Source: Anaerolineaceae bacterium
GTDB taxonomy: Bacteria; Chloroflexota; Anaerolineae; Anaerolineales; Anaerolineaceae
Length of the DNA: 64,000 bases
Reading direction: 5' to 3'
Assembly (NCBI GenBank): GCA_016841365.1
Contig: JAENZI010000001.1
Coordinates: 443,639 to 507,638 of the forward strand
Shown piece after piece: positions 1-64,000 of this stretch. Below the pieces are notes generated by a model that worked only from the letters and a program-made list of their open reading frames with translations, was not told the DNA's origin and did no database searches. How positions within the stretch are numbered: the first letter of the stretch is position 1; each line of letters starts with the position of its first letter. The position numbers and the translations under genes were made by a program.

Positions 1-624
1 CAGGCGTTCGCGAGCAGCATCCATCCACATTTCGCCATTGATAAACCCGATTCGACGATGCCCTGCTTCAATCAATAACTGAGTAGCTATTTTCCCGCCA
101 TAAATTTCATCGGTCGTAAAAGCGGTCACAGACATGTCTTTGCAGTAACCATTCATCGTGACGCAAGGGATCTCACCAATATCAATAGAGGGGTTCAATT
201 CTCGTCGAATCATCGTGGCAAGAATAATCCCATCCACTTTTCTTTCAAGCATGGCTCTGATCGCTGTCTCCTCAACGTCCTGGATCCCCTCAGTATTGAG
301 AACAAACAACATTTTTTCATGCGCCCAGGCAGCTTCCTGTGCGCCTTTTAACGCCTCTCCACCATAAGAGCTGATCCCAATTTCATCTGTTACGAAACCT
401 ATTGAATTCGTTCCGCTGAATTGAGGAAGGCTGGCAAAGTATCTGGGCACTTTAGGAACATAGCCAAGCAAGTTGGCTGCATCAATAACACTTTTTTTCG
501 TGCTATCCGAAATATTTGCGTCTTCTACATTGTTGAGCACAAATGAGACAGTGGTTTGCGACACCCCCGCTTTCTTGGCGATATCTGTCATCGTAATTCG
601 CTTTTTATTCTCTTTTTTAGGCAT
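1..624 (-). CDS. LacI-family transcriptional regulator (partial, 3' end outside window)
   Basis: The reading frame is open from the ATG at 624-622 to the window edge, giving the first 208 residues. The N-terminus is a LacI-type helix-turn-helix: TMTDIAKKAGVSQTTVSFVLN, followed by the hinge and the start of a periplasmic-binding-protein-like sensor fold (for example FVTDEIG, then GGEALKGAQEAAW and KVDGIILA). The family consists of cytoplasmic dimers or tetramers that bind palindromic operators and respond to sugars or other small ligands. The ligand cannot be told because most of the sensor domain is missing and no catabolic or transport genes are visible. A good sigma-70 type promoter lies upstream at 704-675. 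Confidence 0.93.
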   Translation of the reverse strand, partial: MPKKENKKRITMTDIAKKAGVSQTTVSFVLNNVEDANISDSTKKSVIDAANLLGYVPKVPRYFASLPQFSGTNSIGFVTDEIGISSYGGEALKGAQEAAWAHEKMLFVLNTEGIQDVEETAIRAMLERKVDGIILATMIRRELNPSIDIGEIPCVTMNGYCKDMSVTAFTTDEIYGGKIATQLLIEAGHRRIGFINGEMWMDAARERL

Positions 625-651
625 GAAAACCTCTAAGGGAAGAAGGCTGCA

Positions 652-674
652 AATAATTATTACTAATAATTATT
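652..674. repeat. Two tandem 10-bp AT palindromes over the lacI start site
   Basis: AATAATTATT occurs at 652-661 and again at 665-674 with a 3-bp spacer. Each copy is its own reverse complement. They sit just downstream of the -10 box, where an operator would block initiation. They lack the central CG typical of LacI-family operators, so they may be bound by another protein or simply be an AT-rich melting region. Confidence 0.5.
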
Positions 675-704
675 ATTATATAGCTCTTTTGCAATTCTTG
701 TCAA
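675..704 (-). promoter_or_regulatory. Promoter of the LacI-family gene
   Basis: On the minus strand TTGACA (704-699) and TATAAT (680-675) are separated by 18 bp. Both hexamers match the sigma-70 consensus exactly. Transcription would start near 668 and run into the regulator start codon at 624. Two AT-only palindromes overlap the start region. Confidence 0.7.
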
Positions 705-1217
705 GACTCAATTGTGCAATATCTGGGAGTTACTTGGCAATCTGGTTTCAAGACTAGCTCATATTGATTTTGTTGTAGAGAAAACCGCTTGAGAAACACA
801 ATATGACCTCTCCGTTTTGAGCAGTTGCGATCCGCTAATCGGCTGTGAAATGCCTGGCTGCAATTTTGTTCCACAGAAAGATCAATCACCTAGGGGAATA
901 AAGTTGTGCGGTTGTTCAAGGCGCTTTTTAAATAGGTTGATTAAGCGGGCAAACTTGAAAGATGCTCCGCTTTTTGTCTCAAATAACCCCTAAAACCCGA
1001 TGTGCCATGAAAAAGAACATCAAAGACTAATTTGATGAAGATCAACCCCGCAGCCGAAGACTCCTGCGTGCTTTATATTGTGATTATTCTGTTCAAAGTC
1101 AAAATTGGATGTGGGGTAGGTTTGTTCTTCAATTATTTCCCTGAGTGATAAAATTGGATTAATCACCAAAGGTTTTACTTTTATTCTCTATTCAGTTGTT
1201 GAGCTATCGAAGGTTGT
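705..1217. other. Long intergenic region without a convincing gene
   Basis: About 500 bp between the lacI promoter and the methyltransferase. Short open frames here have no recognisable motif or ribosome-binding site. A TAAAAT at 1149-1154 could be a -10 box for the methyltransferase, but no -35 hexamer sits at the right distance. I see no tRNA, hairpin terminator or repeat array. Confidence 0.5.
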
Positions 1218-1892
1218 ATGGGAAAAATTACCCAATATAAGGACACCCTTATCGAAAAGATCATCTATCGCTTTGCGACTTCAGGCATGGACCGAACGGA
1301 GCAGCCTGACGGCAACGCTTTAGTTCAATTATTCCTTGCTCGCGTGAGGCAAATGGACTCGCCGCGAGTACTGGAACTCGGCACAAAACGATCGATCAAC
1401 GAGCGTTCAACAATGCATAAGATGTGGGTCCCGAATGCGGGTGAGTATCTTGGCACAGATATCGAAGCGGGAGAAGACGTTGATATTGTTGCAGATATTC
1501 ACCAACTGACGAATGTTACAGGGGAGGAGCAGTTTGATATCATTATTTCATGCTCATCTTTTGAGCATTTCAAATATCCACATAAGGCTGCTCACGAAGT
1601 GATGAAAGCGCTGCGTATTGGCGGGCTGCTCTTCATTCAAACACACCAATCCATCCCAATTCACAACTATCCGGCGGATTATTTTCGTTTCACGCGTGAG
1701 GGTTTAGCTGGTTTGTTTGGGACACAAATGGGTTTTACGGTGTTGGCAACGGATTACGAATATCCTGTCAGGATCTTTTCGCTGCGCGACCGGAAGAGTC
1801 AATTATTCCCAGCCTATTTGAATGTTCGCCTAACAGGGGAGAAAACTGGCGAAACACCGAGCGAATACATTTATGAATTAGATACGATTTGA
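1218..1892 (+). CDS. Class I SAM-dependent methyltransferase
   Basis: A 224-residue protein with the Rossmann methyltransferase layout. Motif I is degenerate (RVLELGTKRS, residues about 50-59), the acidic loop is YLGTDIEAGEDVDIVADIH (about 78-96), motif IV is FDIIISCSSFEHF (about 105-117), followed by ALRIGGLLFIQT. The SSFEHF with a following GG turn is typical of the Methyltransf_11/23 group that acts on small molecules or glycans. The region after residue 140 (HNYPADYFRFT) resembles that in glycan- or cell-surface-associated methyltransferases, but the substrate is unknown. It stands alone, followed by a hairpin at 1939-1966. Confidence 0.8.
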   Translation: MGKITQYKDTLIEKIIYRFATSGMDRTEQPDGNALVQLFLARVRQMDSPRVLELGTKRSINERSTMHKMWVPNAGEYLGTDIEAGEDVDIVADIHQLTNVTGEEQFDIIISCSSFEHFKYPHKAAHEVMKALRIGGLLFIQTHQSIPIHNYPADYFRFTREGLAGLFGTQMGFTVLATDYEYPVRIFSLRDRKSQLFPAYLNVRLTGEKTGETPSEYIYELDTI

Positions 1893-1938
1893 CACGTTTT
1901 AACTAATTTGTTTTCCTTGAGCATTGATTAAACCAGCA

Positions 1939-1966
1939 TGCCGAAGACATTAAATCGTCTTCGGCA
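1939..1966. terminator. Hairpin between convergent genes
   Basis: A perfect 10-bp stem, TGCCGAAGAC (1939-1948) with GTCTTCGGCA (1957-1966), encloses an 8-nt loop. It lies between the methyltransferase stop and the end of the convergent small membrane protein gene, where a bidirectional terminator is expected. The downstream T tract is poor, so efficiency is uncertain. Confidence 0.6.
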
Positions 1967-2008
1967 CGCAATTTGATTATTAATGAATGATCGTGGATGG
2001 GCGGTAGA

Positions 2009-2206
2009 TTATAATTCTTTTTTCGCCCTGGTTGTGAAATACAGACCAATCGCCAGTACGATCAGCCCTGCGCCGGCACCGGTGAACTGCTTCCAGCCGA
2101 TGGTCGCCGGATCAGCTCCGAGACCAATCATATCTGCAGTCAATGAAAGAACTGCCATAACCAGACCTGCAATGATCAACAAAATGCCAAATGTTTTCTT
2201 GTTCAT
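2009..2206 (-). CDS. Small two-TM membrane protein, unknown function
   Basis: 65 residues: a short basic start (MNKK), TM helix 1 at about 5-24 (TFGILLIIAGLVMAVLSLTA), a loop with a DPATIGWKQ stretch, and TM helix 2 at about 43-58, ending in a basic tail (TRAKKEL). A GGGAG ribosome-binding site precedes the ATG. I do not recognise a named family. Codon structure, Shine-Dalgarno site and coherent hydrophobicity support a real gene. Confidence 0.65.
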   Translation of the reverse strand: MNKKTFGILLIIAGLVMAVLSLTADMIGLGADPATIGWKQFTGAGAGLIVLAIGLYFTTRAKKEL

Positions 2207-2298
2207 TTCTTCTCCCTGAAACTAATGATTTTTCCAATTATCTAAATGCTAAATTATTCTGTTCTCGATTGAGATTAATTATACGATTTTTGTTTCGG

Positions 2299-2538
2299 TT
2301 AACCAAACAAACGGGAAAGCAGGATGAAGAACAATCCCAGTGTGCTAACAAACAAGATCAAACCAAATAACCCACCAAGGATAAATTTAACCCGCTCTTT
2401 ACCAGTTAATACAGCCCATTGATCTCTCAATTCGGGCAGTAAGGTTTTGTCAGGTTCTTCTTTTGTGAACAGCGCAGAAAGGATCGTTTTTTTCTTTCTT
2501 ACATCCCGTTCTGTTTCCGAATCCGGGGATTTACCCAT
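2299..2538 (-). CDS. Small single-TM protein, unknown function
   Basis: 79 residues when started at the ATG at 2538, which has GGAG six bases upstream. An in-frame ATG at 2550 has no ribosome-binding site. The first half is charged (SETERDVRKKK, then EEPDKTLLPELRDQW). A single strongly hydrophobic helix at about residues 54-75 (ILGGLFGLILFVSTLGLFFI) ends at a short RLFG tail. The protein is probably anchored by its C-terminus with a cytoplasmic charged head. No family recognised. Confidence 0.6.
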   Translation of the reverse strand: MGKSPDSETERDVRKKKTILSALFTKEEPDKTLLPELRDQWAVLTGKERVKFILGGLFGLILFVSTLGLFFILLSRLFG

Positions 2539-2682
2539 CTGGATCTCCATATCGTCGTTGTGTTTGTCTGATAGTTAATTATATACTTAATCTAATCTGT
2601 CGAAAGGTGAGAGGGCTGATTGGTGTAAATTTTTGTTTATGTGAAATATTGCTATGATTTTCCTTTAGCCTGTTGAGGAGTC

Positions 2683-2710
2683 TGATTAATCGGGTAACGA
2701 GTGTTATAAT
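2683..2710 (+). promoter_or_regulatory. Putative promoter of purine nucleoside phosphorylase with a shared upstream motif
   Basis: TATAAT at 2705-2710 lies 34 bases before the start codon. The 12-mer GATTAATCGGGT at 2683-2694 sits where a -35 element would be. Nearly the same arrangement, GATTAAATCGGGT then TTATAAT, occurs at 13723-13749 upstream of tyrS. No canonical TTGACA is present here, so the 12-mer may replace it or bind a regulator. Confidence 0.5.
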
Positions 2711-2744
2711 TGGGTGAGACCCATTGGAGAGTAAAGAGGATTTT

Positions 2745-3581
2745 ATGAGTGAATTTATTACGATGCAGGAAATTAACCAAGCAGCTGATGCAATTCGTGC
2801 TCGCATCACACTTAAACCTGAAATTGGGATGATTTTAGGGAGCGGATTGGGGGATCTTGCTGACAGCGTTGAGGATGCGGTCGTTATTCCAAATGCTCAT
2901 ATCCCCAATTGGCCGCTTTCTACAGTGCATGGACACAAAGGCCGGCTGGTGATTGGCAAGCTTGAAGGGAAGAATGTGATCGTGCTGCAGGGGCGAACCC
3001 ATTTTTACGAAGGTTACGGCATGGGTAAGATCACGATGCCTGTGCGGGTGATGCAGGTGTTGGGCTGTGACAAGCTGGTTGTGACCAACGCTGCCGGCGC
3101 GATCAACCCTGAGTTTGTGCCGGGTGACCTGATGTTGCTCAACGACCATCTGAACCTGATTGGCTTTGGCGGTGCAAACCCGCTTAAAGGGCCGAATATG
3201 GAAGAATTTGGCGTGCGGTTCCCTGATATGAGCCAGCCATATGATAAAGAATTTTTACGGTTGGCACGAGAAGCCTGCAATGAAGCCGATATGCCATTCC
3301 AAGAAGGTGTCTATGCGTCGATCGCAGGGCCTTCGTTTGAAACCCCTGCAGAGCTGCGCTATCTACATACAATAGGCGCAGATGCCGTAGGGATGTCCAC
3401 AGTGCCCGAAGTGATCATTGCGCGTCATGGCGGTATGCGGGTGTTAGGCGTTTCGGGGATCAGTAATAAGGCTAATCTGGATGGCAGCACCATCACCACC
3501 CATGATGAGGTTTTGGAAGCAGGTAAGGTGCTTGTTCCAAAATTAACCACCTTGATCCGTGGTTTCCTGGCAAAGCTCTAA
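2745..3581 (+). CDS. punA: Purine nucleoside phosphorylase (trimeric, PNP/MTAP family)
   Basis: 278 residues from the ATG at 2745, chosen because AGAGGA lies just upstream; a TTG 21 bases earlier lacks one. It cleaves purine (deoxy)ribonucleosides with phosphate to base and ribose-1-phosphate in salvage. Visible family-2 nucleoside phosphorylase motifs are LGSGLGDLA (phosphate loop), STVHGHKGRLV, QGRTHFYEGY, VVTNAAGAINPEFVPGD, the substrate region GPSFETPAELR with its glutamate, VGMSTVPEVI with methionine, and GISNKAN with the base-binding asparagine. Length fits the guanosine/inosine-specific trimeric class. Two other purine-ribosyl phosphorylases are in the window (17813-18679 and 53272-54057). 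Confidence 0.94.
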   Translation: MSEFITMQEINQAADAIRARITLKPEIGMILGSGLGDLADSVEDAVVIPNAHIPNWPLSTVHGHKGRLVIGKLEGKNVIVLQGRTHFYEGYGMGKITMPVRVMQVLGCDKLVVTNAAGAINPEFVPGDLMLLNDHLNLIGFGGANPLKGPNMEEFGVRFPDMSQPYDKEFLRLAREACNEADMPFQEGVYASIAGPSFETPAELRYLHTIGADAVGMSTVPEVIIARHGGMRVLGVSGISNKANLDGSTITTHDEVLEAGKVLVPKLTTLIRGFLAKL

Positions 3582-3628
3582 GTTCGTGACATTACTGAAC
3601 TCATTAATCTTCATGTGGAACCAAAACC

Positions 3629-4333
3629 GTGAATGATGCTTTCTTGAATAGCGTTGTGCGTGGATTGGTCACGTTCAGTGCTGGGATTTTTGCTGTTCTG
3701 GGCTTAGGTATTCTGGTTTCTTTAAGGAAGTTTTTCTTGAGCCTTCGGGAATGGCAAACTTCTGTTTTCGGACTTGAAAGAGATATTGCTCAAAGAAAAC
3801 TGATATCTGCCTCCACAGGTTTGACTTTATTGATCTTGCTGCTTATTGGAGAGTTTTTATTGGTTACTGTTATTGGCCCTCAAATGCCGGCTGAACCAAG
3901 CGAGCCAAATACCGCTGACTTCAACCCGTTCGCGACCCCGACAGCGACTTTAGACCCAGAAAGTGAGCGGATAAATACACCTGTGCCCACACCAACCATT
4001 GGCCAGGATTCATTGGTTTCGGAGTGCGTGGAAGATCGTTTGGAGATCACTTCACCGGGGAATGGTGAAGAGGTGAGCGGTACGGTTGAACTGATTGGAA
4101 CTGTGAACATTGAAAATTTTGGCTCTTATAAATATGAATATTCCACTACCGGTGCGGTGGATTGGGTAACGATTGCGGCAGGGAACCAGTTGAAGATTGA
4201 AGAAAGCCTGGGTTTCTGGTACACCAGCGCGCTGACACCTGGAACGTATTTATTACAACTTGTGCCTCTTGATAACGTTGGTAATGAATTGACACCATGT
4301 ATTATCAGTGTTGAAGTGGTGCCTGAGGAGTAG
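3629..4333 (+). CDS. Two-TM protein with extracytoplasmic Ig-like domain
   Basis: 234 residues from a GTG. TM helices lie at about 10-32 and 62-84, with a basic cytoplasmic loop between them. A Thr/Pro-rich linker (TPTATLDPESERINTPVPTPT) leads to an outside domain at about 135-234 that opens with LEITSPGNGEEVSGTVELIG, typical of Ig-like or Big domains, and ends in a beta-strand pattern. Two cysteines (in SECVED and TPCIIS) could form a disulfide. It is 7 bp upstream of a GNAT gene. Probably a surface-displayed binding or envelope protein; function unknown. Confidence 0.65.
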   Translation: MNDAFLNSVVRGLVTFSAGIFAVLGLGILVSLRKFFLSLREWQTSVFGLERDIAQRKLISASTGLTLLILLLIGEFLLVTVIGPQMPAEPSEPNTADFNPFATPTATLDPESERINTPVPTPTIGQDSLVSECVEDRLEITSPGNGEEVSGTVELIGTVNIENFGSYKYEYSTTGAVDWVTIAAGNQLKIEESLGFWYTSALTPGTYLLQLVPLDNVGNELTPCIISVEVVPEE

Positions 4334-4340
4334 ATAATTT

Positions 4341-4880
4341 ATGCCTGAAATTGAAATTCGATCTGCACGTTCAGATGATGTCGAAAGCCTGATCGCTTTT
4401 GAACATAGCTATTACAGCGAATATGTCTGGCAAATGAGTTTAGACTTTTCTACGGAAGATTTAGAAGCAAAATTCCGACGGGTTCGATTACCAAGAAGGA
4501 TTTTTGTTCCGTATCCTAGAAAGAAAGAAGTGATCTTTAAGGACATTGCTAATTCTGAAGCTTTCCTCGTCGCTCAATTAGGCGGACGACCTGTGGGATA
4601 CATTAAAGTAAAGGGTGAGGTCGAATCCAGTGTTGCCAGCGTGACAGATCTGGTAGTGTCAGCCTCGATGCGCAGGCAAGGGATCGCCAGTGGCCTTTTA
4701 CTGGCAGCGATGAACCTTGTCACGCACCGGCATTATCAGACCTTATTGCTGGAAATCCAATCAAAGAACTACCCTGCCATTGAAATGGCTCAGAAATTAG
4801 GGTTCACTTTTTGCGGATTTCGGGATAATTATTTCCCAAATCAGGAACCAGCATTGTTTTTCGGTCGGTTTGTCCGCTAA
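4341..4880 (+). CDS. GNAT-family N-acetyltransferase
   Basis: 179 residues. The N-terminus IEIRSARSDDVESLIAFE is the usual GNAT start. The acetyl-CoA site is at about residues 98-115: VTDLVVSASMRRQGIASGLL, matching the Q/RxxGxG/A pattern. This is followed by LLLEIQSKNYPAIEMAQKLGF, the motif B region. Acetyl-CoA-dependent transfer to an amine is inferred from the family, and the substrate is unknown. It lies between the Ig-like protein and the membrane sensor in the same direction. Confidence 0.85.
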   Translation: MPEIEIRSARSDDVESLIAFEHSYYSEYVWQMSLDFSTEDLEAKFRRVRLPRRIFVPYPRKKEVIFKDIANSEAFLVAQLGGRPVGYIKVKGEVESSVASVTDLVVSASMRRQGIASGLLLAAMNLVTHRHYQTLLLEIQSKNYPAIEMAQKLGFTFCGFRDNYFPNQEPALFFGRFVR

Positions 4881-4904
4881 GGCTAAGATTAAGGCTTTGG
4901 TTTA

Positions 4905-6818
4905 ATGTTTTTTGGAATATCCTGGGAGGGCACGTTTCAGACGATCAGCCAGATTTTGACGGCTGGCGTTGCGATTACGGCTTTTTCTCTGCTGCTTTAT
5001 TCGATGGTGTTTAACCTGCGTGAACGGGTAGTGAGATCGTTTACTTTGATCTTGTTGTGCGTCACGTTGGTTTACACAGCCGAATCTATTGCCAGTGTGA
5101 GTGAACAGGCTCGGCTCGTTGAGACGATGCTGCGGCTGAAATGGGTGGGGATCATTTTATTGCCGGCTACCTATTTACATTTCGCCGATTCACTTCTGAC
5201 TCTGACCGGGCGGCCTAGCCGGGGTCGGCGGATTTGCGCTGTTCGTCTGACTTATGTTTTTTCGATATTCCTGATCATTCTGATCCCGCTCAATATTATC
5301 GTTGGCCCATATGTTGTGACCGATTTACCTGCGCCGCATCTGGAGCGCACTCAGTTCACCACAATGTTTTCGATTTATTACGCCGGTGTGATGCTTGTTG
5401 CGGGAACGATCCTCTACCGCGCTTACCAAAGAACGGTGACCAAGACCAGCCGCAGGCGGATGATCTATTTGCTGGCAGGAGCGACTGCTGCTGCGGTTGG
5501 CACCTTCCCTTACTTATTATTTGGCTCAGGTTTGTTTGCCCGTACGCCAATTATCTTTTGGATGCTGGTGAGTTTGAGCAGTTTGGGTGTGGGTGCATTT
5601 TTAGTGCTGATGTGTTATGCAGTTGCCTTTTTTGGTGTGACTTGGCCTGATCGATTGGTCAAAAGCCGGCTGTTTAAATGGGCTTTACGAGGCCCGTTTA
5701 CAGCATCCATCGTATTGGCGATCACGACCATCGTCAGGCGGTTGGGATTGGTTTGGAATGACCCATATAATGCCTTTGTCCCAATTTTTATGGTCGCGAT
5801 GATCTTGCTCTTGGAATATGTGATCACGCTACTGGCACCATTATGGGAGCGTTTGCTGTTTTATGGCAGCGATCGTAAAGACATCTCTCGGATTCAGGCT
5901 TTAGAGGATCACCTCCTGACCCGTTCTGATCTTTCGCAATTTTTGGAGATTGTCACGGCGACGATCTGCGATCTGCTGCAAGTTAAGGGTGCGTTTATCG
6001 CCGTATTGGATGGCGATGGCCTTGAAATGTTGACCACCACCGGGGATGATACGGCTTTTAAGGAAATCGAATCCTCTGATGAATTACTTCGGCTTTCGAT
6101 GGATGAGAATGTAAAAAATGGGGATGATTTTTTCTTTTGGAGCGGACATCTTCTCATTCCGCTGATTTATAAGGATCCTCAAAACGGAGAACTCCTTCTG
6201 GGTATTTTAGGCTTCCCGTGGGACGAATCGCGTGAAATGGAAGAGGAATATATCGACTCAGTTAATCTGCTGGCTTACCGGGTTAGTATCGCGTTGCGGG
6301 ATTGGCGGATGCAAGAACAAGTTCTAACAGCAGTGGAAACCCTCCAGCCGCAGGTTGCGCTAATCCAACAGCTACGTGCGGCTTCAAGCTATAATAAAAC
6401 CAGTGTGCTTTTGAATGAAGCTGATCTGCCAGAAGAGGATTTTATCGCTTGGGTAAAAGATGCGCTTGCGCATTATTGGGGCGGGCCAAAATTATCCGAA
6501 AGCCCGTTGCTTAATCTAAAAGTTGTGAAATCCGCCTTGGACGAATATGATGGCAACCCAACCAACGCATTACGTGGGATTTTAAAAGCAGCCGTTGATC
6601 AGATCAAACCTGAAGGAGAAAGGCGTTTTACCGGGGAATGGATATTATATAATATATTAGAATTAAAATTCATGGAAGGACGAAAGGTGCGCGATGTCGC
6701 GACTCGCTTGGCGATGTCTGAAGCGGATCTTTATCGTAAACAACGCGTGGCGTTGGAAGCAGTCTCTAAAGCAATTATCGGTATGGAATTAGCGGCGCGG
6801 GAGGAAGACGAAACATGA
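4905..6818 (+). CDS. Seven-TM membrane sensor with GAF domain and C-terminal HTH-like region
   Basis: 637 residues. The first 310 carry about eight hydrophobic helices in the style of the 7TM N-terminal region of bacterial histidine kinases. Residues about 325-475 form a GAF-like domain (LEIVTATICDLLQVKGAFIAVLD, later LLIPLI and LLGILGFPW). There is no histidine phosphoacceptor or ATPase domain. The C-terminal stretch ILELKFMEGRKVRDVATRL, then AMSEADLYRKQRVALEA, looks like a sigma-region-4 or related helix-turn-helix. A membrane-anchored one-component regulator is therefore possible. Its stop overlaps the next start (ATGA), so translation with the S1 protein is probably coupled. Confidence 0.7.
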   Translation: MFFGISWEGTFQTISQILTAGVAITAFSLLLYSMVFNLRERVVRSFTLILLCVTLVYTAESIASVSEQARLVETMLRLKWVGIILLPATYLHFADSLLTLTGRPSRGRRICAVRLTYVFSIFLIILIPLNIIVGPYVVTDLPAPHLERTQFTTMFSIYYAGVMLVAGTILYRAYQRTVTKTSRRRMIYLLAGATAAAVGTFPYLLFGSGLFARTPIIFWMLVSLSSLGVGAFLVLMCYAVAFFGVTWPDRLVKSRLFKWALRGPFTASIVLAITTIVRRLGLVWNDPYNAFVPIFMVAMILLLEYVITLLAPLWERLLFYGSDRKDISRIQALEDHLLTRSDLSQFLEIVTATICDLLQVKGAFIAVLDGDGLEMLTTTGDDTAFKEIESSDELLRLSMDENVKNGDDFFFWSGHLLIPLIYKDPQNGELLLGILGFPWDESREMEEEYIDSVNLLAYRVSIALRDWRMQEQVLTAVETLQPQVALIQQLRAASSYNKTSVLLNEADLPEEDFIAWVKDALAHYWGGPKLSESPLLNLKVVKSALDEYDGNPTNALRGILKAAVDQIKPEGERRFTGEWILYNILELKFMEGRKVRDVATRLAMSEADLYRKQRVALEAVSKAIIGMELAAREEDET

Positions 6819-7840
6819 CAGCCAACTTGGCAGATAGGGCTAAAAGGGCGGATAGAAATATGAATACTGAAGAAAACGATGCTTTACAGTCGTATTCATC
6901 TAAAGAACCTGATGAAGGATGGTGGGCGGCTGTCCTGGCGGATGAGCCTCAGCTTGAAGAGGAGGAAACCCCAGCAGAACCCACCGATATCGTTGTTGAA
7001 CCGGTTGATGAGTCTGAAATTTATGAGGACGAACCACGACATCCTTCCATAGATTGGGAGAATGTACAACAATTATTTTCAAATGATGAAATTGTGCATT
7101 TGCGCGTGATTGGACATAACCGCGGTGGCATCCTTGTTTCCGGGGACCAAATTCAGGGATTTGTACCAGCTTCGCACCTGATTGATTTACCGGCAAATCT
7201 ACCGGATCGGGAGCGGGAGCATTATTTATGCAGTTATTTAGATCGAGAAATTGCCTTGAAGGTGATCGAATGCAACCCACAGAAAGAAAGGATTGTCTTC
7301 TCTGAACGGGCAGCATTAGCAAAAGAGGGTCAGCGGAAATATTTGTTAAACAATCTGGTGGAAGGTGATATTGTTGAAGGGACCGTCACCAATGTCACTT
7401 CTTTTGGTGCCTTTGTGGATTTGGGAGGCCTGGAAGGGTTAATTCATGTCTCTGAACTTTCCTGGGGGCGGGTTAACGACCCATCTGATTTTGTGAGTGT
7501 GGATGAACGGGTCTCTGCGATGGTCTTAGATATTTCTGAGGATCAGGGCAGAATTGCGCTCAGCCTCAAACGATTGGAAGATAATCCATGGGAGACACTT
7601 GTAGAAAAATGCAGCCCTGGTGATGTTGTCGATGCTGTAATCGCCAGCATCGTTAAATATGGGGCTTTTGCTCGCCTGCCAGAGGGTGTAGATGGACTGA
7701 TCCATATTTCTTCGATGAATTTTCCGGATGGCTGTTCGCGTATTGAAGACTTTCTTTGTGAAGGTCAGAAAGTCAGCGTATGCATTTTGAACATTGATCC
7801 ACAAAAGCGTCGCTTGGGATTGAGATTAGAAAGCGCGTAA
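6815..7840 (+). CDS. Triple S1-domain RNA-binding protein (ribosomal S1-like)
   Basis: 341 residues; GGAGG precedes the ATG, and an in-frame ATG at 6860 is an alternative. The first 90 residues are acidic and low-complexity. Three S1 OB-folds follow: about 90-165 (degenerate, IVHLRVIGHNRGGILV to RIVFSERAA), about 182-255 (EGTVTNVTSFGAFVDLGG, GLIHVSELSW) and about 267-340 (IASIVKYGAFARLPEGVDGL, LIHISSM). Proteins of this kind bind single-stranded RNA on the ribosome or in RNA turnover. It is shorter than E. coli S1 (six domains), like the bS1 homologues of Gram-positive bacteria. It overlaps the sensor gene by 4 bp and is followed after 6 bp by ftsK. Confidence 0.85.
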   Translation: MTANLADRAKRADRNMNTEENDALQSYSSKEPDEGWWAAVLADEPQLEEEETPAEPTDIVVEPVDESEIYEDEPRHPSIDWENVQQLFSNDEIVHLRVIGHNRGGILVSGDQIQGFVPASHLIDLPANLPDREREHYLCSYLDREIALKVIECNPQKERIVFSERAALAKEGQRKYLLNNLVEGDIVEGTVTNVTSFGAFVDLGGLEGLIHVSELSWGRVNDPSDFVSVDERVSAMVLDISEDQGRIALSLKRLEDNPWETLVEKCSPGDVVDAVIASIVKYGAFARLPEGVDGLIHISSMNFPDGCSRIEDFLCEGQKVSVCILNIDPQKRRLGLRLESA

Positions 7841-7846
7841 ACAATT

Positions 7847-10096
7847 ATGGCACGCAGAACACCTCAAAAATCCAGTAAAAGCAAAGCCGATCAACAACCC
7901 AATCTGTTTGATGACCTGGGCAACCGGGCAGATCGCTTTGCTCAGAAACTCAAAGGTTTCATGCGTTATGGCTGGGACCTTCTCGGTGTTTTGTTGTTAG
8001 CCGGCGCCGGGATAATATTGCTGGGACTGCTTGGTATAACCACTGGCGCTCTGGTCACACCGCTCACTGCCTTCTTGACCCGCTGGTTCGGGTTGGGGCG
8101 GTTTTTGGTCGTGATTGTGATGGTCATCATTGCATTGCACGTGATCCGCTGGCGCAAACAGCAACCTGATCGCATACGGTTGGGAAGGATTTTGGGGATC
8201 GAGTTTGCAGCGTTCCTGTTGTTAGCCATTCTTTCGATTGTGAATGGTGGTTCCGTTGCTGAGGCAGAACAAGGCCTTGACCCTGGCGGGATTATCGGAT
8301 GGGGTATAGCTGAAATGTTCCGCGCCGCTGTTGGGCCTACTGTTGGATTTGTGATGATTGCCATCCTGTTTGCAGTTGCACTTATTGCCAGTTTGCGGAT
8401 TTTGCCTGCGTTGGAACGTTTGGTGGAGAAGCATTTATCAAACCAGGCTCAGCTACAACGGGCAACTGAATCATCTGCTGATCTGGATAAACCTGCCGTT
8501 GTGACCGATGCAGAAGAAGAGCGCGAGAAAGCTCGGGAAAAAGCACAAAAACCGGTCTATTTACCCCCGGAATTTCGTAAGTCCTTTGAGACACCTGATC
8601 TTGCTGATGAAAAGCCAGACCAGCCATTAGAGCGTTCACCTGAATTACCGCCGATGACGCTGTTGGCTAAGGGCGAAATGTTCAAGCCCGACAAGCGATC
8701 AATCAATTTAAGCGCTGGCTTGATCGAAAAGACGCTTGACGAATTTGGCATTCCTGCCCGGGTTGTAGGGTTCAGAACTGGTCCGACAGTGACGCAGTTT
8801 GCCGTAGAACCGGGTTATATTGATAAGAACGATGATGAGCGGCAGAAGATTCGTGTTTCTCAGATCTCGTCACTGCAGCGCGATTTAGCCCTGGCATTAT
8901 CTGCCGAACGTTTACGCATTGAAGCGCCCGTTCCTGGCAAATCCTATGTTGGGATAGAGATTCCCAATCCAAACAGTACTGATGTACAGCTTCGCCCTCT
9001 GATTGAGTCCGAAGCCTTCCACCGTGTCAATTCGCCTCTTGCCTTAGCCCTGGGGCGCGATGTATCAGGCAGACCCCTTGTTTCTGATCTTTCGACCATG
9101 CCGCACCTGTTAATTGCCGGGACAACCGGCTCAGGGAAAAGTGTCTGTATTACGGCAATCACAACCTGCCTGGTGATGAATAACTCGCCTGAAGAACTGA
9201 AATTGGCGATGATTGACCCAAAGCGCGTGGAGTTGATGCGTTTTAATGGTTTACCCCATTTAATGGGGAATGTGGAAACTGAAATCGATCGGATTTTAGG
9301 AATCCTGAGGTGGGCGACCACCGAAATGGATTACCGGTATAAGCTGCTGGAAAAGGCACGTGCCCGAAACATCGATTCCTATAATAAAAAGATGGAACGA
9401 CAGGGTAAACCAAAATTACCAAAGATTGTGATATTGATTGATGAACTGGCTGACCTGATGATGTCTGCGCCGGATCAAACAGAACATGCTGTCATCCGCT
9501 TGGCGCAGAAGGCGCGTGCGATTGGGATTCATCTTGTGCTGGCAACGCAACGCCCAAGCACCGATGTTGTGACCGGTCTGATCAAAGCCAACTTCCCGAC
9601 CAGAATTTCCTTCACTGTAGCAAGCTCGATTGATTCACGCGTGATTCTGGATACGGGTGGTGCGGAGACTCTGCTAGGGAAAGGCGATATGCTTTTCTTG
9701 CATCCAGAAATTGGTTTACCAGTGCGTGCGCAGGGCGTCTTTGTATCAGATAAGGAACTGAACAAGGTCATTCAATGGTGGCGCAAAACGGAGGATAATT
9801 CAGACCGCCCAGCACATGCCAGGTATGATGATTCTGATGCCCCGCCCTGGGAAGAGCGAATTGGCGCTGATGAAGAGGACGACGAAGATGAGGCACTGAT
9901 TGACGAAGCGATTGCTTTGATTAAATCTGAAGGACATGCCAGCGCATCCTACTTCCAGCGCCAGCTGCGTGTGGGCTACCCCAGAGCAGCACGGCTGGTG
10001 GACCAATTGGAAGAGATGGGCGTGATCGGGCCTTCACAAGGCGGGGGAAAAGAGCGGGAGATTTTGATTGACCTTGATGAAGTCAAGGATGCATAA
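7847..10096 (+). CDS. ftsK: DNA translocase FtsK/SpoIIIE
   Basis: 749 residues. Four or five TM helices lie in the first 190 residues, followed by a charged linker. The alpha/beta motor holds Walker A GTTGSGKS at residues 425-432 and Walker B VILIDELADLMM near 530. Residues about 560-600 carry LATQRPSTDVVTGLIKANFPTR, the FtsK signature. The last 70 residues form the gamma winged helix (ALIKSEGHASASYFQRQLRVGYPRAARLVDQLEEMGVIG) that reads polar KOPS/SRS sites in the family. It pumps chromosome DNA through the closing septum. The first gene-to-gene gaps around it are under 45 bp, and it fits with ParAB and Min elsewhere in the window. Confidence 0.96.
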   Translation: MARRTPQKSSKSKADQQPNLFDDLGNRADRFAQKLKGFMRYGWDLLGVLLLAGAGIILLGLLGITTGALVTPLTAFLTRWFGLGRFLVVIVMVIIALHVIRWRKQQPDRIRLGRILGIEFAAFLLLAILSIVNGGSVAEAEQGLDPGGIIGWGIAEMFRAAVGPTVGFVMIAILFAVALIASLRILPALERLVEKHLSNQAQLQRATESSADLDKPAVVTDAEEEREKAREKAQKPVYLPPEFRKSFETPDLADEKPDQPLERSPELPPMTLLAKGEMFKPDKRSINLSAGLIEKTLDEFGIPARVVGFRTGPTVTQFAVEPGYIDKNDDERQKIRVSQISSLQRDLALALSAERLRIEAPVPGKSYVGIEIPNPNSTDVQLRPLIESEAFHRVNSPLALALGRDVSGRPLVSDLSTMPHLLIAGTTGSGKSVCITAITTCLVMNNSPEELKLAMIDPKRVELMRFNGLPHLMGNVETEIDRILGILRWATTEMDYRYKLLEKARARNIDSYNKKMERQGKPKLPKIVILIDELADLMMSAPDQTEHAVIRLAQKARAIGIHLVLATQRPSTDVVTGLIKANFPTRISFTVASSIDSRVILDTGGAETLLGKGDMLFLHPEIGLPVRAQGVFVSDKELNKVIQWWRKTEDNSDRPAHARYDDSDAPPWEERIGADEEDDEDEALIDEAIALIKSEGHASASYFQRQLRVGYPRAARLVDQLEEMGVIGPSQGGGKEREILIDLDEVKDA

Positions 10097-10136
10097 GGTC
10101 TGATCTTTAGGATACTGATGTGATAAACTTAGGCTC

Positions 10137-10790
10137 ATGACTCAAACAAATAACCAAGAAAAAGAAACATTTACCGATTTTTTGCGCCGGATTTTTAAAC
10201 GCTTGCTAGATGCAATTGCTGCGTTTTTGATCAGGTTAGGCATTAGACCTAATGTGGTCACCACTGCTGGTCTGATCGGTAATGTGGCAGCAGGCGTTTT
10301 GATTGCCACCGGGCACTTATTTTGGGGCGGGTTAATTGCCCTGATTGCCGGACCACTTGACGCATTGGATGGAACGATGGCCCGGATGCGAAATGAGAGC
10401 GGTCGTTATGGCGCTTTTATTGATTCCGTGACGGACCGCTATTCAGAAATCGCTTTGTATGGCGGTTTGCTGGTATATTTTAATCAACGCGGTGTGTGGC
10501 AAGATGCCTTGCTGGTATTTTTTGCAGTGATTGGCTCGATATTGGTGTCTTACACGAGGGCGCGGGCTGAAGCCCTGGACTTCGATGCCAAAATTGGCTT
10601 GCTCACCCGGGCAGAGCGCTACATTGTCCTCATCCCGGGTATTATTGTAGGTTACCCTCGGGTATCCTTGTGGATTATCGCAATTCTTTCGAACTTCACA
10701 GCCCTGCAGCGCATCTGGTATGTGCGTAGGCAGGCTAAGGGGAAGTTAAATCGTAACGAAAGTAAAGAAGAGGAAGTTGCAAATGGTTAA
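10137..10790 (+). CDS. CDP-alcohol phosphatidyltransferase
   Basis: 217 residues, integral membrane. The full CDP-alcohol signature DGxxARx8GxxxDxxxD is present: DALDGTMARMRNESGRYG followed by AFIDSVTD (residues about 82-107), supplying the metal-binding aspartates. Five or six hydrophobic helices surround it. The family joins CDP-diacylglycerol to an alcohol. The sequence could be a phosphatidylinositol-phosphate-synthase-like or phosphatidylglycerol-phosphate-synthase-like enzyme, and I cannot choose from sequence alone. No strong ribosome-binding site precedes the ATG. TAAACT ends 10 bases before it, so the mRNA might be nearly leaderless. The 3' end overlaps lgt by 8 bp. Confidence 0.88.
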   Translation: MTQTNNQEKETFTDFLRRIFKRLLDAIAAFLIRLGIRPNVVTTAGLIGNVAAGVLIATGHLFWGGLIALIAGPLDALDGTMARMRNESGRYGAFIDSVTDRYSEIALYGGLLVYFNQRGVWQDALLVFFAVIGSILVSYTRARAEALDFDAKIGLLTRAERYIVLIPGIIVGYPRVSLWIIAILSNFTALQRIWYVRRQAKGKLNRNESKEEEVANG

Positions 10791-11655
10791 TGGCATAAAG
10801 ATTGGTCCTTTGACATTAAATTTTTACGGGTTGATCATCATGCTTGGCGTGATCGCGGCTGCTTATTTGAGCAATCACGAAGCCAAACGCCGAAATAAGA
10901 ACCCCGAAGTGATTATTGACAGCCTGACATGGATCGTCATTGGGGGTGTGATTGGCGCGAGGATCTGGCATATTCTTACGCCACCGCAGTCCATGGTGGA
11001 ACAGGGGATTACGACGATGTATTATCTGACCCATCCGTTGGCAGCAATTGCGATCTGGCGGGGCGGTTTAGGAATTCCAGGAGCGGTCGCAGGTGGTGCG
11101 CTGGCTTTTTATCTTTACTCGCGCAAACGAGGCCTGAAGTTTGGTGAATGGGCAGACATTTTTGCTCCAGGCCTTGCCTTAGGACAGGCCATTGGCCGGT
11201 GGGGCAACTTCGTCAATCAGGAGGTGTATGGCGCGCCGACGGACCTCCCGTGGGCGATCACGATTGACCCGCAGCACCGTTTGCCCGAATTCATGGAATA
11301 TGCCACTTATCACCCATTATTTCTGTATGAGTCACTTTTCAACTTGTTGAATATGGGCTTCTTACTGTGGGTTTACCGGAAATTCAATAAGTGGCTCAAA
11401 CCTGGCGATGTCTTTCTCTCGTACTTGGTAACATACCCGGTGTTTCGGTTCTTCATGGAATTTTTGCGGCTTGACAATAGCTTCGTAGGAAATATCAATG
11501 CCAATCAGACTTTGATGCTGGTGATTGCTATAATAGCAGCGGGATTAATCGTCTGGCGGCATCGTGATTCAATTTTCGGTAAAAAAGGGCAAGAATCTGC
11601 AGAGGAGCTGTTGGCTGCTGAAGAAAATACTGAAGATGATGTTGTGGAAGAATAG
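10783..11655 (+). CDS. lgt: Prolipoprotein diacylglyceryl transferase
   Basis: 290 residues from the ATG at 10783, which has GAAGAGG upstream. It attaches diacylglycerol from phosphatidylglycerol to the lipobox cysteine of lipoproteins. Family marks are the N-terminal GPLTLNFYGLIIMLGV, the arginine/histidine loops (WRGGLGIPGAV) and the Lgt signature GQAIGRWGNFVNQEVYG at about residues 131-147. The YHPLFLYESLFNL and FRFFMEFLR segments are also typical. Seven TM helices are expected. The acidic C-terminal tail is a common extension. Placement after a phospholipid synthase makes sense because phosphatidylglycerol is the donor. Confidence 0.95.
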   Translation: MVNGIKIGPLTLNFYGLIIMLGVIAAAYLSNHEAKRRNKNPEVIIDSLTWIVIGGVIGARIWHILTPPQSMVEQGITTMYYLTHPLAAIAIWRGGLGIPGAVAGGALAFYLYSRKRGLKFGEWADIFAPGLALGQAIGRWGNFVNQEVYGAPTDLPWAITIDPQHRLPEFMEYATYHPLFLYESLFNLLNMGFLLWVYRKFNKWLKPGDVFLSYLVTYPVFRFFMEFLRLDNSFVGNINANQTLMLVIAIIAAGLIVWRHRDSIFGKKGQESAEELLAAEENTEDDVVEE

Positions 11656-11692
11656 GTGATGTTGCTTTTTAAGTCACCGGATAGCGTTATGA

Positions 11693-12457
11693 ATGTCTAA
11701 AATTACTTTTCTGGGAACAGCAAGCGCTGTGCCTAACAAATTTCAGCAGAACACCCACTTCATTGTCGAATCCAATGACCATGTTATTCTCGTAGATTGC
11801 ACTGGCAACCCTGTCGTTCGACTTGAACAGGCGGGGATTGATCCGCTATCAATTTCGGATTTATTTTTGACCCACTTCCATCCCGATCACGTTTCCGGCG
11901 TGCCGTTATTGCTGATGGACCTATGGCTGATGGGGAGAAAGAAACCACTCTCGATTTTTGGCTTGACTGTGGTTATCAACCGTATGGAGCAGATGATGCA
12001 ATTATTTGATTGGGAAACCTGGGAAGAATTGTATCCAATCGAGTTTCATCGGCTGCCCAATAATGAAAAAATGCACATCATGAATTTGGCGGATCTGCAA
12101 GTGTTTGCTTCTGCAGTGGATCATATGATCCCCACGATGGGATTCAGGATGGATTTGAGTGACGGCAGCTTATGTTATTCGTCTGATACTGCCCCAAGTG
12201 ATGCCGTCGTCCGCCTGGCAAAAGGGGCGGATATCCTGATTCATGAAGCCACAGGCGCTGGTATAGGCCATTCATCAGCAGAGCAAGCCGGCGAGATCGG
12301 GCAGAAGGCAGGTGTTCCCAACCTTGTTTTGGTGCATTATTCATCGCTGGATGATGCAGAGGACCTGGTTACGCGGGCAAGAACCTGTTTTTCGGGCGAT
12401 GTGCTTGCGGCTTATGATCTGATGACAATCTCATTTCCATATCACCCCCTAACTTGA
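11693..12457 (+). CDS. Metallo-beta-lactamase-fold hydrolase (RNase Z-like subgroup)
   Basis: 254 residues. The metal motif HxHxDH is at THFHPDHVSG, with the opening FLGTASAVPNKFQQNT typical of the RNase Z/arylsulfatase-like branch. Later ligands are the histidine of SAVDHMIPTMGFR, the aspartate of YSSDTAPSD, and the histidines in LIHEATG and LVHYSS. It lacks the long exosite arm of bacterial tRNase Z and is short for one, so a phosphodiesterase or other hydrolase role is as likely as tRNA 3' processing. It ends 4 bp from the convergent HNH gene. Confidence 0.82.
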   Translation: MSKITFLGTASAVPNKFQQNTHFIVESNDHVILVDCTGNPVVRLEQAGIDPLSISDLFLTHFHPDHVSGVPLLLMDLWLMGRKKPLSIFGLTVVINRMEQMMQLFDWETWEELYPIEFHRLPNNEKMHIMNLADLQVFASAVDHMIPTMGFRMDLSDGSLCYSSDTAPSDAVVRLAKGADILIHEATGAGIGHSSAEQAGEIGQKAGVPNLVLVHYSSLDDAEDLVTRARTCFSGDVLAAYDLMTISFPYHPLT

Positions 12458-12461
12458 TCAA

Positions 12462-12965
12462 CTACCACCCAATTAGAAAATCTTCCCATTTATTGTTCTG
12501 ATTCAGATGTTTGCCGAACAAATAGGTTGCTGAACTTGGGGGATTCTGAGGTAGTTTAATCGGGTACATCCCGGATTGCTCCGGTGTCATTCCGCCCTTT
12601 TGGTGATTGCATCGAGGGCAGGCGGCGACCACGTTTCGCCAGTTTGTTTTTCCACCAAGGCGGCGGGGGATCACATGGTCAACGGTCAGCTTACTGGTTT
12701 TCTTGCCGCAATATTGACAGGTGAAATTATCTCTGCGGAAAATTTCTTTGCGCGTGAAAGCAACCACCGGCCGCGGTCTTTTAACCATTCTGGTGAGGCG
12801 GATGACAGAAGGCAGGGGAAATGTTTGAGATACTGAGTGAATGACACCCCTACCGTTCAAAATCAAGGTGGCTTTTTCTGCTAAAACCAGGTTGATTGCG
12901 CGGTATGTAGATGTGACATTGATTGGTTGAAAATTTGCATTTAACACAAGGACGGGTTCGTTCAT
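12462..12965 (-). CDS. HNH endonuclease family protein
   Basis: 167 residues. The HNH core is at about 85-130: FTCQYCGKKTSKLTVDHVIP, then RRLGGKTNWRNVVAACPRCN, with two CxxC zinc knuckles and the catalytic DH and N. The N-terminal 70 residues (VLVLNANFQPINVTSTYRAINLVL) are those of the stand-alone HNH proteins that are common in bacterial chromosomes outside restriction systems or phages. No methylase or integrase is nearby, so a mobile-element role is not supported. AAGGTG precedes the ATG, and a promoter lies at 13010-12983. Confidence 0.85.
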   Translation of the reverse strand: MNEPVLVLNANFQPINVTSTYRAINLVLAEKATLILNGRGVIHSVSQTFPLPSVIRLTRMVKRPRPVVAFTRKEIFRRDNFTCQYCGKKTSKLTVDHVIPRRLGGKTNWRNVVAACPRCNHQKGGMTPEQSGMYPIKLPQNPPSSATYLFGKHLNQNNKWEDFLIGW

Positions 12966-12982
12966 AGGTTCACCTTTTGTTG

Positions 12983-13010
12983 ATTATATCAAATTTGGAT
13001 TATTTGTTAA
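12983..13010 (-). promoter_or_regulatory. Promoter of the HNH gene
   Basis: On the minus strand TTAACA (13010-13005) and TATAAT (12988-12983) are spaced by 16 bp. The predicted start lies about 10-12 bases upstream of the HNH start codon, which still has room for its AAGGTG site. Confidence 0.6.
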
Positions 13011-13141
13011 GTGCATGGATTTGATTTTCTTATAAAATGTTTGTCAGTGTTCTGGGGGAAACGAGGGGATGTTTGATGCAATTTCGCTTATAATAGTTGT
13101 TACGGCAAGATTTCTTAGCGATAACGGAAAGGACATCCCAC

Positions 13142-13675
13142 ATGAAGAAACGGCAAATTGCCTTTGGTATCGTTTTGGTTTTGTTGGGCTTGATCGCGTT
13201 AATCAACGCGCTGTTTGATGTGGATCTGTGGCGATTTATCGGCCCGCTATTGCTGATAGGTGTGGGTGCCTTATTAATCCTGCGCCCAAGGATGGCTGGA
13301 TCAGACGCTCAGGTCCATATGTCCATCTTTGGAGACGTGACCCGATCTGGTGGTTGGGAAGCACAGCAGCATGAATTTTGGTGGTTTATCGGGTCCGCCC
13401 GGTTAGATTTTACGAAGGCAGTTTTTAATCATCAAGATACCATGGTAAAAGTTTATGGATTTATTGATGATGTCACACTTATTTTGCCAGAATCGGTTGG
13501 GTTCAGGGTAGAATCCTCCGCATTTGTTTCCGAATATCATGCTCATGATGGAAAAATTGAACGGATTTTAAGCCCGCTCAGCCATCAATCGGCTGATTTT
13601 GAGCAAGTTGAAAAACGAGTGATATTGCATACCCTGGGATTTGTTTCTGAGGTCAAGATTAATCAACCGCTATAG
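13142..13675 (+). CDS. LiaF-like membrane protein
   Basis: 177 residues from the ATG at 13142; a TTG 45 bases earlier would add an unlikely polar leader. Two TM helices at about 5-22 and 27-46 (FGIVLVLLGLIALINAL, LWRFIGPLLLIGVGALLIL) form the LiaI/LiaF-type N-terminal unit. The rest is a beta-rich domain with the repeating pattern seen in LiaF/DUF2154 proteins (VHMSIFGDVTRSGGW, FIGSARLDFTKA, VKVYGFIDDVTLILPE, LGFVSEVKINQPL). In Firmicutes LiaF restrains an envelope-stress two-component system. No sensor kinase is beside this gene, so its partner is unknown. A TATAAT at 13089-13094 may serve as its -10 box. Confidence 0.75.
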   Translation: MKKRQIAFGIVLVLLGLIALINALFDVDLWRFIGPLLLIGVGALLILRPRMAGSDAQVHMSIFGDVTRSGGWEAQQHEFWWFIGSARLDFTKAVFNHQDTMVKVYGFIDDVTLILPESVGFRVESSAFVSEYHAHDGKIERILSPLSHQSADFEQVEKRVILHTLGFVSEVKINQPL

Positions 13676-13722
13676 CGATAATTTTTTCGCTCATTTATTG
13701 CTCACCTTGGTTTGGAGCGGAT

Positions 13723-13749
13723 GATTAAATCGGGTTTATTCGTTATAAT
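13723..13749 (+). promoter_or_regulatory. Upstream promoter-like element of tyrS, matching the punA element
   Basis: GATTAAATCGGGT (13723-13735) is followed by TATAAT at 13744-13749. The same combination occurs at 2683-2710 before punA. Initiation would give a leader of about 135 nt that includes the overlapping hairpins at 13807-13847. Confidence 0.45.
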
Positions 13750-13806
13750 CATTGAGAGACATGAAACATAATACGCGAGTTTATTATTATTTCCCTTGTT
13801 AATTAC

Positions 13807-13847
13807 CCTGTCATTGGCCAATTACGCGCCTTGAATGACAGGCGCGT
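13807..13847 (+). promoter_or_regulatory. Mutually exclusive hairpins in the tyrS leader (attenuator-like)
   Basis: CCTGTCATT (13807-13815) is perfectly complementary to AATGACAGG (13834-13842). ACGCGCC (13824-13830) is perfectly complementary to GGCGCGT (13841-13847), which is followed by a run of T residues (13848-13851). The two pairings share GG at 13841-13842, so only one can form. The second resembles an intrinsic terminator and the first an antiterminator. The conserved T-box sequence is not seen. The same stretch also contains a promoter, so the structure may instead be an operator. Confidence 0.45.
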
Positions 13848-13859
13848 TTTTCGTTATAC
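13831..13859 (+). promoter_or_regulatory. Proximal promoter of tyrS
   Basis: TTGAAT (13831-13836), a 17-bp spacer and TTATAC (13854-13859) make a good sigma-70 type promoter that would start about 25 bases upstream of the tyrS start codon. It would bypass the hairpin region for transcripts starting here. Confidence 0.6.
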
Positions 13860-13891
13860 TAGATGAATGATGTTTTAAAACGGAGGAAAGA

Positions 13892-15112
13892 ATGAATATT
13901 GACCAACAAGTTGCTTATCTAATGCGCGGTGTGGAGTATGGAGACTCTACCACACAGGAAATGATGGAAAAGGAGCTGCGGGAGCGGTTGCTTGATTCAC
14001 AACGGGAAGGTCGCCCATTAAGGGTTTACTGTGGATATGACCCCCGGACATCAGATTTGCATATCGGTCATACGGTTACCATGCGCAAATTGCGGCAGTT
14101 CCAGGAACTAGGTCATCATGTGATTTTTGTGATCGGCACATATACTGCCTTGATCGGTGATCCTTCGGATAAGGATAAACTTCGGGCACAGCTATCGCAG
14201 GAAGAGGCGATGCAGAACGCTAAAAGTTATGCTGACCAAGCCTTCCGCATCTTGGACCGTGAAAAAACTGAAGTGCGTTACAACGCAGAATGGCTGAAGG
14301 ACTTAACCCTAAAGGATATGATCGAGCTGGCATCAAATTTCACCATTCAGCAATTTCTGACCAGAATCAACTTCAGGCAGCGCTGGGAAAAGGATGAACC
14401 GGTGTACTTCCATGAGCTGTTTTATGCCATCATGCAAGGCTATGATGCCTATGCTTTAGAAGCCGATGTTCAGGTTGGCGGCACAGACCAGATGTTTAAT
14501 ATCATGACTGCTGCCCGAAAGATCATGACTTATTATGGCAAGAAACCAAATGTTGGGGTGATCCTTGGCATTCTGCCGGGCACAGATGGTGAAGTGAAGA
14601 TGAGCAAATCGCTGGGGAATCACATTCCGCTGAATACAACACCCGAAGACATGTTCGGAAAGGTGATGAGCATCCCCGATAAGGCGATGGCAAGTTATGC
14701 ACGACTGGTGACCCGCTGGACGACGGATCAAATTGATTCCTTTGAGAAAGCCATCCGGACTGAAGAAATTCATCCGCGTGATGCCAAGATGCAGTTGGCG
14801 CAGGAAATCACGGCTGCATTTTATGATGAGGCACAGGCAGAAAAAGCCAGGGCATATTTTGTGGATCTTTTTCAAAAAGGAGACACACCGGATGAGATGC
14901 CTGAGTTTGCTATTTCTGAAGGACAAACCTTGCTGGATGTCCTGACTGAGAGCGGCACGGTTAGCAGTGGCAGCCAGGTCAGACGGTTGGTCCAGCAGAA
15001 TGGTGTTAAAGTGGATGGTGAAAAGGTCGAAGATCCGTTTTTGGCCGTCACCCCAGGCATGACCATCCAGGTTGGTAAAAGGCGATTTCTCAAGCTGGTG
15101 GGTGAAAGTTAA
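13892..15112 (+). CDS. tyrS: Tyrosyl-tRNA synthetase
   Basis: 406 residues; GGAGGA is five bases before the ATG. It charges tRNA-Tyr with tyrosine. Class I signatures are SDLHIGHTVTMRKL (HIGH, about residue 55-60) and KMSKSLGNHI (KMSKS, about 236-240). The tyrosine pocket is visible in YHELFYAIMQGYDAY and QVGGTDQMFNI. The last 60 residues are an S4 RNA-binding domain (SGTVSSGSQVRRLVQQNGVKV). The HIGH and KMSKS spelling and the short length fit the second bacterial TyrRS group (TyrZ-like) better than the E. coli type. Confidence 0.96.
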   Translation: MNIDQQVAYLMRGVEYGDSTTQEMMEKELRERLLDSQREGRPLRVYCGYDPRTSDLHIGHTVTMRKLRQFQELGHHVIFVIGTYTALIGDPSDKDKLRAQLSQEEAMQNAKSYADQAFRILDREKTEVRYNAEWLKDLTLKDMIELASNFTIQQFLTRINFRQRWEKDEPVYFHELFYAIMQGYDAYALEADVQVGGTDQMFNIMTAARKIMTYYGKKPNVGVILGILPGTDGEVKMSKSLGNHIPLNTTPEDMFGKVMSIPDKAMASYARLVTRWTTDQIDSFEKAIRTEEIHPRDAKMQLAQEITAAFYDEAQAEKARAYFVDLFQKGDTPDEMPEFAISEGQTLLDVLTESGTVSSGSQVRRLVQQNGVKVDGEKVEDPFLAVTPGMTIQVGKRRFLKLVGES

Positions 15113-15125
15113 GTTCTACTTGATC

Positions 15126-15149
15126 TTGGAGTTGGAGTTGGAGTTGCAG
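15126..15149. repeat. Hexanucleotide tandem repeat between convergent genes
   Basis: TTGGAG occurs three times in tandem at 15126-15143, followed by a one-base variant TTGCAG at 15144-15149. It lies in the short gap between tyrS and the SEDS fusion gene. No function is evident; it may be a slippage product. Confidence 0.6.
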
Positions 15150-15164
15150 GGAAATTCGGCGCGA

Positions 15165-17810
15165 TCAGTCTTGTGAAAGGAAGGTTGCCTGAAATAAAGC
15201 CCTGCCAATCTGCTCTGCAAGTTCAGGTGCATCAGCCTCAAGGACCACAACAATAGAAATGGGTTGGGCTTGCCAGTTTGTGGTTGTGCCAGCCATAAAC
15301 CATGTGATGGGATTTTCTTCATCGGCATTTGTGACTGCAGTTACTTGCCAGATGGGAAGATCCCTTTCTTTAAGCAGATTTGTCAAAAGGGTTGCACCTT
15401 GTGGCGAGAATGCCTGGGTTGTTGTTTGGGAGTCTGAAATCGTCACCCATTCGTTTTGCGGATTGCGATAAGCATTGACAATTCTGGGGTTTGGCACCAA
15501 ACCCCTGTGTGTTAGGGCACTCGCGGCCAGGCTTAATTGCAGCGGAGAGATTGAGAATGCCCCTTCTCTGAGTTGATCAACATTGTTGCCGGTCTTGTCA
15601 GGATCGCTGACCTGGGCTACATTGAGGTTGATCTGGGGTTCTGAGAAGAAACCTAAATTTTGTAACAATGCTGAAAGGCTTTCTGCTTCAATCTCCTGTG
15701 CGAAATCGTTTTGTGCAGCCAGACACCCATTTTTTATCAGCACCTCCCAGGTTAGAGAAGTGGCTTCTGGTCTTATTGCGCATGTTGAGAGGTTCAGGTT
15801 CGTTAGCAGGGATTCGGGATCTGGATATTGTTCAAGTGTGTCTTCCTGTGACGCCGTCAGGAATGGAAAAAGTGCTGCACCTGCTGGATAAAGTCCCTGC
15901 GTGGCGCGGTTCAATAGTGGGGCACGTTCATCTGTGCTCAGCACATCCCATTCCGCTTCCAAAGTTTCGGCGTTGAAGTAGGGATGGGAAGCTATCGCAA
16001 GAATTTCACCCGAGCTGGCATTCATTACTATGATTGATCCCATATTTTCGCCAAGCAGAGAATCAGCCGTTTGCTGCATTTCAAGGTCGATTGTCAATCG
16101 AATATCCAAACCCGGAGGGGGCTGGTTGTAGAGCAGGTCCTGCCAGAGGTGTGTCAGGTAGGGATACCCAATGTTGCCCCTCAGATACGGATACATGGAG
16201 GCTTCCAAACCTGTTTGTCCATAGACGCTATTCGTATAGCCAATAACTGTGTAGAGAGGGATGTGGTTGCTAGCCCTCTGATAGCTGCCGGGTGCACCTG
16301 TATTGGTTATGATGACCTGATTATCACGGTCAAGGATATCCCCGCGTGGGACAAAGCGGTCATCAATGATCCAGCGCGGGTTTTCAGTTCTGTTGATGAG
16401 GTCGGGGCTGAACCAGAAGGCAAGCAGGCTAGTCACGATCACTTCTAACATAAGCATGCTCATCATTACACCACCGCTGATCAGGTCTCTCGGGCGTCGC
16501 CTCACAATAGTTGCGCGATTTTCAGAGGTGCCGGCAGTATGGCTGATGGTCATTAACATCAGTACGGCGATAAACGAAATCAACAGGGACGACCCGCCAT
16601 AGGAAACAAAGGGGAGGGTTACGCCAGTTAATGGAAGCAAGCCAATATTTCCACCAATGATCAGGATGCTTTGCACCCCGAAATAAAAGATGATGCCGAG
16701 GGTAAGAAAGCGATGAAAGGCATTTGAGGTCTTATTAGCGAGCTTGATACCCCGATAGATCAGAAAAATCATCAAGGCGATTGGAACAGTGGTGCCAATA
16801 AAGCCTAATTCTTCTGCAATTGCTGAAAAGATGAAATCCGAGACTGAAACGGGAATCAGGTTTGGGCTGCCCAAGCCTGGACCAGCCCCAATCAATCCGC
16901 CTTCTGCAATGGCGATCATGGATTGGATGACCTGGTAGGAGGCACCGCTTGGATCGCTAAAAGGCGAAAGCCAGGTCGAAATCCGCAATCGGACAACATC
17001 GAGGAAGAAGTAACCTGCAATCCCCGACGCAATCATCAACAAAGGGGCAATGATCAAGATCAGCCTGCTGCGGCGTGTCGTGAATAAGATTCCAAGATAT
17101 ATTAACAGAAGTATGCTGGCGGTGCCTAAATCCCTTTGGAAGAACAAGATCAGAAGGGCTGCTGCTGTGAGGACAAGTGTGGGGAGCAGACTTTCAAATC
17201 GTCCCTGCACGATCGTGATCCGATCCGTGAAATAAGCTGCGAGGAATACGATCAGGAGCAATTTAAGCAGCTCTGAAGGCTGAAAGTGGATACCGAGGAA
17301 CTGCAGCCAGAGCGTTGGACCGTTATCGCTGTTGGGGTTGATCCCAATAAAGATCGTCAGGGCAGTCAGGAGGAGGCCTGAGATCAGCCAGACATATTTG
17401 TATTTGTGGAGGGTTTCGAGGAAGATCGGATATCGCATGCCTGCCAGAACGACAACTGTGGAGATGATAAGCCAGATGGTTTGTTTAAAGCCCAGGTTGG
17501 GATATAAGCGCCAGATCGTCATCAACCCTATCCCGCTCAAAAAGGCCACGATTGGCAGCAAAAAGGGATCGAGTTTGGGCAGGTATTTTTTTGCTTGGCG
17601 GTGTAAAAGGTAGAAAGAGACACCCCAACCTGCCACACCCAGCCAGTGATCAAACTGGAATGGGCCGCTGGAGGACCTGATTCTGATGGAAGGTGCCAGG
17701 GTCAGAACAAGAGCATAAGCCACCACGATAAATGCTGTGATCAGCAGCAACCGCTGTTGGATTTCGCCTTTTTGTTTGCTTTTGCTGAGTTTGCTTAAGC
17801 GAGAACGCAC
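15165..17810 (-). CDS. SEDS glycosyltransferase (FtsW/RodA) fused to a degenerate transpeptidase domain
   Basis: 881 residues. Residues about 15-430 are a ten-TM SEDS polymerase with the conserved segments SDFIFSAIAEELGFIG (keeping the catalytic Asp of TDFIF) and LPLTGVTLPFVSYGGSSLL. After a further TM helix (about 448-468) comes a class-B-PBP-like outside region starting at RGDILDRDNQVI. The transpeptidase fold is recognisable, but all three catalytic motifs are gone: the SxxK site reads YPAGAALF (Ser to Ala at 15876-15878, Lys to Phe at 15867-15869), SxN reads AQN, and KTGT reads MAGTTT. It would polymerise glycan strands but should not cross-link. It follows mtnP by 2 bp and two FHA genes. 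Confidence 0.9.
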   Translation of the reverse strand: MRSRLSKLSKSKQKGEIQQRLLLITAFIVVAYALVLTLAPSIRIRSSSGPFQFDHWLGVAGWGVSFYLLHRQAKKYLPKLDPFLLPIVAFLSGIGLMTIWRLYPNLGFKQTIWLIISTVVVLAGMRYPIFLETLHKYKYVWLISGLLLTALTIFIGINPNSDNGPTLWLQFLGIHFQPSELLKLLLIVFLAAYFTDRITIVQGRFESLLPTLVLTAAALLILFFQRDLGTASILLLIYLGILFTTRRSRLILIIAPLLMIASGIAGYFFLDVVRLRISTWLSPFSDPSGASYQVIQSMIAIAEGGLIGAGPGLGSPNLIPVSVSDFIFSAIAEELGFIGTTVPIALMIFLIYRGIKLANKTSNAFHRFLTLGIIFYFGVQSILIIGGNIGLLPLTGVTLPFVSYGGSSLLISFIAVLMLMTISHTAGTSENRATIVRRRPRDLISGGVMMSMLMLEVIVTSLLAFWFSPDLINRTENPRWIIDDRFVPRGDILDRDNQVIITNTGAPGSYQRASNHIPLYTVIGYTNSVYGQTGLEASMYPYLRGNIGYPYLTHLWQDLLYNQPPPGLDIRLTIDLEMQQTADSLLGENMGSIIVMNASSGEILAIASHPYFNAETLEAEWDVLSTDERAPLLNRATQGLYPAGAALFPFLTASQEDTLEQYPDPESLLTNLNLSTCAIRPEATSLTWEVLIKNGCLAAQNDFAQEIEAESLSALLQNLGFFSEPQINLNVAQVSDPDKTGNNVDQLREGAFSISPLQLSLAASALTHRGLVPNPRIVNAYRNPQNEWVTISDSQTTTQAFSPQGATLLTNLLKERDLPIWQVTAVTNADEENPITWFMAGTTTNWQAQPISIVVVLEADAPELAEQIGRALFQATFLSQD

Positions 17811-17812
17811 GG

Positions 17813-18679
17813 TTATCCTAAATATTTATTGATCAGCAAGCTCAATTGATCGCGTTTCTCTGGGTCGATCATCTCAGGGTTCGTGATCAACGCGTTTTCG
17901 AGGGCGTATTCACATTGGCAGCTTGACGCAGGGTCGATCAGATCAACCATTTTCTTAATCGTATCCTGGGCAAGTGCGATATTTTTGTTAAGTGTGCGGA
18001 TGACGATATCTACCGTCACGCTTTCTTCACTGACGTGCCACACATCATAGTCTGTGACATGTGCCATGGTTGTGTAACAGATTTCTGCTTCACGCGCCAA
18101 GAAGACCTCTGGTGAGGCGGTCATGCCGATGATGTCCATGCCCCATTGCCGGTAAAGCCCCGACTCACCCTTGGTTGAGAACCGGGGGCCCTCGATCGTA
18201 ATGTAAGTTCCGCCGCGATGCGAAAGCCCGCCGGCTGATTGGACAGCCTCTTCGAGAGTGTCTGAGAGGTGCTCGCAGAATGGATCTGCAACGCTGACAT
18301 GCGCGACCAGTCCTTTGCCAAAGAAGCTGCGTTCACGTTTATGAGTGAAGTCAAAGATCTGGTTGGGGATAACGATGTGACCGGGTGCGTAAGCCTCACG
18401 GAGTGACCCGCATGCGCTGACGCTGACGATTCTTTTTACACCAATTGATTTGAGGGCATAAATATTAGCGCGATAGGGTACCTCACTTGGTGGATAGATG
18501 TGTCCGACCCCGTGCCTGGCGAGAAATGCGACGGGTTTCCCATTCAGCCGACCCAATGTAATCGGTGAACTCGGTTTTCCGAAAGGCGTATCCACATTGA
18601 TGGTCTCGATATCTTTAAGATCTTCAAACGCGTACAGTCCAGATCCGCCAATGACTGCTAATACAGGTGCTTCATTCAT
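17813..18679 (-). CDS. mtnP: S-methyl-5'-thioadenosine phosphorylase
   Basis: 288 residues from the ATG at 18679 with GGAG upstream; a TTG two codons earlier is less likely. The enzyme converts methylthioadenosine and phosphate to adenine and methylthioribose-1-phosphate in methionine salvage and polyamine metabolism. Visible are VIGGSGLYAFE, FLARHGVGHIYPPSEVPYRAN, VSVSACGSLREAYAPGH, IEGPRFSTKGES, IGMTASPEVFLAREAEICY and TDYDVWH, all as in MTAP rather than guanosine PNP. A C-terminal extension with CQCEYAL is typical of bacterial and archaeal forms. It sits between fhaB and the SEDS fusion gene, an odd place for a salvage enzyme. Confidence 0.92.
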   Translation of the reverse strand: MNEAPVLAVIGGSGLYAFEDLKDIETINVDTPFGKPSSPITLGRLNGKPVAFLARHGVGHIYPPSEVPYRANIYALKSIGVKRIVSVSACGSLREAYAPGHIVIPNQIFDFTHKRERSFFGKGLVAHVSVADPFCEHLSDTLEEAVQSAGGLSHRGGTYITIEGPRFSTKGESGLYRQWGMDIIGMTASPEVFLAREAEICYTTMAHVTDYDVWHVSEESVTVDIVIRTLNKNIALAQDTIKKMVDLIDPASSCQCEYALENALITNPEMIDPEKRDQLSLLINKYLG

Positions 18680-18696
18680 GTTCAACTCCGATTTAA

Positions 18697-19122
18697 TTAG
18701 TGAAATGCGATTTTAATCTGGGCACGTCCGAATTGCAATTCATCTCCCTCTGTGATCACAGTTGGGGTTGAAAGCGGTATGCCATTGAGTAGGGTGCCGT
18801 TGGTCGAGTCGAGGTCTTCCGCCCACCATTGTTTATGGTAATATGCAAGTTTGCAATGCCTGAGCGAGATAGTTTCATCATTCAGTGGAAAATCACAGGC
18901 TGGATCACGCCCGATAATGATCTCTTGTTTCTCGAAACCTTTTTGGGTTATTACTTGATTGAAAACCGCCTCAAGTTTGATAGGTGGAACCGTTGATTGT
19001 TTTTTATCAACAGTAATTTGCCGTTTAAAGTCAGAAAAGATTACATATCCGATCCAGCCAATAAAGGCATAAGCAGAAAGCACCACAAGAAGCCGTAAAA
19101 CAAATACAAGCATTGCGCTCAT
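18697..19122 (-). CDS. FHA-domain membrane protein (FhaB-like)
   Basis: 141 residues. An N-terminal TM helix at about 5-28 (LVFVLRLLVVLSAYAFIGWIGYVIF) precedes a cytoplasmic FHA domain at about 62-141 with the phosphothreonine-binding residues of GRDPACDFPLNDETISLRHC and DSTNGTLLNG. It resembles actinobacterial FhaB/FipA in size and order (TM, then FHA). FHA domains bind phosphothreonine proteins made by Ser/Thr kinases, but no kinase gene is in this window. Its start overlaps the fhaA-like stop by 4 bp, and mtnP and the SEDS fusion follow. Confidence 0.85.
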   Translation of the reverse strand: MSAMLVFVLRLLVVLSAYAFIGWIGYVIFSDFKRQITVDKKQSTVPPIKLEAVFNQVITQKGFEKQEIIIGRDPACDFPLNDETISLRHCKLAYYHKQWWAEDLDSTNGTLLNGIPLSTPTVITEGDELQFGRAQIKIAFH

Positions 19123-19934
19123 CCGCTGAAGTCCCCTGAATGATCATCTCCGGTTGTTTCAAATTCCCCTTCAATCGGCAGGATCGTGGTCTGGTAGTCC
19201 GATGTCGTCTCTTGCACATAGATCAGGTTTGTCACGCCAAGTAGGATAACATCGCCGTTCTGCAGGGTCGCTTGGTTAACCTTCTTCCCGTTTATAAACA
19301 CGCCGCCTGTAGAGCCCACATCGAATATGATGAATTTCCGATTGATCGCCCTGAGTTGCGCATGATGCCTTGAAACATGCAGGTCGTCCAATACCAGGTC
19401 GTTTTCTGAATGACGCCCAATATTAATGACAGACATATGCAGTGGGTAAATAATCGAACCGCCAACGATCAACATTGCGCCATCGGGTAGCGATGGGTTG
19501 GAAGTGTTGGGCTTCTCTGGTTCCATGGCGGATGTATCCGGCAAATTCTGATCTTCAGGGGATATAAACGCCTCGATTGAGTAGTCATTGTGCAGGATGC
19601 TCGGACTGCTCTCAAGTTCAATTGTTGGCGATCTTCGGAAATCCAGCCCTTCGATTTGTGCGGTCGAATGAATAGTCCCAGCCATATCGTCAAGGATATA
19701 TTGAAAAGCCTGCCAATCAGGCAGATCTTCAGGGGAGACCGTTAGGCGAAAATGATCAGGCGCGATCGTGTGGTCAGATTCGCCAACCATAATATTGTGG
19801 GTTAACGCATCCATCAAATCGTTGATTAAGGTCTCCTTTGGTTTGTTCCCTGTGAGAACCCACAACAATTTTTCTTCAAATAGGGCGCGTAATTGTGCTT
19901 CTATACGGTCGAGATTTCCATTCTTATGTATCAT
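19119..19934 (-). CDS. FHA-domain protein with DUF3662 head (FhaA-like)
   Basis: 271 residues from the ATG at 19934. Residues 1-110 match the FhaA N-terminal (DUF3662) pattern: LDRIEAQLRALFEEKL, LINDLMDALTHN and the DHFRLTVSPEDL strand. An acidic/Pro linker leads to an FHA domain at about 185-262 (INIGRHSENDLVLDDLHVSRHHAQL, DVGSTGGVFINGKKV). In Actinobacteria fhaA, fhaB and rodA/pbpA form one locus that couples kinase signalling to cell-wall synthesis, and the same neighbours occur here. No ribosome-binding site precedes the ATG, and a -10 box lies only 9 bases upstream, suggesting a leaderless mRNA. Confidence 0.85.
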   Translation of the reverse strand: MIHKNGNLDRIEAQLRALFEEKLLWVLTGNKPKETLINDLMDALTHNIMVGESDHTIAPDHFRLTVSPEDLPDWQAFQYILDDMAGTIHSTAQIEGLDFRRSPTIELESSPSILHNDYSIEAFISPEDQNLPDTSAMEPEKPNTSNPSLPDGAMLIVGGSIIYPLHMSVINIGRHSENDLVLDDLHVSRHHAQLRAINRKFIIFDVGSTGGVFINGKKVNQATLQNGDVILLGVTNLIYVQETTSDYQTTILPIEGEFETTGDDHSGDFSG

Positions 19935-19938
19935 GCCA

Positions 19939-19950
19939 GTATAATTATAC
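19939..19950. promoter_or_regulatory. Symmetric divergent -10 element between fhaA and archease
   Basis: GTATAATTATAC is a perfect 12-bp palindrome that contains TATAAT on both strands (plus 19940-19945, minus 19949-19944). The start codons are at 19934 (minus) and 19956 (plus), with only 21 bp between them and no Shine-Dalgarno sequence for either. Initiation 6-8 bases from each -10 would give two leaderless or nearly leaderless mRNAs. Clear -35 hexamers are not seen. Confidence 0.5.
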
Positions 19951-19955
19951 CCAGT

Positions 19956-20363
19956 ATGATATTGCATGGATTTGAGGAAGTTGATCACACCGCAGACATT
20001 GCCTTGAGGGTTTGGGGTGAAGATTTCTATTCACTCCTCAAGCAGGCTGCTCGGGGGATGTATGCCCTGATGGGCGCAGTAAAGCACCGAAATTCAGAGA
20101 TTGAACAGCAATTTTTTGTGCCACAAGGTTCCCTCGAAACGAAATTGGTGGATTTTTTAAGTGAGATTTTATACCTGTGCGAGGATAAGGGGTATTTATT
20201 TGACACATTTGATTTAGTTGATCGGAGTGATGGTTTAATTGTGAAGGTAAAAGGATCCCCAGTTAAATCCATTGATCGAACGATTAAGGCTGTCACATTT
20301 CACAATCTAGAAGTAAAGGAAACATCAAAAGGATTTACAACCCTAATTACCTTCGATGTTTAG
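19956..20363 (+). CDS. Archease, RtcB activator
   Basis: 135 residues from the ATG at 19956; an upstream in-frame start at 19893 would run into the divergent fhaA gene. Archease marks are GFEEVDHTADIALRVWGEDF at the N-terminus (metal-binding aspartate and the DHTAD motif), the KLVDFLSEILYLCEDKGYLF core and VKAVTFHNLEV (AVTYH-like motif) with a terminal FDV. Archease speeds the guanylylation of RtcB and allows multiple turnover. rtcB follows after 12 bp, so the two are one transcription unit. Confidence 0.93.
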   Translation: MILHGFEEVDHTADIALRVWGEDFYSLLKQAARGMYALMGAVKHRNSEIEQQFFVPQGSLETKLVDFLSEILYLCEDKGYLFDTFDLVDRSDGLIVKVKGSPVKSIDRTIKAVTFHNLEVKETSKGFTTLITFDV

Positions 20364-20375
20364 AAAGGATCGGCG

Positions 20376-21833
20376 ATGACAGAGATTACGCTCGACACAT
20401 TCAGAAGGATCAGCGATTTCGAATGGGAAATCCCTAAAAATTTTCGATCGGATATGCGCGTACCGGTCAGGGTGTTTGCATCAAGAGAACTTCTGGAAAA
20501 TGCACTTGGAGATAAATCTTTAGAACAAGCTGTTAATGCCAGTACATTACCCGGTTTGGTTAAAGCGGTGATGGTGATGCCAGACATGCACCAGGGGTAT
20601 GGTTTCCCGATCGGCGGCGTGGCTGCGACGGATCTCGAAACCGGGGTGATTTCTCCGGGCGGGATTGGTTATGATATCAATTGCGGCGTTCGTTTGCTTT
20701 CTTCCCGAATGGCTTTGGAGGAAGTGAAAGATTGGCTTGCGGATTTAGCCACAATGCTCAACCAGCTCTGTCCGAGCGGGGTGGGTGTGGACAGTAATCT
20801 ACGCTTGTCGAAAGATGAACTGGCAGAGGCTTGTGTCAGAGGTGCCCAATGGGCAAAAGCAAAGGGGTATGCAACTGCGGAGGATATCCTGTTCACTGAA
20901 GACAATGGCCGGCTGGCTGGTGCAAACCCGGAAAAATTAAGCCAGCGCGCGTTGGAGCGGGGAAAAACACAGTTGGGTACATTGGGGGCTGGGAACCATT
21001 TTATTGAAGTCGATCTGGTAGCAGAAATTTTTGATGCACAAGTCGCCCAAGTGATAGGATTATATCAGGGTGAAGTTGCCGTACAAATCCATACAGGTTC
21101 GCGCGGGTTTGGCCACCAAATTTGCACAGACTATGTCAGGCTGCTCCAAAACGCGACAAGGAAATATGGCATTCACCTGCCCGATAAACAACTTGTGTGC
21201 GCACCCATCGACTCACCTGAAGGCCAGGATTACCTAGGGGCGATGCGCTGCGGCGCGAATTTTGCCTTTTTAAATCGCCAGTTATTGGCAAACCGGGTGC
21301 GTGAAGCCTTTGAGAGGGTGTTGGCCGGCAAGGTTGAGAGCTGGCATCTCAGGCAGGTTTATGATATTGCGCATAATATTGGGAAGTTTGAAGACCATCT
21401 GATTGATGGCGAAAAACAAACCGTTTGTGTTCACCGCAAGGGTGCAACGCGGGCTTTTGGGCCGGGTTCTGACGGTTTGCCCGAGGTGTATTCAAAAATT
21501 GGGCAACCGGTGCTGGTTCCCGGGTCAATGGGCACAGCCTCGTGGGTGTTAACAGGGACGGATATGAGTATGCAGCGTTCCTTTGGATCATCCTGCCACG
21601 GTGCCGGCAGGGTGATGAGCCGGTCACAGGCGAAGAAAAATGTGTGGGGCGAAGATTTGTTCAAGCGGCTTAAGTCGCAAGGAATTGAAATCCGAGCCGG
21701 GTCAATGGCTGGTTTGGCAGAGGAAGCGCCGCAAGCTTATAAGGATGTGAACCGGGTTGTGGAGAGCGTTGTGGGAGCTGGGATTGCAAAGAAAGTCGCA
21801 AAATTGACCCCGCTGATCGTGATCAAAGGCTAA
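20376..21833 (+). CDS. rtcB: RNA-splicing ligase RtcB
   Basis: 485 residues with AAAGGA before the ATG. It joins 2',3'-cyclic phosphate and 5'-hydroxyl RNA ends using GTP and Mn2+. Active-site motifs are all present: [29 protein letters not shown] (metal-binding Asp and Cys), [42 protein letters not shown], and [12 protein letters not shown], where the His accepts GMP. Length is that of the standard enzyme. With archease next to it, tRNA splicing or repair of cleaved RNA is the likely role. Its 3' end overlaps the convergent PHP gene by 4 bp. Confidence 0.97.
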
Positions 21834-22897
21834 TCCCACGCATAGATGGGGTTGCTGAAGATCCAACCCCTTAATTTCCCTTTGAATGGGATAAATGCTT
21901 CCACACGATAAACACCGGTCTCTTTGGTAAGATAGGTGGCTACCTCTCGATTTTCCCACTCTTTGATGATTTTGCCGTCTTTTAATAATCTGTACAGGCT
22001 TTTTTGCGGAAGACGGATTTGAAATGTCAGACCGCCTTTGGGGCTGACACGATCCCCCATGATAAATTGCCCATCATCATTGTGGGCTGTAAAGCGGAAG
22101 CCATCCGTTGCTGCTGGTAGATCATAGCCGACATAACAATGCCCCTGTTTCAAGGCGGAATAAATGGCTTTCCGGTCATCCGGGAAGATGCCGGTAGGCG
22201 GGTTGGGGGTGATGATGTGGGTTCTGACGCTTTTGAAGTGATGAAGGTAAGGGTAGAGCTTGATGGTCAACGGTCCGATCTTTTTCATGATTTGATGGGC
22301 GTCAACACCTCCGATGGCAACGATTTGCCGGTTTCTGCTTGCGATCAAATCATCCCATAAGGTTAATGTGCGCTCAATCGGTCCAACCGACATCCGCGCA
22401 GGGAAGAGGGCATGAGTTACGGCTGAGAGTAGGTCGTGGGTGACGCTCTTAAACTCGCTCAATTGGTTCCACAGCTCGATGCCGGTGAAATTCTTCACTT
22501 CCCAAATTCGCCAGGGATAGGCTTTTTCGTGGAACATTGCGAGCTCATCTTCGATGGGATGTGCGATAAAACTTAATCCGCCAGCACGGTTGATCTGATC
22601 GATAAGCTGTTGTGTGTCTTGTGCATAGGGCGCTAATTCTTTTTGAGCCCCTATGGCAAGCAGGTGGTTGCCCGGCGGGTTGAGGGCGCGGTCGTGAAGC
22701 TCTTCACCGACCAGCAACATCACTTTGTGTTTGTCATCGCCATGATATCCATCCAGCCCATGTAACCAGATGTTGTGATCTGTGGTGATGATGCCGTCCA
22801 GACCTGCCTGGGCAGCAATTTTTATCAGTTCTTGGTGATTGGCATTGCCATCGGAATATTTTGTGTGTATGTGAATTGAAAATTTTGATTCATGCAT
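21830..22897 (-). CDS. PHP-domain phosphoesterase-like protein
   Basis: 355 residues. The first PHP motif is [13 protein letters not shown] (residues 6-18), then [25 protein letters not shown] and IGGVDAHQ, which supply the metal-binding His/Asp/Glu set of the polymerase-and-histidinol-phosphatase superfamily. The final 80 residues form a beta-sandwich-like addition ([30 protein letters not shown]). Stand-alone PHP proteins hydrolyse phosphoesters such as 3'-phosphoadenosine phosphate or nucleotides, but this substrate is not known. It runs toward rtcB and is divergent from secG. Confidence 0.82.
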
Positions 22898-22901
22898 TGG
22901 G

Positions 22902-22931
22902 TTGACGGATTTTTCAGATTGTGGGTATAAT
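22902..22931 (+). promoter_or_regulatory. Promoter of secG
   Basis: TTGACG (22902-22907) and TATAAT (22926-22931) are 18 bp apart. Transcription would start around 22938, with AGGAGG following at 22945-22950 before the secG GTG. Confidence 0.75.
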
Positions 22932-22955
22932 CATTCCTGTTAAAAGGAGGCTTTT

Positions 22956-23183
22956 GTGCAAAATTATTTTAGTATTGCATTGATTATAACGTCTATTGCC
23001 TTGATCGCGAGTATTATACTTCAGAGCAAAGGTGTTGGTCTTGGTGGGTTGACTGGGGGTGCAAATACAGGTGGTGTGTATACACAGCGCCGAGGGATTG
23101 AGAAAATATTGTTTTGGATCACAATCGGTCTGAGCGTGTTATTCTTTATCTTAACCATTCTGACCGTCATGTTTGGGGCGTAA
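22956..23183 (+). CDS. secG: Preprotein translocase subunit SecG
   Basis: 75 residues from a GTG with GGAGG upstream. Two TM helices (about 3-23 and 51-73) flank the conserved glycine-rich loop QSKGVGLGGLTGGANTGG, the SecG signature. SecG assists SecYEG-mediated protein export. Size and topology are normal for the family. A promoter lies at 22902-22931 and a hairpin terminator follows at 23239-23266, so it is probably a single-gene unit. Confidence 0.93.
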   Translation: MQNYFSIALIITSIALIASIILQSKGVGLGGLTGGANTGGVYTQRRGIEKILFWITIGLSVLFFILTILTVMFGA

Positions 23184-23238
23184 TCCAAAGTAATTTTTTG
23201 ATTACTCTGGCGAATTTCATTCTCAATCAGTCAAAATC

Positions 23239-23266
23239 GGGCAACTCGCCAATCAAAGGGTTGCCC
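23239..23266 (+). terminator. Intrinsic terminator after secG
   Basis: GGGCAAC (23239-23245) pairs with GTTGCCC (23260-23266) over a 14-nt loop, followed by ATTTTATCTT. It ends 17 bases before the next start codon, separating secG from the solute-binding-protein gene. Confidence 0.65.
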
Positions 23267-23283
23267 ATTTTATCTTAAATATT

Positions 23284-24990
23284 ATGAAAAAATTCAGATG
23301 GCAGTTGTTAATCATTTTGGTCACCGGCTTAATTGTTGGCATTTTGTTAATTGTGCAGCAAATGGATGACGGCGAAGATATTGACGCGACACCTTCTCCA
23401 ATATCGGGTGGTGTGTATTCTGAAGCCCTGATTGGTGAATTTATGCGCCTAAATCCCTTTTTGGATATTTACAACGAACCCGATCAATCGGTAGACGAAC
23501 TAATTTTCAGCAGTCTGATTGATTTTGACTCGCGCGGCATCCCGCAGAGTGACCTTGCTGAATCCTGGGGTGTTTCGAGGGATGGCACCGTTTATAACTT
23601 TAGCCTGAGAGAAGATGTTTACTGGCACGACGGGGAAGCCTTTGACAGCCGTGATGTGCTTTTCACCATTGATCTTTTGAAAAGTGGGCATGGGTTGATC
23701 CCGGAAGACTTACAAAGGTTCTGGGCTGAGATTGAGGTTGTCGCTCTATCAGAATATCAGATGCAGTTTTTGCTTCCCGAACCCTTCGCACCTTTTTTGG
23801 ATTATGTGTCTTTCGGAATCCTGCCGGAACACATCTTGAGCGGTGTGGGTTTAGAGGAGATGATTGATCATCCATTTAATTTGGCGCCAGTGGGCACAGG
23901 TCCTTTCCGCTTTCAGCGATTGCTGGTTGAAAACGACCAGATCGTAGGTGTAGTGGTAGAAGCTTTTGAGGCTTACTACATGGATCGCCCGTATTTAGAC
24001 GAGATCTCTTTCCGTTATTTCGATACAGCCGAAACGGCGCTTGCTGCATATCAGGAAGGTGAGGTGGAAGGCATCGGAGAGGTTCCAGAATCGATCCTGA
24101 GCGATGTATTGGCTGAACCTGATCTTGCTATCTACACTGCCCGTGAACCCCTTTTGACGATGGCTTACCTCAACCTGGATAATCCTGAAGTTGAGTTCCT
24201 TCAAATCCCGGAAATTCGACGGGCGATGATGATGTCGATCAACCGGAATAAGATTATCGAACAGGTTTATGGCGGGCAAGCTGTGCCGGCGAATGGACCG
24301 ATCATGCCCGGTACCTGGGCGCATTACGAGGATTTAGAGAATAATGTCTATGATCCCGTTATAGCCGAGGAATTGTTCCTTTCAACAGGGGTGAGTTTTG
24401 ATGAGGAAGTCGACCTCTACAAAACTGAAACCGGTCTAGAGATCGAGGTGCGGTTACTCCACCCGGACACACCCGAACACACACGAATAGCAGAATTAGT
24501 CGAAAACGATTGGGAAGCCCTGGGGATCAATGTCACCTTGGATCCTAAACCTTACGATGAAGTATTAGCCGATCTTGAACTGAGGGCTTACCAAACAGCG
24601 CTGGTTGATATTAACTTAACGGGGTCACCTGATCCTGATCCATATCCTTTTTGGGGACAGGCGCAAGTGCAATCCGGTCAGAATTATGCAGAGTGGGATA
24701 ATCGCTCTGCAAGCGAATTTTTGGAGCAAGCGCGGATGACTGTTGATTTTGGTGAGCGGCAACGTTTATACCGCAACTTCCAGGTGTTGTTCATGCGGGA
24801 AATGCCTTCGTTGCCTTTATTCTACCCGGTTTACACCTACGCTATCTCCGAGGATATCAACGGCGTGTCCATTGGTCCAATCTTCAAGCCGGCTGACCGT
24901 TTCAGTAACGTGCATGATTGGTACGTTCTTGCTGGAACCGATTCCGAATCAATACAAGCGGTTGATCCCACACAAACCACGGAAGAATAG
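23284..24990 (+). CDS. ABC transporter solute-binding protein, family 5 (peptide/nickel type)
   Basis: 568 residues. An N-terminal TM helix at about 6-25 (WQLLIILVTGLIVGILLIV) has no lipobox cysteine, so the protein is likely anchored by an uncleaved signal. Family-5 features include GGVYSEALIGEFMRLNPFLD, LAESWGVSRDGTVYNFSLREDVYWHDG, the GTGPFRF block, RRAMMMSINRNKII and the C-terminal WDNRSASEFLEQARMTVDFGERQRLYRNFQ. Such proteins deliver oligopeptides or other solutes to DppBCDF-type permeases. No permease or ATPase gene is adjacent. It is followed after 8 bp by a cobalamin adenosyltransferase gene. Confidence 0.87.
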   Translation: MKKFRWQLLIILVTGLIVGILLIVQQMDDGEDIDATPSPISGGVYSEALIGEFMRLNPFLDIYNEPDQSVDELIFSSLIDFDSRGIPQSDLAESWGVSRDGTVYNFSLREDVYWHDGEAFDSRDVLFTIDLLKSGHGLIPEDLQRFWAEIEVVALSEYQMQFLLPEPFAPFLDYVSFGILPEHILSGVGLEEMIDHPFNLAPVGTGPFRFQRLLVENDQIVGVVVEAFEAYYMDRPYLDEISFRYFDTAETALAAYQEGEVEGIGEVPESILSDVLAEPDLAIYTAREPLLTMAYLNLDNPEVEFLQIPEIRRAMMMSINRNKIIEQVYGGQAVPANGPIMPGTWAHYEDLENNVYDPVIAEELFLSTGVSFDEEVDLYKTETGLEIEVRLLHPDTPEHTRIAELVENDWEALGINVTLDPKPYDEVLADLELRAYQTALVDINLTGSPDPDPYPFWGQAQVQSGQNYAEWDNRSASEFLEQARMTVDFGERQRLYRNFQVLFMREMPSLPLFYPVYTYAISEDINGVSIGPIFKPADRFSNVHDWYVLAGTDSESIQAVDPTQTTEE

Positions 24991-24998
24991 GACTGTAG

Positions 24999-25547
24999 AT
25001 GGCGCCTTTTTACACGGGTAAGGGCGATGCTGGCGATACTGGATTTTTGGGAGCAGGCAGGATTTCAAAAACCTCAGCTAGGATTGAAGCCATCGGCAGT
25101 GTTGATGAAGCGAATGCCGCATTGGGATTGGCCCGTTCACTGACCACAGTAGATGTGGTTTCGGAAATTATTCTGCATGTGCAAAAGCAGCTTTATGTTT
25201 TGATGACGGAATTATCGACGGATGATAAGACCAGCGCACAATTCAGCCAAATTGGCACTGAAGATGTCGATTGGCTTGAAGGTGAAATTGAGAAACTCGA
25301 GACAAAAGTAAAGCTGCCCAGAGAATTTATCATTCCGGGTGAGAACCAGGCCAGCGGTGCATTAGCCCTTGCCCGGACGATCATTCGTCGTGCTGAGCGG
25401 CGAAATATTGCTTTTCTCGAGGAACAGGGCAATTCAAAATCAGACGTTGTTGCCTACTTAAATCGGCTTTCCTCTCTGGTTTTTCTGTTAGAAATCTATG
25501 AAGCCACACATTCAGGGCCAGGCGTCCGGCTGGTTAAAGCGCAATAA
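24999..25547 (+). CDS. Cob(I)alamin adenosyltransferase, PduO type
   Basis: 182 residues. It transfers adenosyl from ATP to cob(I)alamin, making coenzyme B12. PduO-family marks are the N-terminal ATP loop FYTGKGDAGDTGFLGAGRISK, SARIEAIGSVDEANAALGLARS, the helix region REFIIPGENQASGALALARTIIRRAER and VVAYLNRLSSLVFLL. A trimeric four-helix bundle is expected. The ATG at 24999 lies 8 bp behind the solute-binding-protein stop, hinting at cotranscription, though the transported solute need not be cobalamin because family 5 is not the usual corrinoid binder. Confidence 0.93.
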   Translation: MAPFYTGKGDAGDTGFLGAGRISKTSARIEAIGSVDEANAALGLARSLTTVDVVSEIILHVQKQLYVLMTELSTDDKTSAQFSQIGTEDVDWLEGEIEKLETKVKLPREFIIPGENQASGALALARTIIRRAERRNIAFLEEQGNSKSDVVAYLNRLSSLVFLLEIYEATHSGPGVRLVKAQ

Positions 25548-25550
25548 AAC

Positions 25551-26267
25551 ATGATTGGGACGTTGATCAATGTCGTTACGATTGTGGTTGGCTCTTTGTT
25601 GGGGGTCTTGGTAGGGAGCCGTTTATCTGCAAGGCTGCGCGAAACCATTGTTGCTGGTTTAGGGTTATTCACCCTCGGTTATGGATTGTTGACTTTTATT
25701 GACACCCAGAATCCGTTGGTGCCACTGGGCGGATTATTGATTGGTGCTATATTAGGTGAATGGTGGCGGATAGAGGACGGGTTGGAAAAGATGGGCGTGA
25801 TGCTACGCCGTGCCGTTATCCGCAATGATGCCCAACATGAAAAACACGCAACATTTGTGGAGGGATTTGTCACAGCCTCTTTGGTGTTTGTGATTGGCCC
25901 CATTGCAATTCTGGGATCGATCCAGGATGGTCTCACCGGGAATTATGAAATGCTGGCAATCAAGGCGATTTTGGACGGTTTCGCATCGATTGCGTTTGCA
26001 TCCACCCTGGGGATTGGTGTGGCTTTTTCAGCGCTTTCGATCTTGATCTATCAGGGTGCAATTACGCTGCTTTCAGAATTCTTCAGCCAGTTCTTTTCGA
26101 CAGCAATGATGACAGAGATGACCGCTGTGGGCGGCTTGATTTTGATGGCCATCTCCATCAGCAGCTTGCTGGCTCTAAAAAAGATACGAACTGGAAGTTA
26201 CCTGCCAGCGTTGCTGGTGACGCCGTTAATTGTCTTCATTCTCGAAACATTTTTTGGGGGTTTATGA
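25551..26267 (+). CDS. DUF554-family membrane protein
   Basis: 238 residues with about six or seven TM helices. The opening MIGTLINVVTIVVGSLLGVLVG, the repeated glycine-rich membrane blocks (GGLLIGAILGEWWRIEDGLEKMG) and FVEGFVTASLVFVIGPIAILGSIQDGL followed by LAIKAILDGFASIAFASTLGIGVAFSAL are the DUF554 pattern. The family is thought to be a transporter but has no assigned substrate. It starts 3 bp after the cobalamin adenosyltransferase stop, so it is in the same transcription unit. Confidence 0.87.
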   Translation: MIGTLINVVTIVVGSLLGVLVGSRLSARLRETIVAGLGLFTLGYGLLTFIDTQNPLVPLGGLLIGAILGEWWRIEDGLEKMGVMLRRAVIRNDAQHEKHATFVEGFVTASLVFVIGPIAILGSIQDGLTGNYEMLAIKAILDGFASIAFASTLGIGVAFSALSILIYQGAITLLSEFFSQFFSTAMMTEMTAVGGLILMAISISSLLALKKIRTGSYLPALLVTPLIVFILETFFGGL

Positions 26268-26291
26268 TCCGAAGTTCTGACTACCAAATTC

Positions 26292-27164
26292 TTACTCAAT
26301 AGCCATTGCATACACCGGGATCTCCTCATCTGTTCGTGTAAAACCAAACTTTTCGTATAGCCTAAGTGAGGGGATGTTGTCGGACTGGGTGTTAACCGTG
26401 ACGCGCAGATAATTGTGCTGCTTGAATTGGGTGAGCAAGTCAATCAATAAGGTTGAGGCGATGTTCTGCTGCTGATATTCAGGGTGGACGGCTAAACGGG
26501 CGAGGTGCCCATAGATGTTCATCGTATTGCTGATTTGGTAGCCGATGATTTTTTCATCAATTTCAGCAACAGTGCTGATCCCGCTCTGGTTGAAGGCGTT
26601 GTCCAAACCTGCCTGTGAGTTTTGCCACAATGGCGAAAATGAAAGCTGATCCAGATGTGCAACCTGGGGCAGATCTTGTGCCTGCATTGGCCGAACCGTT
26701 ATTTCAGGGCAGCAATTGGTATCCTTGGGCAACTGTCGCTGCCATTCGAGGACGACAACATCCTGCAGGTGGTCGAATTTTGAATTGGAAAGCAGGTTTT
26801 TATACCAGGGCGATAATGCCAGTGAAGCAAGCTGTGTAATCCCCTTTTCTTTTAGAGTTTCAATCGCGTCACTCAATAAATCTTGCCAAACACGGTCAAG
26901 ATTGAGATGCTTTTTAATGGCGAAAACGCGCACCCAGGCAGCCTGTGGATTCTCAGAAGCTGCGCAAAGCAGCGACTGAATCTGGTTCTCAACAACTTTT
27001 ATGAGGAAGGGTTGCTTTCCAAGCCAATCTAATGGGTTGAACCAGTCCAGGTGCCTGTGAGTGAAATTGTTTTGGTTGAGGAAGTCGGCTAATTGAGGAT
27101 AGTCATCAGGAGTAGCCTGAATGATGGTGTCATCAACTGATGAAGAAGATTGAGTGTTAACCAT
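26292..27164 (-). CDS. GNAT-family N-acetyltransferase
   Basis: 290 residues. The C-terminal half (about 150-290) is a clear GNAT fold: ITVRPMQAQDLPQVAHLDQLSF, IGYQISNTMNIYGHLARLAVHPEYQQQNIASTLL with the Q/RxxGxA-like acetyl-CoA loop (here QQQNIA, unusual in replacing the glycine by Asn), then VTVNTQSDNIPSLRLYEKFGFTRT. The N-terminal half looks like a second, degenerate GNAT repeat. Acceptor unknown. It converges on DUF554 and is separate from the XRE gene by 67 bp. Confidence 0.8.
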   Translation of the reverse strand: MVNTQSSSSVDDTIIQATPDDYPQLADFLNQNNFTHRHLDWFNPLDWLGKQPFLIKVVENQIQSLLCAASENPQAAWVRVFAIKKHLNLDRVWQDLLSDAIETLKEKGITQLASLALSPWYKNLLSNSKFDHLQDVVVLEWQRQLPKDTNCCPEITVRPMQAQDLPQVAHLDQLSFSPLWQNSQAGLDNAFNQSGISTVAEIDEKIIGYQISNTMNIYGHLARLAVHPEYQQQNIASTLLIDLLTQFKQHNYLRVTVNTQSDNIPSLRLYEKFGFTRTDEEIPVYAMAIE

Positions 27165-27231
27165 GCTTTATCCTGATGATCTATTTGTGAGATCAGCCTT
27201 GAATGTGGGCCTTTGGGATAGCATGAAAAAA

Positions 27232-27900
27232 TTAGAGCGATTTTAACGAATTCAACAAGATTTTTGCAATGCGGGCGAGGTCTTCTGTCGGAATCATTTT
27301 GATCGCCTGAAGGAGCTGATCGTAGAGTTGGTCGCCATCGGATGCACCTTGCTGTGTATCTTTCGGAAATTCAGGTTCCCATTCGACCTGATCCTTTTGT
27401 TGATCATTATTTTCTGATGTCAACAGGGTTTGATCGATAAATGAATCGATTGGCATCTGGAGTGCTTCACTGATTGAAAATAGGTGATTTAAGGGGATGA
27501 TTCTCTCGCCTGTCTCATACGCTTGAAGATCTTCCAAAGGGATCTGAGTGTTGTCGCTAAGGGTTTGCAAGTTTAAATCAGCATTTTCGCGTTCAAGGTT
27601 GAATTTTGCCTGGATAATCTTATGCCGTAGTGAAATATATTTTGACTTTGTTTCGCCTTCCATCAAGGAAGAGAATTCCTCATCCGGAATGTTACCGTCG
27701 AAAATCTTTTGGATCGGGACGCCTAAAAAGACACTCAGAATTTCAATCTGCGGCAATGAAAGTGCCGCTTCACCCTGTTCAAATTGCAGATAACGCTCTT
27801 TTGGTATGTTGAGGATGGATGCACAATCGTGGATACTGCGCTTCTTGTTTTTTCTGATGGTTTTTATTCTCTGGACGATATTAGCGAATTCTTGCGTCAT
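27232..27900 (-). CDS. XRE-type regulator with two helix-turn-helix domains
   Basis: 222 residues. The first Cro/CI-like HTH is at about 8-67 (RIKTIRKNKKRSIHDCASILNIPKERYLQFEQGEAAL), the second at about 90-155 (KFNLERENADLNLQTLSDNTQIPLEDLQAYETGERIIPL). Tandem HTHs of this type occur in single-chain regulators that bind pseudo-palindromic operators. The C-terminal tail (DQLYDQLLQAIKMIPTEDLARIAKILLNSLKSL) is amphipathic and could dimerise. No obvious target gene sits beside it. Confidence 0.82.
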   Translation of the reverse strand: MTQEFANIVQRIKTIRKNKKRSIHDCASILNIPKERYLQFEQGEAALSLPQIEILSVFLGVPIQKIFDGNIPDEEFSSLMEGETKSKYISLRHKIIQAKFNLERENADLNLQTLSDNTQIPLEDLQAYETGERIIPLNHLFSISEALQMPIDSFIDQTLLTSENNDQQKDQVEWEPEFPKDTQQGASDGDQLYDQLLQAIKMIPTEDLARIAKILLNSLKSL

Positions 27901-28062
27901 GATTACTTTCCGGAATGTGAGCCGTCGTTGATTATTATGAACAAATTATAACCTAATCACCTAAAAATTACTAATTCGGGCAGGGTAACTGGTGAAGCCA
28001 TTGAGATCTCTAAATCACCATTGACGACCTCAATTAACGTCTTTATAGATTTTCTATTTTAT

Positions 28063-29664
28063 TTAAGATTGATCAAAGGCAGCATCCGAAGATTGGTAAA
28101 CGCATTTTCCGTCAATGAATGTGGCGACAGGTTTAATTTTCCAAATATCCTGAGAGTCGATGGTGAAAGGGTCGTCCTCAAGCAGGATAAAGTCTGCATG
28201 ATACCCGGTTTGAATCTTGCCGAAGTCACGTCCTTTATTTGCAATATTAGCGGGGGTATGGCTGAAGCCTCTCAGGGCTTGTTCCAAACTTAATCGCTGC
28301 TCAGGATGCCAGCCGTCGATGCCCGGACTGCCGTCCAACCGTTTGCGAGTGACAGCGGCATGAAGTCCAAAAAATGGGTTGACCGGTTCCACAGGAGCAT
28401 CTGAGCCAAATACAAGACAAGCGCCTGCGTCGTGCAACGTTCGATAGGCATAGGCGTCCGCCGATCGGGTTCCAAGTTTGTGGTCTGCAATTGCCATGTC
28501 TGAAGGGGCGTGTATCGGCTGGACGGATGCAATGATGTCTAATTCAGAGAAGCGTGAAACATCCTCAGACGTAATGATCTGGACGTGTTCAACCCGGTGT
28601 GGGAGATGCTGAAACCCATACTCCTGTTCGAACGCTCTAATCTTTTCGAAGGCATTCAAAACGACGCGGTTGGCACGGTCACCAATTGCATGGATGGCAA
28701 GTGCAATGCCGTGCTCGACTGCATGTTCCCCGATGGAGACAATTTCACTCTCCGAAAGCAGAAGGGTGCCGGCACCGGTGCTTTCTTCATAAGCGGCCAA
28801 CATGGCTGCTGTCTGCGGCCCGAGCGCGCCGTCTGCGAAGAGCTTGAGCCAACCAATTTGTAGCCAATCATCACCAGAATTTGTTCTAAGTCCGGATTGA
28901 ATGAACGTGTCCAGGTCGTCAAAGGGGATGTTTTTTACAACACGAAATGGCAACGTTCCATCTTGCTTTAATGATTGCAATACCTGGTAGCAATCCAACC
29001 CGTCAAAATCATGTACGCCAACCAACCCCATCCTCCATAATTCCGGGATTAACTGGCGGAATTTGGTGATCAATTCTGTATGGGTGGCTTTGGGGATGTG
29101 TGATTCGACCAAGTGCATTGCACCGGCCTCAAACAAAATCCCGGTGGGGTTGCCGTCTCGATCTCGCTGGATTTCTCCGCCAGGCGGGTCGGGTGTGCTG
29201 GCGGATATGCCTGCAATTTTCAGTGCTTTGGTGTTAGCCCATCCGGCGTGCAGGGACTTGGCGGTCAAATATGCAGGACGTCCACCGCAGATTTTGTCCA
29301 GGAGATCCGCACTGCCATAACCGCCTTCCCATCTGTTGTGATTCCAGCCGTGCCCGAGGACCCAGGCATCAGGCGGCAGATTTTTTGCTGCCCTCTCAAC
29401 CCGGTCCAGACACTCGTTTAAGGTCGCTGTTTCACAGTCAACCATGGCCATACTCTTCGCAAGGTGCTTGAGATGGACATGAGCATCGGTCAGCCCTGGC
29501 CAGAGGGTCAGACCGTTTAAGTTGTAGGTGTGAGTGGGATTTGGAAAGGTTTGGCGTATTTCTGCATCAGAACCCAGGGCAATGATGCGTCCGTCCTCGA
29601 TTGCCAGTGCAGTGGCTGAAGGGTTCTCGGCGTTATAGATATTCGCATTGTGAAATATCTTCAT
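28063..29664 (-). CDS. Amidohydrolase, YtcJ-like
   Basis: 533 residues from the ATG at 29664, placed 5 bp after the parB stop; an in-frame ATG at 29700 lies inside parB. The metal-dependent hydrolase fold shows LWPGLTDAHVHLKHL (HxH), the AIHAIGDRANRVVLNA helix, HRVEHVQII and FGSDAPVEPVNPFFGLHAAVTRK near the end, as in the YtcJ/exoenzyme-regulatory AepA group that cleaves N-substituted amides. Substrate unknown. It is the last gene of the pfkB-like, parA, parB run but has no evident link to segregation. Confidence 0.87.
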   Translation of the reverse strand: MKIFHNANIYNAENPSATALAIEDGRIIALGSDAEIRQTFPNPTHTYNLNGLTLWPGLTDAHVHLKHLAKSMAMVDCETATLNECLDRVERAAKNLPPDAWVLGHGWNHNRWEGGYGSADLLDKICGGRPAYLTAKSLHAGWANTKALKIAGISASTPDPPGGEIQRDRDGNPTGILFEAGAMHLVESHIPKATHTELITKFRQLIPELWRMGLVGVHDFDGLDCYQVLQSLKQDGTLPFRVVKNIPFDDLDTFIQSGLRTNSGDDWLQIGWLKLFADGALGPQTAAMLAAYEESTGAGTLLLSESEIVSIGEHAVEHGIALAIHAIGDRANRVVLNAFEKIRAFEQEYGFQHLPHRVEHVQIITSEDVSRFSELDIIASVQPIHAPSDMAIADHKLGTRSADAYAYRTLHDAGACLVFGSDAPVEPVNPFFGLHAAVTRKRLDGSPGIDGWHPEQRLSLEQALRGFSHTPANIANKGRDFGKIQTGYHADFILLEDDPFTIDSQDIWKIKPVATFIDGKCVYQSSDAAFDQS

Positions 29665-29668
29665 GAGA

Positions 29669-30544
29669 TCATTCCGGCATGATCTTGTCCAATATGGCAT
29701 TCAATTCCTCATCTGAATAATAGTAGATCACAAGGTTGCCGCCCTTTTTGCCTTTATTCAGGTTGACTTTGGTGCCAAAGAAGTTCCGCAGACGATTTTC
29801 GAGAGCGCTTATTGCCGGATGGGTATCGGTTTTTGGTTTTGCGGGCGGTCGTTCGCCGGTTAGCTTTTTAACGAGAGCCTCTGTCTGGCGGACATTCAAA
29901 CCAAGGTTTAACACGGTGCTGAGCGCCGCTTGTTGAGATTTGGTATTTGGCAAGCCGAGCAGCGCACGGGCGTGCCCTTCGCTGATCAATTCATCGGCAA
30001 GGGCTTGTTTGATCTGGTCAGGAAGATTGAGCAAACGCAGGGTATTAGTGACGCTGACGCGGCTTTTGCCGACACGTTCTGCAATTTCTTCATGGGTCAA
30101 TGAGAAATTTTCTGCCAGATGGCGATAAGCCTCTGCCATTTCAAGAGGTGTCAGGTCGGTTCGCTGTAAATTTTCGATCAGCGCCAGTTCCAAAAGCCCC
30201 TGTTCTGAGACGGATCGCTCGATCACCGGAACCATGCTCAGGCCGGCAATTTGTGCTGCCCGCCAACGGCGTTCACCGGCGATCAAGGTGTAAGTATTAC
30301 TACCCTGATCTTGCTTAACGATGATGGGTTGAATAATGCCATGTTCCAGGATCGACGCCGCTAATTCTTGCAATGGCTCTGGGTCAAGCTTGGTGCGCGG
30401 CTGTTGTGGGTTGGGATGAATTTGCTCAACCGGAATCTGCATAACCCCTTGAGAGATTGATTGGGAGGTTTCTTGTGCTTGGTGCTCATGATCTTCCGGG
30501 ATTAACGCACCTAATCCTCTGCCTAAGCCGGGTCGTCGTGCCAT
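29669..30544 (-). CDS. parB: Chromosome partitioning protein ParB (Spo0J)
   Basis: 291 residues. The protein starts with ARRPGLGRGLGALIPE, the ParA-interacting basic end. The CTP-binding ParB box follows (IPVEQIHPNPQQPRTKLDPEPLQELAASILEHGIIQPIIV, and TLIAGERRWRAAQIAGL with the GERRxRA motif), then the central HTH (LTHEEIAERVGKSRVSVTNTLRLL) and a C-terminal dimerisation region. ParB clamps load at parS sites near the origin and drive segregation with ParA. The start overlaps the parA stop by one base. I found no parS-like palindrome within this locus. Confidence 0.96.
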   Translation of the reverse strand: MARRPGLGRGLGALIPEDHEHQAQETSQSISQGVMQIPVEQIHPNPQQPRTKLDPEPLQELAASILEHGIIQPIIVKQDQGSNTYTLIAGERRWRAAQIAGLSMVPVIERSVSEQGLLELALIENLQRTDLTPLEMAEAYRHLAENFSLTHEEIAERVGKSRVSVTNTLRLLNLPDQIKQALADELISEGHARALLGLPNTKSQQAALSTVLNLGLNVRQTEALVKKLTGERPPAKPKTDTHPAISALENRLRNFFGTKVNLNKGKKGGNLVIYYYSDEELNAILDKIMPE

Positions 30545-31347
30545 CAGTTTGCCTCCTGAACGATCGGAACGGGAATGTTATCCGAAATAAGAACTTCTTT
30601 TGCTAAATTTGAGTATGCGCGTGCACCGCTGGAATCCGGTGCAAAGATTGATATGGGCATGCCATATGAAGGTGCTTCTGCCAGCCGGATGGAGCGCGGT
30701 ATCAGGGTTGAAAAGACCTGCTCTCCAAAGAACTGCTGCACCTCTTTTACCACATCTGCTGCCAGGTTGGTCCGACCGTCAAACATGGTCAGAACCACAC
30801 CTTTGATTTCGAGTTCTTCAAAAAGAGACGTCTTTACCTTGTTGATGGTCTGCATTAACTGCCCCAAGCCTTCGAGTGCCAAGTATTCGCACTGAACAGG
30901 GATGAGTACGCCATCCTGTGCAGCTACCAGTCCGTTCAGGGTCAGCAACCCAAGCGAAGGCGGACAGTCAATCAATATGTAATCGTAACGATTTTTGATG
31001 GGTTCGATTACCTGCCGTAAGCGTGTCTCCCGTGCGGGCAGGTCGATCAGTTCAATTTCTGCCCCGGCGAGGCCTGAAGAGGATGGGAGCAGGGACAGCT
31101 TAAACTTTGGGTTATGCAGGATTTGGGATAGGATGGGTTGAGCGCCGATCAATACTTCGTAGGTGCCGCCATTGACCTCATTTTTGTTGATACCCAAACA
31201 GGAGGTTGCATTAGACTGAGGATCGATATCCAGAATTAAAACGCGCTGCCCAAATTTCCCGAGGTATGCGCCAAGATTGATTGCAGTGGTTGTCTTACCC
31301 ACACCGCCTTTCTGGTTGACGATCGTGTAGATTTTTCCCAGTCTCAT
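30544..31347 (-). CDS. parA: Chromosome partitioning ATPase ParA (Soj)
   Basis: 267 residues. The deviant Walker A is [20 protein letters not shown] (residues 11-30), with RVLILDIDPQSNATSCLGI as the A' motif and YILIDCPPSLGLLTLNGL as Walker B. It is a nonspecific-DNA-binding ATPase dimer that works with ParB to move origins. Length is normal for chromosomal Soj. Gene order pfkB-like, parA, parB, amidohydrolase on the minus strand has 15-bp, 1-bp-overlap and 4-bp junctions, suggesting one operon. Confidence 0.96.
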   Translation of the reverse strand: MRLGKIYTIVNQKGGVGKTTTAINLGAYLGKFGQRVLILDIDPQSNATSCLGINKNEVNGGTYEVLIGAQPILSQILHNPKFKLSLLPSSSGLAGAEIELIDLPARETRLRQVIEPIKNRYDYILIDCPPSLGLLTLNGLVAAQDGVLIPVQCEYLALEGLGQLMQTINKVKTSLFEELEIKGVVLTMFDGRTNLAADVVKEVQQFFGEQVFSTLIPRSIRLAEAPSYGMPISIFAPDSSGARAYSNLAKEVLISDNIPVPIVQEAN

Positions 31348-31362
31348 AAACTGTTCCTTTAA

Positions 31363-32232
31363 TTATCCAAGCAATTCCAATTTAGCCATTTCGATCTCTG
31401 TTAGCGTTGGAATACTGTCCAAATAGTCCCGCTGAACTGACCATGATGCGAGCAGAACAGCAAATCGCCCTGCTTCCCATGGGTCTTTTGTGAAGAAATA
31501 GCGGTAGAAAAATGCTGCCGCAAAAATATCACCAGCACCTGTATCGTCTACATATTTTACCTCAGGCGCTGAAATGAAACGGGCATCATTATGCCAGTAA
31601 ACACGGGCGCCTTTATAGTTTTCTGTGACGACAAACACCGGGATTGAGCGTGCCATAGATGAAATATATGCCTCATCATTTTGGACGTCCTCCTGGCTGA
31701 TTACCGCCACATCTGCTTGTTCGAGGTAATGCTCATAATCCTGCCATGGTTGGTGAATGATGCGATTGTCTGCATCCTTTTGGCGAAAATACCCCTGAGG
31801 TGTGAGGCATTTTAGACTGTCTGGAAAATGCATCAAGATTTCGGGGTCCACTTCGTTTGCAACCGGGCCTAAATGAACGATTGCTGGCTGAGAGGGTAGT
31901 AAGGGGATGTCTTCAACATTAAGCCGTTGTGCCGTATTGTAGAGAAACTGGGTGCGGTTGATGCCATCAGAGATGTTCTTAAAAGTGGTTGTTTGCGCAC
32001 TTCGTTTATTTTTGATCCAAATTGACTGGATTGGGGTTGGGTCGATTTCATTAGAAAATGAGGTGACGATACCGGTCTTAAGCCCAAATTGGTGGGCTGT
32101 TAACCCCGAAAAGGTCACGGTTCCACCCATCCTGATGCCATCCGGGTTTAGATCGGCAGTGACATGCCCAAAAACAAGATAATCCAGTGGGGGTGATATG
32201 ACAGGTTGGTTTTGGTTTGCGTTGTTTTCCAT
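31363..32232 (-). CDS. PfkB-family carbohydrate kinase-like protein
   Basis: 289 residues. The ribokinase fold is seen in DYLVFGHVTADLNPDGIRMGGTVTFSGLTAHQFGLKTGIVTSF (glycine-rich substrate end) and the C-terminal anion-hole and catalytic base motif VDDTGAGDIFAAAFFYRYF (DTGAGD). The substrate, sugar or nucleoside, is unknown. It is shorter than typical ribokinase by about 20 residues and the second PfkB signature is otherwise intact. It leads the parAB run with 15 bp between its stop and the parA start. Confidence 0.85.
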   Translation of the reverse strand: MENNANQNQPVISPPLDYLVFGHVTADLNPDGIRMGGTVTFSGLTAHQFGLKTGIVTSFSNEIDPTPIQSIWIKNKRSAQTTTFKNISDGINRTQFLYNTAQRLNVEDIPLLPSQPAIVHLGPVANEVDPEILMHFPDSLKCLTPQGYFRQKDADNRIIHQPWQDYEHYLEQADVAVISQEDVQNDEAYISSMARSIPVFVVTENYKGARVYWHNDARFISAPEVKYVDDTGAGDIFAAAFFYRYFFTKDPWEAGRFAVLLASWSVQRDYLDSIPTLTEIEMAKLELLG

Positions 32233-32493
32233 TAAAAAATTTGTCTTTTTGATACCATCAGAATATGCTGGTGTTTTTGGTCGGTTTTTATGCTCAATCT
32301 TAGAAATTATAGCATGTTTAGGTTGGGATTGAGTTTATGCCATATGGGAAAGCGTCAGATCGCGGACAATTCCGTTTGTGGAATCTAATAAGGTTTATTA
32401 ATTCATCGTAATTAAGTCTTTAGCAAGGAGTGCTATGATGTGTTGAAATGGTAAAATAATTGAAAATTCATCTGTTTTTGAGCTGGAGTAGAG

Positions 32494-34236
32494 ATGTCTG
32501 ACATGAGAAGCCCAGTTGAATATAAGCGAGCCCTTGAAGATTTTAGAAGCGCCCGTGCAAAAGCAAGGATGCAGCATCTTTGGGCGGCAGTAATTGGCCG
32601 GAAGACGGATCTGCTGCCTTATGATGATATCTCTCGAAAATTGCGCACAGGGGGATTGTCCTCAAAGGGAGTCCAGGAGATTCCGGTCAGTGCTATCGTT
32701 GGCAGTGTTAATCGCTATCAGGATTTTGATCGAAATTTTCTCCCTCTGCACGATGATGATATGGAAAGGTGGGCGCGGGTCAAATCGGCGATGACCTCAC
32801 CCGGCAGTCCTGGCTTACCACCTATTACGGTTTATAAAATCAGTGACGCCTATTTTGTGATGGATGGTAACCATCGGGTGTCTATTGCCCGGGAAATGGG
32901 ATTCGAGACAATCGAGGCATATGTTACTGAAATCCAGTCACGGGTGCCGCTTTCGCCTGACGATTCGCCTGAGGATATTATTTTAAAGGCAGAATATGCA
33001 CAATTTTTAGATGAAACCAAGTTTGACAAAATTGTGCCTGGTGAAGATCTTACTTTGACATTTCCCGGTCAATATGAAACTTTAAGGGAGCATATCCGGG
33101 TTCATCGGCATTATATGGGCATTGAACAGCTCAGGGAAATCCCGGCTGAAGAAGCGCTCAAACATTGGTATGAGTATGTTTACAAACCGGTCGTGGAAAT
33201 GATCCGCGAGCAGGATATCTTAAAAGAATTCCCTAATCGAACGGAAACAGACCTTTATATCTGGGTTTTGGACCACCAGACCTATTTGGAAGAGCATTTA
33301 GGCTGGGCAATTGGATTTGAGCGTGCTGCGTCTGATCTTGTTGACCGCAAAGCAACCCGGTTTGGACGTGTCATCCGCCGTTGGGGGAGGAAATTCATGC
33401 GGATGATCTTGCCCAATCAACTTGAAGATTTTTCATCTCCAGGTGAGTGGCATCGCAAAAAACAGGCTGAGGGAGAAAGTTTATTTTCAGAAATTCTCGT
33501 GGCGATGAGCGGTAGGGAGGACAGTTGGATTGCATTGGAACAAGCGATTATTGTTGCCTACTTAGAAAAATCAAAGGTTCGCGGCCTCATTGTTAAGACG
33601 CAACCGGATGAAACTTACATCCTAGAGGGTGATGTTGAACAAGCATTTAACGAACGCCTTCAACACTCTGGATTGCCCGGAAATCTTGTTTTTGATCGGG
33701 GAAATATTTCGGAAAGGATTATTGATCGGGCTGAATATAACGACCTTGTTGTTCTAAAATTATCCCATCCGCCTTCACCAAAGATATTTTCAAGATTTTC
33801 TTCGGGGATGCGGATGATTTTGCGCAGAAGTTCAAGACCCGTTTTGGTGGTTAAGGATCAGGTGAGTACGATGAATCACATGATCGTACCATATGATGGC
33901 AGCGCAAAGAGTCAGGAAGCCCTGTTTATTACTCATTATCTTGCTGAGAGGTTCAGTAAGCGGGTTACACTGCTGGTTGTCGATGAAGATGAAGTCCACG
34001 GTCGATCTCTTCTGGCTGAGGCTTCTGAGATTTTAGGGGATCTTTGCATCAAGAAGATCTATCAAAAGCCATTTGACCAGGTGAGCAAAACCATAATATT
34101 GGTGGCGCGTGAAGAATCTGCGGATGCGATCATCATGGGTGGTTATGGACTGCCACCAATATTGGAGGTTGTGTTTGGCAGCACTGTGGATGGGGTCTTA
34201 CGCGGAACGCATCTCCCTGTGATCGTCTGCCAATAA
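32494..34236 (+). CDS. ParB-like domain fused to tandem universal-stress-protein domains
   Basis: 580 residues. Residues about 60-140 resemble the ParB/sulfiredoxin-like fold: VQEIPVSAIVGSVNRYQDFD, LPPITVYKISDAYFVMDGNH with DGNHR at 124-128 (the place of the ParB-box catalytic loop), then VSIAREMGFETIEAYV. Residues about 180-320 are helical and charged. Residues about 330-455 and 460-580 are two USP-like alpha/beta units, the second clearer (NHMIVPYDGSAKSQEALFITHYLAERF, ADAIIMGGYGLPPILEVVFGSTVDGVLRGTHLPVIVCQ with a G-2x-G-9x-G nucleotide loop). It overlaps the end of the convergent GAF/SpoIIE gene by 39 bp. Function unknown. Confidence 0.75.
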   Translation: MSDMRSPVEYKRALEDFRSARAKARMQHLWAAVIGRKTDLLPYDDISRKLRTGGLSSKGVQEIPVSAIVGSVNRYQDFDRNFLPLHDDDMERWARVKSAMTSPGSPGLPPITVYKISDAYFVMDGNHRVSIAREMGFETIEAYVTEIQSRVPLSPDDSPEDIILKAEYAQFLDETKFDKIVPGEDLTLTFPGQYETLREHIRVHRHYMGIEQLREIPAEEALKHWYEYVYKPVVEMIREQDILKEFPNRTETDLYIWVLDHQTYLEEHLGWAIGFERAASDLVDRKATRFGRVIRRWGRKFMRMILPNQLEDFSSPGEWHRKKQAEGESLFSEILVAMSGREDSWIALEQAIIVAYLEKSKVRGLIVKTQPDETYILEGDVEQAFNERLQHSGLPGNLVFDRGNISERIIDRAEYNDLVVLKLSHPPSPKIFSRFSSGMRMILRRSSRPVLVVKDQVSTMNHMIVPYDGSAKSQEALFITHYLAERFSKRVTLLVVDEDEVHGRSLLAEASEILGDLCIKKIYQKPFDQVSKTIILVAREESADAIIMGGYGLPPILEVVFGSTVDGVLRGTHLPVIVCQ

Positions 34237-37200
34237 AGAAGAACGACAAATCGCCAAAATGGTGGTGTCATCACTGAGAGGCTCATTTGCCCTGAACGCT
34301 TCAAGGTCCGCGTCCAAAATTTGAAGAACCGTATGGGCATTCTCGCCAATTGAGGTTCGTAAAAGGTTAATCAGCCGGTCTTCACCATACATTTGATCCT
34401 CACCATTGAAGGCTTCAGTCACGCCGTCGGTGTAAAGCACCAAACAATCCCCAAACTCAAATTTAACCTGCCTGTCTTCAAGGTGGATGTCGGGCAGCGC
34501 GCCGAGTGCAATGCCTCCTTTATCGAAGGTGAACACCTTTTTTTCCTGGCACCGAACCATCAATGGAGGGTTATGTCCAGCAATGGCGTAGGTCATTGCG
34601 CCATCATCCAGGGAAAGGATGCCATAAAAAGCAGTGACAAAAAGGCCGTCTTGTGAGTTGACCAGCAACAACTTATTGACTTGTTCCAGAGTTTCAGCAG
34701 GCGAATCAGATTCAAGTGCGGCAGCTCTTAAAAGGGTACGAGTAACGGTCATGTATAACGAGGCTGCCAAACCTTTGTCGGAGACATCTGCGATAATAAT
34801 TGCCAATTGGTGATCATTGAGCATAAAATAATCGTAAAAATCGCCGCCAACCTGTCGGGCTGTTTCCCAACGGACGTCCATTTCCCAACCGGGAATTTCG
34901 AGAACCTTATCTGGTAAGAATGTTTGTTGAATTTCTCGGGCAAGCTGAAACTCGCGTTCAAGATGCTGCCGTTCAATAATTTCCCGATTCAGGATGTCAT
35001 TTTGGATGGCTAAAGATGCTTGCTGCGCCATCCCCCAAAGTAGTTCGTAACGCCGTTCGCGATTGGTGAAAATGTTTTTATCCTGAGAGATCAATACACC
35101 AAAAACATCATCCTGCATTGAAAGCGGAAAACCCAACAACAACGGATAACGGCTTTGCAGTATAGGCTTTGGATCGGTCTGACCTTCATCAGGCAGGGCT
35201 AAGTCCCAGTCTTCTGGTGGGAGGATGTTATCCACCAACGGATGAACGATGGGACGATTGTTTTGGTACACCGCATCCAGCATCGGGAAGTCGCCAAGGC
35301 CAAAGGTTGTTTGGAGCAGTTCATCTTCGTTGGCGGAATCTTTGGTGTTTGCATATTCGACACGGAAAACTTGTTCCGCTTCGTCCCACATGTAGATGAC
35401 GCTTGAATCAATACCAACCAGAATGGGCATAATATGAACAATCGATTCCAATGTGTCGTGCAGGTCGGCGCTGCTGACTGCTGCCTGGGCTGCTTGAAGC
35501 AGGACGGCAGACACGTAGGCTTCTTCCTGCTTGGATTCAATCAGCCGGATGTTATCTACAGCGATTGCGGTTTGTTGGATGATTCCTTGAATGATCCGCA
35601 GACGTTCTTCATCAATTTGATTAGGATGGTGAAAAATGTCTGCAATGTTTTCTTCATTCGCAAGTAAAAATGCCCCAAGGATTTCTTCGTGTGCAATCAG
35701 GGGAAATAATACAAGTGTGTCCTGAGACATCGCTTGTGATAATTCATCTGGAAGATTTAAATCCTGTTTTGGTTGGGTAACCTGAAGCGGAACAGATACC
35801 GAAAGTAATTGATCGAAAATTGGCGCATCTGTGAGGGGCATTGGGCGGTCAAGGTTGAGTAGTTCGTCAGAGTTGCCAATGCCATACATCGCATACAAGG
35901 AAAAAATATCACTTTCTGGTTCCCTGAGAAAAAGCGCGCATCCTTTGATACCAGCAACCATGGGGGTAATGCGCACAATGGTGGAAGCGAGTTCATCGAG
36001 GTTCGATAAGGATTGGGTTGCCTTTGCCACTTCTAATAAGATGGTCGATATCCATGCCTGCTCCTGCGAAGCCTTGAAAAGCCGTGTATTTTTAACGGTA
36101 ATGGCAGCATAACTGGCGAAAACGGTCGTGATTTTCTCTGATTCCAGGCCATATCTTCCCGGTGAGTGATGAACAAGCGTAAGCAAACCCAGCGATTCAT
36201 CGCCTGTTATCAGCGGTGCGGCAATGGATGAATAGTCCTGATCAAAAGCAAATTTCTGTGCGATCGGACCGATACTTTCATCGGGTTGACGTATCTTTGG
36301 CGTTTTTTGGGAAAGGGCATGTTTGATCCAGGCATCTGGCATCATCTCAAGGTGATCGAGGGCCTGGAAATCGATATCGTCACTGGTGCGGTGGGCTGCC
36401 AGGTGCAGTTTACGGGCTTCTAACGGTGTTTCTTGTGGCTCATCCGGATCAAACAGCCAGATGGCACCAATATCACAGGGGAGGTTTTTTTGAAGCTTCT
36501 CTAAGATCTCGTCCAAGATGTCTGTCAGCTCAGCATTCTCTGATAATAGGACGGCGACATCTCGCAGGCTCTCAGCGACCTGCCGGCGCCATCGTTCTGA
36601 TTTATAGAGTCGTGCATTACGAATGGCAACAGCAATGTTGTCTGCAAGTGTTTCTAAGATGTACTGATCATCCTCTGAAAATGCATTCGTCTGATTGCTC
36701 TGAATATCTAATACACCGAGAATTTCTCCCCCAAAATCAAGGGGCAAAGCTAACTCTGAGCCTATCGCCTCCTGTGTGTTGATTGATTTAATAAATAACG
36801 GATCCTGGCTGACGTCAGTGATCCGTTTGGTTACGCCATGCCTTACAACCCATGCAAGAACACCAATTTCAGCATCCATATCAAATGAGACATTTAAGTT
36901 CTCATAGATCGGGGTTCGTTCCCCGGCACCAGCTTTGAAGACAATCTTCTCTTGTACATGATCGATAGTGAACAAATGAACATAGGGGAAGTTAAATCTC
37001 TCCTGGATCAGCTTTACAATTTGCTTGAGGAGATCATCGGTATCGAGGTTGGTTGTAATGGCGCGGCTGACCTCTGATACCGCGGCTAACTGGTCAATTC
37101 TCTGCTTAAGACCCTGATACAATCGAGCACGATTGATGGCGATGGCGATGTTGTCTGCCAATGCCCTTAAGACAATCAGATCGTTTTCATCAAAGGCGTT

Positions 37201-38088
37201 TAGCTCTTCTGCCTGGACGTCAAAGACACCCAGCACATCATCCTCAATGATCAGGGGAAGTACAACCTCAGCCTGAGTATCTGCAAGCGAGTCCACTTCT
37301 TTATATCTCGGCTCCTGGGTGACGTCGTTGGCGATCAGTTCTTGGCCTGTTTGGGCGACAAAACCGATCATATGCTCGCCTAATGCAAACCCTGGATGGT
37401 TAGGACTCTCAAATTCAGGGCGCTCTTCAGGGAGGCAAGGATGTTCCTCGTCCATGGTGCTGGCTTTAAAATAGAGCCTGTGTTGCGCCATATCCGTCAG
37501 AAAGACCGCAACATAATTGTAGTTGAAGGTGGTCTGGACGAGATCCGTGATCTGTTGTGTAAGAACGTCCAAATCAGTAACTTGAGAAATCCGTTCACTG
37601 ACCATTTCGACCAGTGCCAGTTGTTTTTGACGCCAGTATTGCAAATCGGATTGGAGCATGGCATACATGGCTGGTCCAGCCAATCGGCTGATGTCTTGTA
37701 GATTTTCGAGTGCTGTTTGATCTAAGGACCGTTCTCGGGTTAAAACGATCCGTCCCACCCGTTGATCACCACTGACTAATTGGGCAACTGCCCAATAAGC
37801 ATTGTCTGCTTCAATCTGGTAAACGCCAATTTCTGTTGATTTATCAGCAAAACTTGTAGATTCTAAGTCGGATGGGAATTTTATATTATTTTTTTCAACT
37901 GGCGTGAGGTGATTTGGAAAATTTATTTGGATGTATGCCTGACAGTCAAAATGTGTTTTCAGAAAATCAAGTAAATATCGGTTTTGAGCGTTTAAATCAG
38001 TAAAGGAAGAAAGTTCAACGCCAAGGTCGATGATGTGCCTCGCGGAAAGTTGATGATGCTCAGCGGGATTTTGGCCTTGCCAAGACAA
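34198..38088 (-). CDS. Multi-GAF SpoIIE-type PP2C phosphatase (RsbU-like)
   Basis: 1296 residues, cytoplasmic. I count six GAF or GAF-like units at about 20-160, 175-330, 340-510, 515-680, 685-855 and 860-1020. The second and third are best preserved (for example VLPLIIEDDVLGVFDVQA and LALPLDFGGEILGVLDIQS). A short coiled linker (EREFQLAREIQQTFLP) leads to the PPM phosphatase with VGGDFYDYF, IIADVSDKGLAASLYM, AGHNPPLM, LVLYTDGVTEAFN and SDDTTILAI, all metal or core motifs. It would dephosphorylate the STAS antagonist encoded two genes upstream. Six sensory repeats are more than usual. Confidence 0.93.
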   Translation of the reverse strand: MSWQGQNPAEHHQLSARHIIDLGVELSSFTDLNAQNRYLLDFLKTHFDCQAYIQINFPNHLTPVEKNNIKFPSDLESTSFADKSTEIGVYQIEADNAYWAVAQLVSGDQRVGRIVLTRERSLDQTALENLQDISRLAGPAMYAMLQSDLQYWRQKQLALVEMVSERISQVTDLDVLTQQITDLVQTTFNYNYVAVFLTDMAQHRLYFKASTMDEEHPCLPEERPEFESPNHPGFALGEHMIGFVAQTGQELIANDVTQEPRYKEVDSLADTQAEVVLPLIIEDDVLGVFDVQAEELNAFDENDLIVLRALADNIAIAINRARLYQGLKQRIDQLAAVSEVSRAITTNLDTDDLLKQIVKLIQERFNFPYVHLFTIDHVQEKIVFKAGAGERTPIYENLNVSFDMDAEIGVLAWVVRHGVTKRITDVSQDPLFIKSINTQEAIGSELALPLDFGGEILGVLDIQSNQTNAFSEDDQYILETLADNIAVAIRNARLYKSERWRRQVAESLRDVAVLLSENAELTDILDEILEKLQKNLPCDIGAIWLFDPDEPQETPLEARKLHLAAHRTSDDIDFQALDHLEMMPDAWIKHALSQKTPKIRQPDESIGPIAQKFAFDQDYSSIAAPLITGDESLGLLTLVHHSPGRYGLESEKITTVFASYAAITVKNTRLFKASQEQAWISTILLEVAKATQSLSNLDELASTIVRITPMVAGIKGCALFLREPESDIFSLYAMYGIGNSDELLNLDRPMPLTDAPIFDQLLSVSVPLQVTQPKQDLNLPDELSQAMSQDTLVLFPLIAHEEILGAFLLANEENIADIFHHPNQIDEERLRIIQGIIQQTAIAVDNIRLIESKQEEAYVSAVLLQAAQAAVSSADLHDTLESIVHIMPILVGIDSSVIYMWDEAEQVFRVEYANTKDSANEDELLQTTFGLGDFPMLDAVYQNNRPIVHPLVDNILPPEDWDLALPDEGQTDPKPILQSRYPLLLGFPLSMQDDVFGVLISQDKNIFTNRERRYELLWGMAQQASLAIQNDILNREIIERQHLEREFQLAREIQQTFLPDKVLEIPGWEMDVRWETARQVGGDFYDYFMLNDHQLAIIIADVSDKGLAASLYMTVTRTLLRAAALESDSPAETLEQVNKLLLVNSQDGLFVTAFYGILSLDDGAMTYAIAGHNPPLMVRCQEKKVFTFDKGGIALGALPDIHLEDRQVKFEFGDCLVLYTDGVTEAFNGEDQMYGEDRLINLLRTSIGENAHTVLQILDADLEAFRANEPLSDDTTILAICRSSLLADDHREMRSA

Positions 38089-38090
38089 CC

Positions 38091-38504
38091 TTATCCCCCT
38101 TTGTATTTGATCAGCGTAAGCGTGTTTTTGTGGGCATTTGAAAAATCGAAGATCACCTTGTCCATCAATTGACGGATAAAAAATATCCCTAGTCCGCGTT
38201 CGCGCCGGTTTTCTAAAGGCGATTCGAGGTCGGGTGTGGGTACTTCATCCGGATCAAAAGCTCGGCCTTCGTCTTCCAGAATGATGCGAATGCCGTTTTT
38301 GATCTTCTTTACCTCAATTTCGATTTCCCCCAAATCTTCTCCGCCATAAGCGTGATCAATGATGTTGGCACAGGCTTCATCCACTGCTGTTTGGATGGCA
38401 TAAATTTCTTTAGAGGAAAATCCAGCCTGCTCAGCCTGATTGATAATATATGTGCTGATTTCTTCGAGGTTGCGATAATTACCAGCAAAAGTTTTCTTTG
38501 TCAT
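38091..38504 (-). CDS. Anti-sigma regulatory kinase, RsbW/SpoIIAB-like
   Basis: 137 residues. The GHKL ATPase boxes are present: N box AVDEACANIIDHAYGG, G1 box LEDEGRAFDPDEVP, and G2 box RERGLGIFFIRQLMD. In partner switching it phosphorylates the STAS antagonist and binds either that antagonist or a target sigma factor. Gaps are 12 bp to the STAS gene upstream and 2 bp to the phosphatase gene downstream, so all three form one operon. No sigma factor is adjacent, so the target is encoded elsewhere or is not a sigma factor. Confidence 0.92.
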   Translation of the reverse strand: MTKKTFAGNYRNLEEISTYIINQAEQAGFSSKEIYAIQTAVDEACANIIDHAYGGEDLGEIEIEVKKIKNGIRIILEDEGRAFDPDEVPTPDLESPLENRRERGLGIFFIRQLMDKVIFDFSNAHKNTLTLIKYKGG

Positions 38505-38516
38505 TAGACCTGACCT

Positions 38517-38855
38517 CTAAAATTTTCCAACAGCAGAAATAGTGTCATCGAAAAACTCAAAAAGTTGATGAAACCCGGCTAATTCGAAGGCTGAATAAAC
38601 AAGATCAGAAATACCTGCAAAGACAATCTCACCATGATTTTGGCGTTTTAATTGTCTTTGAGCGTTGACGAATACGAGAATTCCCGAACTCGAAATGTAA
38701 GCGACATCACGCATATCGACCACTAAATTGTGGTGGCCATCGTTAAACAGGGATTTGAGGGCTTGGTTGATTTTGGGTGCAGAATAGCTGTCTATTCTGC
38801 CAGCAATACTAATTAGGTCACAATGTGTATGTTCGGTAATGACAAATTCCATCAT
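38517..38855 (-). CDS. STAS-domain anti-anti-sigma factor (RsbV/SpoIIAA-like)
   Basis: 112 residues, a single STAS domain. The phosphorylation loop reads VDMRDVAYISSSGILVF at residues 46-62; Ser56 aligns with the phosphoserine of SpoIIAA (MDSSG), with Ser replacing the usual Asp just before. Unphosphorylated protein would free the target from the RsbW-like kinase. Two adjacent ATG codons (38855 and 38852) are equal candidates. It heads the operon with the kinase and multi-GAF phosphatase. Confidence 0.92.
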   Translation of the reverse strand: MMEFVITEHTHCDLISIAGRIDSYSAPKINQALKSLFNDGHHNLVVDMRDVAYISSSGILVFVNAQRQLKRQNHGEIVFAGISDLVYSAFELAGFHQLFEFFDDTISAVGKF

Positions 38856-38959
38856 AATTCCATTCGGCGTATAAATTTGATGATATTATAACATGTAGCA
38901 TTCACAGAAATGGATCTTAACAAAAGCAACGTTGAACATCGTAGAAAGAGAGGGCATTG

Positions 38960-39667
38960 ATGACCGATTCGTTGACATCCTATCGCATTAAAGACATTGA
39001 GCAATCGCAGCGGCCCAGAGAGAGGCTCGAAAAACTGGGTGCCAGCGTGTTGAACAACGCAGAACTGTTGGCTATTCTACTGCGTGTGGGCAAACAGGGT
39101 TCCAGCGCTGTTCAGATTGGCCAAAAACTGCTGATCGACTTCAGCGGTTTGTATGGTTTGGAGCAGGCGACATTTAAAGAATTATGCAACGTGGATGGTG
39201 TCGGCCCAGCCAAAGCAGCCCAAATAAAGGCTGCGATCGAGCTGGGCTCGCGGCTGGCACGGTATCGGCCGGAGGAACGCACCCTGATCTCAAGCCCGCA
39301 AGACGTAGCAGATCTGGTGCAATATCAGATGGCAAGGCTCGATCAGGAAGAATTATGGGTGCTGTTGCTCAATACCAGGAACCAGCATTTGCATACTGAG
39401 AAACTCTATAAGGGTTCGCTAAATGCCTCAACTGTCCGCCCTGCCGAAATATTTCGATCCGGCATTAGGCATAATGCAGCATCTCTGATTGTCGTTCATA
39501 ATCATCCGAGTGGTGATCCCTCTCCCAGCCCTGAGGATGTCCACCTGACGCGGATGCTGATCGAGGCAGGCAAAATGCTCGAACTGCCTATCCTGGATCA
39601 TATCGTTGTCGGGATTAAGGGAACAGCATCTATTAAATCATTGCATCCAGAAATCTGGTCGTCCTGA
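38960..39667 (+). CDS. radC: DNA repair protein RadC (JAB/MPN domain)
   Basis: 235 residues from the ATG at 38960. The N-terminal helix-hairpin-helix unit (RERLEKLGASVLNNAELLAILLRVG, LCNVDGVGPAKAAQIKAAIELGSRL) precedes a JAB1/MPN metalloprotease-like fold with the JAMM-type motif VVHNHPSGDPSPSPEDVHLT and DHIVVG. The name RadC is historical and its biochemical role is unsettled. The 3' end overlaps the convergent pseudouridine-synthase gene by 35 bp. Confidence 0.94.
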   Translation: MTDSLTSYRIKDIEQSQRPRERLEKLGASVLNNAELLAILLRVGKQGSSAVQIGQKLLIDFSGLYGLEQATFKELCNVDGVGPAKAAQIKAAIELGSRLARYRPEERTLISSPQDVADLVQYQMARLDQEELWVLLLNTRNQHLHTEKLYKGSLNASTVRPAEIFRSGIRHNAASLIVVHNHPSGDPSPSPEDVHLTRMLIEAGKMLELPILDHIVVGIKGTASIKSLHPEIWSS

Positions 39668-40337
39668 GCATTGTATAAGCCGTGCGAAAGTCATCTGGAT
39701 ATGGCGCTGTAATGTCAAGTTTTTCTTCGGTGGTAGGGTGATAAAAACGAATATTGCGTGCATGCAGCATCATGCGGGGTGCCGTCACCATAGGCTCGGG
39801 CAGCCCAGCGTGATATAAACGTTCTCCGAGTATCATCAGGTCATAGGCTCTGAGGTGCGCCCTGATTTGGTGCGTAATCCCTGTGTATATTTGGATTTCC
39901 ATCAAAACCCCCAGATCGAAGCGTTTCAGGGTTTTACATAAGGAGTGAGCTTCCTTCCCGGAAGCTTCTGAAACCCGCGTCCGATGTTTTCGGTCGGCAT
40001 CTGCTGCCAAAGGCAAGTGGATATCCAACTCTTGCCAATCGGGCACAGGTGTGACCAATGCATGGTAGATCTTTTCGATTTGCCTGTCTTTGAAATGGGC
40101 ATTCAACTTGCGGTGCGCTTCTTCGTTTCTTGCAAGCACGATTGCCCCGCTTGTCTCTTTATCCAGACGATGAACCATCCAAAGTTTGCCGAAACGTGGT
40201 TCCAATACACTTTGCAGATGAGGCAAATCCGCCTGGTAACCATCTGGAATGCTGAGCAACCCGGGAGGTTTGTTAACGATCAGCAGATCCTGATCTGAAT
40301 AAAGGATGTCGGGGGCAGTTGTGTGAGAGATATTCAT
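39633..40337 (-). CDS. RluA-family pseudouridine synthase
   Basis: 234 residues. The family core is VNKPPGLLSIPDG, then MVHRLDKETSGAIVLARN with the catalytic aspartate in HRLDKETSG, followed by KIYHALV and the ITHQIRAHLRAYDLMILGE segment near residue 170. There is no N-terminal S4 domain, as in RluA and related tRNA/rRNA enzymes. It isomerises uridine in structured RNA; which site is modified cannot be said. It converges on radC with a 35-bp overlap. Confidence 0.92.
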   Translation of the reverse strand: MNISHTTAPDILYSDQDLLIVNKPPGLLSIPDGYQADLPHLQSVLEPRFGKLWMVHRLDKETSGAIVLARNEEAHRKLNAHFKDRQIEKIYHALVTPVPDWQELDIHLPLAADADRKHRTRVSEASGKEAHSLCKTLKRFDLGVLMEIQIYTGITHQIRAHLRAYDLMILGERLYHAGLPEPMVTAPRMMLHARNIRFYHPTTEEKLDITAPYPDDFRTAYTMLRTTRFLDAMI

Positions 40338-40414
40338 GATTATTAATTATAATTTGTAAAATGACAGTTGGTTTCAGAAGAAAAATTATTACAAACAAGG
40401 GAAAGGATTTTGCG

Positions 40415-40723
40415 ATGCTGATCGTGCATGTATTTATTGAAGTTAAACCAGAGTTTGTCGATGAATTTGTTGATGCAACACTGGCAAATGCTTCTGCCAG
40501 CGTAAAAGAACCTGGCATTGCCCGGTTTGATTTGCTGCAGGACCTGGATAATCCTACGCATTTTGTGTTAAATGAGGTTTATCGCTCTTCGGATGCACCG
40601 GCTGCGCACAAAGAAACGGCGCACTATCTGCGTTGGAAGGATACCGTGGCAGACATGATCGTTTCACCCAGAACGAAAAGGATGTTTCACAATCTCTTTT
40701 CAGCAGATGAGGAATGGGCTTAG
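40415..40723 (+). CDS. Antibiotic biosynthesis monooxygenase (ABM)-like protein
   Basis: 102 residues from the ATG at 40415, which has AAAGGA upstream. The ferredoxin-like ABM fold shows [71 protein letters not shown]. Members include LsrG and heme-independent quinone-forming enzymes, and the substrate here is unknown. It ends 2 bp before the iron alcohol dehydrogenase gene, a pairing seen in carbonyl-handling operons. Confidence 0.82.
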
Positions 40724-40725
40724 TG

Positions 40726-41880
40726 ATGAAATTTGAGTTTGCAACGTCAAACCGGATCATCTTTGGGAACGGCACCCTTTCTGAGATTGGTAGAATTGCG
40801 GCGGATTTTGGTCAGCAGGCTTTATTAGTTGTTGGCGGCGGTTCAGTTTCAACGGATCAGGTATTGGACTTTTTAAAGGGAAAAGGCGTTAGTGCTGAAA
40901 TCTTTCGAGTCGAGCATGAACCTGATATCCCCGCCATCGAGGCTGGAATTGCTGCGGCACAATCCGCCAAGTGTGATCTGGTGATTGGGTTCGGCGGCGG
41001 GTCGGTGATTGATTCGGCAAAAGCCATTGCGGCGATGCTGACCAACCCGGGTGAGTTGATGGATTATCTTGAAGTCGTTGGCAGCGGGAAGAAAATCAGC
41101 AAAATGCCAGCGCCGGTGATTGCGGTGCCGACAACCGCCGGTACCGGGACCGAGGTCACACGCAATGCTGTGATTATGTCGCCAGAGCATCACGTTAAGG
41201 TCAGCATGCGCAGTCCTAAGATGATCCCGACGGTAGCGTTGGTTGACCCGGAGCTGACATACAGTATGCCGCCCTCCGTGACAGCATCCACGGGTATGGA
41301 CGCATTGACCCAGGTGATCGAGGCTTATGTAACACGTAAAACCAACCCAATGACGGATGCGATCGCTCGTGAAGGGATTAAACGGGGCGGGAGATCATTA
41401 CTGGTTGCATATGAAAACGGGCAAAATAAGGCCGCCAGAGAAGATATGGCTGTCACCAGTTTGTTTGGGGGGTTAGCTCTCGCGAACAGTGGATTAGGCG
41501 CCGTGCATGGGTTTGCAGGGCCAATCGGCGGGATGTTCAACGCTCCGCATGGTGTGATTTGCGCCTCTCTGCTGCCCTATGTGATGAAATACAATGCTCA
41601 TGTATTGGTTGCATCCGGAGATATGGCTGATCTTGAAGACCGCTTCAGAGAAATTGCGGTTTTGCTCACTGGTGATGCTGATGCGGCGATCCAGGATGGT
41701 GTGCAGTGGCTGATTGATCTGGCGCGAGCATTGAAAATCCCGAAATTACGTGAGATCGGCATTAAACAATCAGATTTTGACCGGATCATTGAAAAGTCAA
41801 AGGTCTCTTCCAGCATGCAAAAGAACCCTATTTCTCTGGAAGAATCTGTTCTTATAGATATTTTACAGGAAGCGTATTAA
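40726..41880 (+). CDS. Iron-containing alcohol dehydrogenase
   Basis: 384 residues from the ATG at 40726; an in-frame ATG at 40714 lies inside the preceding gene. NAD(P)- and metal-dependent oxidation or reduction of alcohols and aldehydes is the family role. Visible are LVIGFGGGSVIDSAKAIAAM (nucleotide binding), VPTTAGTGTEVTRNAVI, and the metal residues in STGMDALTQVIEAYVTRK and GLGAVHGFAGPIGGMFNAPHG. Expression is probably shared with the ABM gene. A strong hairpin terminator follows directly after the stop. Confidence 0.92.
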   Translation: MKFEFATSNRIIFGNGTLSEIGRIAADFGQQALLVVGGGSVSTDQVLDFLKGKGVSAEIFRVEHEPDIPAIEAGIAAAQSAKCDLVIGFGGGSVIDSAKAIAAMLTNPGELMDYLEVVGSGKKISKMPAPVIAVPTTAGTGTEVTRNAVIMSPEHHVKVSMRSPKMIPTVALVDPELTYSMPPSVTASTGMDALTQVIEAYVTRKTNPMTDAIAREGIKRGGRSLLVAYENGQNKAAREDMAVTSLFGGLALANSGLGAVHGFAGPIGGMFNAPHGVICASLLPYVMKYNAHVLVASGDMADLEDRFREIAVLLTGDADAAIQDGVQWLIDLARALKIPKLREIGIKQSDFDRIIEKSKVSSSMQKNPISLEESVLIDILQEAY

Positions 41881-41887
41881 TAAATTG

Positions 41888-41907
41888 GCCCGAGAACAAT
41901 CTCGGGC
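41888..41907 (+). terminator. Intrinsic terminator after the alcohol dehydrogenase
   Basis: GCCCGAGA (41888-41895), a 4-nt ACAA loop and TCTCGGGC (41900-41907) form a perfect 8-bp stem, followed by TTGTTTCTT. It also lies just beyond the end of the convergent degV gene, so it may act in both directions. Confidence 0.85.
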
Positions 41908-41914
41908 TTGTTTC

Positions 41915-42757
41915 TTATTCCGCTTTGAAAAAGCTGACTTCGATGATTCCCGGGCCGCCGTGAACGACGATGGCGGGTGGTACTTCGTAAACAGGAATGG
42001 CGTCGAGCCCCAATCTTTCCGCCAATTCTTTTGCAAGCTGCTCTGCCCGTTCCTGCCCGCCGCAGTGGCTGACTGTGATGTTTGAACTTTCGCCTTTAGG
42101 ACATTGGCTCAGCACCAATTCTTTGATCCGGTTGAGCGCCTTGGCAGATGTGCGTTGCTTTTCGATGGCTGTCACTTTACCGTCATCCAAACCAAGGATG
42201 GGTTTCATCTGCAATAAGCTGCCGATTAGGTAAGAGGCATTCCCAATCCGCCCGCCTTTGTGCAAGAATTCGAGCGTATCTACCAGGAAATAGACAACTT
42301 CACGTTTAGCAAGCTGGCGCAAATCCTCAAGGATTGTTTCCGGGTCCTTACCCTGATCCGCCCACATTTTTGCTTTCTTGACTAAAACCCCCAGACCACC
42401 GGCAACGGTGCGTGTATCTAAGATGTGAACATCAGCCTCAGGCACATTTTCGGCTGACACCTGTGCGCTGCGAAAGGTGCCGCTGAGGTCGGTGGAAGGG
42501 GTTGGGATGATGATGCTGTGTCCTTGTTCTGCATACGCCCGGTAGAGCGGTTCATACAGCGCTGGCGGTGGTGCTGCGGTTTTTGGGAGCTCTTTAGCGC
42601 TTTTAAGTTTAGAAAGGAAGGTTGGTGTGTCAATTTCGTGGTCATCTTTGTAGGCTTTGCCGTCAAAGATGATGATTTGGGGAATGACATCAATCCCTAA
42701 ATCAGCAAGTTCATCCAGCGGCAGACCACAGGTCGTGTCTGCAATAATCTTTGTCAT
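41915..42757 (-). CDS. DegV-family fatty-acid-binding protein
   Basis: 280 residues with AGGAGG just upstream of the ATG. The DegV fold is marked by IADTTCGLPLDELADLGIDVIPQIIIFDGKAYKD (ligand loop), TPSTDLSGTFRSAQ and ILDTRTVAGGLGVLVKKAK. Later come GRIGNASYLIGSLLQMKPIL and IKELVLSQCPKG. In Firmicutes DegV/FakB proteins present fatty acids to the kinase FakA, but no FakA-like gene is here, so the substrate and partner are unknown. Confidence 0.93.
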   Translation of the reverse strand: MTKIIADTTCGLPLDELADLGIDVIPQIIIFDGKAYKDDHEIDTPTFLSKLKSAKELPKTAAPPPALYEPLYRAYAEQGHSIIIPTPSTDLSGTFRSAQVSAENVPEADVHILDTRTVAGGLGVLVKKAKMWADQGKDPETILEDLRQLAKREVVYFLVDTLEFLHKGGRIGNASYLIGSLLQMKPILGLDDGKVTAIEKQRTSAKALNRIKELVLSQCPKGESSNITVSHCGGQERAEQLAKELAERLGLDAIPVYEVPPAIVVHGGPGIIEVSFFKAE

Positions 42758-42985
42758 AATAAATCCTCCTGAATAAATAAATGAATAATATGCACATTAT
42801 AACTGATTTACGATGTATAAAAATCGAAATCGAACAAGATTATTTAACTATTTTCAAAGAAACATACTAACCAAAATGTGGTCTTGATTATGTATTAAGT
42901 AATACTGGGCGATATGAAGTGCTGATATTTCAGGTAAAATTGGATTGCAGATCGATCTTTCTGATTTAAATCAACTGGAGCGCAC

Positions 42986-44485
42986 ATGCCTGAATTAGAA
43001 ATTAATAATGAGCCTTGTTCTGAAGGGGTGGCGATTGTCATATTTGGTGTGACTGGAGACCTGGCGCGGCGGAAGTTGATGCCCAGCCTGTATGAAAATG
43101 CCAGGCAGGGTCGGCTGCCAGAGCCTTTATATATCATTGGTTTTGCGAGAAGGTCTTGGAGCCACGAAAAAATGCGGGATGTACTCAGACAGGGTGTGAT
43201 GGATTATGGCCGCACAAAACCAGTTGATGAAGAGGTGTTGGAAGGACTGCTTGATCGGGCGTTTTATGTTGAGTCAACATTTCAGGATGAAGCGGGTTAC
43301 GGCAGGCTAAAGAAGGCACTGGAACAGGTGGGCGTTCAGAATACGCTGTTTTACCTGGCCACACCTCCAAACTGGTATTCGACGATCGTGGAGAACATTG
43401 GCGTATCACAGCTTGAAAGTTGCCAGCAGGGATGGCGGCGGATTGTGGTGGAAAAACCCTTTGGCCGGGATCTTGAAACAGCCCAATCGCTGGATGACAA
43501 GCTGCATTCCGTGTTTCATGAAGATCAGATCTACCGTATGGATCACTATCTGGGAAAAGAGACGGTGCAGAACATTTTGGCATTTCGGTTCGGGAATGGC
43601 ATTTTTGAGCCGCTCTGGAACCGTAAATATATCGATCACATCCAGATCACCATGGCGGAGGATGAGGGTGTGGGCACACGAGCGGGTTATTATGACCATG
43701 CCGGCGTGATAAGGGATGTTTTTCAGAACCACCTTTTACAGTTGCTGACTCTGACAGCGATGGAAGCTCCGGCAGTGTTTAATGCCAAAGCGGTGCGCGA
43801 TGAGAAGGTCAAAGTATTGAAATCCGTGTGTGAGTTCACTGGTGAAAAGGCAATTGAAAACACCATCCGGGCGCAATATGTTTCTGGCACCATCAATGGC
43901 AAACGGGTTCCAAGCTATCGGGATGAACCGGATGTGGCAGATGGGTCGATCACAGAAACTTACATGTGTGCACGCTTGTCTGTCAACAATTGGCGCTGGG
44001 CGGGTGTCCCATTTTATCTGCGTTCGGGCAAACGCCTGCCAAGCCGGGTGACGGAGATTGCTATTCAATTCACGCAGGTGCCCTTGGCCTTGTTTGGTCA
44101 GCGCAATCTGGCAAGCGAGGCGCCCAATGTGCTGGTCATCCGCATCCAGCCCGATGAAGGGATTACATTGTTCCTTGGCGCCAAGGTCCCTGGCAATGCA
44201 ATGCGGATCGAGCCGGTTGAAATGCGCTTCAACTATGCAGATGCCTTTGGCGGTGAACCGCCAGAAGCCTATGAACGATTGCTGTTAGACTGTTTACAGG
44301 GGGATGCCACGCTCTTTACCCGCAGCGATGAGGTTGAGGAAGCCTGGCGCCTGACCCAGAGGATCATTGATGCATGGGAAGCCCAGGGATTAAAGAATTT
44401 ACCGGTTTATGAAGCCGGTACACAGGGGCCGCATGCCGCAGAGGATTTTATGCAGAAAGATAAACGGCAATGGCGGGAAATTTAG
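42986..44485 (+). CDS. zwf: Glucose-6-phosphate 1-dehydrogenase
   Basis: 499 residues. It oxidises glucose-6-phosphate to 6-phosphogluconolactone, reducing NADP (or NAD), the entry to the oxidative pentose phosphate pathway. The Rossmann loop is IVIFGVTGDLARRKLMPSLY, and the active-site block is RIVVEKPFGRDL, later RMDHYLGKETVQNILAFRFGNGIFEPLWN, with the catalytic His and Lys neighbours. No pgl, gnd or opcA gene is near. A TAAAAT at 42932-42937 upstream could be its -10 box. Confidence 0.95.
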   Translation: MPELEINNEPCSEGVAIVIFGVTGDLARRKLMPSLYENARQGRLPEPLYIIGFARRSWSHEKMRDVLRQGVMDYGRTKPVDEEVLEGLLDRAFYVESTFQDEAGYGRLKKALEQVGVQNTLFYLATPPNWYSTIVENIGVSQLESCQQGWRRIVVEKPFGRDLETAQSLDDKLHSVFHEDQIYRMDHYLGKETVQNILAFRFGNGIFEPLWNRKYIDHIQITMAEDEGVGTRAGYYDHAGVIRDVFQNHLLQLLTLTAMEAPAVFNAKAVRDEKVKVLKSVCEFTGEKAIENTIRAQYVSGTINGKRVPSYRDEPDVADGSITETYMCARLSVNNWRWAGVPFYLRSGKRLPSRVTEIAIQFTQVPLALFGQRNLASEAPNVLVIRIQPDEGITLFLGAKVPGNAMRIEPVEMRFNYADAFGGEPPEAYERLLLDCLQGDATLFTRSDEVEEAWRLTQRIIDAWEAQGLKNLPVYEAGTQGPHAAEDFMQKDKRQWREI

Positions 44486-44568
44486 ATTCGGTCTTTCTGA
44501 GTTAAATTAGGTGTTGATAGGTTGGCAAGGTTTTAATAATAATTTTCTCTTATCCAAGCAATTAATGC

Positions 44569-45165
44569 TTACTGCGGCGGCAATTTTGCATGGCAGTTGG
44601 GGCAAACGCGTTCAAGCGTTTTGACCACAAAACCACAGTTCATACAAGTTTGCGGCTGAATATCGCCAAGCGGTGCCCCGCAAGCGATACAGCGGCTTTC
44701 GCCTGGCGGGTTAGCCGTGTTGCAATAAGGACACACATACCTTTTAAGCCGGTTGGATAGCTCACGGCCAATCCCATGTTGGCGGGCAGCTTGTTCGATG
44801 ACCTCCCAAATACTTTCTTTGAGCTGCAGCGATTCTAAATCCTGTGCAAGGTCGTCAATCCGGCCTAAGAGTGATAGGGGATTGCGAAGCGCACTAAGTG
44901 CAGTCATCCCAAGGCTTGCTGCAACCCCCAGCCAGGCTTGTTCTCCCACCTGGATGGAAACACCGTCCTCGACCTTATGAATGGCGATCGTTAGGGCTGT
45001 ATGCCCGCCAGATTGTCTCATCTGCCGGGCGGCAATTTGCACCGCGATCTTTGGGTCACGGCCGATGACCTGAACGTGGAAGCCACCGCGGTTAAAATGC
45101 GAGATGATATCACGGGCAATATCACTTGGGTTGATCTCACCATGATAGATGCGAGTGTCATTCAT
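44569..45165 (-). CDS. Zinc-ribbon protein with N-terminal alpha/beta domain
   Basis: 198 residues. The N-terminal 90 residues form an alpha/beta unit (EINPSDIARDIISHFNRGGFHVQVIGRD, LTIAIHKVEDGVSIQVGEQAWLG) followed by a helical stretch with the hydrophobic segment WLGVAASLGMTALSAL. Three CxxC pairs near the end (CPYCNTANPPGESRCIACGAPLGD, TCMNCGF, CPNCHAKL) make at least two treble-clef or ribbon zinc sites. The fold is like double-zinc-ribbon sensors, but no named family is recognised. It is divergent from the SH3 gene. Confidence 0.7.
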   Translation of the reverse strand: MNDTRIYHGEINPSDIARDIISHFNRGGFHVQVIGRDPKIAVQIAARQMRQSGGHTALTIAIHKVEDGVSIQVGEQAWLGVAASLGMTALSALRNPLSLLGRIDDLAQDLESLQLKESIWEVIEQAARQHGIGRELSNRLKRYVCPYCNTANPPGESRCIACGAPLGDIQPQTCMNCGFVVKTLERVCPNCHAKLPPQ

Positions 45166-45212
45166 GCGAAAAAACCTTTCTTAGCGTCGATTGATGACGT
45201 TTTTGTTTGCCT

Positions 45213-45240
45213 TTGCACTTCTTTACCCATGGATTATAAT
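45213..45240 (+). promoter_or_regulatory. Promoter of the SH3-domain gene
   Basis: TTGCAC (45213-45218) and TATAAT (45235-45240) have a 16-bp spacer, upstream of the GGAG site at 45272-45275 and the ATG at 45282. Confidence 0.65.
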
Positions 45241-45281
45241 CCTTTTGCATGGTTGATTAAATAGATTATATGGAGTTTTTG

Positions 45282-45902
45282 ATGAAATATCGGTGGATTC
45301 GACCGATTATTTTCGTTTTTTTCATGTTGCTGCTGTTAGGTATAAGCCTGACAGGCCAGGTTGAAGCCGGCTTGACAGCCCAACAGCCCACGGGTTCCAT
45401 TCCGACGGTGACGAGTACACCGCGCGGACCTTATGTGATTGTGAACGCAATTACAGCAAACGATACCCAGATCAACGTGCGTGCCGGCCCGAGTGCACTG
45501 ACTGAAAAGGTGGGTGTGTTGTTGGTTGACCAATCAGCGAATGCCATTGGTCGATATGGTGATTGGATCCAGATTGAATATGTCGGCGGCCCTGGCGGGA
45601 AAGCCTGGGTGTATGCAAATTATGTGACCTTATATGGCGGCAGCCTTCCGTTATTAGAACCACCACCCACATCCACACCAAACGTGACCCAAACCATTGA
45701 CCCAACGTGGGCCGCACAATTTTTGATCACGCCAGATGCAACCCGTCTGCCGACTTTTACTGAGCCGGCACCGTTAGAAATTCCAACCTATACCACAGAA
45801 ACAGGCTCACCACTTGGTGGCGTGCCGATGGGCTTGATTATCATTGGTTTGGGTGCGTTGGGCATCTTCTTAGCCGTCATTGCATTGATCAGCGGACGCT
45901 AA
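45282..45902 (+). CDS. Secreted/membrane SH3-domain protein
   Basis: 206 residues from the ATG at 45282, preferred because GGAG sits seven bases upstream; an ATG at 45270 lacks such a site. A signal or TM segment at about 8-27 (IIFVFFMLLLLGISLTGQVEA) leads to a bacterial SH3 domain at about 55-115 (DTQINVRAGPSALTEKVGVLL, IQIEYVGGPGGKAWVYANYV). A Pro/Thr linker (LEPPPTSTPNVTQT) then reaches a C-terminal TM helix (LIIIGLGALGIFLAVIAL). SH3b domains often bind peptidoglycan. Likely an envelope protein with its domain outside. Confidence 0.75.
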   Translation: MKYRWIRPIIFVFFMLLLLGISLTGQVEAGLTAQQPTGSIPTVTSTPRGPYVIVNAITANDTQINVRAGPSALTEKVGVLLVDQSANAIGRYGDWIQIEYVGGPGGKAWVYANYVTLYGGSLPLLEPPPTSTPNVTQTIDPTWAAQFLITPDATRLPTFTEPAPLEIPTYTTETGSPLGGVPMGLIIIGLGALGIFLAVIALISGR

Positions 45903-45905
45903 CGG

Positions 45906-46577
45906 CTAACCAAAAAAATCTCCCATCCCATTAAAACAATTGGCACTGAGCTTGTGTCCTGTGTCTGCTTCGCAAAAGGACACCTGGGCGCCTTTTTCCG
46001 TCAACCATTCTGCTGCCTGATGTGCTTTTTCAATCGGGATGATATCATCTTGCTTACCATGAGCAACAAAGATCGGTTTGTTGACGGTAAAATCATCAGC
46101 AAATTGAGATTTCCATGATTGGGGGATAAATCCGGCGATGGCTGCGATCCTGCCAATCCTTTCCGGATAGAGGAGTGCAAGGGCATAGGCCATCACAGCG
46201 CCCTGGCTGAACCCCAACACATCATATTTTTTAACATCGATCATATTTTGTTCAGCCCATAGGTCTACTCGTTCCAACAACTGTTCTGTTAATTTTTGAT
46301 AGTGATTAATGTCGGGCCATTGCGGTTGAATCTCGTGCCAGCTGTATTGATCCTCTCCCAGACGGACAGGCGCGCGAGGGGCAAGCATGTAATAATCTTT
46401 CGGCAGGGGATTAGCCAGGATCCACATCACATTTTCATTCCCGAGATGGCCGTGCAATAAAAGCAACACCCGATCAACTTCTGATTTTTTAGTTGGCTGT
46501 TTAACCCGAATTGGCCAATCCTGGATCGTTATTCTTTCGGGAGTATTACTTTTGTTCAATGATTTTACCTTTCTCAA
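45906..46577 (-). CDS. Alpha/beta-hydrolase, phospholipase/carboxylesterase family
   Basis: 223 residues from a TTG at 46577; an alternative TTG at 46559 would remove six residues. The fold shows LLLHGHLGNENVMWILA (oxyanion region), the nucleophile elbow GFSQGAVMAYAL, and VAHGKQDDIIPIEKAHQ with the acid residue, followed by a His in DTGHKL. It is a serine esterase of the YpfH/lysophospholipase group. Its start overlaps the patatin gene by 32 bp in the same direction, so the two are cotranscribed and possibly translationally coupled. Confidence 0.83.
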   Translation of the reverse strand: MRKVKSLNKSNTPERITIQDWPIRVKQPTKKSEVDRVLLLLHGHLGNENVMWILANPLPKDYYMLAPRAPVRLGEDQYSWHEIQPQWPDINHYQKLTEQLLERVDLWAEQNMIDVKKYDVLGFSQGAVMAYALALLYPERIGRIAAIAGFIPQSWKSQFADDFTVNKPIFVAHGKQDDIIPIEKAHQAAEWLTEKGAQVSFCEADTGHKLSANCFNGMGDFFG

Positions 46578-47490
46578 TATTTTCCCAGATTTCTGGACAA
46601 CGCGTGTCTTTGACGTGTTGTTTGACTTTGCGCTGCATGCGTTTCATCCAATTTGTTTCGGCTTTGATCTGCGAGATGGTTTCCTCTGTTGCATTGATGC
46701 CGGCGTCTAACATTTGCTGGACATTGATGTTTTGTAAGAGTCCGATGTGACCAACTTCGGGGGTGATAACCACTTCTGGTTCATAGAGCTGCAGGGTGAG
46801 TTCGGTCAGCCGCGAGCTGGCAACTTCTATGGAGCGAGAAAAGATCTGAAACGCCTGAACAGGACGCAGTTTTGTCAATCGTTCGATGATGGATGTCGGC
46901 CCAGGGAGAGGTATAGGGAGAGGCATTTCTTCAGGTGTCCAATTTTCGGGTGGTTTGTGCAGCATAACAGCGACAACCGGCAAGTCGGGCCTCATCCAAC
47001 GGGCAACCTGCACCGGGACCGGGTCAATAACACCACCATCGATCAGCACATTCCCGCCAATTTCCTGGCTGGGGAACACCCCGGGCACGGCGATTGTTGC
47101 TAAAACCGCATCAATCACTTTTCCCTTTGTAAGGATGATCTCTTTACCTGAATGAAGACTGACGGCTGTGGCCGCAAAGGGAATTTTTAATTCGTCAAAC
47201 GTTCGATCACCCAGTAGTTCTTTGAGTTTATTGGCCACGCTACCCAAACCCAGCAGCGAGGGATGATCATTCGAATGCCGCTCAAAGGAACGATTTTTAT
47301 CCATATCGTTTACAAAATCGACGATCTCCTCTGTGCTGTAGCCAGCCGCATAGACAGCGCCTACAAGGCCGCCTGCACTTGTGCCTGCGATGGCTTTTAC
47401 CTCAAAATTGTGTTTCTCTAATGTTCGAAGAACACCCAGATGGGCTACGCCGCGAACGCCGCCCCCGCCCAATGCTAATGATATCTCCAT
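46546..47490 (-). CDS. Patatin-like phospholipase
   Basis: 314 residues with GAGGAG before the ATG. The patatin catalytic dyad is clear: the oxyanion loop SLALGGGGVRGVAHLG, the nucleophile in IAGTSAGGLVGAVYA (Ser38 in GTSAG) and the aspartate in LIDGGVIDPVPVQ. Such enzymes deacylate phospholipids or other lipids in the cytoplasm. The C-terminal part is helical and charged (ETNWMKRMQRKVKQH). A TATAAT on the minus strand at 47539-47534 may be its -10 box. An esterase gene follows with a 32-bp overlap, suggesting a small lipase unit. Confidence 0.9.
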   Translation of the reverse strand: MEISLALGGGGVRGVAHLGVLRTLEKHNFEVKAIAGTSAGGLVGAVYAAGYSTEEIVDFVNDMDKNRSFERHSNDHPSLLGLGSVANKLKELLGDRTFDELKIPFAATAVSLHSGKEIILTKGKVIDAVLATIAVPGVFPSQEIGGNVLIDGGVIDPVPVQVARWMRPDLPVVAVMLHKPPENWTPEEMPLPIPLPGPTSIIERLTKLRPVQAFQIFSRSIEVASSRLTELTLQLYEPEVVITPEVGHIGLLQNINVQQMLDAGINATEETISQIKAETNWMKRMQRKVKQHVKDTRCPEIWENIEKGKIIEQK

Positions 47491-47614
47491 GTGTTTCTAC
47501 TCCTCTATCAAATATCAATTACTCTCCATTGTTATTATACCCAGCAGAACGCCTAATTTTCTTTGTGAATGTAGTGATGTTTTCATAGGCAAAAGTCATT
47601 TCCGGCGATCGTGG

Positions 47615-47643
47615 TTAAATTATCAACCAGTCTGTGTTAAAAT
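47615..47643 (+). promoter_or_regulatory. Promoter of smpB with a near-leaderless start
   Basis: TTAAAT (47615-47620), a 17-bp spacer and TAAAAT (47638-47643) end just 8 bases before the smpB ATG at 47652. Transcription would begin within a few bases of the start codon; the AAGGA at 47645-47649 would then be at or upstream of the 5' end. Confidence 0.5.
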
Positions 47644-47651
47644 TAAGGACT

Positions 47652-48113
47652 ATGGATGGAATAAAGATTGTTTCACGGAATAGAAAAGCAAAATTTGAGT
47701 ACGAATTGTTTGACACGTTTGAAGCCGGGATTGAACTGCGCGGCACAGAAATAAAATCAATCCGGGCTGGCCAGGTCTCGCTTGCTGAAGCGTATGTTCG
47801 GACGAATGGACGCCAGGCGTGGCTGGTAGGGGCGCATATTGCGCAGTATGACCAGGCGAGTGCCTTCAACCATGAGCCTGAGCGTGAACGGCGCTTGCTC
47901 TTGCATAAGCGTGAAATCAAGACCTTATGGGATGGCGTGCGGCTGAAGGGTATGACGATTGTGCCGATCAAGATCTATTTACGCGATGGGTTAGCCAAAG
48001 TCGAAATCGCATTGGCAAAGGGCAAACGCCAATATGATAAACGGCAGGATATCAAAAAGCGGGACATGAAACGCGACATTGATCGGGCTTTAGACAGCCG
48101 CAATCGGAAATGA
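47652..48113 (+). CDS. smpB: SsrA-binding protein SmpB
   Basis: 153 residues from the ATG at 47652. SmpB binds tmRNA and carries it to stalled ribosomes. Motifs are FEYELFDTFEAGIELRGTEIKSIRAGQVSLAEAYV (beta-barrel core), HKREIKTLWDGVRLKGMTIVPIKIYLRDGLAKVEIALAKGK and the basic C-terminal helix YDKRQDIKKRDMKRDIDRAL. Nothing is unusual in length. An ssrA gene is not visible in the window. Confidence 0.96.
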   Translation: MDGIKIVSRNRKAKFEYELFDTFEAGIELRGTEIKSIRAGQVSLAEAYVRTNGRQAWLVGAHIAQYDQASAFNHEPERERRLLLHKREIKTLWDGVRLKGMTIVPIKIYLRDGLAKVEIALAKGKRQYDKRQDIKKRDMKRDIDRALDSRNRK

Positions 48114-48193
48114 AATCTAAGAAACCTTATCGGATAAATGCAACCAGAAAATGCCTTTTATGATGAGGTTCACCCAAAGCCAGGAGTGAAATT

Positions 48194-49741
48194 GTGCAAA
48201 TTATTTTAATTGACGGTGACCATCTGACAATAGAAGAAATTTCGGCTGTAGCCAGGGATGGCGCAGAAGTGTCGCTCTCTCCAAGTGCTCGAAAAGCTGT
48301 GGAGAAATCACGCAGCAGGGTGGAGAGCATCATCGAACGAGGTGAACCGGTTTACGGGATCAACACAGGTTTTGGCATCTTTGCGGATCGCCGCATCCCG
48401 ACAGAGGAGTCTGCAAAGCTAAGCCGCAATTTGGTTCTCAGTCATGCAGTGGGCACCGGTGCGCCATGTGCGGATGAAGTTGTGCGGGCGGCGATATTGG
48501 TGCGCGCCAACACACTGGCAAAGGGCTTTTCCGGCGTAAGACCTGTGATCATCGATACGCTGATTGAAATGTTGAACAAAAATGTCATCCCGGTCGTCCC
48601 CTCACAGGGCTCACTGGGTTCATCTGGAGATCTTGCGCCGTTATCACATGTTGGGTTGGTTTTTACAACAGATGCCGATGATCTTGAATCGGAATCGGGT
48701 TATGCTCGTTATCAGGGGGAAACCTTATCCGGCAAAGAAGCTATGGCGCGAGCCGGGATTGAGCGGGTGATATTGGGCGCAAAAGAGGGGTTAGCGATCA
48801 ATAATGGGGCGACCTTCTCTGCAGCAATTGCCGCCCTGGCTGTTTTTGATGCTGAAAACCTTCTGTCTACCGCAGAATTAGCCCTGGCAATGTCATTGGA
48901 AGCCGTGATGGGATGCTCAGGAGCCTTTGATGAACGCATTCATCTTGCCAGAGGTCACCAGGGGCAAATTGATGTGGCACGTGCTGTTCGAAAATTGATT
49001 GAGGGCAGTGATTTGGTTGATTGCTTTGGACGCGTCCAGGACGCCTATTCATTAAGATGCGGTCCGCAGGTTCAGGGAGCAGGCTGGGACACATTGCACT
49101 TTGTGAGAGGTGTGGTGGAAAGGGAAATCAATGCTGTCACCGACAACCCGCTGTTATTTGATACTGGCGAAGCTATTTCTGGGGGCAATTTTCATGGTGA
49201 GCCGATTGGGTTGGTGATGGACTATCTGAGTATTGCCATGGCGGAGATTGCGTCAATCTCTGAAAGGCGCACCTTCCGCTTGACAGACGGGACTCTCAAC
49301 GGAGATCTGCCACCCATGCTGGTGGATCATCCTTCGGCGGCTGGGTTGAACTCAGGATTGATGATGCCTCAATACACGGCTGCATCACTCGTGCTCGAGA
49401 ACCAAACATTGGCCAATCCGGATTCAGTGCATTCTTTACCGACATCGGCTGAGCAGGAAGATCACAACGCCAACGCGATGACAGCCGCAAGGCACACCCG
49501 TGAGATCATCACAAACACGACGCATGTGCTTGCGATTGAGCTTTACACGGCTGCCAGAGCGCTTTATTTACGGCTGCGGGAACATCCCAAAGCGAAATTA
49601 GGGGAGGGCACCGGCAGTGCATATCAGGTAATCAGAGAGGCTGTTCCCTATCAACCCGGAGATGCCTGGTGGGGGCCAGAAATTGATTTGGTCAGGGATT
49701 TAATCATAAACAGAAAATTAGAAAATTTGATCGTTCATTGA
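48194..49741 (+). CDS. Aromatic amino-acid ammonia-lyase, histidine ammonia-lyase-like
   Basis: 515 residues from a GTG with GGAG upstream. The MIO-forming triad, usually Ala-Ser-Gly in GSVGASGDLAPL, reads Ser-Ser-Gly here (GSLGSSGDLAPLSH, residues 143-145). Other landmarks of the family are GVNTGFG-like YGINTGFGIFAD, NNGATFSAAIAA, TDNPLLFDTGEAISGGNFHGEP, SISERRTFRLTD and EQEDHNANAM. Histidine to urocanate is the best guess by length and layout, but a related lyase or aminomutase cannot be excluded. No hutU, hutI or other degradation gene is nearby, and the next gene is an L,D-transpeptidase. Confidence 0.85.
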   Translation: MQIILIDGDHLTIEEISAVARDGAEVSLSPSARKAVEKSRSRVESIIERGEPVYGINTGFGIFADRRIPTEESAKLSRNLVLSHAVGTGAPCADEVVRAAILVRANTLAKGFSGVRPVIIDTLIEMLNKNVIPVVPSQGSLGSSGDLAPLSHVGLVFTTDADDLESESGYARYQGETLSGKEAMARAGIERVILGAKEGLAINNGATFSAAIAALAVFDAENLLSTAELALAMSLEAVMGCSGAFDERIHLARGHQGQIDVARAVRKLIEGSDLVDCFGRVQDAYSLRCGPQVQGAGWDTLHFVRGVVEREINAVTDNPLLFDTGEAISGGNFHGEPIGLVMDYLSIAMAEIASISERRTFRLTDGTLNGDLPPMLVDHPSAAGLNSGLMMPQYTAASLVLENQTLANPDSVHSLPTSAEQEDHNANAMTAARHTREIITNTTHVLAIELYTAARALYLRLREHPKAKLGEGTGSAYQVIREAVPYQPGDAWWGPEIDLVRDLIINRKLENLIVH

Positions 49742-49775
49742 CAATCAGGATAAATTGGATTATTTTAATCATAAT

Positions 49776-50912
49776 ATGAAGCCAAAAGAAAAACTATCTC
49801 GGCGCGAATTTTTGAAGCTATCTGCCTTGGCTGTAGGGGGACTTGCCCTCAGCTCAGGTGATATTCAACGTGTTTTTGCATCCCGCTTGGCGGCTGTAAA
49901 TCAACAAGAACCTGTATCTGATTTCCCAGAGAACCAACTATTGGGTCGGATCTGTGTGGGCGAACCTGGCACGCGGGTGGATATCTTGAGTGAACCCTAT
50001 TGGGATGCCCCCTCAGCCGGGACTGCCTGGTTTGATGATGTGTTTGAGTGGAAGCAAGAAGTCGTCGCCAAGCAAATCGATCCCATCCGGGTCAATCAAC
50101 GTTGGGTTGAGACACCTCAGGGCTATATCTATGCGGATTATGTGCAAAAGGTGAAACATATGCCGCAAGAGCCACTGAATGAGATACCCATTACGCCAAC
50201 AGGCGAACGCGGCATGTGGGTGGAAATCGTAACGCCTTACACTGGTCTGAATTTTGACAAACCGCCATCGCAATATTGGCTGACATCCGCTGTGCGCCCG
50301 CGTATCTATTATTCGCAGGTATTCTGGGCGTTTGATATGCGACGGGATCCCGAATCGGGCAACCTTCAATATTGCCTGATGCAGCGCTATGGCGCCCATG
50401 AAGATACTTATTGGGTGGATGCATCTGTGTGCAGGCAGATCACACCTGAAGAAATTGCACCAATCCACCCGGGTGCCGGGAACAAACATATTATTGTTGA
50501 TCTGCGATACCAGACACTTTCCTGTTATGAAGGCAGCGAAGAGGTTTTCTTCACCAAAGTCACCACCGGCGGCTACAATTATGAAGAAGAAAAATGGGTG
50601 ACCCCGATTGGGACTCACACCATCTGGCGCAAGATGGTCTCGACGCACATGAGCGCAGGACCGGCTGTGGGGAATTATGATATCTCTGGTGTGGCATGGA
50701 CGACCCTGTTCGACAATCATGGAGCAGCCATCCATTCCACATACTGGCACAATTATTACGGCACTGCACGGTCGCATGGCTGTGTCAATGCCCGCCCTGA
50801 AGATGCTAAATGGGTTTGGCGGTGGACTGAACCTGAGGTGACTTATTACCCGGGTGAGTTGATCATCCAGGGCCTCAATAAATCAACAACGGTAGAAGTG
50901 ATTCAGGCTTGA
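49776..50912 (+). CDS. L,D-transpeptidase (YkuD) with SH3-like modules
   Basis: 378 residues from the ATG at 49776; the upstream TTG at 49755 would only add an AT-rich leader. A twin-arginine-type signal (SRREFLKLSALAVGGLALSSG) suggests folded export. Residues about 50-220 hold SH3-like segments (GTRVDILSEPYWDAPSAGTAWF, RVNQRWVETPQGYIYADYV). The YkuD domain at about 230-355 has HIIVDLRYQTLSCYEG, IHSTYWHN and the catalytic SHGCVNARPEDA with Cys336. It makes 3-3 cross-links or attaches proteins to peptidoglycan. The ccdA and TlpA genes follow after 10 bp and could keep its cysteine reduced. Confidence 0.88.
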   Translation: MKPKEKLSRREFLKLSALAVGGLALSSGDIQRVFASRLAAVNQQEPVSDFPENQLLGRICVGEPGTRVDILSEPYWDAPSAGTAWFDDVFEWKQEVVAKQIDPIRVNQRWVETPQGYIYADYVQKVKHMPQEPLNEIPITPTGERGMWVEIVTPYTGLNFDKPPSQYWLTSAVRPRIYYSQVFWAFDMRRDPESGNLQYCLMQRYGAHEDTYWVDASVCRQITPEEIAPIHPGAGNKHIIVDLRYQTLSCYEGSEEVFFTKVTTGGYNYEEEKWVTPIGTHTIWRKMVSTHMSAGPAVGNYDISGVAWTTLFDNHGAAIHSTYWHNYYGTARSHGCVNARPEDAKWVWRWTEPEVTYYPGELIIQGLNKSTTVEVIQA

Positions 50913-50922
50913 GGTTTTTTAT

Positions 50923-51648
50923 ATGGAATTGATCAATGTATCCGTCGGTATCGCATTTTTAGCAGGGCTGGTATCTTTTTTCTCGCCTTGCGTTTTTTCG
51001 TTGGTCCCGGCATATGTGGGCTACCTCAGCGGGCGCTCGCTCGCCCAGGCTGAAACTGGCAAGTCGGGCACGCAATTAGAAACATTTTTGCATGGGTTAG
51101 CATTTGTTTTGGGGTTCACTTTTGTTTTTATCTCATTGGGGATTGCGTTCTCAGCACTTAGTCAATTCTTTTATGAGGCGCGTGATGTGCTGGCGAAGGT
51201 GGGCGGGGTGGTCATCATCCTGTTTGGCCTTCACATGACGGGATTAATCCACATTGGCTTTTTGGATTATGATCTTCGGCCGGCGTCAACGGTGGGAAAA
51301 GGCCGGAGTCTGCTTTCCTCGTTTTTGATGGGCATCTTCTTCTCTGCGGGTTGGTCACCCTGTGTGGGACCAACTTTGGGTTTGATCCTGACGCTGGCAG
51401 TTGAACGGGCAAATATTGGCCAGGGTGTCGCCTTATTGAGTTTTTATTCACTGGGCATGGGGATCCCGTTCTTGGCAGCCGCCTTTGGTGTGGGGTGGGT
51501 CACAAACATCCTGCGAAAATACAGTAAGGCGATGAAGATTGCTCAAATTGTGATGGGTATTATTTTGATTATTGTGGGTGTGTTGTTGTTTTTGGGTATT
51601 TATCAGCGGCTGGTCACATTCGAGTCACTGATTGATTTTGGGATTTAA
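50923..51648 (+). CDS. ccdA: CcdA/DsbD-type thiol-electron transporter
   Basis: 241 residues, six TM helices. It passes electrons from cytoplasmic thioredoxin across the membrane to outside thiol proteins. The paired cysteine motifs are SFFSPCVFSLVPAYVGYLSG (first, with Ser where Pro is common after the cysteine) and GWSPCVGPTLGLILTLA (second). Membrane blocks FLHGLAFVLGFTFVFISLGIAF and GVALLSFYSLGMGIPFLAAAF are typical. It sits between the L,D-transpeptidase and a TlpA-like thioredoxin gene. Confidence 0.92.
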   Translation: MELINVSVGIAFLAGLVSFFSPCVFSLVPAYVGYLSGRSLAQAETGKSGTQLETFLHGLAFVLGFTFVFISLGIAFSALSQFFYEARDVLAKVGGVVIILFGLHMTGLIHIGFLDYDLRPASTVGKGRSLLSSFLMGIFFSAGWSPCVGPTLGLILTLAVERANIGQGVALLSFYSLGMGIPFLAAAFGVGWVTNILRKYSKAMKIAQIVMGIILIIVGVLLFLGIYQRLVTFESLIDFGI

Positions 51649-51670
51649 TGGTTTTATTGGAGCGTGTCTC

Positions 51671-52276
51671 TTGAAGAAAAAAGAAACATTTATCAATATT
51701 GGTATTTTGCTTGCCGTTGTCGTGTTGGCTGTTGTGCTTTATTTACGTTGGGATAATTTGATGGCGATTTTCAGTGCGAGCGCTGAATCTTCATCGGAGG
51801 ATGCTGCGATAGAGATGGCTGAGGCGACAACTACGGTTGAGCCTGAACCTGAGGAAATTCCTAAAGTACTGGCTGAAGATTTCGCACTGCTAAACCTTGA
51901 CGGTGAGACAGTGAATCTTTCTGATTTCCGCGGCAAATCTGTGTTGATTAATTTTTGGGCGATCTGGTGCCCGCCGTGCCGCAATGAATTACCGCTCATC
52001 CAGGAATATGCGGATTTATTTGAAGATGACCTGGTTGTTCTGGCGATCAACACCGCTGAAGACCGTACCAATGTGTTTCATTTTGCCCAGGAATTCGACT
52101 ATGATTTGACCTTCCTCCTGGATACATCGGGTGAGGTTGCGACAAAATACAGGGTGAGAGGGCTGCCAACCTCTTATTTTATTGATGCAGATGGCTTTAT
52201 TTCAGGGGTATATATTGGTGAGTTATCAGAATCATTGATCGCAACCTATCTTGCAGAGATGGGTTTGAGCAAATGA
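51671..52276 (+). CDS. TlpA/ResA-like membrane-anchored thioredoxin
   Basis: 201 residues from the TTG at 51671, which has GGAG upstream and starts LKKKETFINIG; an in-frame start at 51632 would overlap ccdA. A single N-terminal TM helix (INIGILLAVVVLAVVLYL) anchors an outside thioredoxin domain. The active site is WAIWCPPCRNELPL at about residue 96-110, followed by VLAINTAEDRTNVFHF and RGLPTSYFIDADGFI (cis-proline). It would reduce disulfides outside using electrons from CcdA. The stop overlaps the next start by 4 bp. Confidence 0.92.
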   Translation: MKKKETFINIGILLAVVVLAVVLYLRWDNLMAIFSASAESSSEDAAIEMAEATTTVEPEPEEIPKVLAEDFALLNLDGETVNLSDFRGKSVLINFWAIWCPPCRNELPLIQEYADLFEDDLVVLAINTAEDRTNVFHFAQEFDYDLTFLLDTSGEVATKYRVRGLPTSYFIDADGFISGVYIGELSESLIATYLAEMGLSK

Positions 52277-53265
52277 TCCAAGCCAGTTTGTTCATTTCAA
52301 AAGATCATCCCGATTATGATGAAATTTTGTCGGATCTAACGTCCCTTCAAGCTGAATATCCTCATCAACTAAATATTATTGATATTAACCAGGACCCGAT
52401 CCTAAAAGATGAATTTGCGGATCGTGCCCCGGTGCTTGATGTTGGCGTTTTTAGATTGATCAAGGCGTTTGGGCAGGAAGATTTACGCTTTGCGTTTAAA
52501 AAAGCAGAGGAACGGCTGCAGGAAGCACACGCCAATGGCAACGAAGTGCTGGTTAAAAGAATAACCGAACCCCTGCGGATGACTGGTCCTGACCGCTTTT
52601 CACGCTGGTTTTCTCAGCACTACATGGTTTTGGTGAACTTTTTCACTTTCTTATATGTGTTTTTGGCATTTCTTGCGCCGACATTCATGGAAATCGGCTG
52701 GCAAGCGCCTGCAAAAACGATCTATAAGGTCTACAGTCCGCTCTGCCATCAACTTGCTTTCCGATCCTTTTTTATTTATGGTAAGCAACCCTACTACCCA
52801 AGGGAACTGGCGGGTGTTGAGGGCGTGATCACTTATGGTGAAGCGACTGGATATGATGAATTTGACCTGGTCACCGCCAGGAATTTTCTCGGTAATGATG
52901 CCATGGGGTATAAATTAGCCCTTTGCGAGCGGGATATAGCCATTTATGGCGCGATCATTTTGTTTGGGATCGTATTTTCATTGACAGGCAAGAAGATTAA
53001 ACCACTGCCGTGGTATTTATGGCTCTTGATCGGTTTGGGTCCGATTGGCTTGGATGGTTTTTCACAGTTACTCAGTCAGACCGGGTTGGGGATTTTTAGC
53101 TGGCTGCCACTGCGCGAAAGCACACCGCTATTGCGTTCTCTAACAGGTGCGCTGTTTGGTCTGGCAACTGCATGGTTTGGCTTCCCGTATCTGGAAGAAT
53201 CGGTTCAGGAAAACCGGCGCGAAATGCAGTTGAAACACGCGATCGTAAAACAGATTTCCGACTGA
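52273..53265 (+). CDS. DUF2085 membrane protein with cysteine-less glutaredoxin-like N-terminus
   Basis: 330 residues. Residues 1-85 have the layout of the glutaredoxin-like DUF836 fold (ASLFISKDHPDYDEILSDLTSLQAEYPHQLNIIDI, and RAPVLDVGVFRL with the cis-proline), but the CxxC is absent: the usual loop reads SKDHPDYDE. After a linker, five or six TM helices form the DUF2085 part with YKVYSPLCHQLAFRSFFIYGKQ and YKLALCERDIAIYGAI, which carry the conserved His and Cys of that family. It overlaps the TlpA gene by 4 bp, in line with a shared thiol or metal theme. Function is unknown. Confidence 0.8.
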   Translation: MIQASLFISKDHPDYDEILSDLTSLQAEYPHQLNIIDINQDPILKDEFADRAPVLDVGVFRLIKAFGQEDLRFAFKKAEERLQEAHANGNEVLVKRITEPLRMTGPDRFSRWFSQHYMVLVNFFTFLYVFLAFLAPTFMEIGWQAPAKTIYKVYSPLCHQLAFRSFFIYGKQPYYPRELAGVEGVITYGEATGYDEFDLVTARNFLGNDAMGYKLALCERDIAIYGAIILFGIVFSLTGKKIKPLPWYLWLLIGLGPIGLDGFSQLLSQTGLGIFSWLPLRESTPLLRSLTGALFGLATAWFGFPYLEESVQENRREMQLKHAIVKQISD

Positions 53266-53271
53266 GGTTTT

Positions 53272-54057
53272 ATGGGCTTTGTTGAAAAAGATGGCTTGAG
53301 ATATTACCAGTTTGATATCTTTAAAGGCCAACCGATGTTCCATGCTATCCTGACCCGCGCTGGTGGATACAGCAAAGAACCGTTTGCCTCACTGAATTTT
53401 GGCGGCACCGTCGGGGATGATCCACAGGATGTGCTAAAAAATCATCAGCTCGTTTACGAAAAGTTTGGTTATGATTTTGATTCAAGATTTGATGTCTGGC
53501 AGGTGCACGGCACAAAGGTCCTCTGCACGGATGAACCCAGAGAAGTTGGCACACTGCATCAAAAGGCGGACGGGATCCTGACGGACCGCCCTGAGGTGAC
53601 CTTGTTCATGCGCTTTGCGGATTGCGTCCCGATTTTGATGTTTGACCCGGTGCATAAGGTGGTTGGGATTGCTCATGCTGGCTGGCAGGGCAGTGTGCAG
53701 CAAATTGCCCGGTACGCTGTTGAAAAAATGGTCAATTGTTATGGCTCCCGCCCAGAGAAAATATTGGCGGGGATCGGACCATCGATTTGTCAGTCTTGCT
53801 ACCCAGTCGGTAGGGAGGTGTTTGAGAAATTTTCAGATCGTTTTGGTGCTGCGGCTGAAGTTTTTTTTGAAAATCGTGACGGGAAATACCACCTGGACCT
53901 TTGGGAAGTGAATCGGCAGACACTCACGGATGCAGGCGTGCGTCAGATTGAGATCGCTGAAATTTGCACGGCATGCAATCTCGCTGACTGGTATTCTCAT
54001 CGAGCAGAAAATGGGAAGACAGGACGATTTGGCGTGATCATGTCGCTTGAGGGATAA
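53272..54057 (+). CDS. pgeF: Multicopper-fold purine nucleoside phosphorylase PgeF (YfiH/LACC1 family)
   Basis: 261 residues. The CuRO/LACC fold is marked by VWQVHGTKVLC, FADCVPILMFDPVHKVVGIAHAGWQGSVQQIA (catalytic Cys and His with the HAGWxG motif) and GIGPSICQSCYPVG. Older names call it polyphenol oxidase or laccase domain. Later work on the family shows purine-nucleoside phosphorolysis and peptidoglycan-editing functions. It lies 6 bp after the DUF2085 gene and 18 bp before the YggS gene, an arrangement common in division or cell-wall neighbourhoods. Confidence 0.92.
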   Translation: MGFVEKDGLRYYQFDIFKGQPMFHAILTRAGGYSKEPFASLNFGGTVGDDPQDVLKNHQLVYEKFGYDFDSRFDVWQVHGTKVLCTDEPREVGTLHQKADGILTDRPEVTLFMRFADCVPILMFDPVHKVVGIAHAGWQGSVQQIARYAVEKMVNCYGSRPEKILAGIGPSICQSCYPVGREVFEKFSDRFGAAAEVFFENRDGKYHLDLWEVNRQTLTDAGVRQIEIAEICTACNLADWYSHRAENGKTGRFGVIMSLEG

Positions 54058-54075
54058 TTCAGAGGGAGGAACGAT

Positions 54076-54822
54076 TTGACTGAGCAGATGAATGTTTTTG
54101 ATAAGCGAGTTTCTGAAATCCAGCGGAATCTGGATGTCCTCTATGAACGCATGGCACAGGCTGCCGAACGATCTGGACGGGCTAAAGAAAATGTCAAATT
54201 AGTCGCTGTCACCAAGATGATGCCATTGGAAACGGTTCAGGCAGGCATTGAAGCAGGACTGAACATCTTCGGTGAAAATTATGCCGAGCAAGCCGCTGAG
54301 AAAATCATTGCACTCAAAAACGATGAGCTGGTTGAATGGCATATGATCGGGCATATTCAGAGCCGTAAAGCCGAAACGGTTTGCAGGCACTTCGACATGG
54401 TCCATTCGCTTGACCGCCTAAAAATCGCCCGGCATCTCAATAAAAACGCTGGAATGCTTGGAAAAGTGATGCCTGTGTTGATTGAGGTCAACCTGAGCGG
54501 TGAGCAGAGCAAGTATGGTTTTGAAGCAAGCGACCCATCAACCTGGGAGTCGTTGGCAGCGGTTTTTGAAGAAATTTCTCGTCTGGAGAATTTAGCGATT
54601 CGGGGATTGATGACCATGCCCCCGTTTTTTGATGATCCTGAAAGAACACGCCCGATCTATCGAAAATTAAAGAGGTTGCAAGCCTATTTGATGGAACGCA
54701 TTCCAAATGTCTCATGGCAGGAACTCTCGATAGGGACCAGTTTTGATTTTGAGGTCGCCATTGAAGAGGGCGCCACCATGGTCAGGGTTGGCACAGAAAT
54801 CTTTGGATCTCGGTCAGCTTAG
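54076..54822 (+). CDS. YggS/PROSC family PLP-homeostasis protein
   Basis: 248 residues from a TTG at 54076, chosen because GGGAGGA ends five bases before it. The pyridoxal-phosphate lysine is in KLVAVTKMMPLETVQAGIEAG. Other conserved parts are NIFGENYAEQAAEKI, WHMIGHIQSRKAE, VLIEVNLSGEQSKYG and SIGTSFDFEVAIEEGATMVRVGTEIFG at the end. It binds PLP but has no known catalysis and keeps vitamin B6 and amino-acid pools balanced. It is followed by a YggT-type gene, the common yggS-yggT (ylmE-ylmG) pair. Confidence 0.93.
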   Translation: MTEQMNVFDKRVSEIQRNLDVLYERMAQAAERSGRAKENVKLVAVTKMMPLETVQAGIEAGLNIFGENYAEQAAEKIIALKNDELVEWHMIGHIQSRKAETVCRHFDMVHSLDRLKIARHLNKNAGMLGKVMPVLIEVNLSGEQSKYGFEASDPSTWESLAAVFEEISRLENLAIRGLMTMPPFFDDPERTRPIYRKLKRLQAYLMERIPNVSWQELSIGTSFDFEVAIEEGATMVRVGTEIFGSRSA

Positions 54823-54862
54823 GACGAACTTCTCAACGTGATCATTTAGAAATCAGGTATAC

Positions 54863-55123
54863 ATGACAGTTGTCGTTACCATTGTGAATGTTCTATTTCA
54901 ATTCTTAACCCTGCTTGTATTTGTGCACGTGCTGCTGGGCTATTTCCTGAACCCCTATCACCCAATTTTGCGCGCAACTGGAATTGTTGTGGAACCTTTG
55001 CTCAAACCGATCCGCAAGTTAATCCCATCGATCGGCGGATTGGATTTAAGCCCATTGGTTTTGATTTTGTTATTGGAAGTTTTGGGCAGCGTAATCGTCA
55101 GTCTGCTCAGAAATTTACGCTGA
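54863..55123 (+). CDS. YggT-family membrane protein
   Basis: 86 residues. Two hydrophobic helices (about 5-28 and 61-82) flank the YggT signature: YFLNPYHPILRATGIVVEPLLKPIRKLIPSIGGLDLSPLVLILLLEVLG. Linked in other bacteria to division or cell-shape gene clusters, with an unsettled function. It is 40 bp after yggS and ends 7 bp before the convergent zinc-ribbon gene. Confidence 0.9.
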   Translation: MTVVVTIVNVLFQFLTLLVFVHVLLGYFLNPYHPILRATGIVVEPLLKPIRKLIPSIGGLDLSPLVLILLLEVLGSVIVSLLRNLR

Positions 55124-55130
55124 TTTTCGA

Positions 55131-55832
55131 TTATCCTGCGAACAAGATCCTGCCGCATGATGGGCAGAATACCAATTTGTTCGAGGCTCGGATGGATTGC
55201 AGATCGGCGGGTGTCAGCGCCTGACCGCAGACGCTGCAACCGCCATCCGTCACTGCTGCGACGGCTGTGCCGTGTTTGGCTTTGCGAATCTTTTTGTATA
55301 GCGTGAGTGATTCGGGTTGCGTGGATTGGAGGACAGCCTCTTTTTCACGAATCAGGCGTTCGAGATCATCTTGCAGTTTATTGCGTTCTCCAAGCATTTC
55401 CGCATTTTCTTCAGCCGTGGTGCCTTTGGCCTGTTCAAGCGCTTTGATGGCTTGCTTTTCAGCTTTTTCTGCTGTTTCATGCGTGATCATTGCCTCTAAC
55501 TGCTCGTCTTCAAGCTGAGCGATGTAGCGCTTTAGCGCTTCTGTCTCCATTTGCAAATCCTGTAATTCTTTGGGATTTTTGATCTTCCCGCTAAACAGTG
55601 AGGCTTCGCTAGTTCGACGTTTTAGGCGCTGTGCCTCGACCTTATCTTCAATTTGACGTAGTTCAATCCGAGCCTTTTTTGCAATTTCTTCAGCATTTTT
55701 TAACGCTTTGGTCGCCTTCTGGATCCGCTGGTTATCGTTAAGAATACGTTCAATTTCTCCGAGACGAGTTTCTATTCGGTCAATGTTTGTATCCAGTTGC
55801 TGCAAGCGATAAAGGTTCAAAGATTCACTCAT
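55131..55832 (-). CDS. Coiled-coil protein with C4 zinc ribbon (CdsZ/zf-RING_7 type)
   Basis: 233 residues. Residues about 5-170 are continuous charged heptads (LDTNIDRIETRLGEIERIL, KALKNAEEIAKKARIELRQIEDKVEAQRLKRR, EHETAEKAEKQAIKALEQ) forming a long antiparallel coiled coil. The end holds a four-cysteine ribbon (GGCSVCGQALTPADLQSIR, LVFCPSCGRILF). Proteins of this build are widespread in bacteria, and their partners are poorly known. The loop SGKIKNPKELQDLQMETEAL is highly conserved in the family. Confidence 0.88.
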   Translation of the reverse strand: MSESLNLYRLQQLDTNIDRIETRLGEIERILNDNQRIQKATKALKNAEEIAKKARIELRQIEDKVEAQRLKRRTSEASLFSGKIKNPKELQDLQMETEALKRYIAQLEDEQLEAMITHETAEKAEKQAIKALEQAKGTTAEENAEMLGERNKLQDDLERLIREKEAVLQSTQPESLTLYKKIRKAKHGTAVAAVTDGGCSVCGQALTPADLQSIRASNKLVFCPSCGRILFAG

Positions 55833-55965
55833 AAATGTCTGACCTTTCGTGACCCTGTTAAGGGTGGATTAAGACGGATTCAGATTAGCTTAGTCGATCG
55901 TCAGGCTCTGGTCTAATTTTATCATCAGTTTTTTGTTTCAATTGAACCTGAATTTAAACATTATA

Positions 55966-55991
55966 TTATTCTTACGATTCTGCAAGAATAA
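55966..55991. promoter_or_regulatory. Inverted repeat upstream of the MoxR gene
   Basis: TTATTCTT (55966-55973) and AAGAATAA (55984-55991) are perfect 8-bp arms around a 10-nt spacer. A TAAAAT at 55994-55999 follows at once and could be a -10 box, so the repeat would cover the -35 region and spacer. It fits an operator better than a terminator, because no gene ends here. Confidence 0.4.
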
Positions 55992-56050
55992 GATAAAATT
56001 AAGTGGACATTTATTGTATGATTAATTGATGACTGCTTTCCAGGAGCGAT

Positions 56051-57019
56051 ATGATGGCAATTGATATTTCCAGTATCCGAACTTTGGGGGAAAAGTTAAA
56101 AAATAATCTTGGGAAAGTGATTATTGGTAAAGATGAAACAATACACCTGACAATGATCGCTTTGCTATGCCAGGGGCATATCCTGATCGAGGATGTTCCG
56201 GGCGTCGGCAAGACCATGCTGGCGCGTAGTTTAGCACGTTCCCTCGGCTGTCAGTTTAAGCGCATACAATTTACACCCGACATGCTGCCAAGTGATGTGA
56301 CCGGCGTTTCGATCTACAATCAAAATACACAGGAGTTTGAATACCGGCCTGGCCCAATCATGGCACAGATCGTATTAGGTGATGAGATCAACCGGGCGAC
56401 ACCTAAAACCCAATCGGCGCTGCTGGAGGCAATGGAGGAACGACAGGTAACTGTTGATGGGGTGACCTATGCGCTGCCCCAGCCTTTTGTCGTAATGGCA
56501 ACCCAAAACCCGATTGAGTATGAAGGCACCTTTCCCCTGCCAGAAGCGCAACTCGATCGCTTTTTGATGCGGATCGACCTGGGATACACTTCGTTGGGCA
56601 ATGAAATCAAAATCCTTGAGCAGCAGCAACTCGTGCATCCAATTCTTGAACTGGATCCAGTTGTTTCTGTAGATGAGATCCTTGAAGCGCAGAAAGCCGT
56701 CAAGCATGTTCATGTATCTGAGTCTGTCAAGCGCTATATTGTTGAGATGGTGCGTGAGACCCGTGAGCACCCCGAGGTGTATCTCGGTGCCAGCCCACGC
56801 GGCAGCCTGGGTTTGTTCAAGGCCGGGCAGGCGCGTGCTGCCTTGCTTGACAGAGATTATGTTTTGCCTGATGACATCAAATTCCTTGCACCTTACATTT
56901 TGGCACATCGTGTGATGGTCAGCCCTGCTGCCAGGCTATCGGATGTGAACGCCATGAAGATTGTGCGAGAAATTGTTAATTCATTGGCTATCCCAGGGGG
57001 AGAATTCAGCGGTCGATAG
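56051..57019 (+). CDS. MoxR-family AAA+ ATPase
   Basis: 322 residues; AGGAG precedes two adjacent ATG codons, 56051 and 56054. Walker A is [19 protein letters not shown] (about 46-64) and Walker [32 protein letters not shown]. Sensor and arginine-finger regions follow in [28 protein letters not shown] and [18 protein letters not shown]. MoxR proteins act as chaperones that assemble or metallate partner complexes, usually with a DUF58 protein and a von Willebrand factor gene. The DUF58 gene follows after 2 bp, but no VWA gene does. Confidence 0.95.
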
Positions 57020-57021
57020 AT

Positions 57022-58335
57022 ATGATCAAGCTGGGTCGTTCTTTTTGGTGGGTGATTTTTCTTCTTATTGCCAGCTTTCTTCTCTCGCGCATCCCGAACT
57101 TGTCCGATAATCCGATTTATTTGCGGTTGTTTATTCTATTTCTATTGATTTTGCTTACGAGTGGATTGTGGACAATCCTTTCGGTTTTACATCTTGAGGT
57201 CAACCGGACGACCCGTGTCAATCGCAAACCGGTAGGAGAGGTCTTTTCGGAGAATTTTGAGGTCTCTAACCGCTCAATCATCCCAAAGGTGTGGTTGAAA
57301 ATTACAGATCGATCCGATTTGCCCGGTGGAGCAGGATCACGGGTGCTAACCTTCATTGGCAGCCGACAGACCCGTACCTATATTGCCCACTCGCATTTAA
57401 TGCGAAGGGGATGGTTCCAGCTTGGCCCGACTCAAATATCGACTGGCGATTTTTTTGGGCTGTTTCTCGCACAAAAAGATTTCCCGGGGGAAGATAAGTT
57501 GTTGGTTCTCCCGCACATGGTTTCCATCCGTGAATTCCCGGCACCTTTTGGAATGCTGCCAGGTGGTCGGGCGTTGCGCCAAAAAACGCTGGAGGTAACG
57601 CCATATGTCGCAGGAGTGCGAGAATTTGTGCAAGGTGACCCGCTCAAGAGCATCCATTGGCCCTCGTCTGCCCGTAAGCAGCGTCTGATGGTCAAGGAAT
57701 TTGAAAAAGATCCATTGGCTGAAGTATGGATTTTTGTAGATATGCAGCGGTCGGTCCATTATTCTGCCGTAGATGAAGATAATGCGCGGCCACAGGAAAT
57801 TAACTGGCTGATCCAAAAGCAGCCGTTCAGATTACCTCCGGAGACCGAAGAATACGCGATTTCGATCGGCGCCACTTTGGCAAATTATTATATCCGGCAG
57901 AAGCGTGAAGTAGGTCTAATAGCTGCTGGACAGAGGTACGCGGTTCTTCCGGCGGAACGCGGCGAACGGCAGCTTGGGAAGATCCTCGAAACCCTGGCAG
58001 TTTTGCGCGCCGAAGGTGATCTTCCACTATGGGGGTTGATCAGCACACAACTCGTTCATCTCACACGGGGCAGCACGATCATCATGATATCTTCATCTGC
58101 TGATCAAAAAATCTTTACAGTTGCAGTTGACTTGATCCAGCGGGGGTTGAAACCGGTGGTGATCCTGATCGATCAAGCCAGTTTTGGCGGAGTACAGAGC
58201 TCGGGGGATTTGCACACGTTATTGATCAACCATGGTGTGCTGACCTTTACTGTCAGGAACGGCGACAATCTCAAATCCGTTCTTGAATCTCCGGGATTGT
58301 TGTTGACCAATCAGCCTTTCTTTCGCAACCAATAA
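57022..58335 (+). CDS. DUF58-domain membrane protein
   Basis: 437 residues. Two TM helices at about 8-20 and 32-53 are followed by a beta-rich stretch. The DUF58 core reads VTPYVAGVREFVQGDPLKSIHWPSSARKQRLMVKEFEKDPLAEVWIFVDMQ, where the GDPxxxIxW pattern is the family mark. A VWA-like continuation holds the rest (DLIQRGLKPVVILID). It is the usual partner of MoxR. Function unknown beyond this association. mreB follows after 210 bp with its own promoter. Confidence 0.92.
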   Translation: MIKLGRSFWWVIFLLIASFLLSRIPNLSDNPIYLRLFILFLLILLTSGLWTILSVLHLEVNRTTRVNRKPVGEVFSENFEVSNRSIIPKVWLKITDRSDLPGGAGSRVLTFIGSRQTRTYIAHSHLMRRGWFQLGPTQISTGDFFGLFLAQKDFPGEDKLLVLPHMVSIREFPAPFGMLPGGRALRQKTLEVTPYVAGVREFVQGDPLKSIHWPSSARKQRLMVKEFEKDPLAEVWIFVDMQRSVHYSAVDEDNARPQEINWLIQKQPFRLPPETEEYAISIGATLANYYIRQKREVGLIAAGQRYAVLPAERGERQLGKILETLAVLRAEGDLPLWGLISTQLVHLTRGSTIIMISSSADQKIFTVAVDLIQRGLKPVVILIDQASFGGVQSSGDLHTLLINHGVLTFTVRNGDNLKSVLESPGLLLTNQPFFRNQ

Positions 58336-58460
58336 TTCTAATGGGTTCGTAAGAAAAGATGGAAAATGTGGATTAACTTGTCTCACCTTTGTCGAGGGTA
58401 GGCTGGTTGACAGGGTTGGGTCTGAAAGGTAAACTGCTTTTCGGTCGTGCATTCGTGTAT

Positions 58461-58487
58461 ATGACAATCATTATCCTATGGTATAAT
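58461..58487 (+). promoter_or_regulatory. Promoter of mreB
   Basis: TATAAT lies at 58482-58487. ATGACA at 58461-58466 is a possible -35 with a short 15-bp spacer. Transcription would start near 58494, right before the inverted repeat at 58499-58522. Confidence 0.5.
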
Positions 58488-58498
58488 TGCGACGATTT

Positions 58499-58522
58499 AT
58501 TGGTAATCTGAGTATTACCAAT
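58499..58522 (+). promoter_or_regulatory. Perfect inverted repeat in the mreB 5' leader
   Basis: ATTGGTAAT (58499-58507), a 6-nt CTGAGT loop and ATTACCAAT (58514-58522) make a 9-bp hairpin at the predicted 5' end of the mreB mRNA. It is 10 bases before AAGGAG (58533-58538). It could stabilise the transcript or be an operator. Confidence 0.55.
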
Positions 58523-58545
58523 CTTGTTTAATAAGGAGTAAAACA

Positions 58546-59619
58546 TTGGCGTTTTCCCCGCTAAACTGGTTCTGGGGATTATTTTCTCTGGATATTGGCA
58601 TTGATTTGGGTACAGCAAATACCCTGATCAACATCCGCGGCAAAGGCATTGTGATCAATGAGCCATCTTGGGTCGCGCTTGATAAGCGTACCCGTGATCC
58701 GATTGCTATTGGTGCGCAAGCCAGAGCCATGGTAGGGCGGACACCAGCTAATGTTGTTGCCATCCGTCCGTTACGGGATGGCGTTATTTCTGAATATGAG
58801 ATCACGCAGGCGATGCTGGAATATTTTATTGGTAAAGCGCACCAGCAGAGCATTGTACCTCTGCCGAAACCCAGGGTGGTCGTCGGTATTCCATCTGGCG
58901 CAACCGAAGTGGAAAAACGAGCAGTGTTTGATGCGGCCATGGCTGCTGGTGCTCGGGAGGTGAACTTGGTTCATGAACCTTCTGCCGCAGCAATTGGCGC
59001 AGGGTTGCCAGTTAATGATGTGCAGGGAACGATGATCGTGGATATCGGCGGTGGCACGACAGAGGTCGCCGCAATTGCCATGGGCGGTGTGGTTGTTTCC
59101 CGTTCGCTGCGGGTTGCAGGGGATGAGCTTGATCAGGACATTATCAATTACATCCGCAATAAGTACAACCTGTTTATCGGTGACCGGATGGCAGAAAAGG
59201 TGAAAACTACCATTGGTTCCGCTTACCCGATGAAGGAAGAGTTGACCTTCGTGGTGCGGGGCCGCAACCTGGTGACGGGATTGCCAGAGGCGATTGAGGT
59301 TTCATCTGTAGAAATTCGTGAGGCAATGTCAAGTTCGATCACTGTGATTGTTAAAACCATCCGGGATGCGATTGATGAAGCACCTCCGGAAATAGTCTCT
59401 GACTTGATGGATAGCGGTATTTGCTTAGCTGGAGGGACTTCGCAATTAAAGAATTTATCCGAAAGATTGTCTTCAGATTTGAATGTGCGTGTGTGGGTGG
59501 CTGAAGACCCGATGACCTGTGTGGCACGGGGGTGCGGTATTATTTTAGAGAATAAAGGTGAATTCTCAAGTTTTCTGGTTGGACTGGAACGTGATTCAGT
59601 CCGGCGGACGTTATCTTAA
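58546..59619 (+). CDS. mreB: Rod-shape-determining actin homologue MreB
   Basis: 357 residues from a TTG, supported by AAGGAG seven bases upstream. Membrane-bound actin-like filaments of MreB place the side-wall synthesis machine. Nucleotide motifs are GIDLGTANTLINIRGKGIVINEPS (phosphate 1), GIPSGATEVEKRAVFDAAMAAGAREVNLVHEPSAAAIGAGLP, MIVDIGGGTTEVAAIAMGG (phosphate 2) and CLAGGTSQLKNL (adenosine). It leads mreBCD and mrdA, though a hairpin lies between mreB and mreC. Confidence 0.97.
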   Translation: MAFSPLNWFWGLFSLDIGIDLGTANTLINIRGKGIVINEPSWVALDKRTRDPIAIGAQARAMVGRTPANVVAIRPLRDGVISEYEITQAMLEYFIGKAHQQSIVPLPKPRVVVGIPSGATEVEKRAVFDAAMAAGAREVNLVHEPSAAAIGAGLPVNDVQGTMIVDIGGGTTEVAAIAMGGVVVSRSLRVAGDELDQDIINYIRNKYNLFIGDRMAEKVKTTIGSAYPMKEELTFVVRGRNLVTGLPEAIEVSSVEIREAMSSSITVIVKTIRDAIDEAPPEIVSDLMDSGICLAGGTSQLKNLSERLSSDLNVRVWVAEDPMTCVARGCGIILENKGEFSSFLVGLERDSVRRTLS

Positions 59620-59646
59620 CGTTTACTCCATCAATCCCCATCGCTT

Positions 59647-59692
59647 ATCCTGATTTTCATCGATCCATCGAGCGATTCAGGATCGTTTTATT
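59647..59692 (+). terminator. Terminator-like hairpin between mreB and mreC
   Basis: ATCCTGA (59647-59653) pairs with TCAGGAT (59677-59683). The inner ATCG (59659-59662) and CGAT (59673-59676) can extend the stem past a 5-nt bulge. CGTTTTATT follows, running up to the mreC start codon at 59693. It may be a partial terminator that lets mreB be expressed above mreCD. Confidence 0.45.
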
Positions 59693-60532
59693 ATGAAATT
59701 CCTTAACTCAAGAAACATTCAAACAATCGTCATCGTCCTAGTGGTCAGCGGCTTGTTGTTTTTGGCATTAAGCGGTTACCTGACCCCCGTGTTTAACCTG
59801 ACGCTCAATCCCCTGATCTCGTTACAAAGCTGGCTGTCCGTTCGGTATCTGTCTGCCAGGGATTTTTTGACAACTCCCAGGGATGTGACCCTGCTTCGGG
59901 AGCAAAATGCGATTCTCGAATCCCAGGTGACACAGCTTCAATCGCAATTGATTGTGCTGGAAGAGCGTTTGGGTGAGGCTCAGGTGTGTTTTGCTTTGCT
60001 GGATTTTGGACGGACAAATCCCCAATATGATTACATTGCCGCCACTGTCATCGGCAGGGAGATCAGCCCGTTTTTGCAATATATCATTATTGATAAGGGT
60101 ACGGAGCAAGGCGTGCGATATGGGATGCCGGTGGTGACCCAGCAGGGGCTTGTCGGGCATGTGGATGCTGTGATCGCCCGCGCTGCCAGGATCAAGTTGA
60201 TCTCAGACTCGACATCTGTAGTGAATGTTCGGCTGCAATCGGCGGAAATTGAAGCCCAACTTAATGGTTCATTGACGGGTGATGTTTTCCTGGATATGAT
60301 CCCGCTGGATGCGATGGTTGAACCCGGTGATGTGATTTTAACCTCTGGGCTTGGTGGGAACTTCCCTCCCAATATTTTTGTGGGGCAGGTATTATCTACT
60401 CAGTTAAGAGAAAACGCTTTGTTTCAAACAGCCTCTGTTCAGCCCATTGTTGATTTTGAAGGCATCAATGCCGTGCTGGTCATTCAGAATTTTGAGGCTG
60501 TGGATACATCACCTCTGATCCCGGAGCCATAA
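59693..60532 (+). CDS. mreC: Rod-shape-determining protein MreC
   Basis: 279 residues. A TM helix at about 11-29 (TIVIVLVVSGLLFLALSGYL) is followed by a coiled coil (LLREQNAILESQVTQLQSQLIVLEERL) and the double beta-barrel MreC domain: AATVIGREISPFLQYIIIDKGTEQGVRYGMPVVTQQGLVGHV, and LTGDVFLDMIPLDAMVEPGDVILTSGLGGNFPPNIFVGQV. It scaffolds PBP2 and RodA outside the membrane. There is no clear ribosome-binding site before the ATG because the hairpin occupies that place. mreD follows after 2 bp. Confidence 0.94.
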   Translation: MKFLNSRNIQTIVIVLVVSGLLFLALSGYLTPVFNLTLNPLISLQSWLSVRYLSARDFLTTPRDVTLLREQNAILESQVTQLQSQLIVLEERLGEAQVCFALLDFGRTNPQYDYIAATVIGREISPFLQYIIIDKGTEQGVRYGMPVVTQQGLVGHVDAVIARAARIKLISDSTSVVNVRLQSAEIEAQLNGSLTGDVFLDMIPLDAMVEPGDVILTSGLGGNFPPNIFVGQVLSTQLRENALFQTASVQPIVDFEGINAVLVIQNFEAVDTSPLIPEP

Positions 60533-60534
60533 CA

Positions 60535-61038
60535 TTGATTGCCCATATTGTTTGTGCGATAACACTGGTCGTGTTATATATTTTACAGACGGCTGTTTTC
60601 TCGTGGACGACGCTTATTTCCGGTACTGCTGACCTGATTCTGTTATTTTTTGCAGCCTGGTCGTTACAGGAGGGCGTTCATAATAGCTGGTTATGGGCTG
60701 CCATTGCCGGTGTGTTTGTCAGCATCATCTCAGCCATGCCGTTCTATGCACCTTTGATCGCTTATTTAGGCGTTGTCGGCATTTCTAAGTTATTGCAAAG
60801 ACGAATTTGGCGTACGCCGATCATTGCAATGTTCATTGTGACCATCCTTGGGACATTTTTTCAACAAATCGTTTATGTGCTCACTCTACAAATTTCAGGT
60901 GCACCAATTTCCTGGGGTCAAAGTTTTGATGCGGTGGTCCTGCCGAGTGTTTTATTGAACCTTATTTTTGCCCTGCCAATCTATGCGATAGCGAACGATC
61001 TGGCGGGACGAATTTCACCTCTGGAGGTGGAAACATGA
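60535..61038 (+). CDS. mreD: Rod-shape-determining membrane protein MreD
   Basis: 167 residues from a TTG 2 bp after mreC, in frame and with the same overlap pattern as the rest of the cluster. Five TM helices (IVCAITLVVLYILQTAVF, LILLFFAAWSLQEG, WLWAAIAGVFVSIISAMPFYAPLIAYLGVVG and two more) fit MreD. The sequence family is weakly conserved, so the call rests mainly on topology and position between mreC and mrdA. Its stop overlaps the PBP2 start (ATGA). Confidence 0.85.
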   Translation: MIAHIVCAITLVVLYILQTAVFSWTTLISGTADLILLFFAAWSLQEGVHNSWLWAAIAGVFVSIISAMPFYAPLIAYLGVVGISKLLQRRIWRTPIIAMFIVTILGTFFQQIVYVLTLQISGAPISWGQSFDAVVLPSVLLNLIFALPIYAIANDLAGRISPLEVET

Positions 61039-63122
61039 ACGTTTTCCCCCAAAGAAACCAATCTTTTGACAAATGGCGATACCTGGTGTTGTTCATCCTG
61101 GTTGGTACGATTTTTGGATTTTATATCTTGCGTTTATTTGATATTCAGATCCTGAGAGGGGCTGATTTCAACGCTCAGGCCGAAGAAAACCGGACGCGGA
61201 TTATCAATGAACCAGCGGTTCGTGGCACCATCTATGACCGTAATGGGGTTATTCTGGCTCAAAATGTGCCGTCTTACAATGTTGTCGTCATCCCGGGGTA
61301 TCTGCCGGAGGATGAAGGCGATACGCAGCGAATATTCAGGGAATTGTCGGAAATCATCGACATTCCGGTCAGCCAAGGTGCGACTGACGAGGAATCTGTC
61401 AGGAATTTTACGCCGTGTTATAACGATTTAGGCATTTCTGAGATAGTTTTTATCGCCGGAACGAACTGGCCATACGATGAAACTGCGCTCAAGTGCAATG
61501 TTTCGAAGGATGTCGCCATGTATGTGATGGAGAATCGCGAAGAATGGCCTGGGATTGATGTTGAGATCAGTTCTGTCAGGCAATATCCAACTGGCGAACT
61601 CACATCAGAAATCATTGGTTTTTTGGGACCAATCCCGGCAATTCTTGAAGATTACTACGTTGACCTTGGCTTTGTCGCCAACAGGGATAAGGTGGGTTAT
61701 GCAGGCGTTGAGCAGTCTTTGAATGACACCCTGGCAGGGACAAATGGCATCCGAGAGGTTGAAGTTAATGTCGCCGGAGAAATTATTCGCAACCTCTCTG
61801 AGCCTGTTGATCCTATCCCCGGGAATGATATCTACCTGACGATTGATGCCCGGCTGCAAGCGATTGCCCGGGAAGCGCTGATCAGTGAGATTGATTACTG
61901 GAATAACTTTGGGGGTCGAATTATCTCAAACAGCGGCGTTGTTGCCGCTATGAACCCTAAAACGGGTGAGGTCCTGGCGCTGGTATCTTATCCAAATTAT
62001 GAAAACAACCGTATGGAACGCATTATCCCGGGATATTATTATGAACAACTGAGCAATGATCCGCAGGATCCGCTTCTGAACAAAGGTGTAACAGGTGAAT
62101 ATCCACCAGGCTCAGTATATAAATTGACCTCCGCGCTGGGCGTTTTGAATGAAGGTGTGGTTACGCCTGAATATGAAATTAATGATCCTGGCAGCATTTT
62201 TGTCATTCAGCGGTTTTATGAAAACGACCCGGGTGTTCCCAGGCAATTCGTTTGCTGGGACCAGAACGGCCACGGCATGGTGAATTATCGCTGGGCGATT
62301 GCCCTTTCGTGTAATATCTACTGGCATAAAGTTGCAGGCGGTTACCAGGATGAGGTGCCAAACGGTGGGTTAGGTCCCTGGTTGATGAGCGAATACGCCC
62401 AGGCGTTGGGTTATGGCTCACCGACGGGGATTGAGCTTCCTGCTGAATCTGACGGCCTGGTGCCCAACCCGACCTGGAAACGAATCAATTTGGGCGAAAA
62501 CTGGGCAACCGGTGATACTTACTCTGCAGCGATTGGTCAGGGCTATGTGCTTTCAACGCCCCTTCAAGTGCTTAATTCGATCTCTACAATTGCAAATGGC
62601 GGAAAGTTGATGGACCTCACGATTGTTGATAGCGTTGTTTCAGCCAACGGCACAATTCTGCAGCAAATGGTGCCCTCTGTTCGATGGGATATTACCGAAG
62701 AGCCCTTAATTGAAACTTATGATGGCAATAATCCTACTGGTGAGTTGAAGACTGTGGAGCCCTGGGTGTTGCAGCTTGCCAATGAGGGCATGCGCCTGGT
62801 AGTGACTGAGGGTACGGCCAGCCGTTATGAGATTGAGCGTCATGCTGAGTTGTTCAGGAATGATTCAAGCCAATCAGCCGGTAAGACTGGGACGGCTGAG
62901 TATTGTGATGATGTTGCCCAATCACAGGGTCGCTGCGAATTTGGTAAATGGCCTTCGCATGCCTGGTATGTGGGCTACGCACCCTGGACGGATGCAGAAA
63001 TTGCTGTGGTTGCCTTTGTGTATAACGGAACAGAGGGCGCAACACTGTCTGCACCTGTTGTCCGGCGGGTGATCGATGCCTATTTCGAGCTGAAGGCGAT
63101 TGATACTGCTGAAACGCCTTAA
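61035..63122 (+). CDS. mrdA: Penicillin-binding protein 2 (MrdA), elongasome transpeptidase
   Basis: 695 residues. One N-terminal TM helix (about 15-35) precedes the pedestal domain (ENRTRIINEPAVRGTIYDRNGVILAQN, typical of class B PBPs) and the transpeptidase domain. Catalytic motifs are intact: SVYK at residues 360-363 (EYPPGSVYKLTSALG), SCN in ALSCNIYWHKV, and KTGTAEY starting at K617. Cross-links nascent side-wall peptidoglycan. Compared with the SEDS-linked domain at 15165-17810 every key residue is retained here. It follows mreD with a 4-bp overlap, and minC comes 98 bp later. Confidence 0.96.
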   Translation: MNVFPQRNQSFDKWRYLVLFILVGTIFGFYILRLFDIQILRGADFNAQAEENRTRIINEPAVRGTIYDRNGVILAQNVPSYNVVVIPGYLPEDEGDTQRIFRELSEIIDIPVSQGATDEESVRNFTPCYNDLGISEIVFIAGTNWPYDETALKCNVSKDVAMYVMENREEWPGIDVEISSVRQYPTGELTSEIIGFLGPIPAILEDYYVDLGFVANRDKVGYAGVEQSLNDTLAGTNGIREVEVNVAGEIIRNLSEPVDPIPGNDIYLTIDARLQAIAREALISEIDYWNNFGGRIISNSGVVAAMNPKTGEVLALVSYPNYENNRMERIIPGYYYEQLSNDPQDPLLNKGVTGEYPPGSVYKLTSALGVLNEGVVTPEYEINDPGSIFVIQRFYENDPGVPRQFVCWDQNGHGMVNYRWAIALSCNIYWHKVAGGYQDEVPNGGLGPWLMSEYAQALGYGSPTGIELPAESDGLVPNPTWKRINLGENWATGDTYSAAIGQGYVLSTPLQVLNSISTIANGGKLMDLTIVDSVVSANGTILQQMVPSVRWDITEEPLIETYDGNNPTGELKTVEPWVLQLANEGMRLVVTEGTASRYEIERHAELFRNDSSQSAGKTGTAEYCDDVAQSQGRCEFGKWPSHAWYVGYAPWTDAEIAVVAFVYNGTEGATLSAPVVRRVIDAYFELKAIDTAETP

Positions 63123-63220
63123 TATTTTTCTGTTTCCTACGAGATTTCTCAATTCAAAGGTAAAATAAGGCTTTGCGAAAAATCTGTGTGTTTGGTGTTT
63201 AATTTTTAGGTTGAAACATA

Positions 63221-63883
63221 ATGGAAATTAAAGGTACAAAAGACGGCTTGTTGATCAGTCTTGAAGATCAGGATTGGTCCATTGCTAAAAAAAACCTGCT
63301 TGAACAAATTACTGCAAAGCAAGAGTTCTTTATCGGCGCGCAGCTTATTTTGGATGTTGGGAATAAGATCCTCAGAACAAAAGAGATGAAAGCCTTGCGA
63401 GAAGTGCTTCTTGAGCGGGAAATTGTTTTAAAGGGTATCTTGAGTGAATCAATGGTCACCCGCAATTCCGCCGAATCAATGGGGTTGATCACGAAAATTG
63501 GCAAGCCGAACACAATTGATCTCGAGGGCATGAAGCCATTAGACACCGTTATGGCCGGCGAATCAGCCGTATTCATCCATCGCACCATGCGGTCCGGGTT
63601 TAAAGTGGCTTACCACGGTCATGTGGTGATTGTGGGGGATGTCAATCCCGGTGCGGAGATCATTTCGTCTGGCAGCATTATTGTTTGGGGCCGGCTGCGC
63701 GGTACCGTACATGCCGGGGCTGAAGGCGATGAGACCGCGATTGTATGTGCCCTGGATCTTTCACCCATGCAGCTTCGCATTACAACGAAAATTGCCACAA
63801 CACCGCAAGACGGGCAGGAACCGAAACCTGAAATTGCCCGCATCAAAGACAATCAAATCATTGCCGAACCATGGCAGCAATAA
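63221..63883 (+). CDS. minC: Septum-site inhibitor MinC
   Basis: 220 residues. The N-terminal domain (about 1-95) has the MinC-N layout with helices around [19 protein letters not shown]. The C-terminal right-handed beta-helix starts at [63 protein letters not shown], the clearest MinC signature, and mediates MinD binding. MinC blocks FtsZ polymerisation away from mid-cell. It is 11 bp upstream of minD. No minE is seen before the window ends. Confidence 0.95.
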
Positions 63884-63894
63884 AGAGGAGTTTT

Positions 63895-64000
63895 ATGAGT
63901 GCAAAAGTCGTGACAGTTACCTCCGGTAAGGGAGGTGTCGGTAAAACAACCACTACAGCAAATTTAGGGATCGCTTTGGCAACCCTGGGTAAGAATGTTG
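63895..64000 (+). CDS. minD: Septum-site ATPase MinD (partial, 5' end only)
   Basis: The first 35 residues are visible, from an ATG with GAGGAG upstream. They read [24 protein letters not shown], the deviant Walker A of MinD with the two lysines of GKGGVGKT. MinD is a membrane-binding ATPase that carries MinC. The rest lies beyond the window. It can be told from ParA at 30544-31347 by the [16 protein letters not shown] start and its position behind minC. Confidence 0.93.

Follow-up and report, generated by a model that had tools for sequence, protein, structure and literature searches.

In Escherichia coli, the SEDS polymerase RodA is activated by PBP2, a class B penicillin-binding protein (PBP); the two are naturally encoded by two genes, PBP2 has an active transpeptidase that binds bocillin, and engineered RodA-PBP2 fusions are active (PMC10449877, PMC6207328). 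A natural single-ORF SEDS-PBP fusion is described for Rhodococcus RHA1 (PMC10449877). PbpA of Mycobacterium tuberculosis (PDB 3lo7, 3un7, 3upn-3upp) is a separate and catalytic protein, as the acyl-enzyme structures named in the PDB titles indicate. According to their PDB titles, the 'peptidoglycan glycosyltransferase' proteins of Atopobium parvulum (4jbf, 4n1x, 4qjg, 4r23) and Eggerthella lenta (4mnr) were solved with penicillins and cephalosporins, so their transpeptidase binds beta-lactams; the A. parvulum entries are numbered 523-950, which suggests that the domain forms the end of a long polypeptide that may likewise be a SEDS fusion. The role of a class B PBP, crosslinking strands or switching on its SEDS partner, has been approached via engineered dead mutants (PMC5656894, PMC12713402).

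Here we analyze a gene in a 64,000-nt stretch of DNA from an Anaerolineaceae bacterium (the window) that joins the two partners naturally. It resembles the Rhodococcus gene, to which we liken it by its single ORF alone; unlike E. coli RodA-PBP2 and M. tuberculosis PbpA it is a fusion whose transpeptidase motifs are gone, and the motif loss also sets it apart from the A. parvulum and E. lenta proteins.

Results

A SEDS polymerase joined to a PbpA-type domain

The fusion gene (15165..17810, minus strand, as are all features within it) has a GTG start and encodes 881 amino acids. An initial annotation made from the sequence alone had read it as one frame combining a SEDS polymerase with a PBP-like domain, and both the single ORF and the Pfam matches agree. 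The SEDS part, residues 81-425 (16536..17570), matches PF01098 (FTSW_RODA_SPOVE) at residues 108-425 with 249.7 bits (cut-off 26.4), contains the SDFIF and LPFVSYGGSS segments that had been pointed out, and is matched by phmmer at residues 80-422 to the MrdB (RodA) chain 8tj3_B (E 4.4e-35). A helix at residues 440-466 (16413..16493), defined from the secondary structure of the predicted model, is the putative membrane helix of the PBP part. Then come the pedestal, residues 489-567 (16110..16346), a conserved region that matches PF21922 (PBP_dimer_2, 'penicillin binding protein A dimerisation domain') with 28.4 bits (cut-off 27), and the pseudo-transpeptidase domain, residues 588-881 (15168..16049), where the match to PF00905 (Transpeptidase) is weak (residues 591-815, 41.7 bits, cut-off 22.1; the PBP2 encoded in the window reaches 169 bits).

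The AlphaFold2 model of the fusion protein, calculated with 53 alignment rows (pLDDT 91.5, pTM 0.87), shows a PbpA fold in its C-terminal half, with the motif residues gone. The A. parvulum and E. lenta proteins are closest to the PBP part in fold and sequence (4qjg_B: Z 40.7, 2.7 Å over 372 residues), and M. tuberculosis PbpA shares both the PBP_dimer_2 pedestal and the fold (3lo7_A: Z 40.0, 2.8 Å over 373 residues). By its pedestal and transpeptidase fold, the PBP part is thus a class B PBP of the PbpA type in which the catalytic motifs are absent. RodA is absent among the listed fold matches of the window model, a list filled by PBPs. A shortened homologue (L143) was modeled with pLDDT 87.4 and pTM 0.80; its PBP part matches PbpA 3upo_A (Z 37.4, 2.8 Å over 333 residues) and its SEDS half matches FtsW 8bh1_A (Z 36.1, 2.2 Å over 327 residues).

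All three catalytic motifs are missing

Alignment to the organism's own intact PBPs places A645-A646-L647-F648 (15867..15878) in the SxxK column, G695-C696-L697 (15720..15728) in the SxN column and V823-T824-A825 (15336..15344) in the KTG column. The initial annotation had reported the loss of all three motifs, and the loss itself stands, as does the placement of AALF at SxxK. Its other two placements do not: AQN, taken for the former SxN, is residues 699-701, and AGTTT, taken for the former KTG, is part of the strand after it, which corresponds to WYVGYAP in PBP2. These two misplacements leave the conclusion unaffected. No SxxK occurs in residues 441-881, so a displaced active site in the window protein is out; the sole KTG within these residues lies at 739, off the motif position. 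The transpeptidase of the fusion protein is almost certainly dead, and from its motifs the protein is predicted neither to bind beta-lactams nor to crosslink.

The loss is shared across Anaerolineae

The window's own genome and 60 relatives (61 genomes) were compared. Both halves are readable in 46 of them, as a single frame in 41, as two overlapping frames in one (L020) and as adjacent genes in four. The remaining genomes comprise four with a SEDS gene and no PBP frame nearby, two of which carry the PBP on another contig with SxxK lost there (L207, L208); one in which a contig end cuts the gene and SxxK is lost too in the visible part (G016); one with a fragment (G015); and nine with other SEDS genes only. 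In these last nine, the fusion gene is without a match although completeness reaches 95% or more in three (G027, G031, G050), so the gene is dispensable in some lineages.

For wider sampling we used 201 genomes of the phylum (123 with a match, of which loci of only part were taken; the phylum loci used include L060-L085) and, out of 546 confirmed relatives, the best 80. Left unscored were those loci whose SEDS gene has no PBP frame close by (L054, L057, L058, L059, L086, L090, which is the same place as L081, L096, L100, L104, L105, L112, L114, L115, L117, L118, L119 and L125). Dropping eight near-identical loci (97% or more) reduced the 161 scored loci to 153: 113 fused with the motifs lost, 15 separate with the motifs lost, 24 separate and intact, and one fused and intact (L110), the intact set being a sample. 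The fusion with the same loss is therefore found at 113 distinct loci, including those of two isolates, Levilinea saccharolytica KIBI-1 (L132) and Thermanaerothrix daxensis GNS-1 (L144); the metagenome-assembled holders include, by title, Anaerolineaceae, Thermoflexales and Ardenticatenaceae. In essence, the lost form corresponds to a single clade, Anaerolineae.

A locus was scored as lost when both residue pairs (of SxxK and SxN) and the K(T/S)G triplet were missing from their aligned places, gaps counted. By this definition SxxK, SxN and KTG are gone in each of the 128 distinct loci of the lost form, within the sequence available. With near-duplicates included (135 lost loci), the KTG position is a gap through a contig end in five (L056, L145, L173, L174, L199), and gaps at SxN (Ser in 47, Asn in 45) are nearly all true shortening. 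Single residues survive here and there (SxxK Ser in 16 of the 135, SxN Ser in 2, SxN Asn in 2, KTG Lys in 2). The lone SxxK Ser, for which the 16 include four loci of the window's own genus as judged by kinship (L012, L013, L016, L018) together with L126 and L127, copies of L012 and L016, is always without its Lys, so the Ser/Lys pair is kept in none of the 135 loci (none of 128 without near-duplicates). The PBP halves of L012, from genome G012 of the window's genus, and L126, from 'Anaerolineaceae bacterium' BL5_bin.11, are at least 97% identical, a match that puts the window in Anaerolineaceae. Elsewhere in the domain, SxxK is found anywhere in 24 of the 128 lost rows and K(T/S)G in five; an SxxK followed at least 60 residues on by K(T/S)G occurs in none of them, versus 25 of 25 intact rows.

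In the polymerase half, D325 (16836..16838) pairs with residue 262 of 8tj3_B, which is D262 of E. coli RodA, as counted on the phmmer alignment, and is invariant across the 53-row alignment; in RodA-PBP2 fusions, exchange of the equivalent Asp for Ala blocks polymerisation (PMC6207328). The pattern [S/T]-D-aromatic...EE is present in 24 of 24 intact and 111 of 114 lost SEDS rows, the exceptions being a partial frame (L020), a change of EE to EQ (L070) and a change of DF to DL (L168). The polymerase half looks sound, and on these residues it would be expected to polymerise lipid II.

The loss of catalysis probably goes back to about one event

Elsewhere in Chloroflexota, genes for SEDS and PBP are often adjacent with every motif intact, and one genome of the same class as the window (G177) retains an intact separate PBP (L087). 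Trees were calculated by a quick method from 146 PBP rows and from 140 or 136 SEDS rows, the later SEDS trees being without L102, whose nearby SEDS gene is on the other strand, and L189, whose SEDS is split over two frames. In the PBP tree, in which the motif columns were kept, the lost rows form a single clade of 119 (SH-aLRT 99). The SEDS tree, which contains no motif column, places 113 of 114 lost rows in one clade (SH-aLRT 94) with L107 outside; the lost and intact states then require two changes on the free tree, since L107 groups with intact rows. For a 58-row subset, a tree that forces all 36 lost rows into one clade is not rejected (p-AU 0.669), and its likelihood is 8.45 above that of the free quick tree. 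From these clades and this test, catalysis was probably lost about once. The fused and separate states change seven times on one SEDS tree and eight times on the other; with at least seven changes, joining, splitting or both were repeated.

Neighboring genes and other PBPs of the genome

In actinobacteria the locus order is fhaA-fhaB-rodA-pbpA, with pknB. At the window locus, the gene immediately upstream encodes S-methyl-5'-thioadenosine phosphorylase (MTAP; 17813..18685, minus strand), as identified by TIGR01694 (302.1 bits, over the cut-off) and synteny, followed on the same strand by genes for an FhaB-like FHA protein (18697..19122; PF00498; NF049868 FhaB 71.1 bits, below the cut-off of 125) and an FhaA-like protein with FhaA_N and FHA domains (19119..19988; PF12401 31.1 bits, PF00498 71.2 bits). 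The upstream FHA genes are as in the actinobacterial fha-rodA-pbpA-pknB locus, but a PASTA-domain kinase (PF03793) has no match in the window's genome, which is 98% complete. Of the lost fused loci, 115 (near-duplicates included) have 900 bases or more of upstream sequence; an FHA gene lies upstream in 87 of these, MTAP in 90 and both in 76. Where the PBP is intact and separate and a SEDS gene is present (23 loci), the corresponding numbers are 16 for FHA and 5 for MTAP. At L088 the genes run FhaA, FhaB, MTAP-like, SEDS and PBP, the gene order of the window.

The window's genome has six PF00905 matches, the fusion protein being the weakest. All seven motif residues are intact in each of the other five, among them the PBP2 at 61035-63122, which is the normal enzyme that the initial annotation had taken it for. 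There are three SEDS genes including the fusion. One at C13:508664, just past the end of the window and near PBP2, mreB and mreC, is taken as RodA; another at C13:80700 is near a PBP at C13:85699, and by position the two are probably FtsW and FtsI. The fusion therefore adds a third SEDS system to RodA and FtsW. Two of the intact PBPs are neighbors and have a MecA_N domain. This domain was found in 58 of 60 lost-form genomes versus 10 of 21 intact-form genomes (Fisher p 1.7e-6, a value that ignores kinship and comes mainly from one clade); two lost-form genomes gave no match, G068 and the 66% complete G001.

Discussion

A proposed polymerase with a non-crosslinking control arm

We favor, with moderate confidence, the reading that the protein is a SEDS polymerase with a permanent non-crosslinking control arm whose product is crosslinked in trans. 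It is supported by the RodA- and FtsW-like SEDS half with its Asp, the motif loss throughout the lost group, the PbpA-like models, and the purifying selection and pedestal conservation described below. The proposal also draws on published results together with the distribution of MecA_N: RodA is stimulated by the membrane helix of PBP2 (PMC10449877), opening of PBP2 activates polymerisation (PMC10257715), and in Bacillus subtilis a dead PBP2B supports division if PBP3, which is close to Staphylococcus aureus PBP2A, supplies the activity (PMC5656894). The fusion would polymerise lipid II as a third SEDS polymerase beside RodA and FtsW, and the joined helix and pedestal would act as a permanent activator of the polymerase half. 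The folded but inactive transpeptidase domain may gate the polymerase or recruit partners, working as a lever, a lid or a docking surface. Other PBPs would then crosslink the strands, and candidates for this role are the MecA_N-type PBPs found in the same genomes. The initial annotation had concluded that this is a glycan polymerase with a built-in pseudo-transpeptidase, for which motif loss, fold and relatives provide good support; its proposal of a purely allosteric or scaffolding role for the dead domain is plausible in the light of the studies above. We regard as about evenly balanced a more specific scenario, in which polymerisation and crosslinking were uncoupled at the stem of Anaerolineae: PbpA catalysis would have been lost about once, and the domain would have become a selected allosteric switch of a mostly covalently attached SEDS polymerase, with Trp residues of its own and a fixed Cys pair at the old SxN loop, crosslinking being left to separate PBPs.

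The dead domain is under purifying selection. Over 32 pairs of fused loci, of which two repeat another pair, with branches shared and many dS values above 1, dN/dS is 0.045-0.369 for the dead domain and 0.011-0.277 for the SEDS half. Such selection would also be expected if the pseudo-transpeptidase were not mainly a regulator but had gained a function of its own, for example as a binding site for glycan, lipid II, another PBP or a surface protein. This reading, which we consider unlikely, gains from residues conserved in the lost group only: W788 (15447..15449) is found in 93% of lost and 4% of intact rows, W821 (15348..15350) in 75% and 0%, and G505, P649 and G695 follow the same pattern. 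At C677 (15780..15782), 83 lost rows have the position and 99% of them carry Cys (36% of the 25 intact rows); at its possible disulfide partner C696, 97% of 87 do (44% of intact rows). However, these residues may merely stabilise the fold, and the span from SxxK to SxN is shorter than 70 residues in 39 of the 128 lost loci (among them L199, which is cut by a contig end) and at least 124 in intact ones, so a new site in this region cannot be general.

The same region raises the question of decay, in which the helix and pedestal suffice and the transpeptidase domain is a passenger retained since its removal harms folding. Mean top-residue frequency in the lost versus the intact set is 0.39 versus 0.55 from SxxK to SxN and 0.43 versus 0.64 in the C-terminal part, whereas conservation of the pedestal is no lower in the lost group (0.58 versus 0.50); since the two sets are unequal in depth and number (128 and 25), it is the contrast between regions that is meaningful. 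Lower conservation of the old active-site regions and their repeated shortening are what a passenger would show. Its dN/dS is nevertheless 0.10-0.37 in the nine non-duplicate pairs with dS below 1, the fold is kept in every modeled class, full and shortened, and the domain is wholly absent in no scored lost row, although a few SEDS genes have no PBP frame next to them. We therefore hold decay to be quite improbable.

A SEDS half acting on a substrate other than peptidoglycan, with no crosslinking required, would fit a cell that has RodA and FtsW in addition, but its catalytic residues match those of RodA and related lineages have an intact transpeptidase at the same locus, which makes this very improbable. 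A sequencing error, a pseudogene or a local mutation is out in view of the 113 distinct fused loci, isolates included, and the purifying selection.

Comparison with known systems

Natural SEDS-PBP fusions and engineered dead PBPs are already known; a conserved natural dead SEDS-PBP was not reported in the literature searched, in which subscription journals are thinly covered. If the scenario of uncoupling at the stem of Anaerolineae is true, a peptidoglycan polymerase would operate under pseudoenzyme control naturally and across a class. The loss of catalysis predicts a SEDS synthase beyond the direct block by beta-lactams, together with a separate crosslinker. The proteins, mostly covalently linked, offer natural constructs for studying polymerase activation without crosslinking, and the shortened versions indicate how small a part of the transpeptidase domain suffices.

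Functional parallels are two dead class B PBPs that still serve the division complex while another PBP is active, PBP2B S309A of B. subtilis (PMC5656894) and SpoVD S311A of Clostridioides difficile (PMC12713402). Both are laboratory mutants, whereas the loss in Anaerolineae is natural and old: a natural experiment across a bacterial class, in which catalysis was lost and the fold and pedestal were retained.

Fused SEDS-PBP frames and irregular loci

Among the scored loci, which included the best 80 of 546 relatives, a single SEDS-PBP frame was both fused and intact: that at L110:3256-6156, from a genome of the window's phylum (G190), in which all three transpeptidase motifs are retained. At the locus of another genome (L020 in G007, 79% complete), the fusion was split over two overlapping frames, possibly owing to an assembly frameshift. 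At the loci read from G038 (L054) and G048 (L058), no PBP frame was observed beside the SEDS gene of the window-fusion family.

A genome of the same family as the window's (G031) had no match to the window's SEDS-PBP fusion. On its contig C1, a 765-aa frame (L206:1190-3484) matched the profiles for SEDS (PF01098), PF03033 and PF04101; both glycosyltransferase-28 domains lie within one frame with the SEDS protein, which looks like an FtsW-MurG fusion.

In the PBP tree, L138 (Herpetosiphon sp. IMS_BF) and L194 (Candidatus Aquidulcis sp.) group with the Anaerolineales rows, and their record names look doubtful.

Other genes of the window's genome

FhaA-like and FhaB-like genes (18697-19988 of the window) are retained despite the lack of any PASTA domain match in a profile search of the genome. 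The same genome also encodes two neighbouring PBPs of class B whose motifs are intact (L002:388-2592 and L003:352-2649; G000:C2:11754-15009); they carry a MecA_N (NTF2-like) domain and are of the same kind as S. aureus PBP2a.
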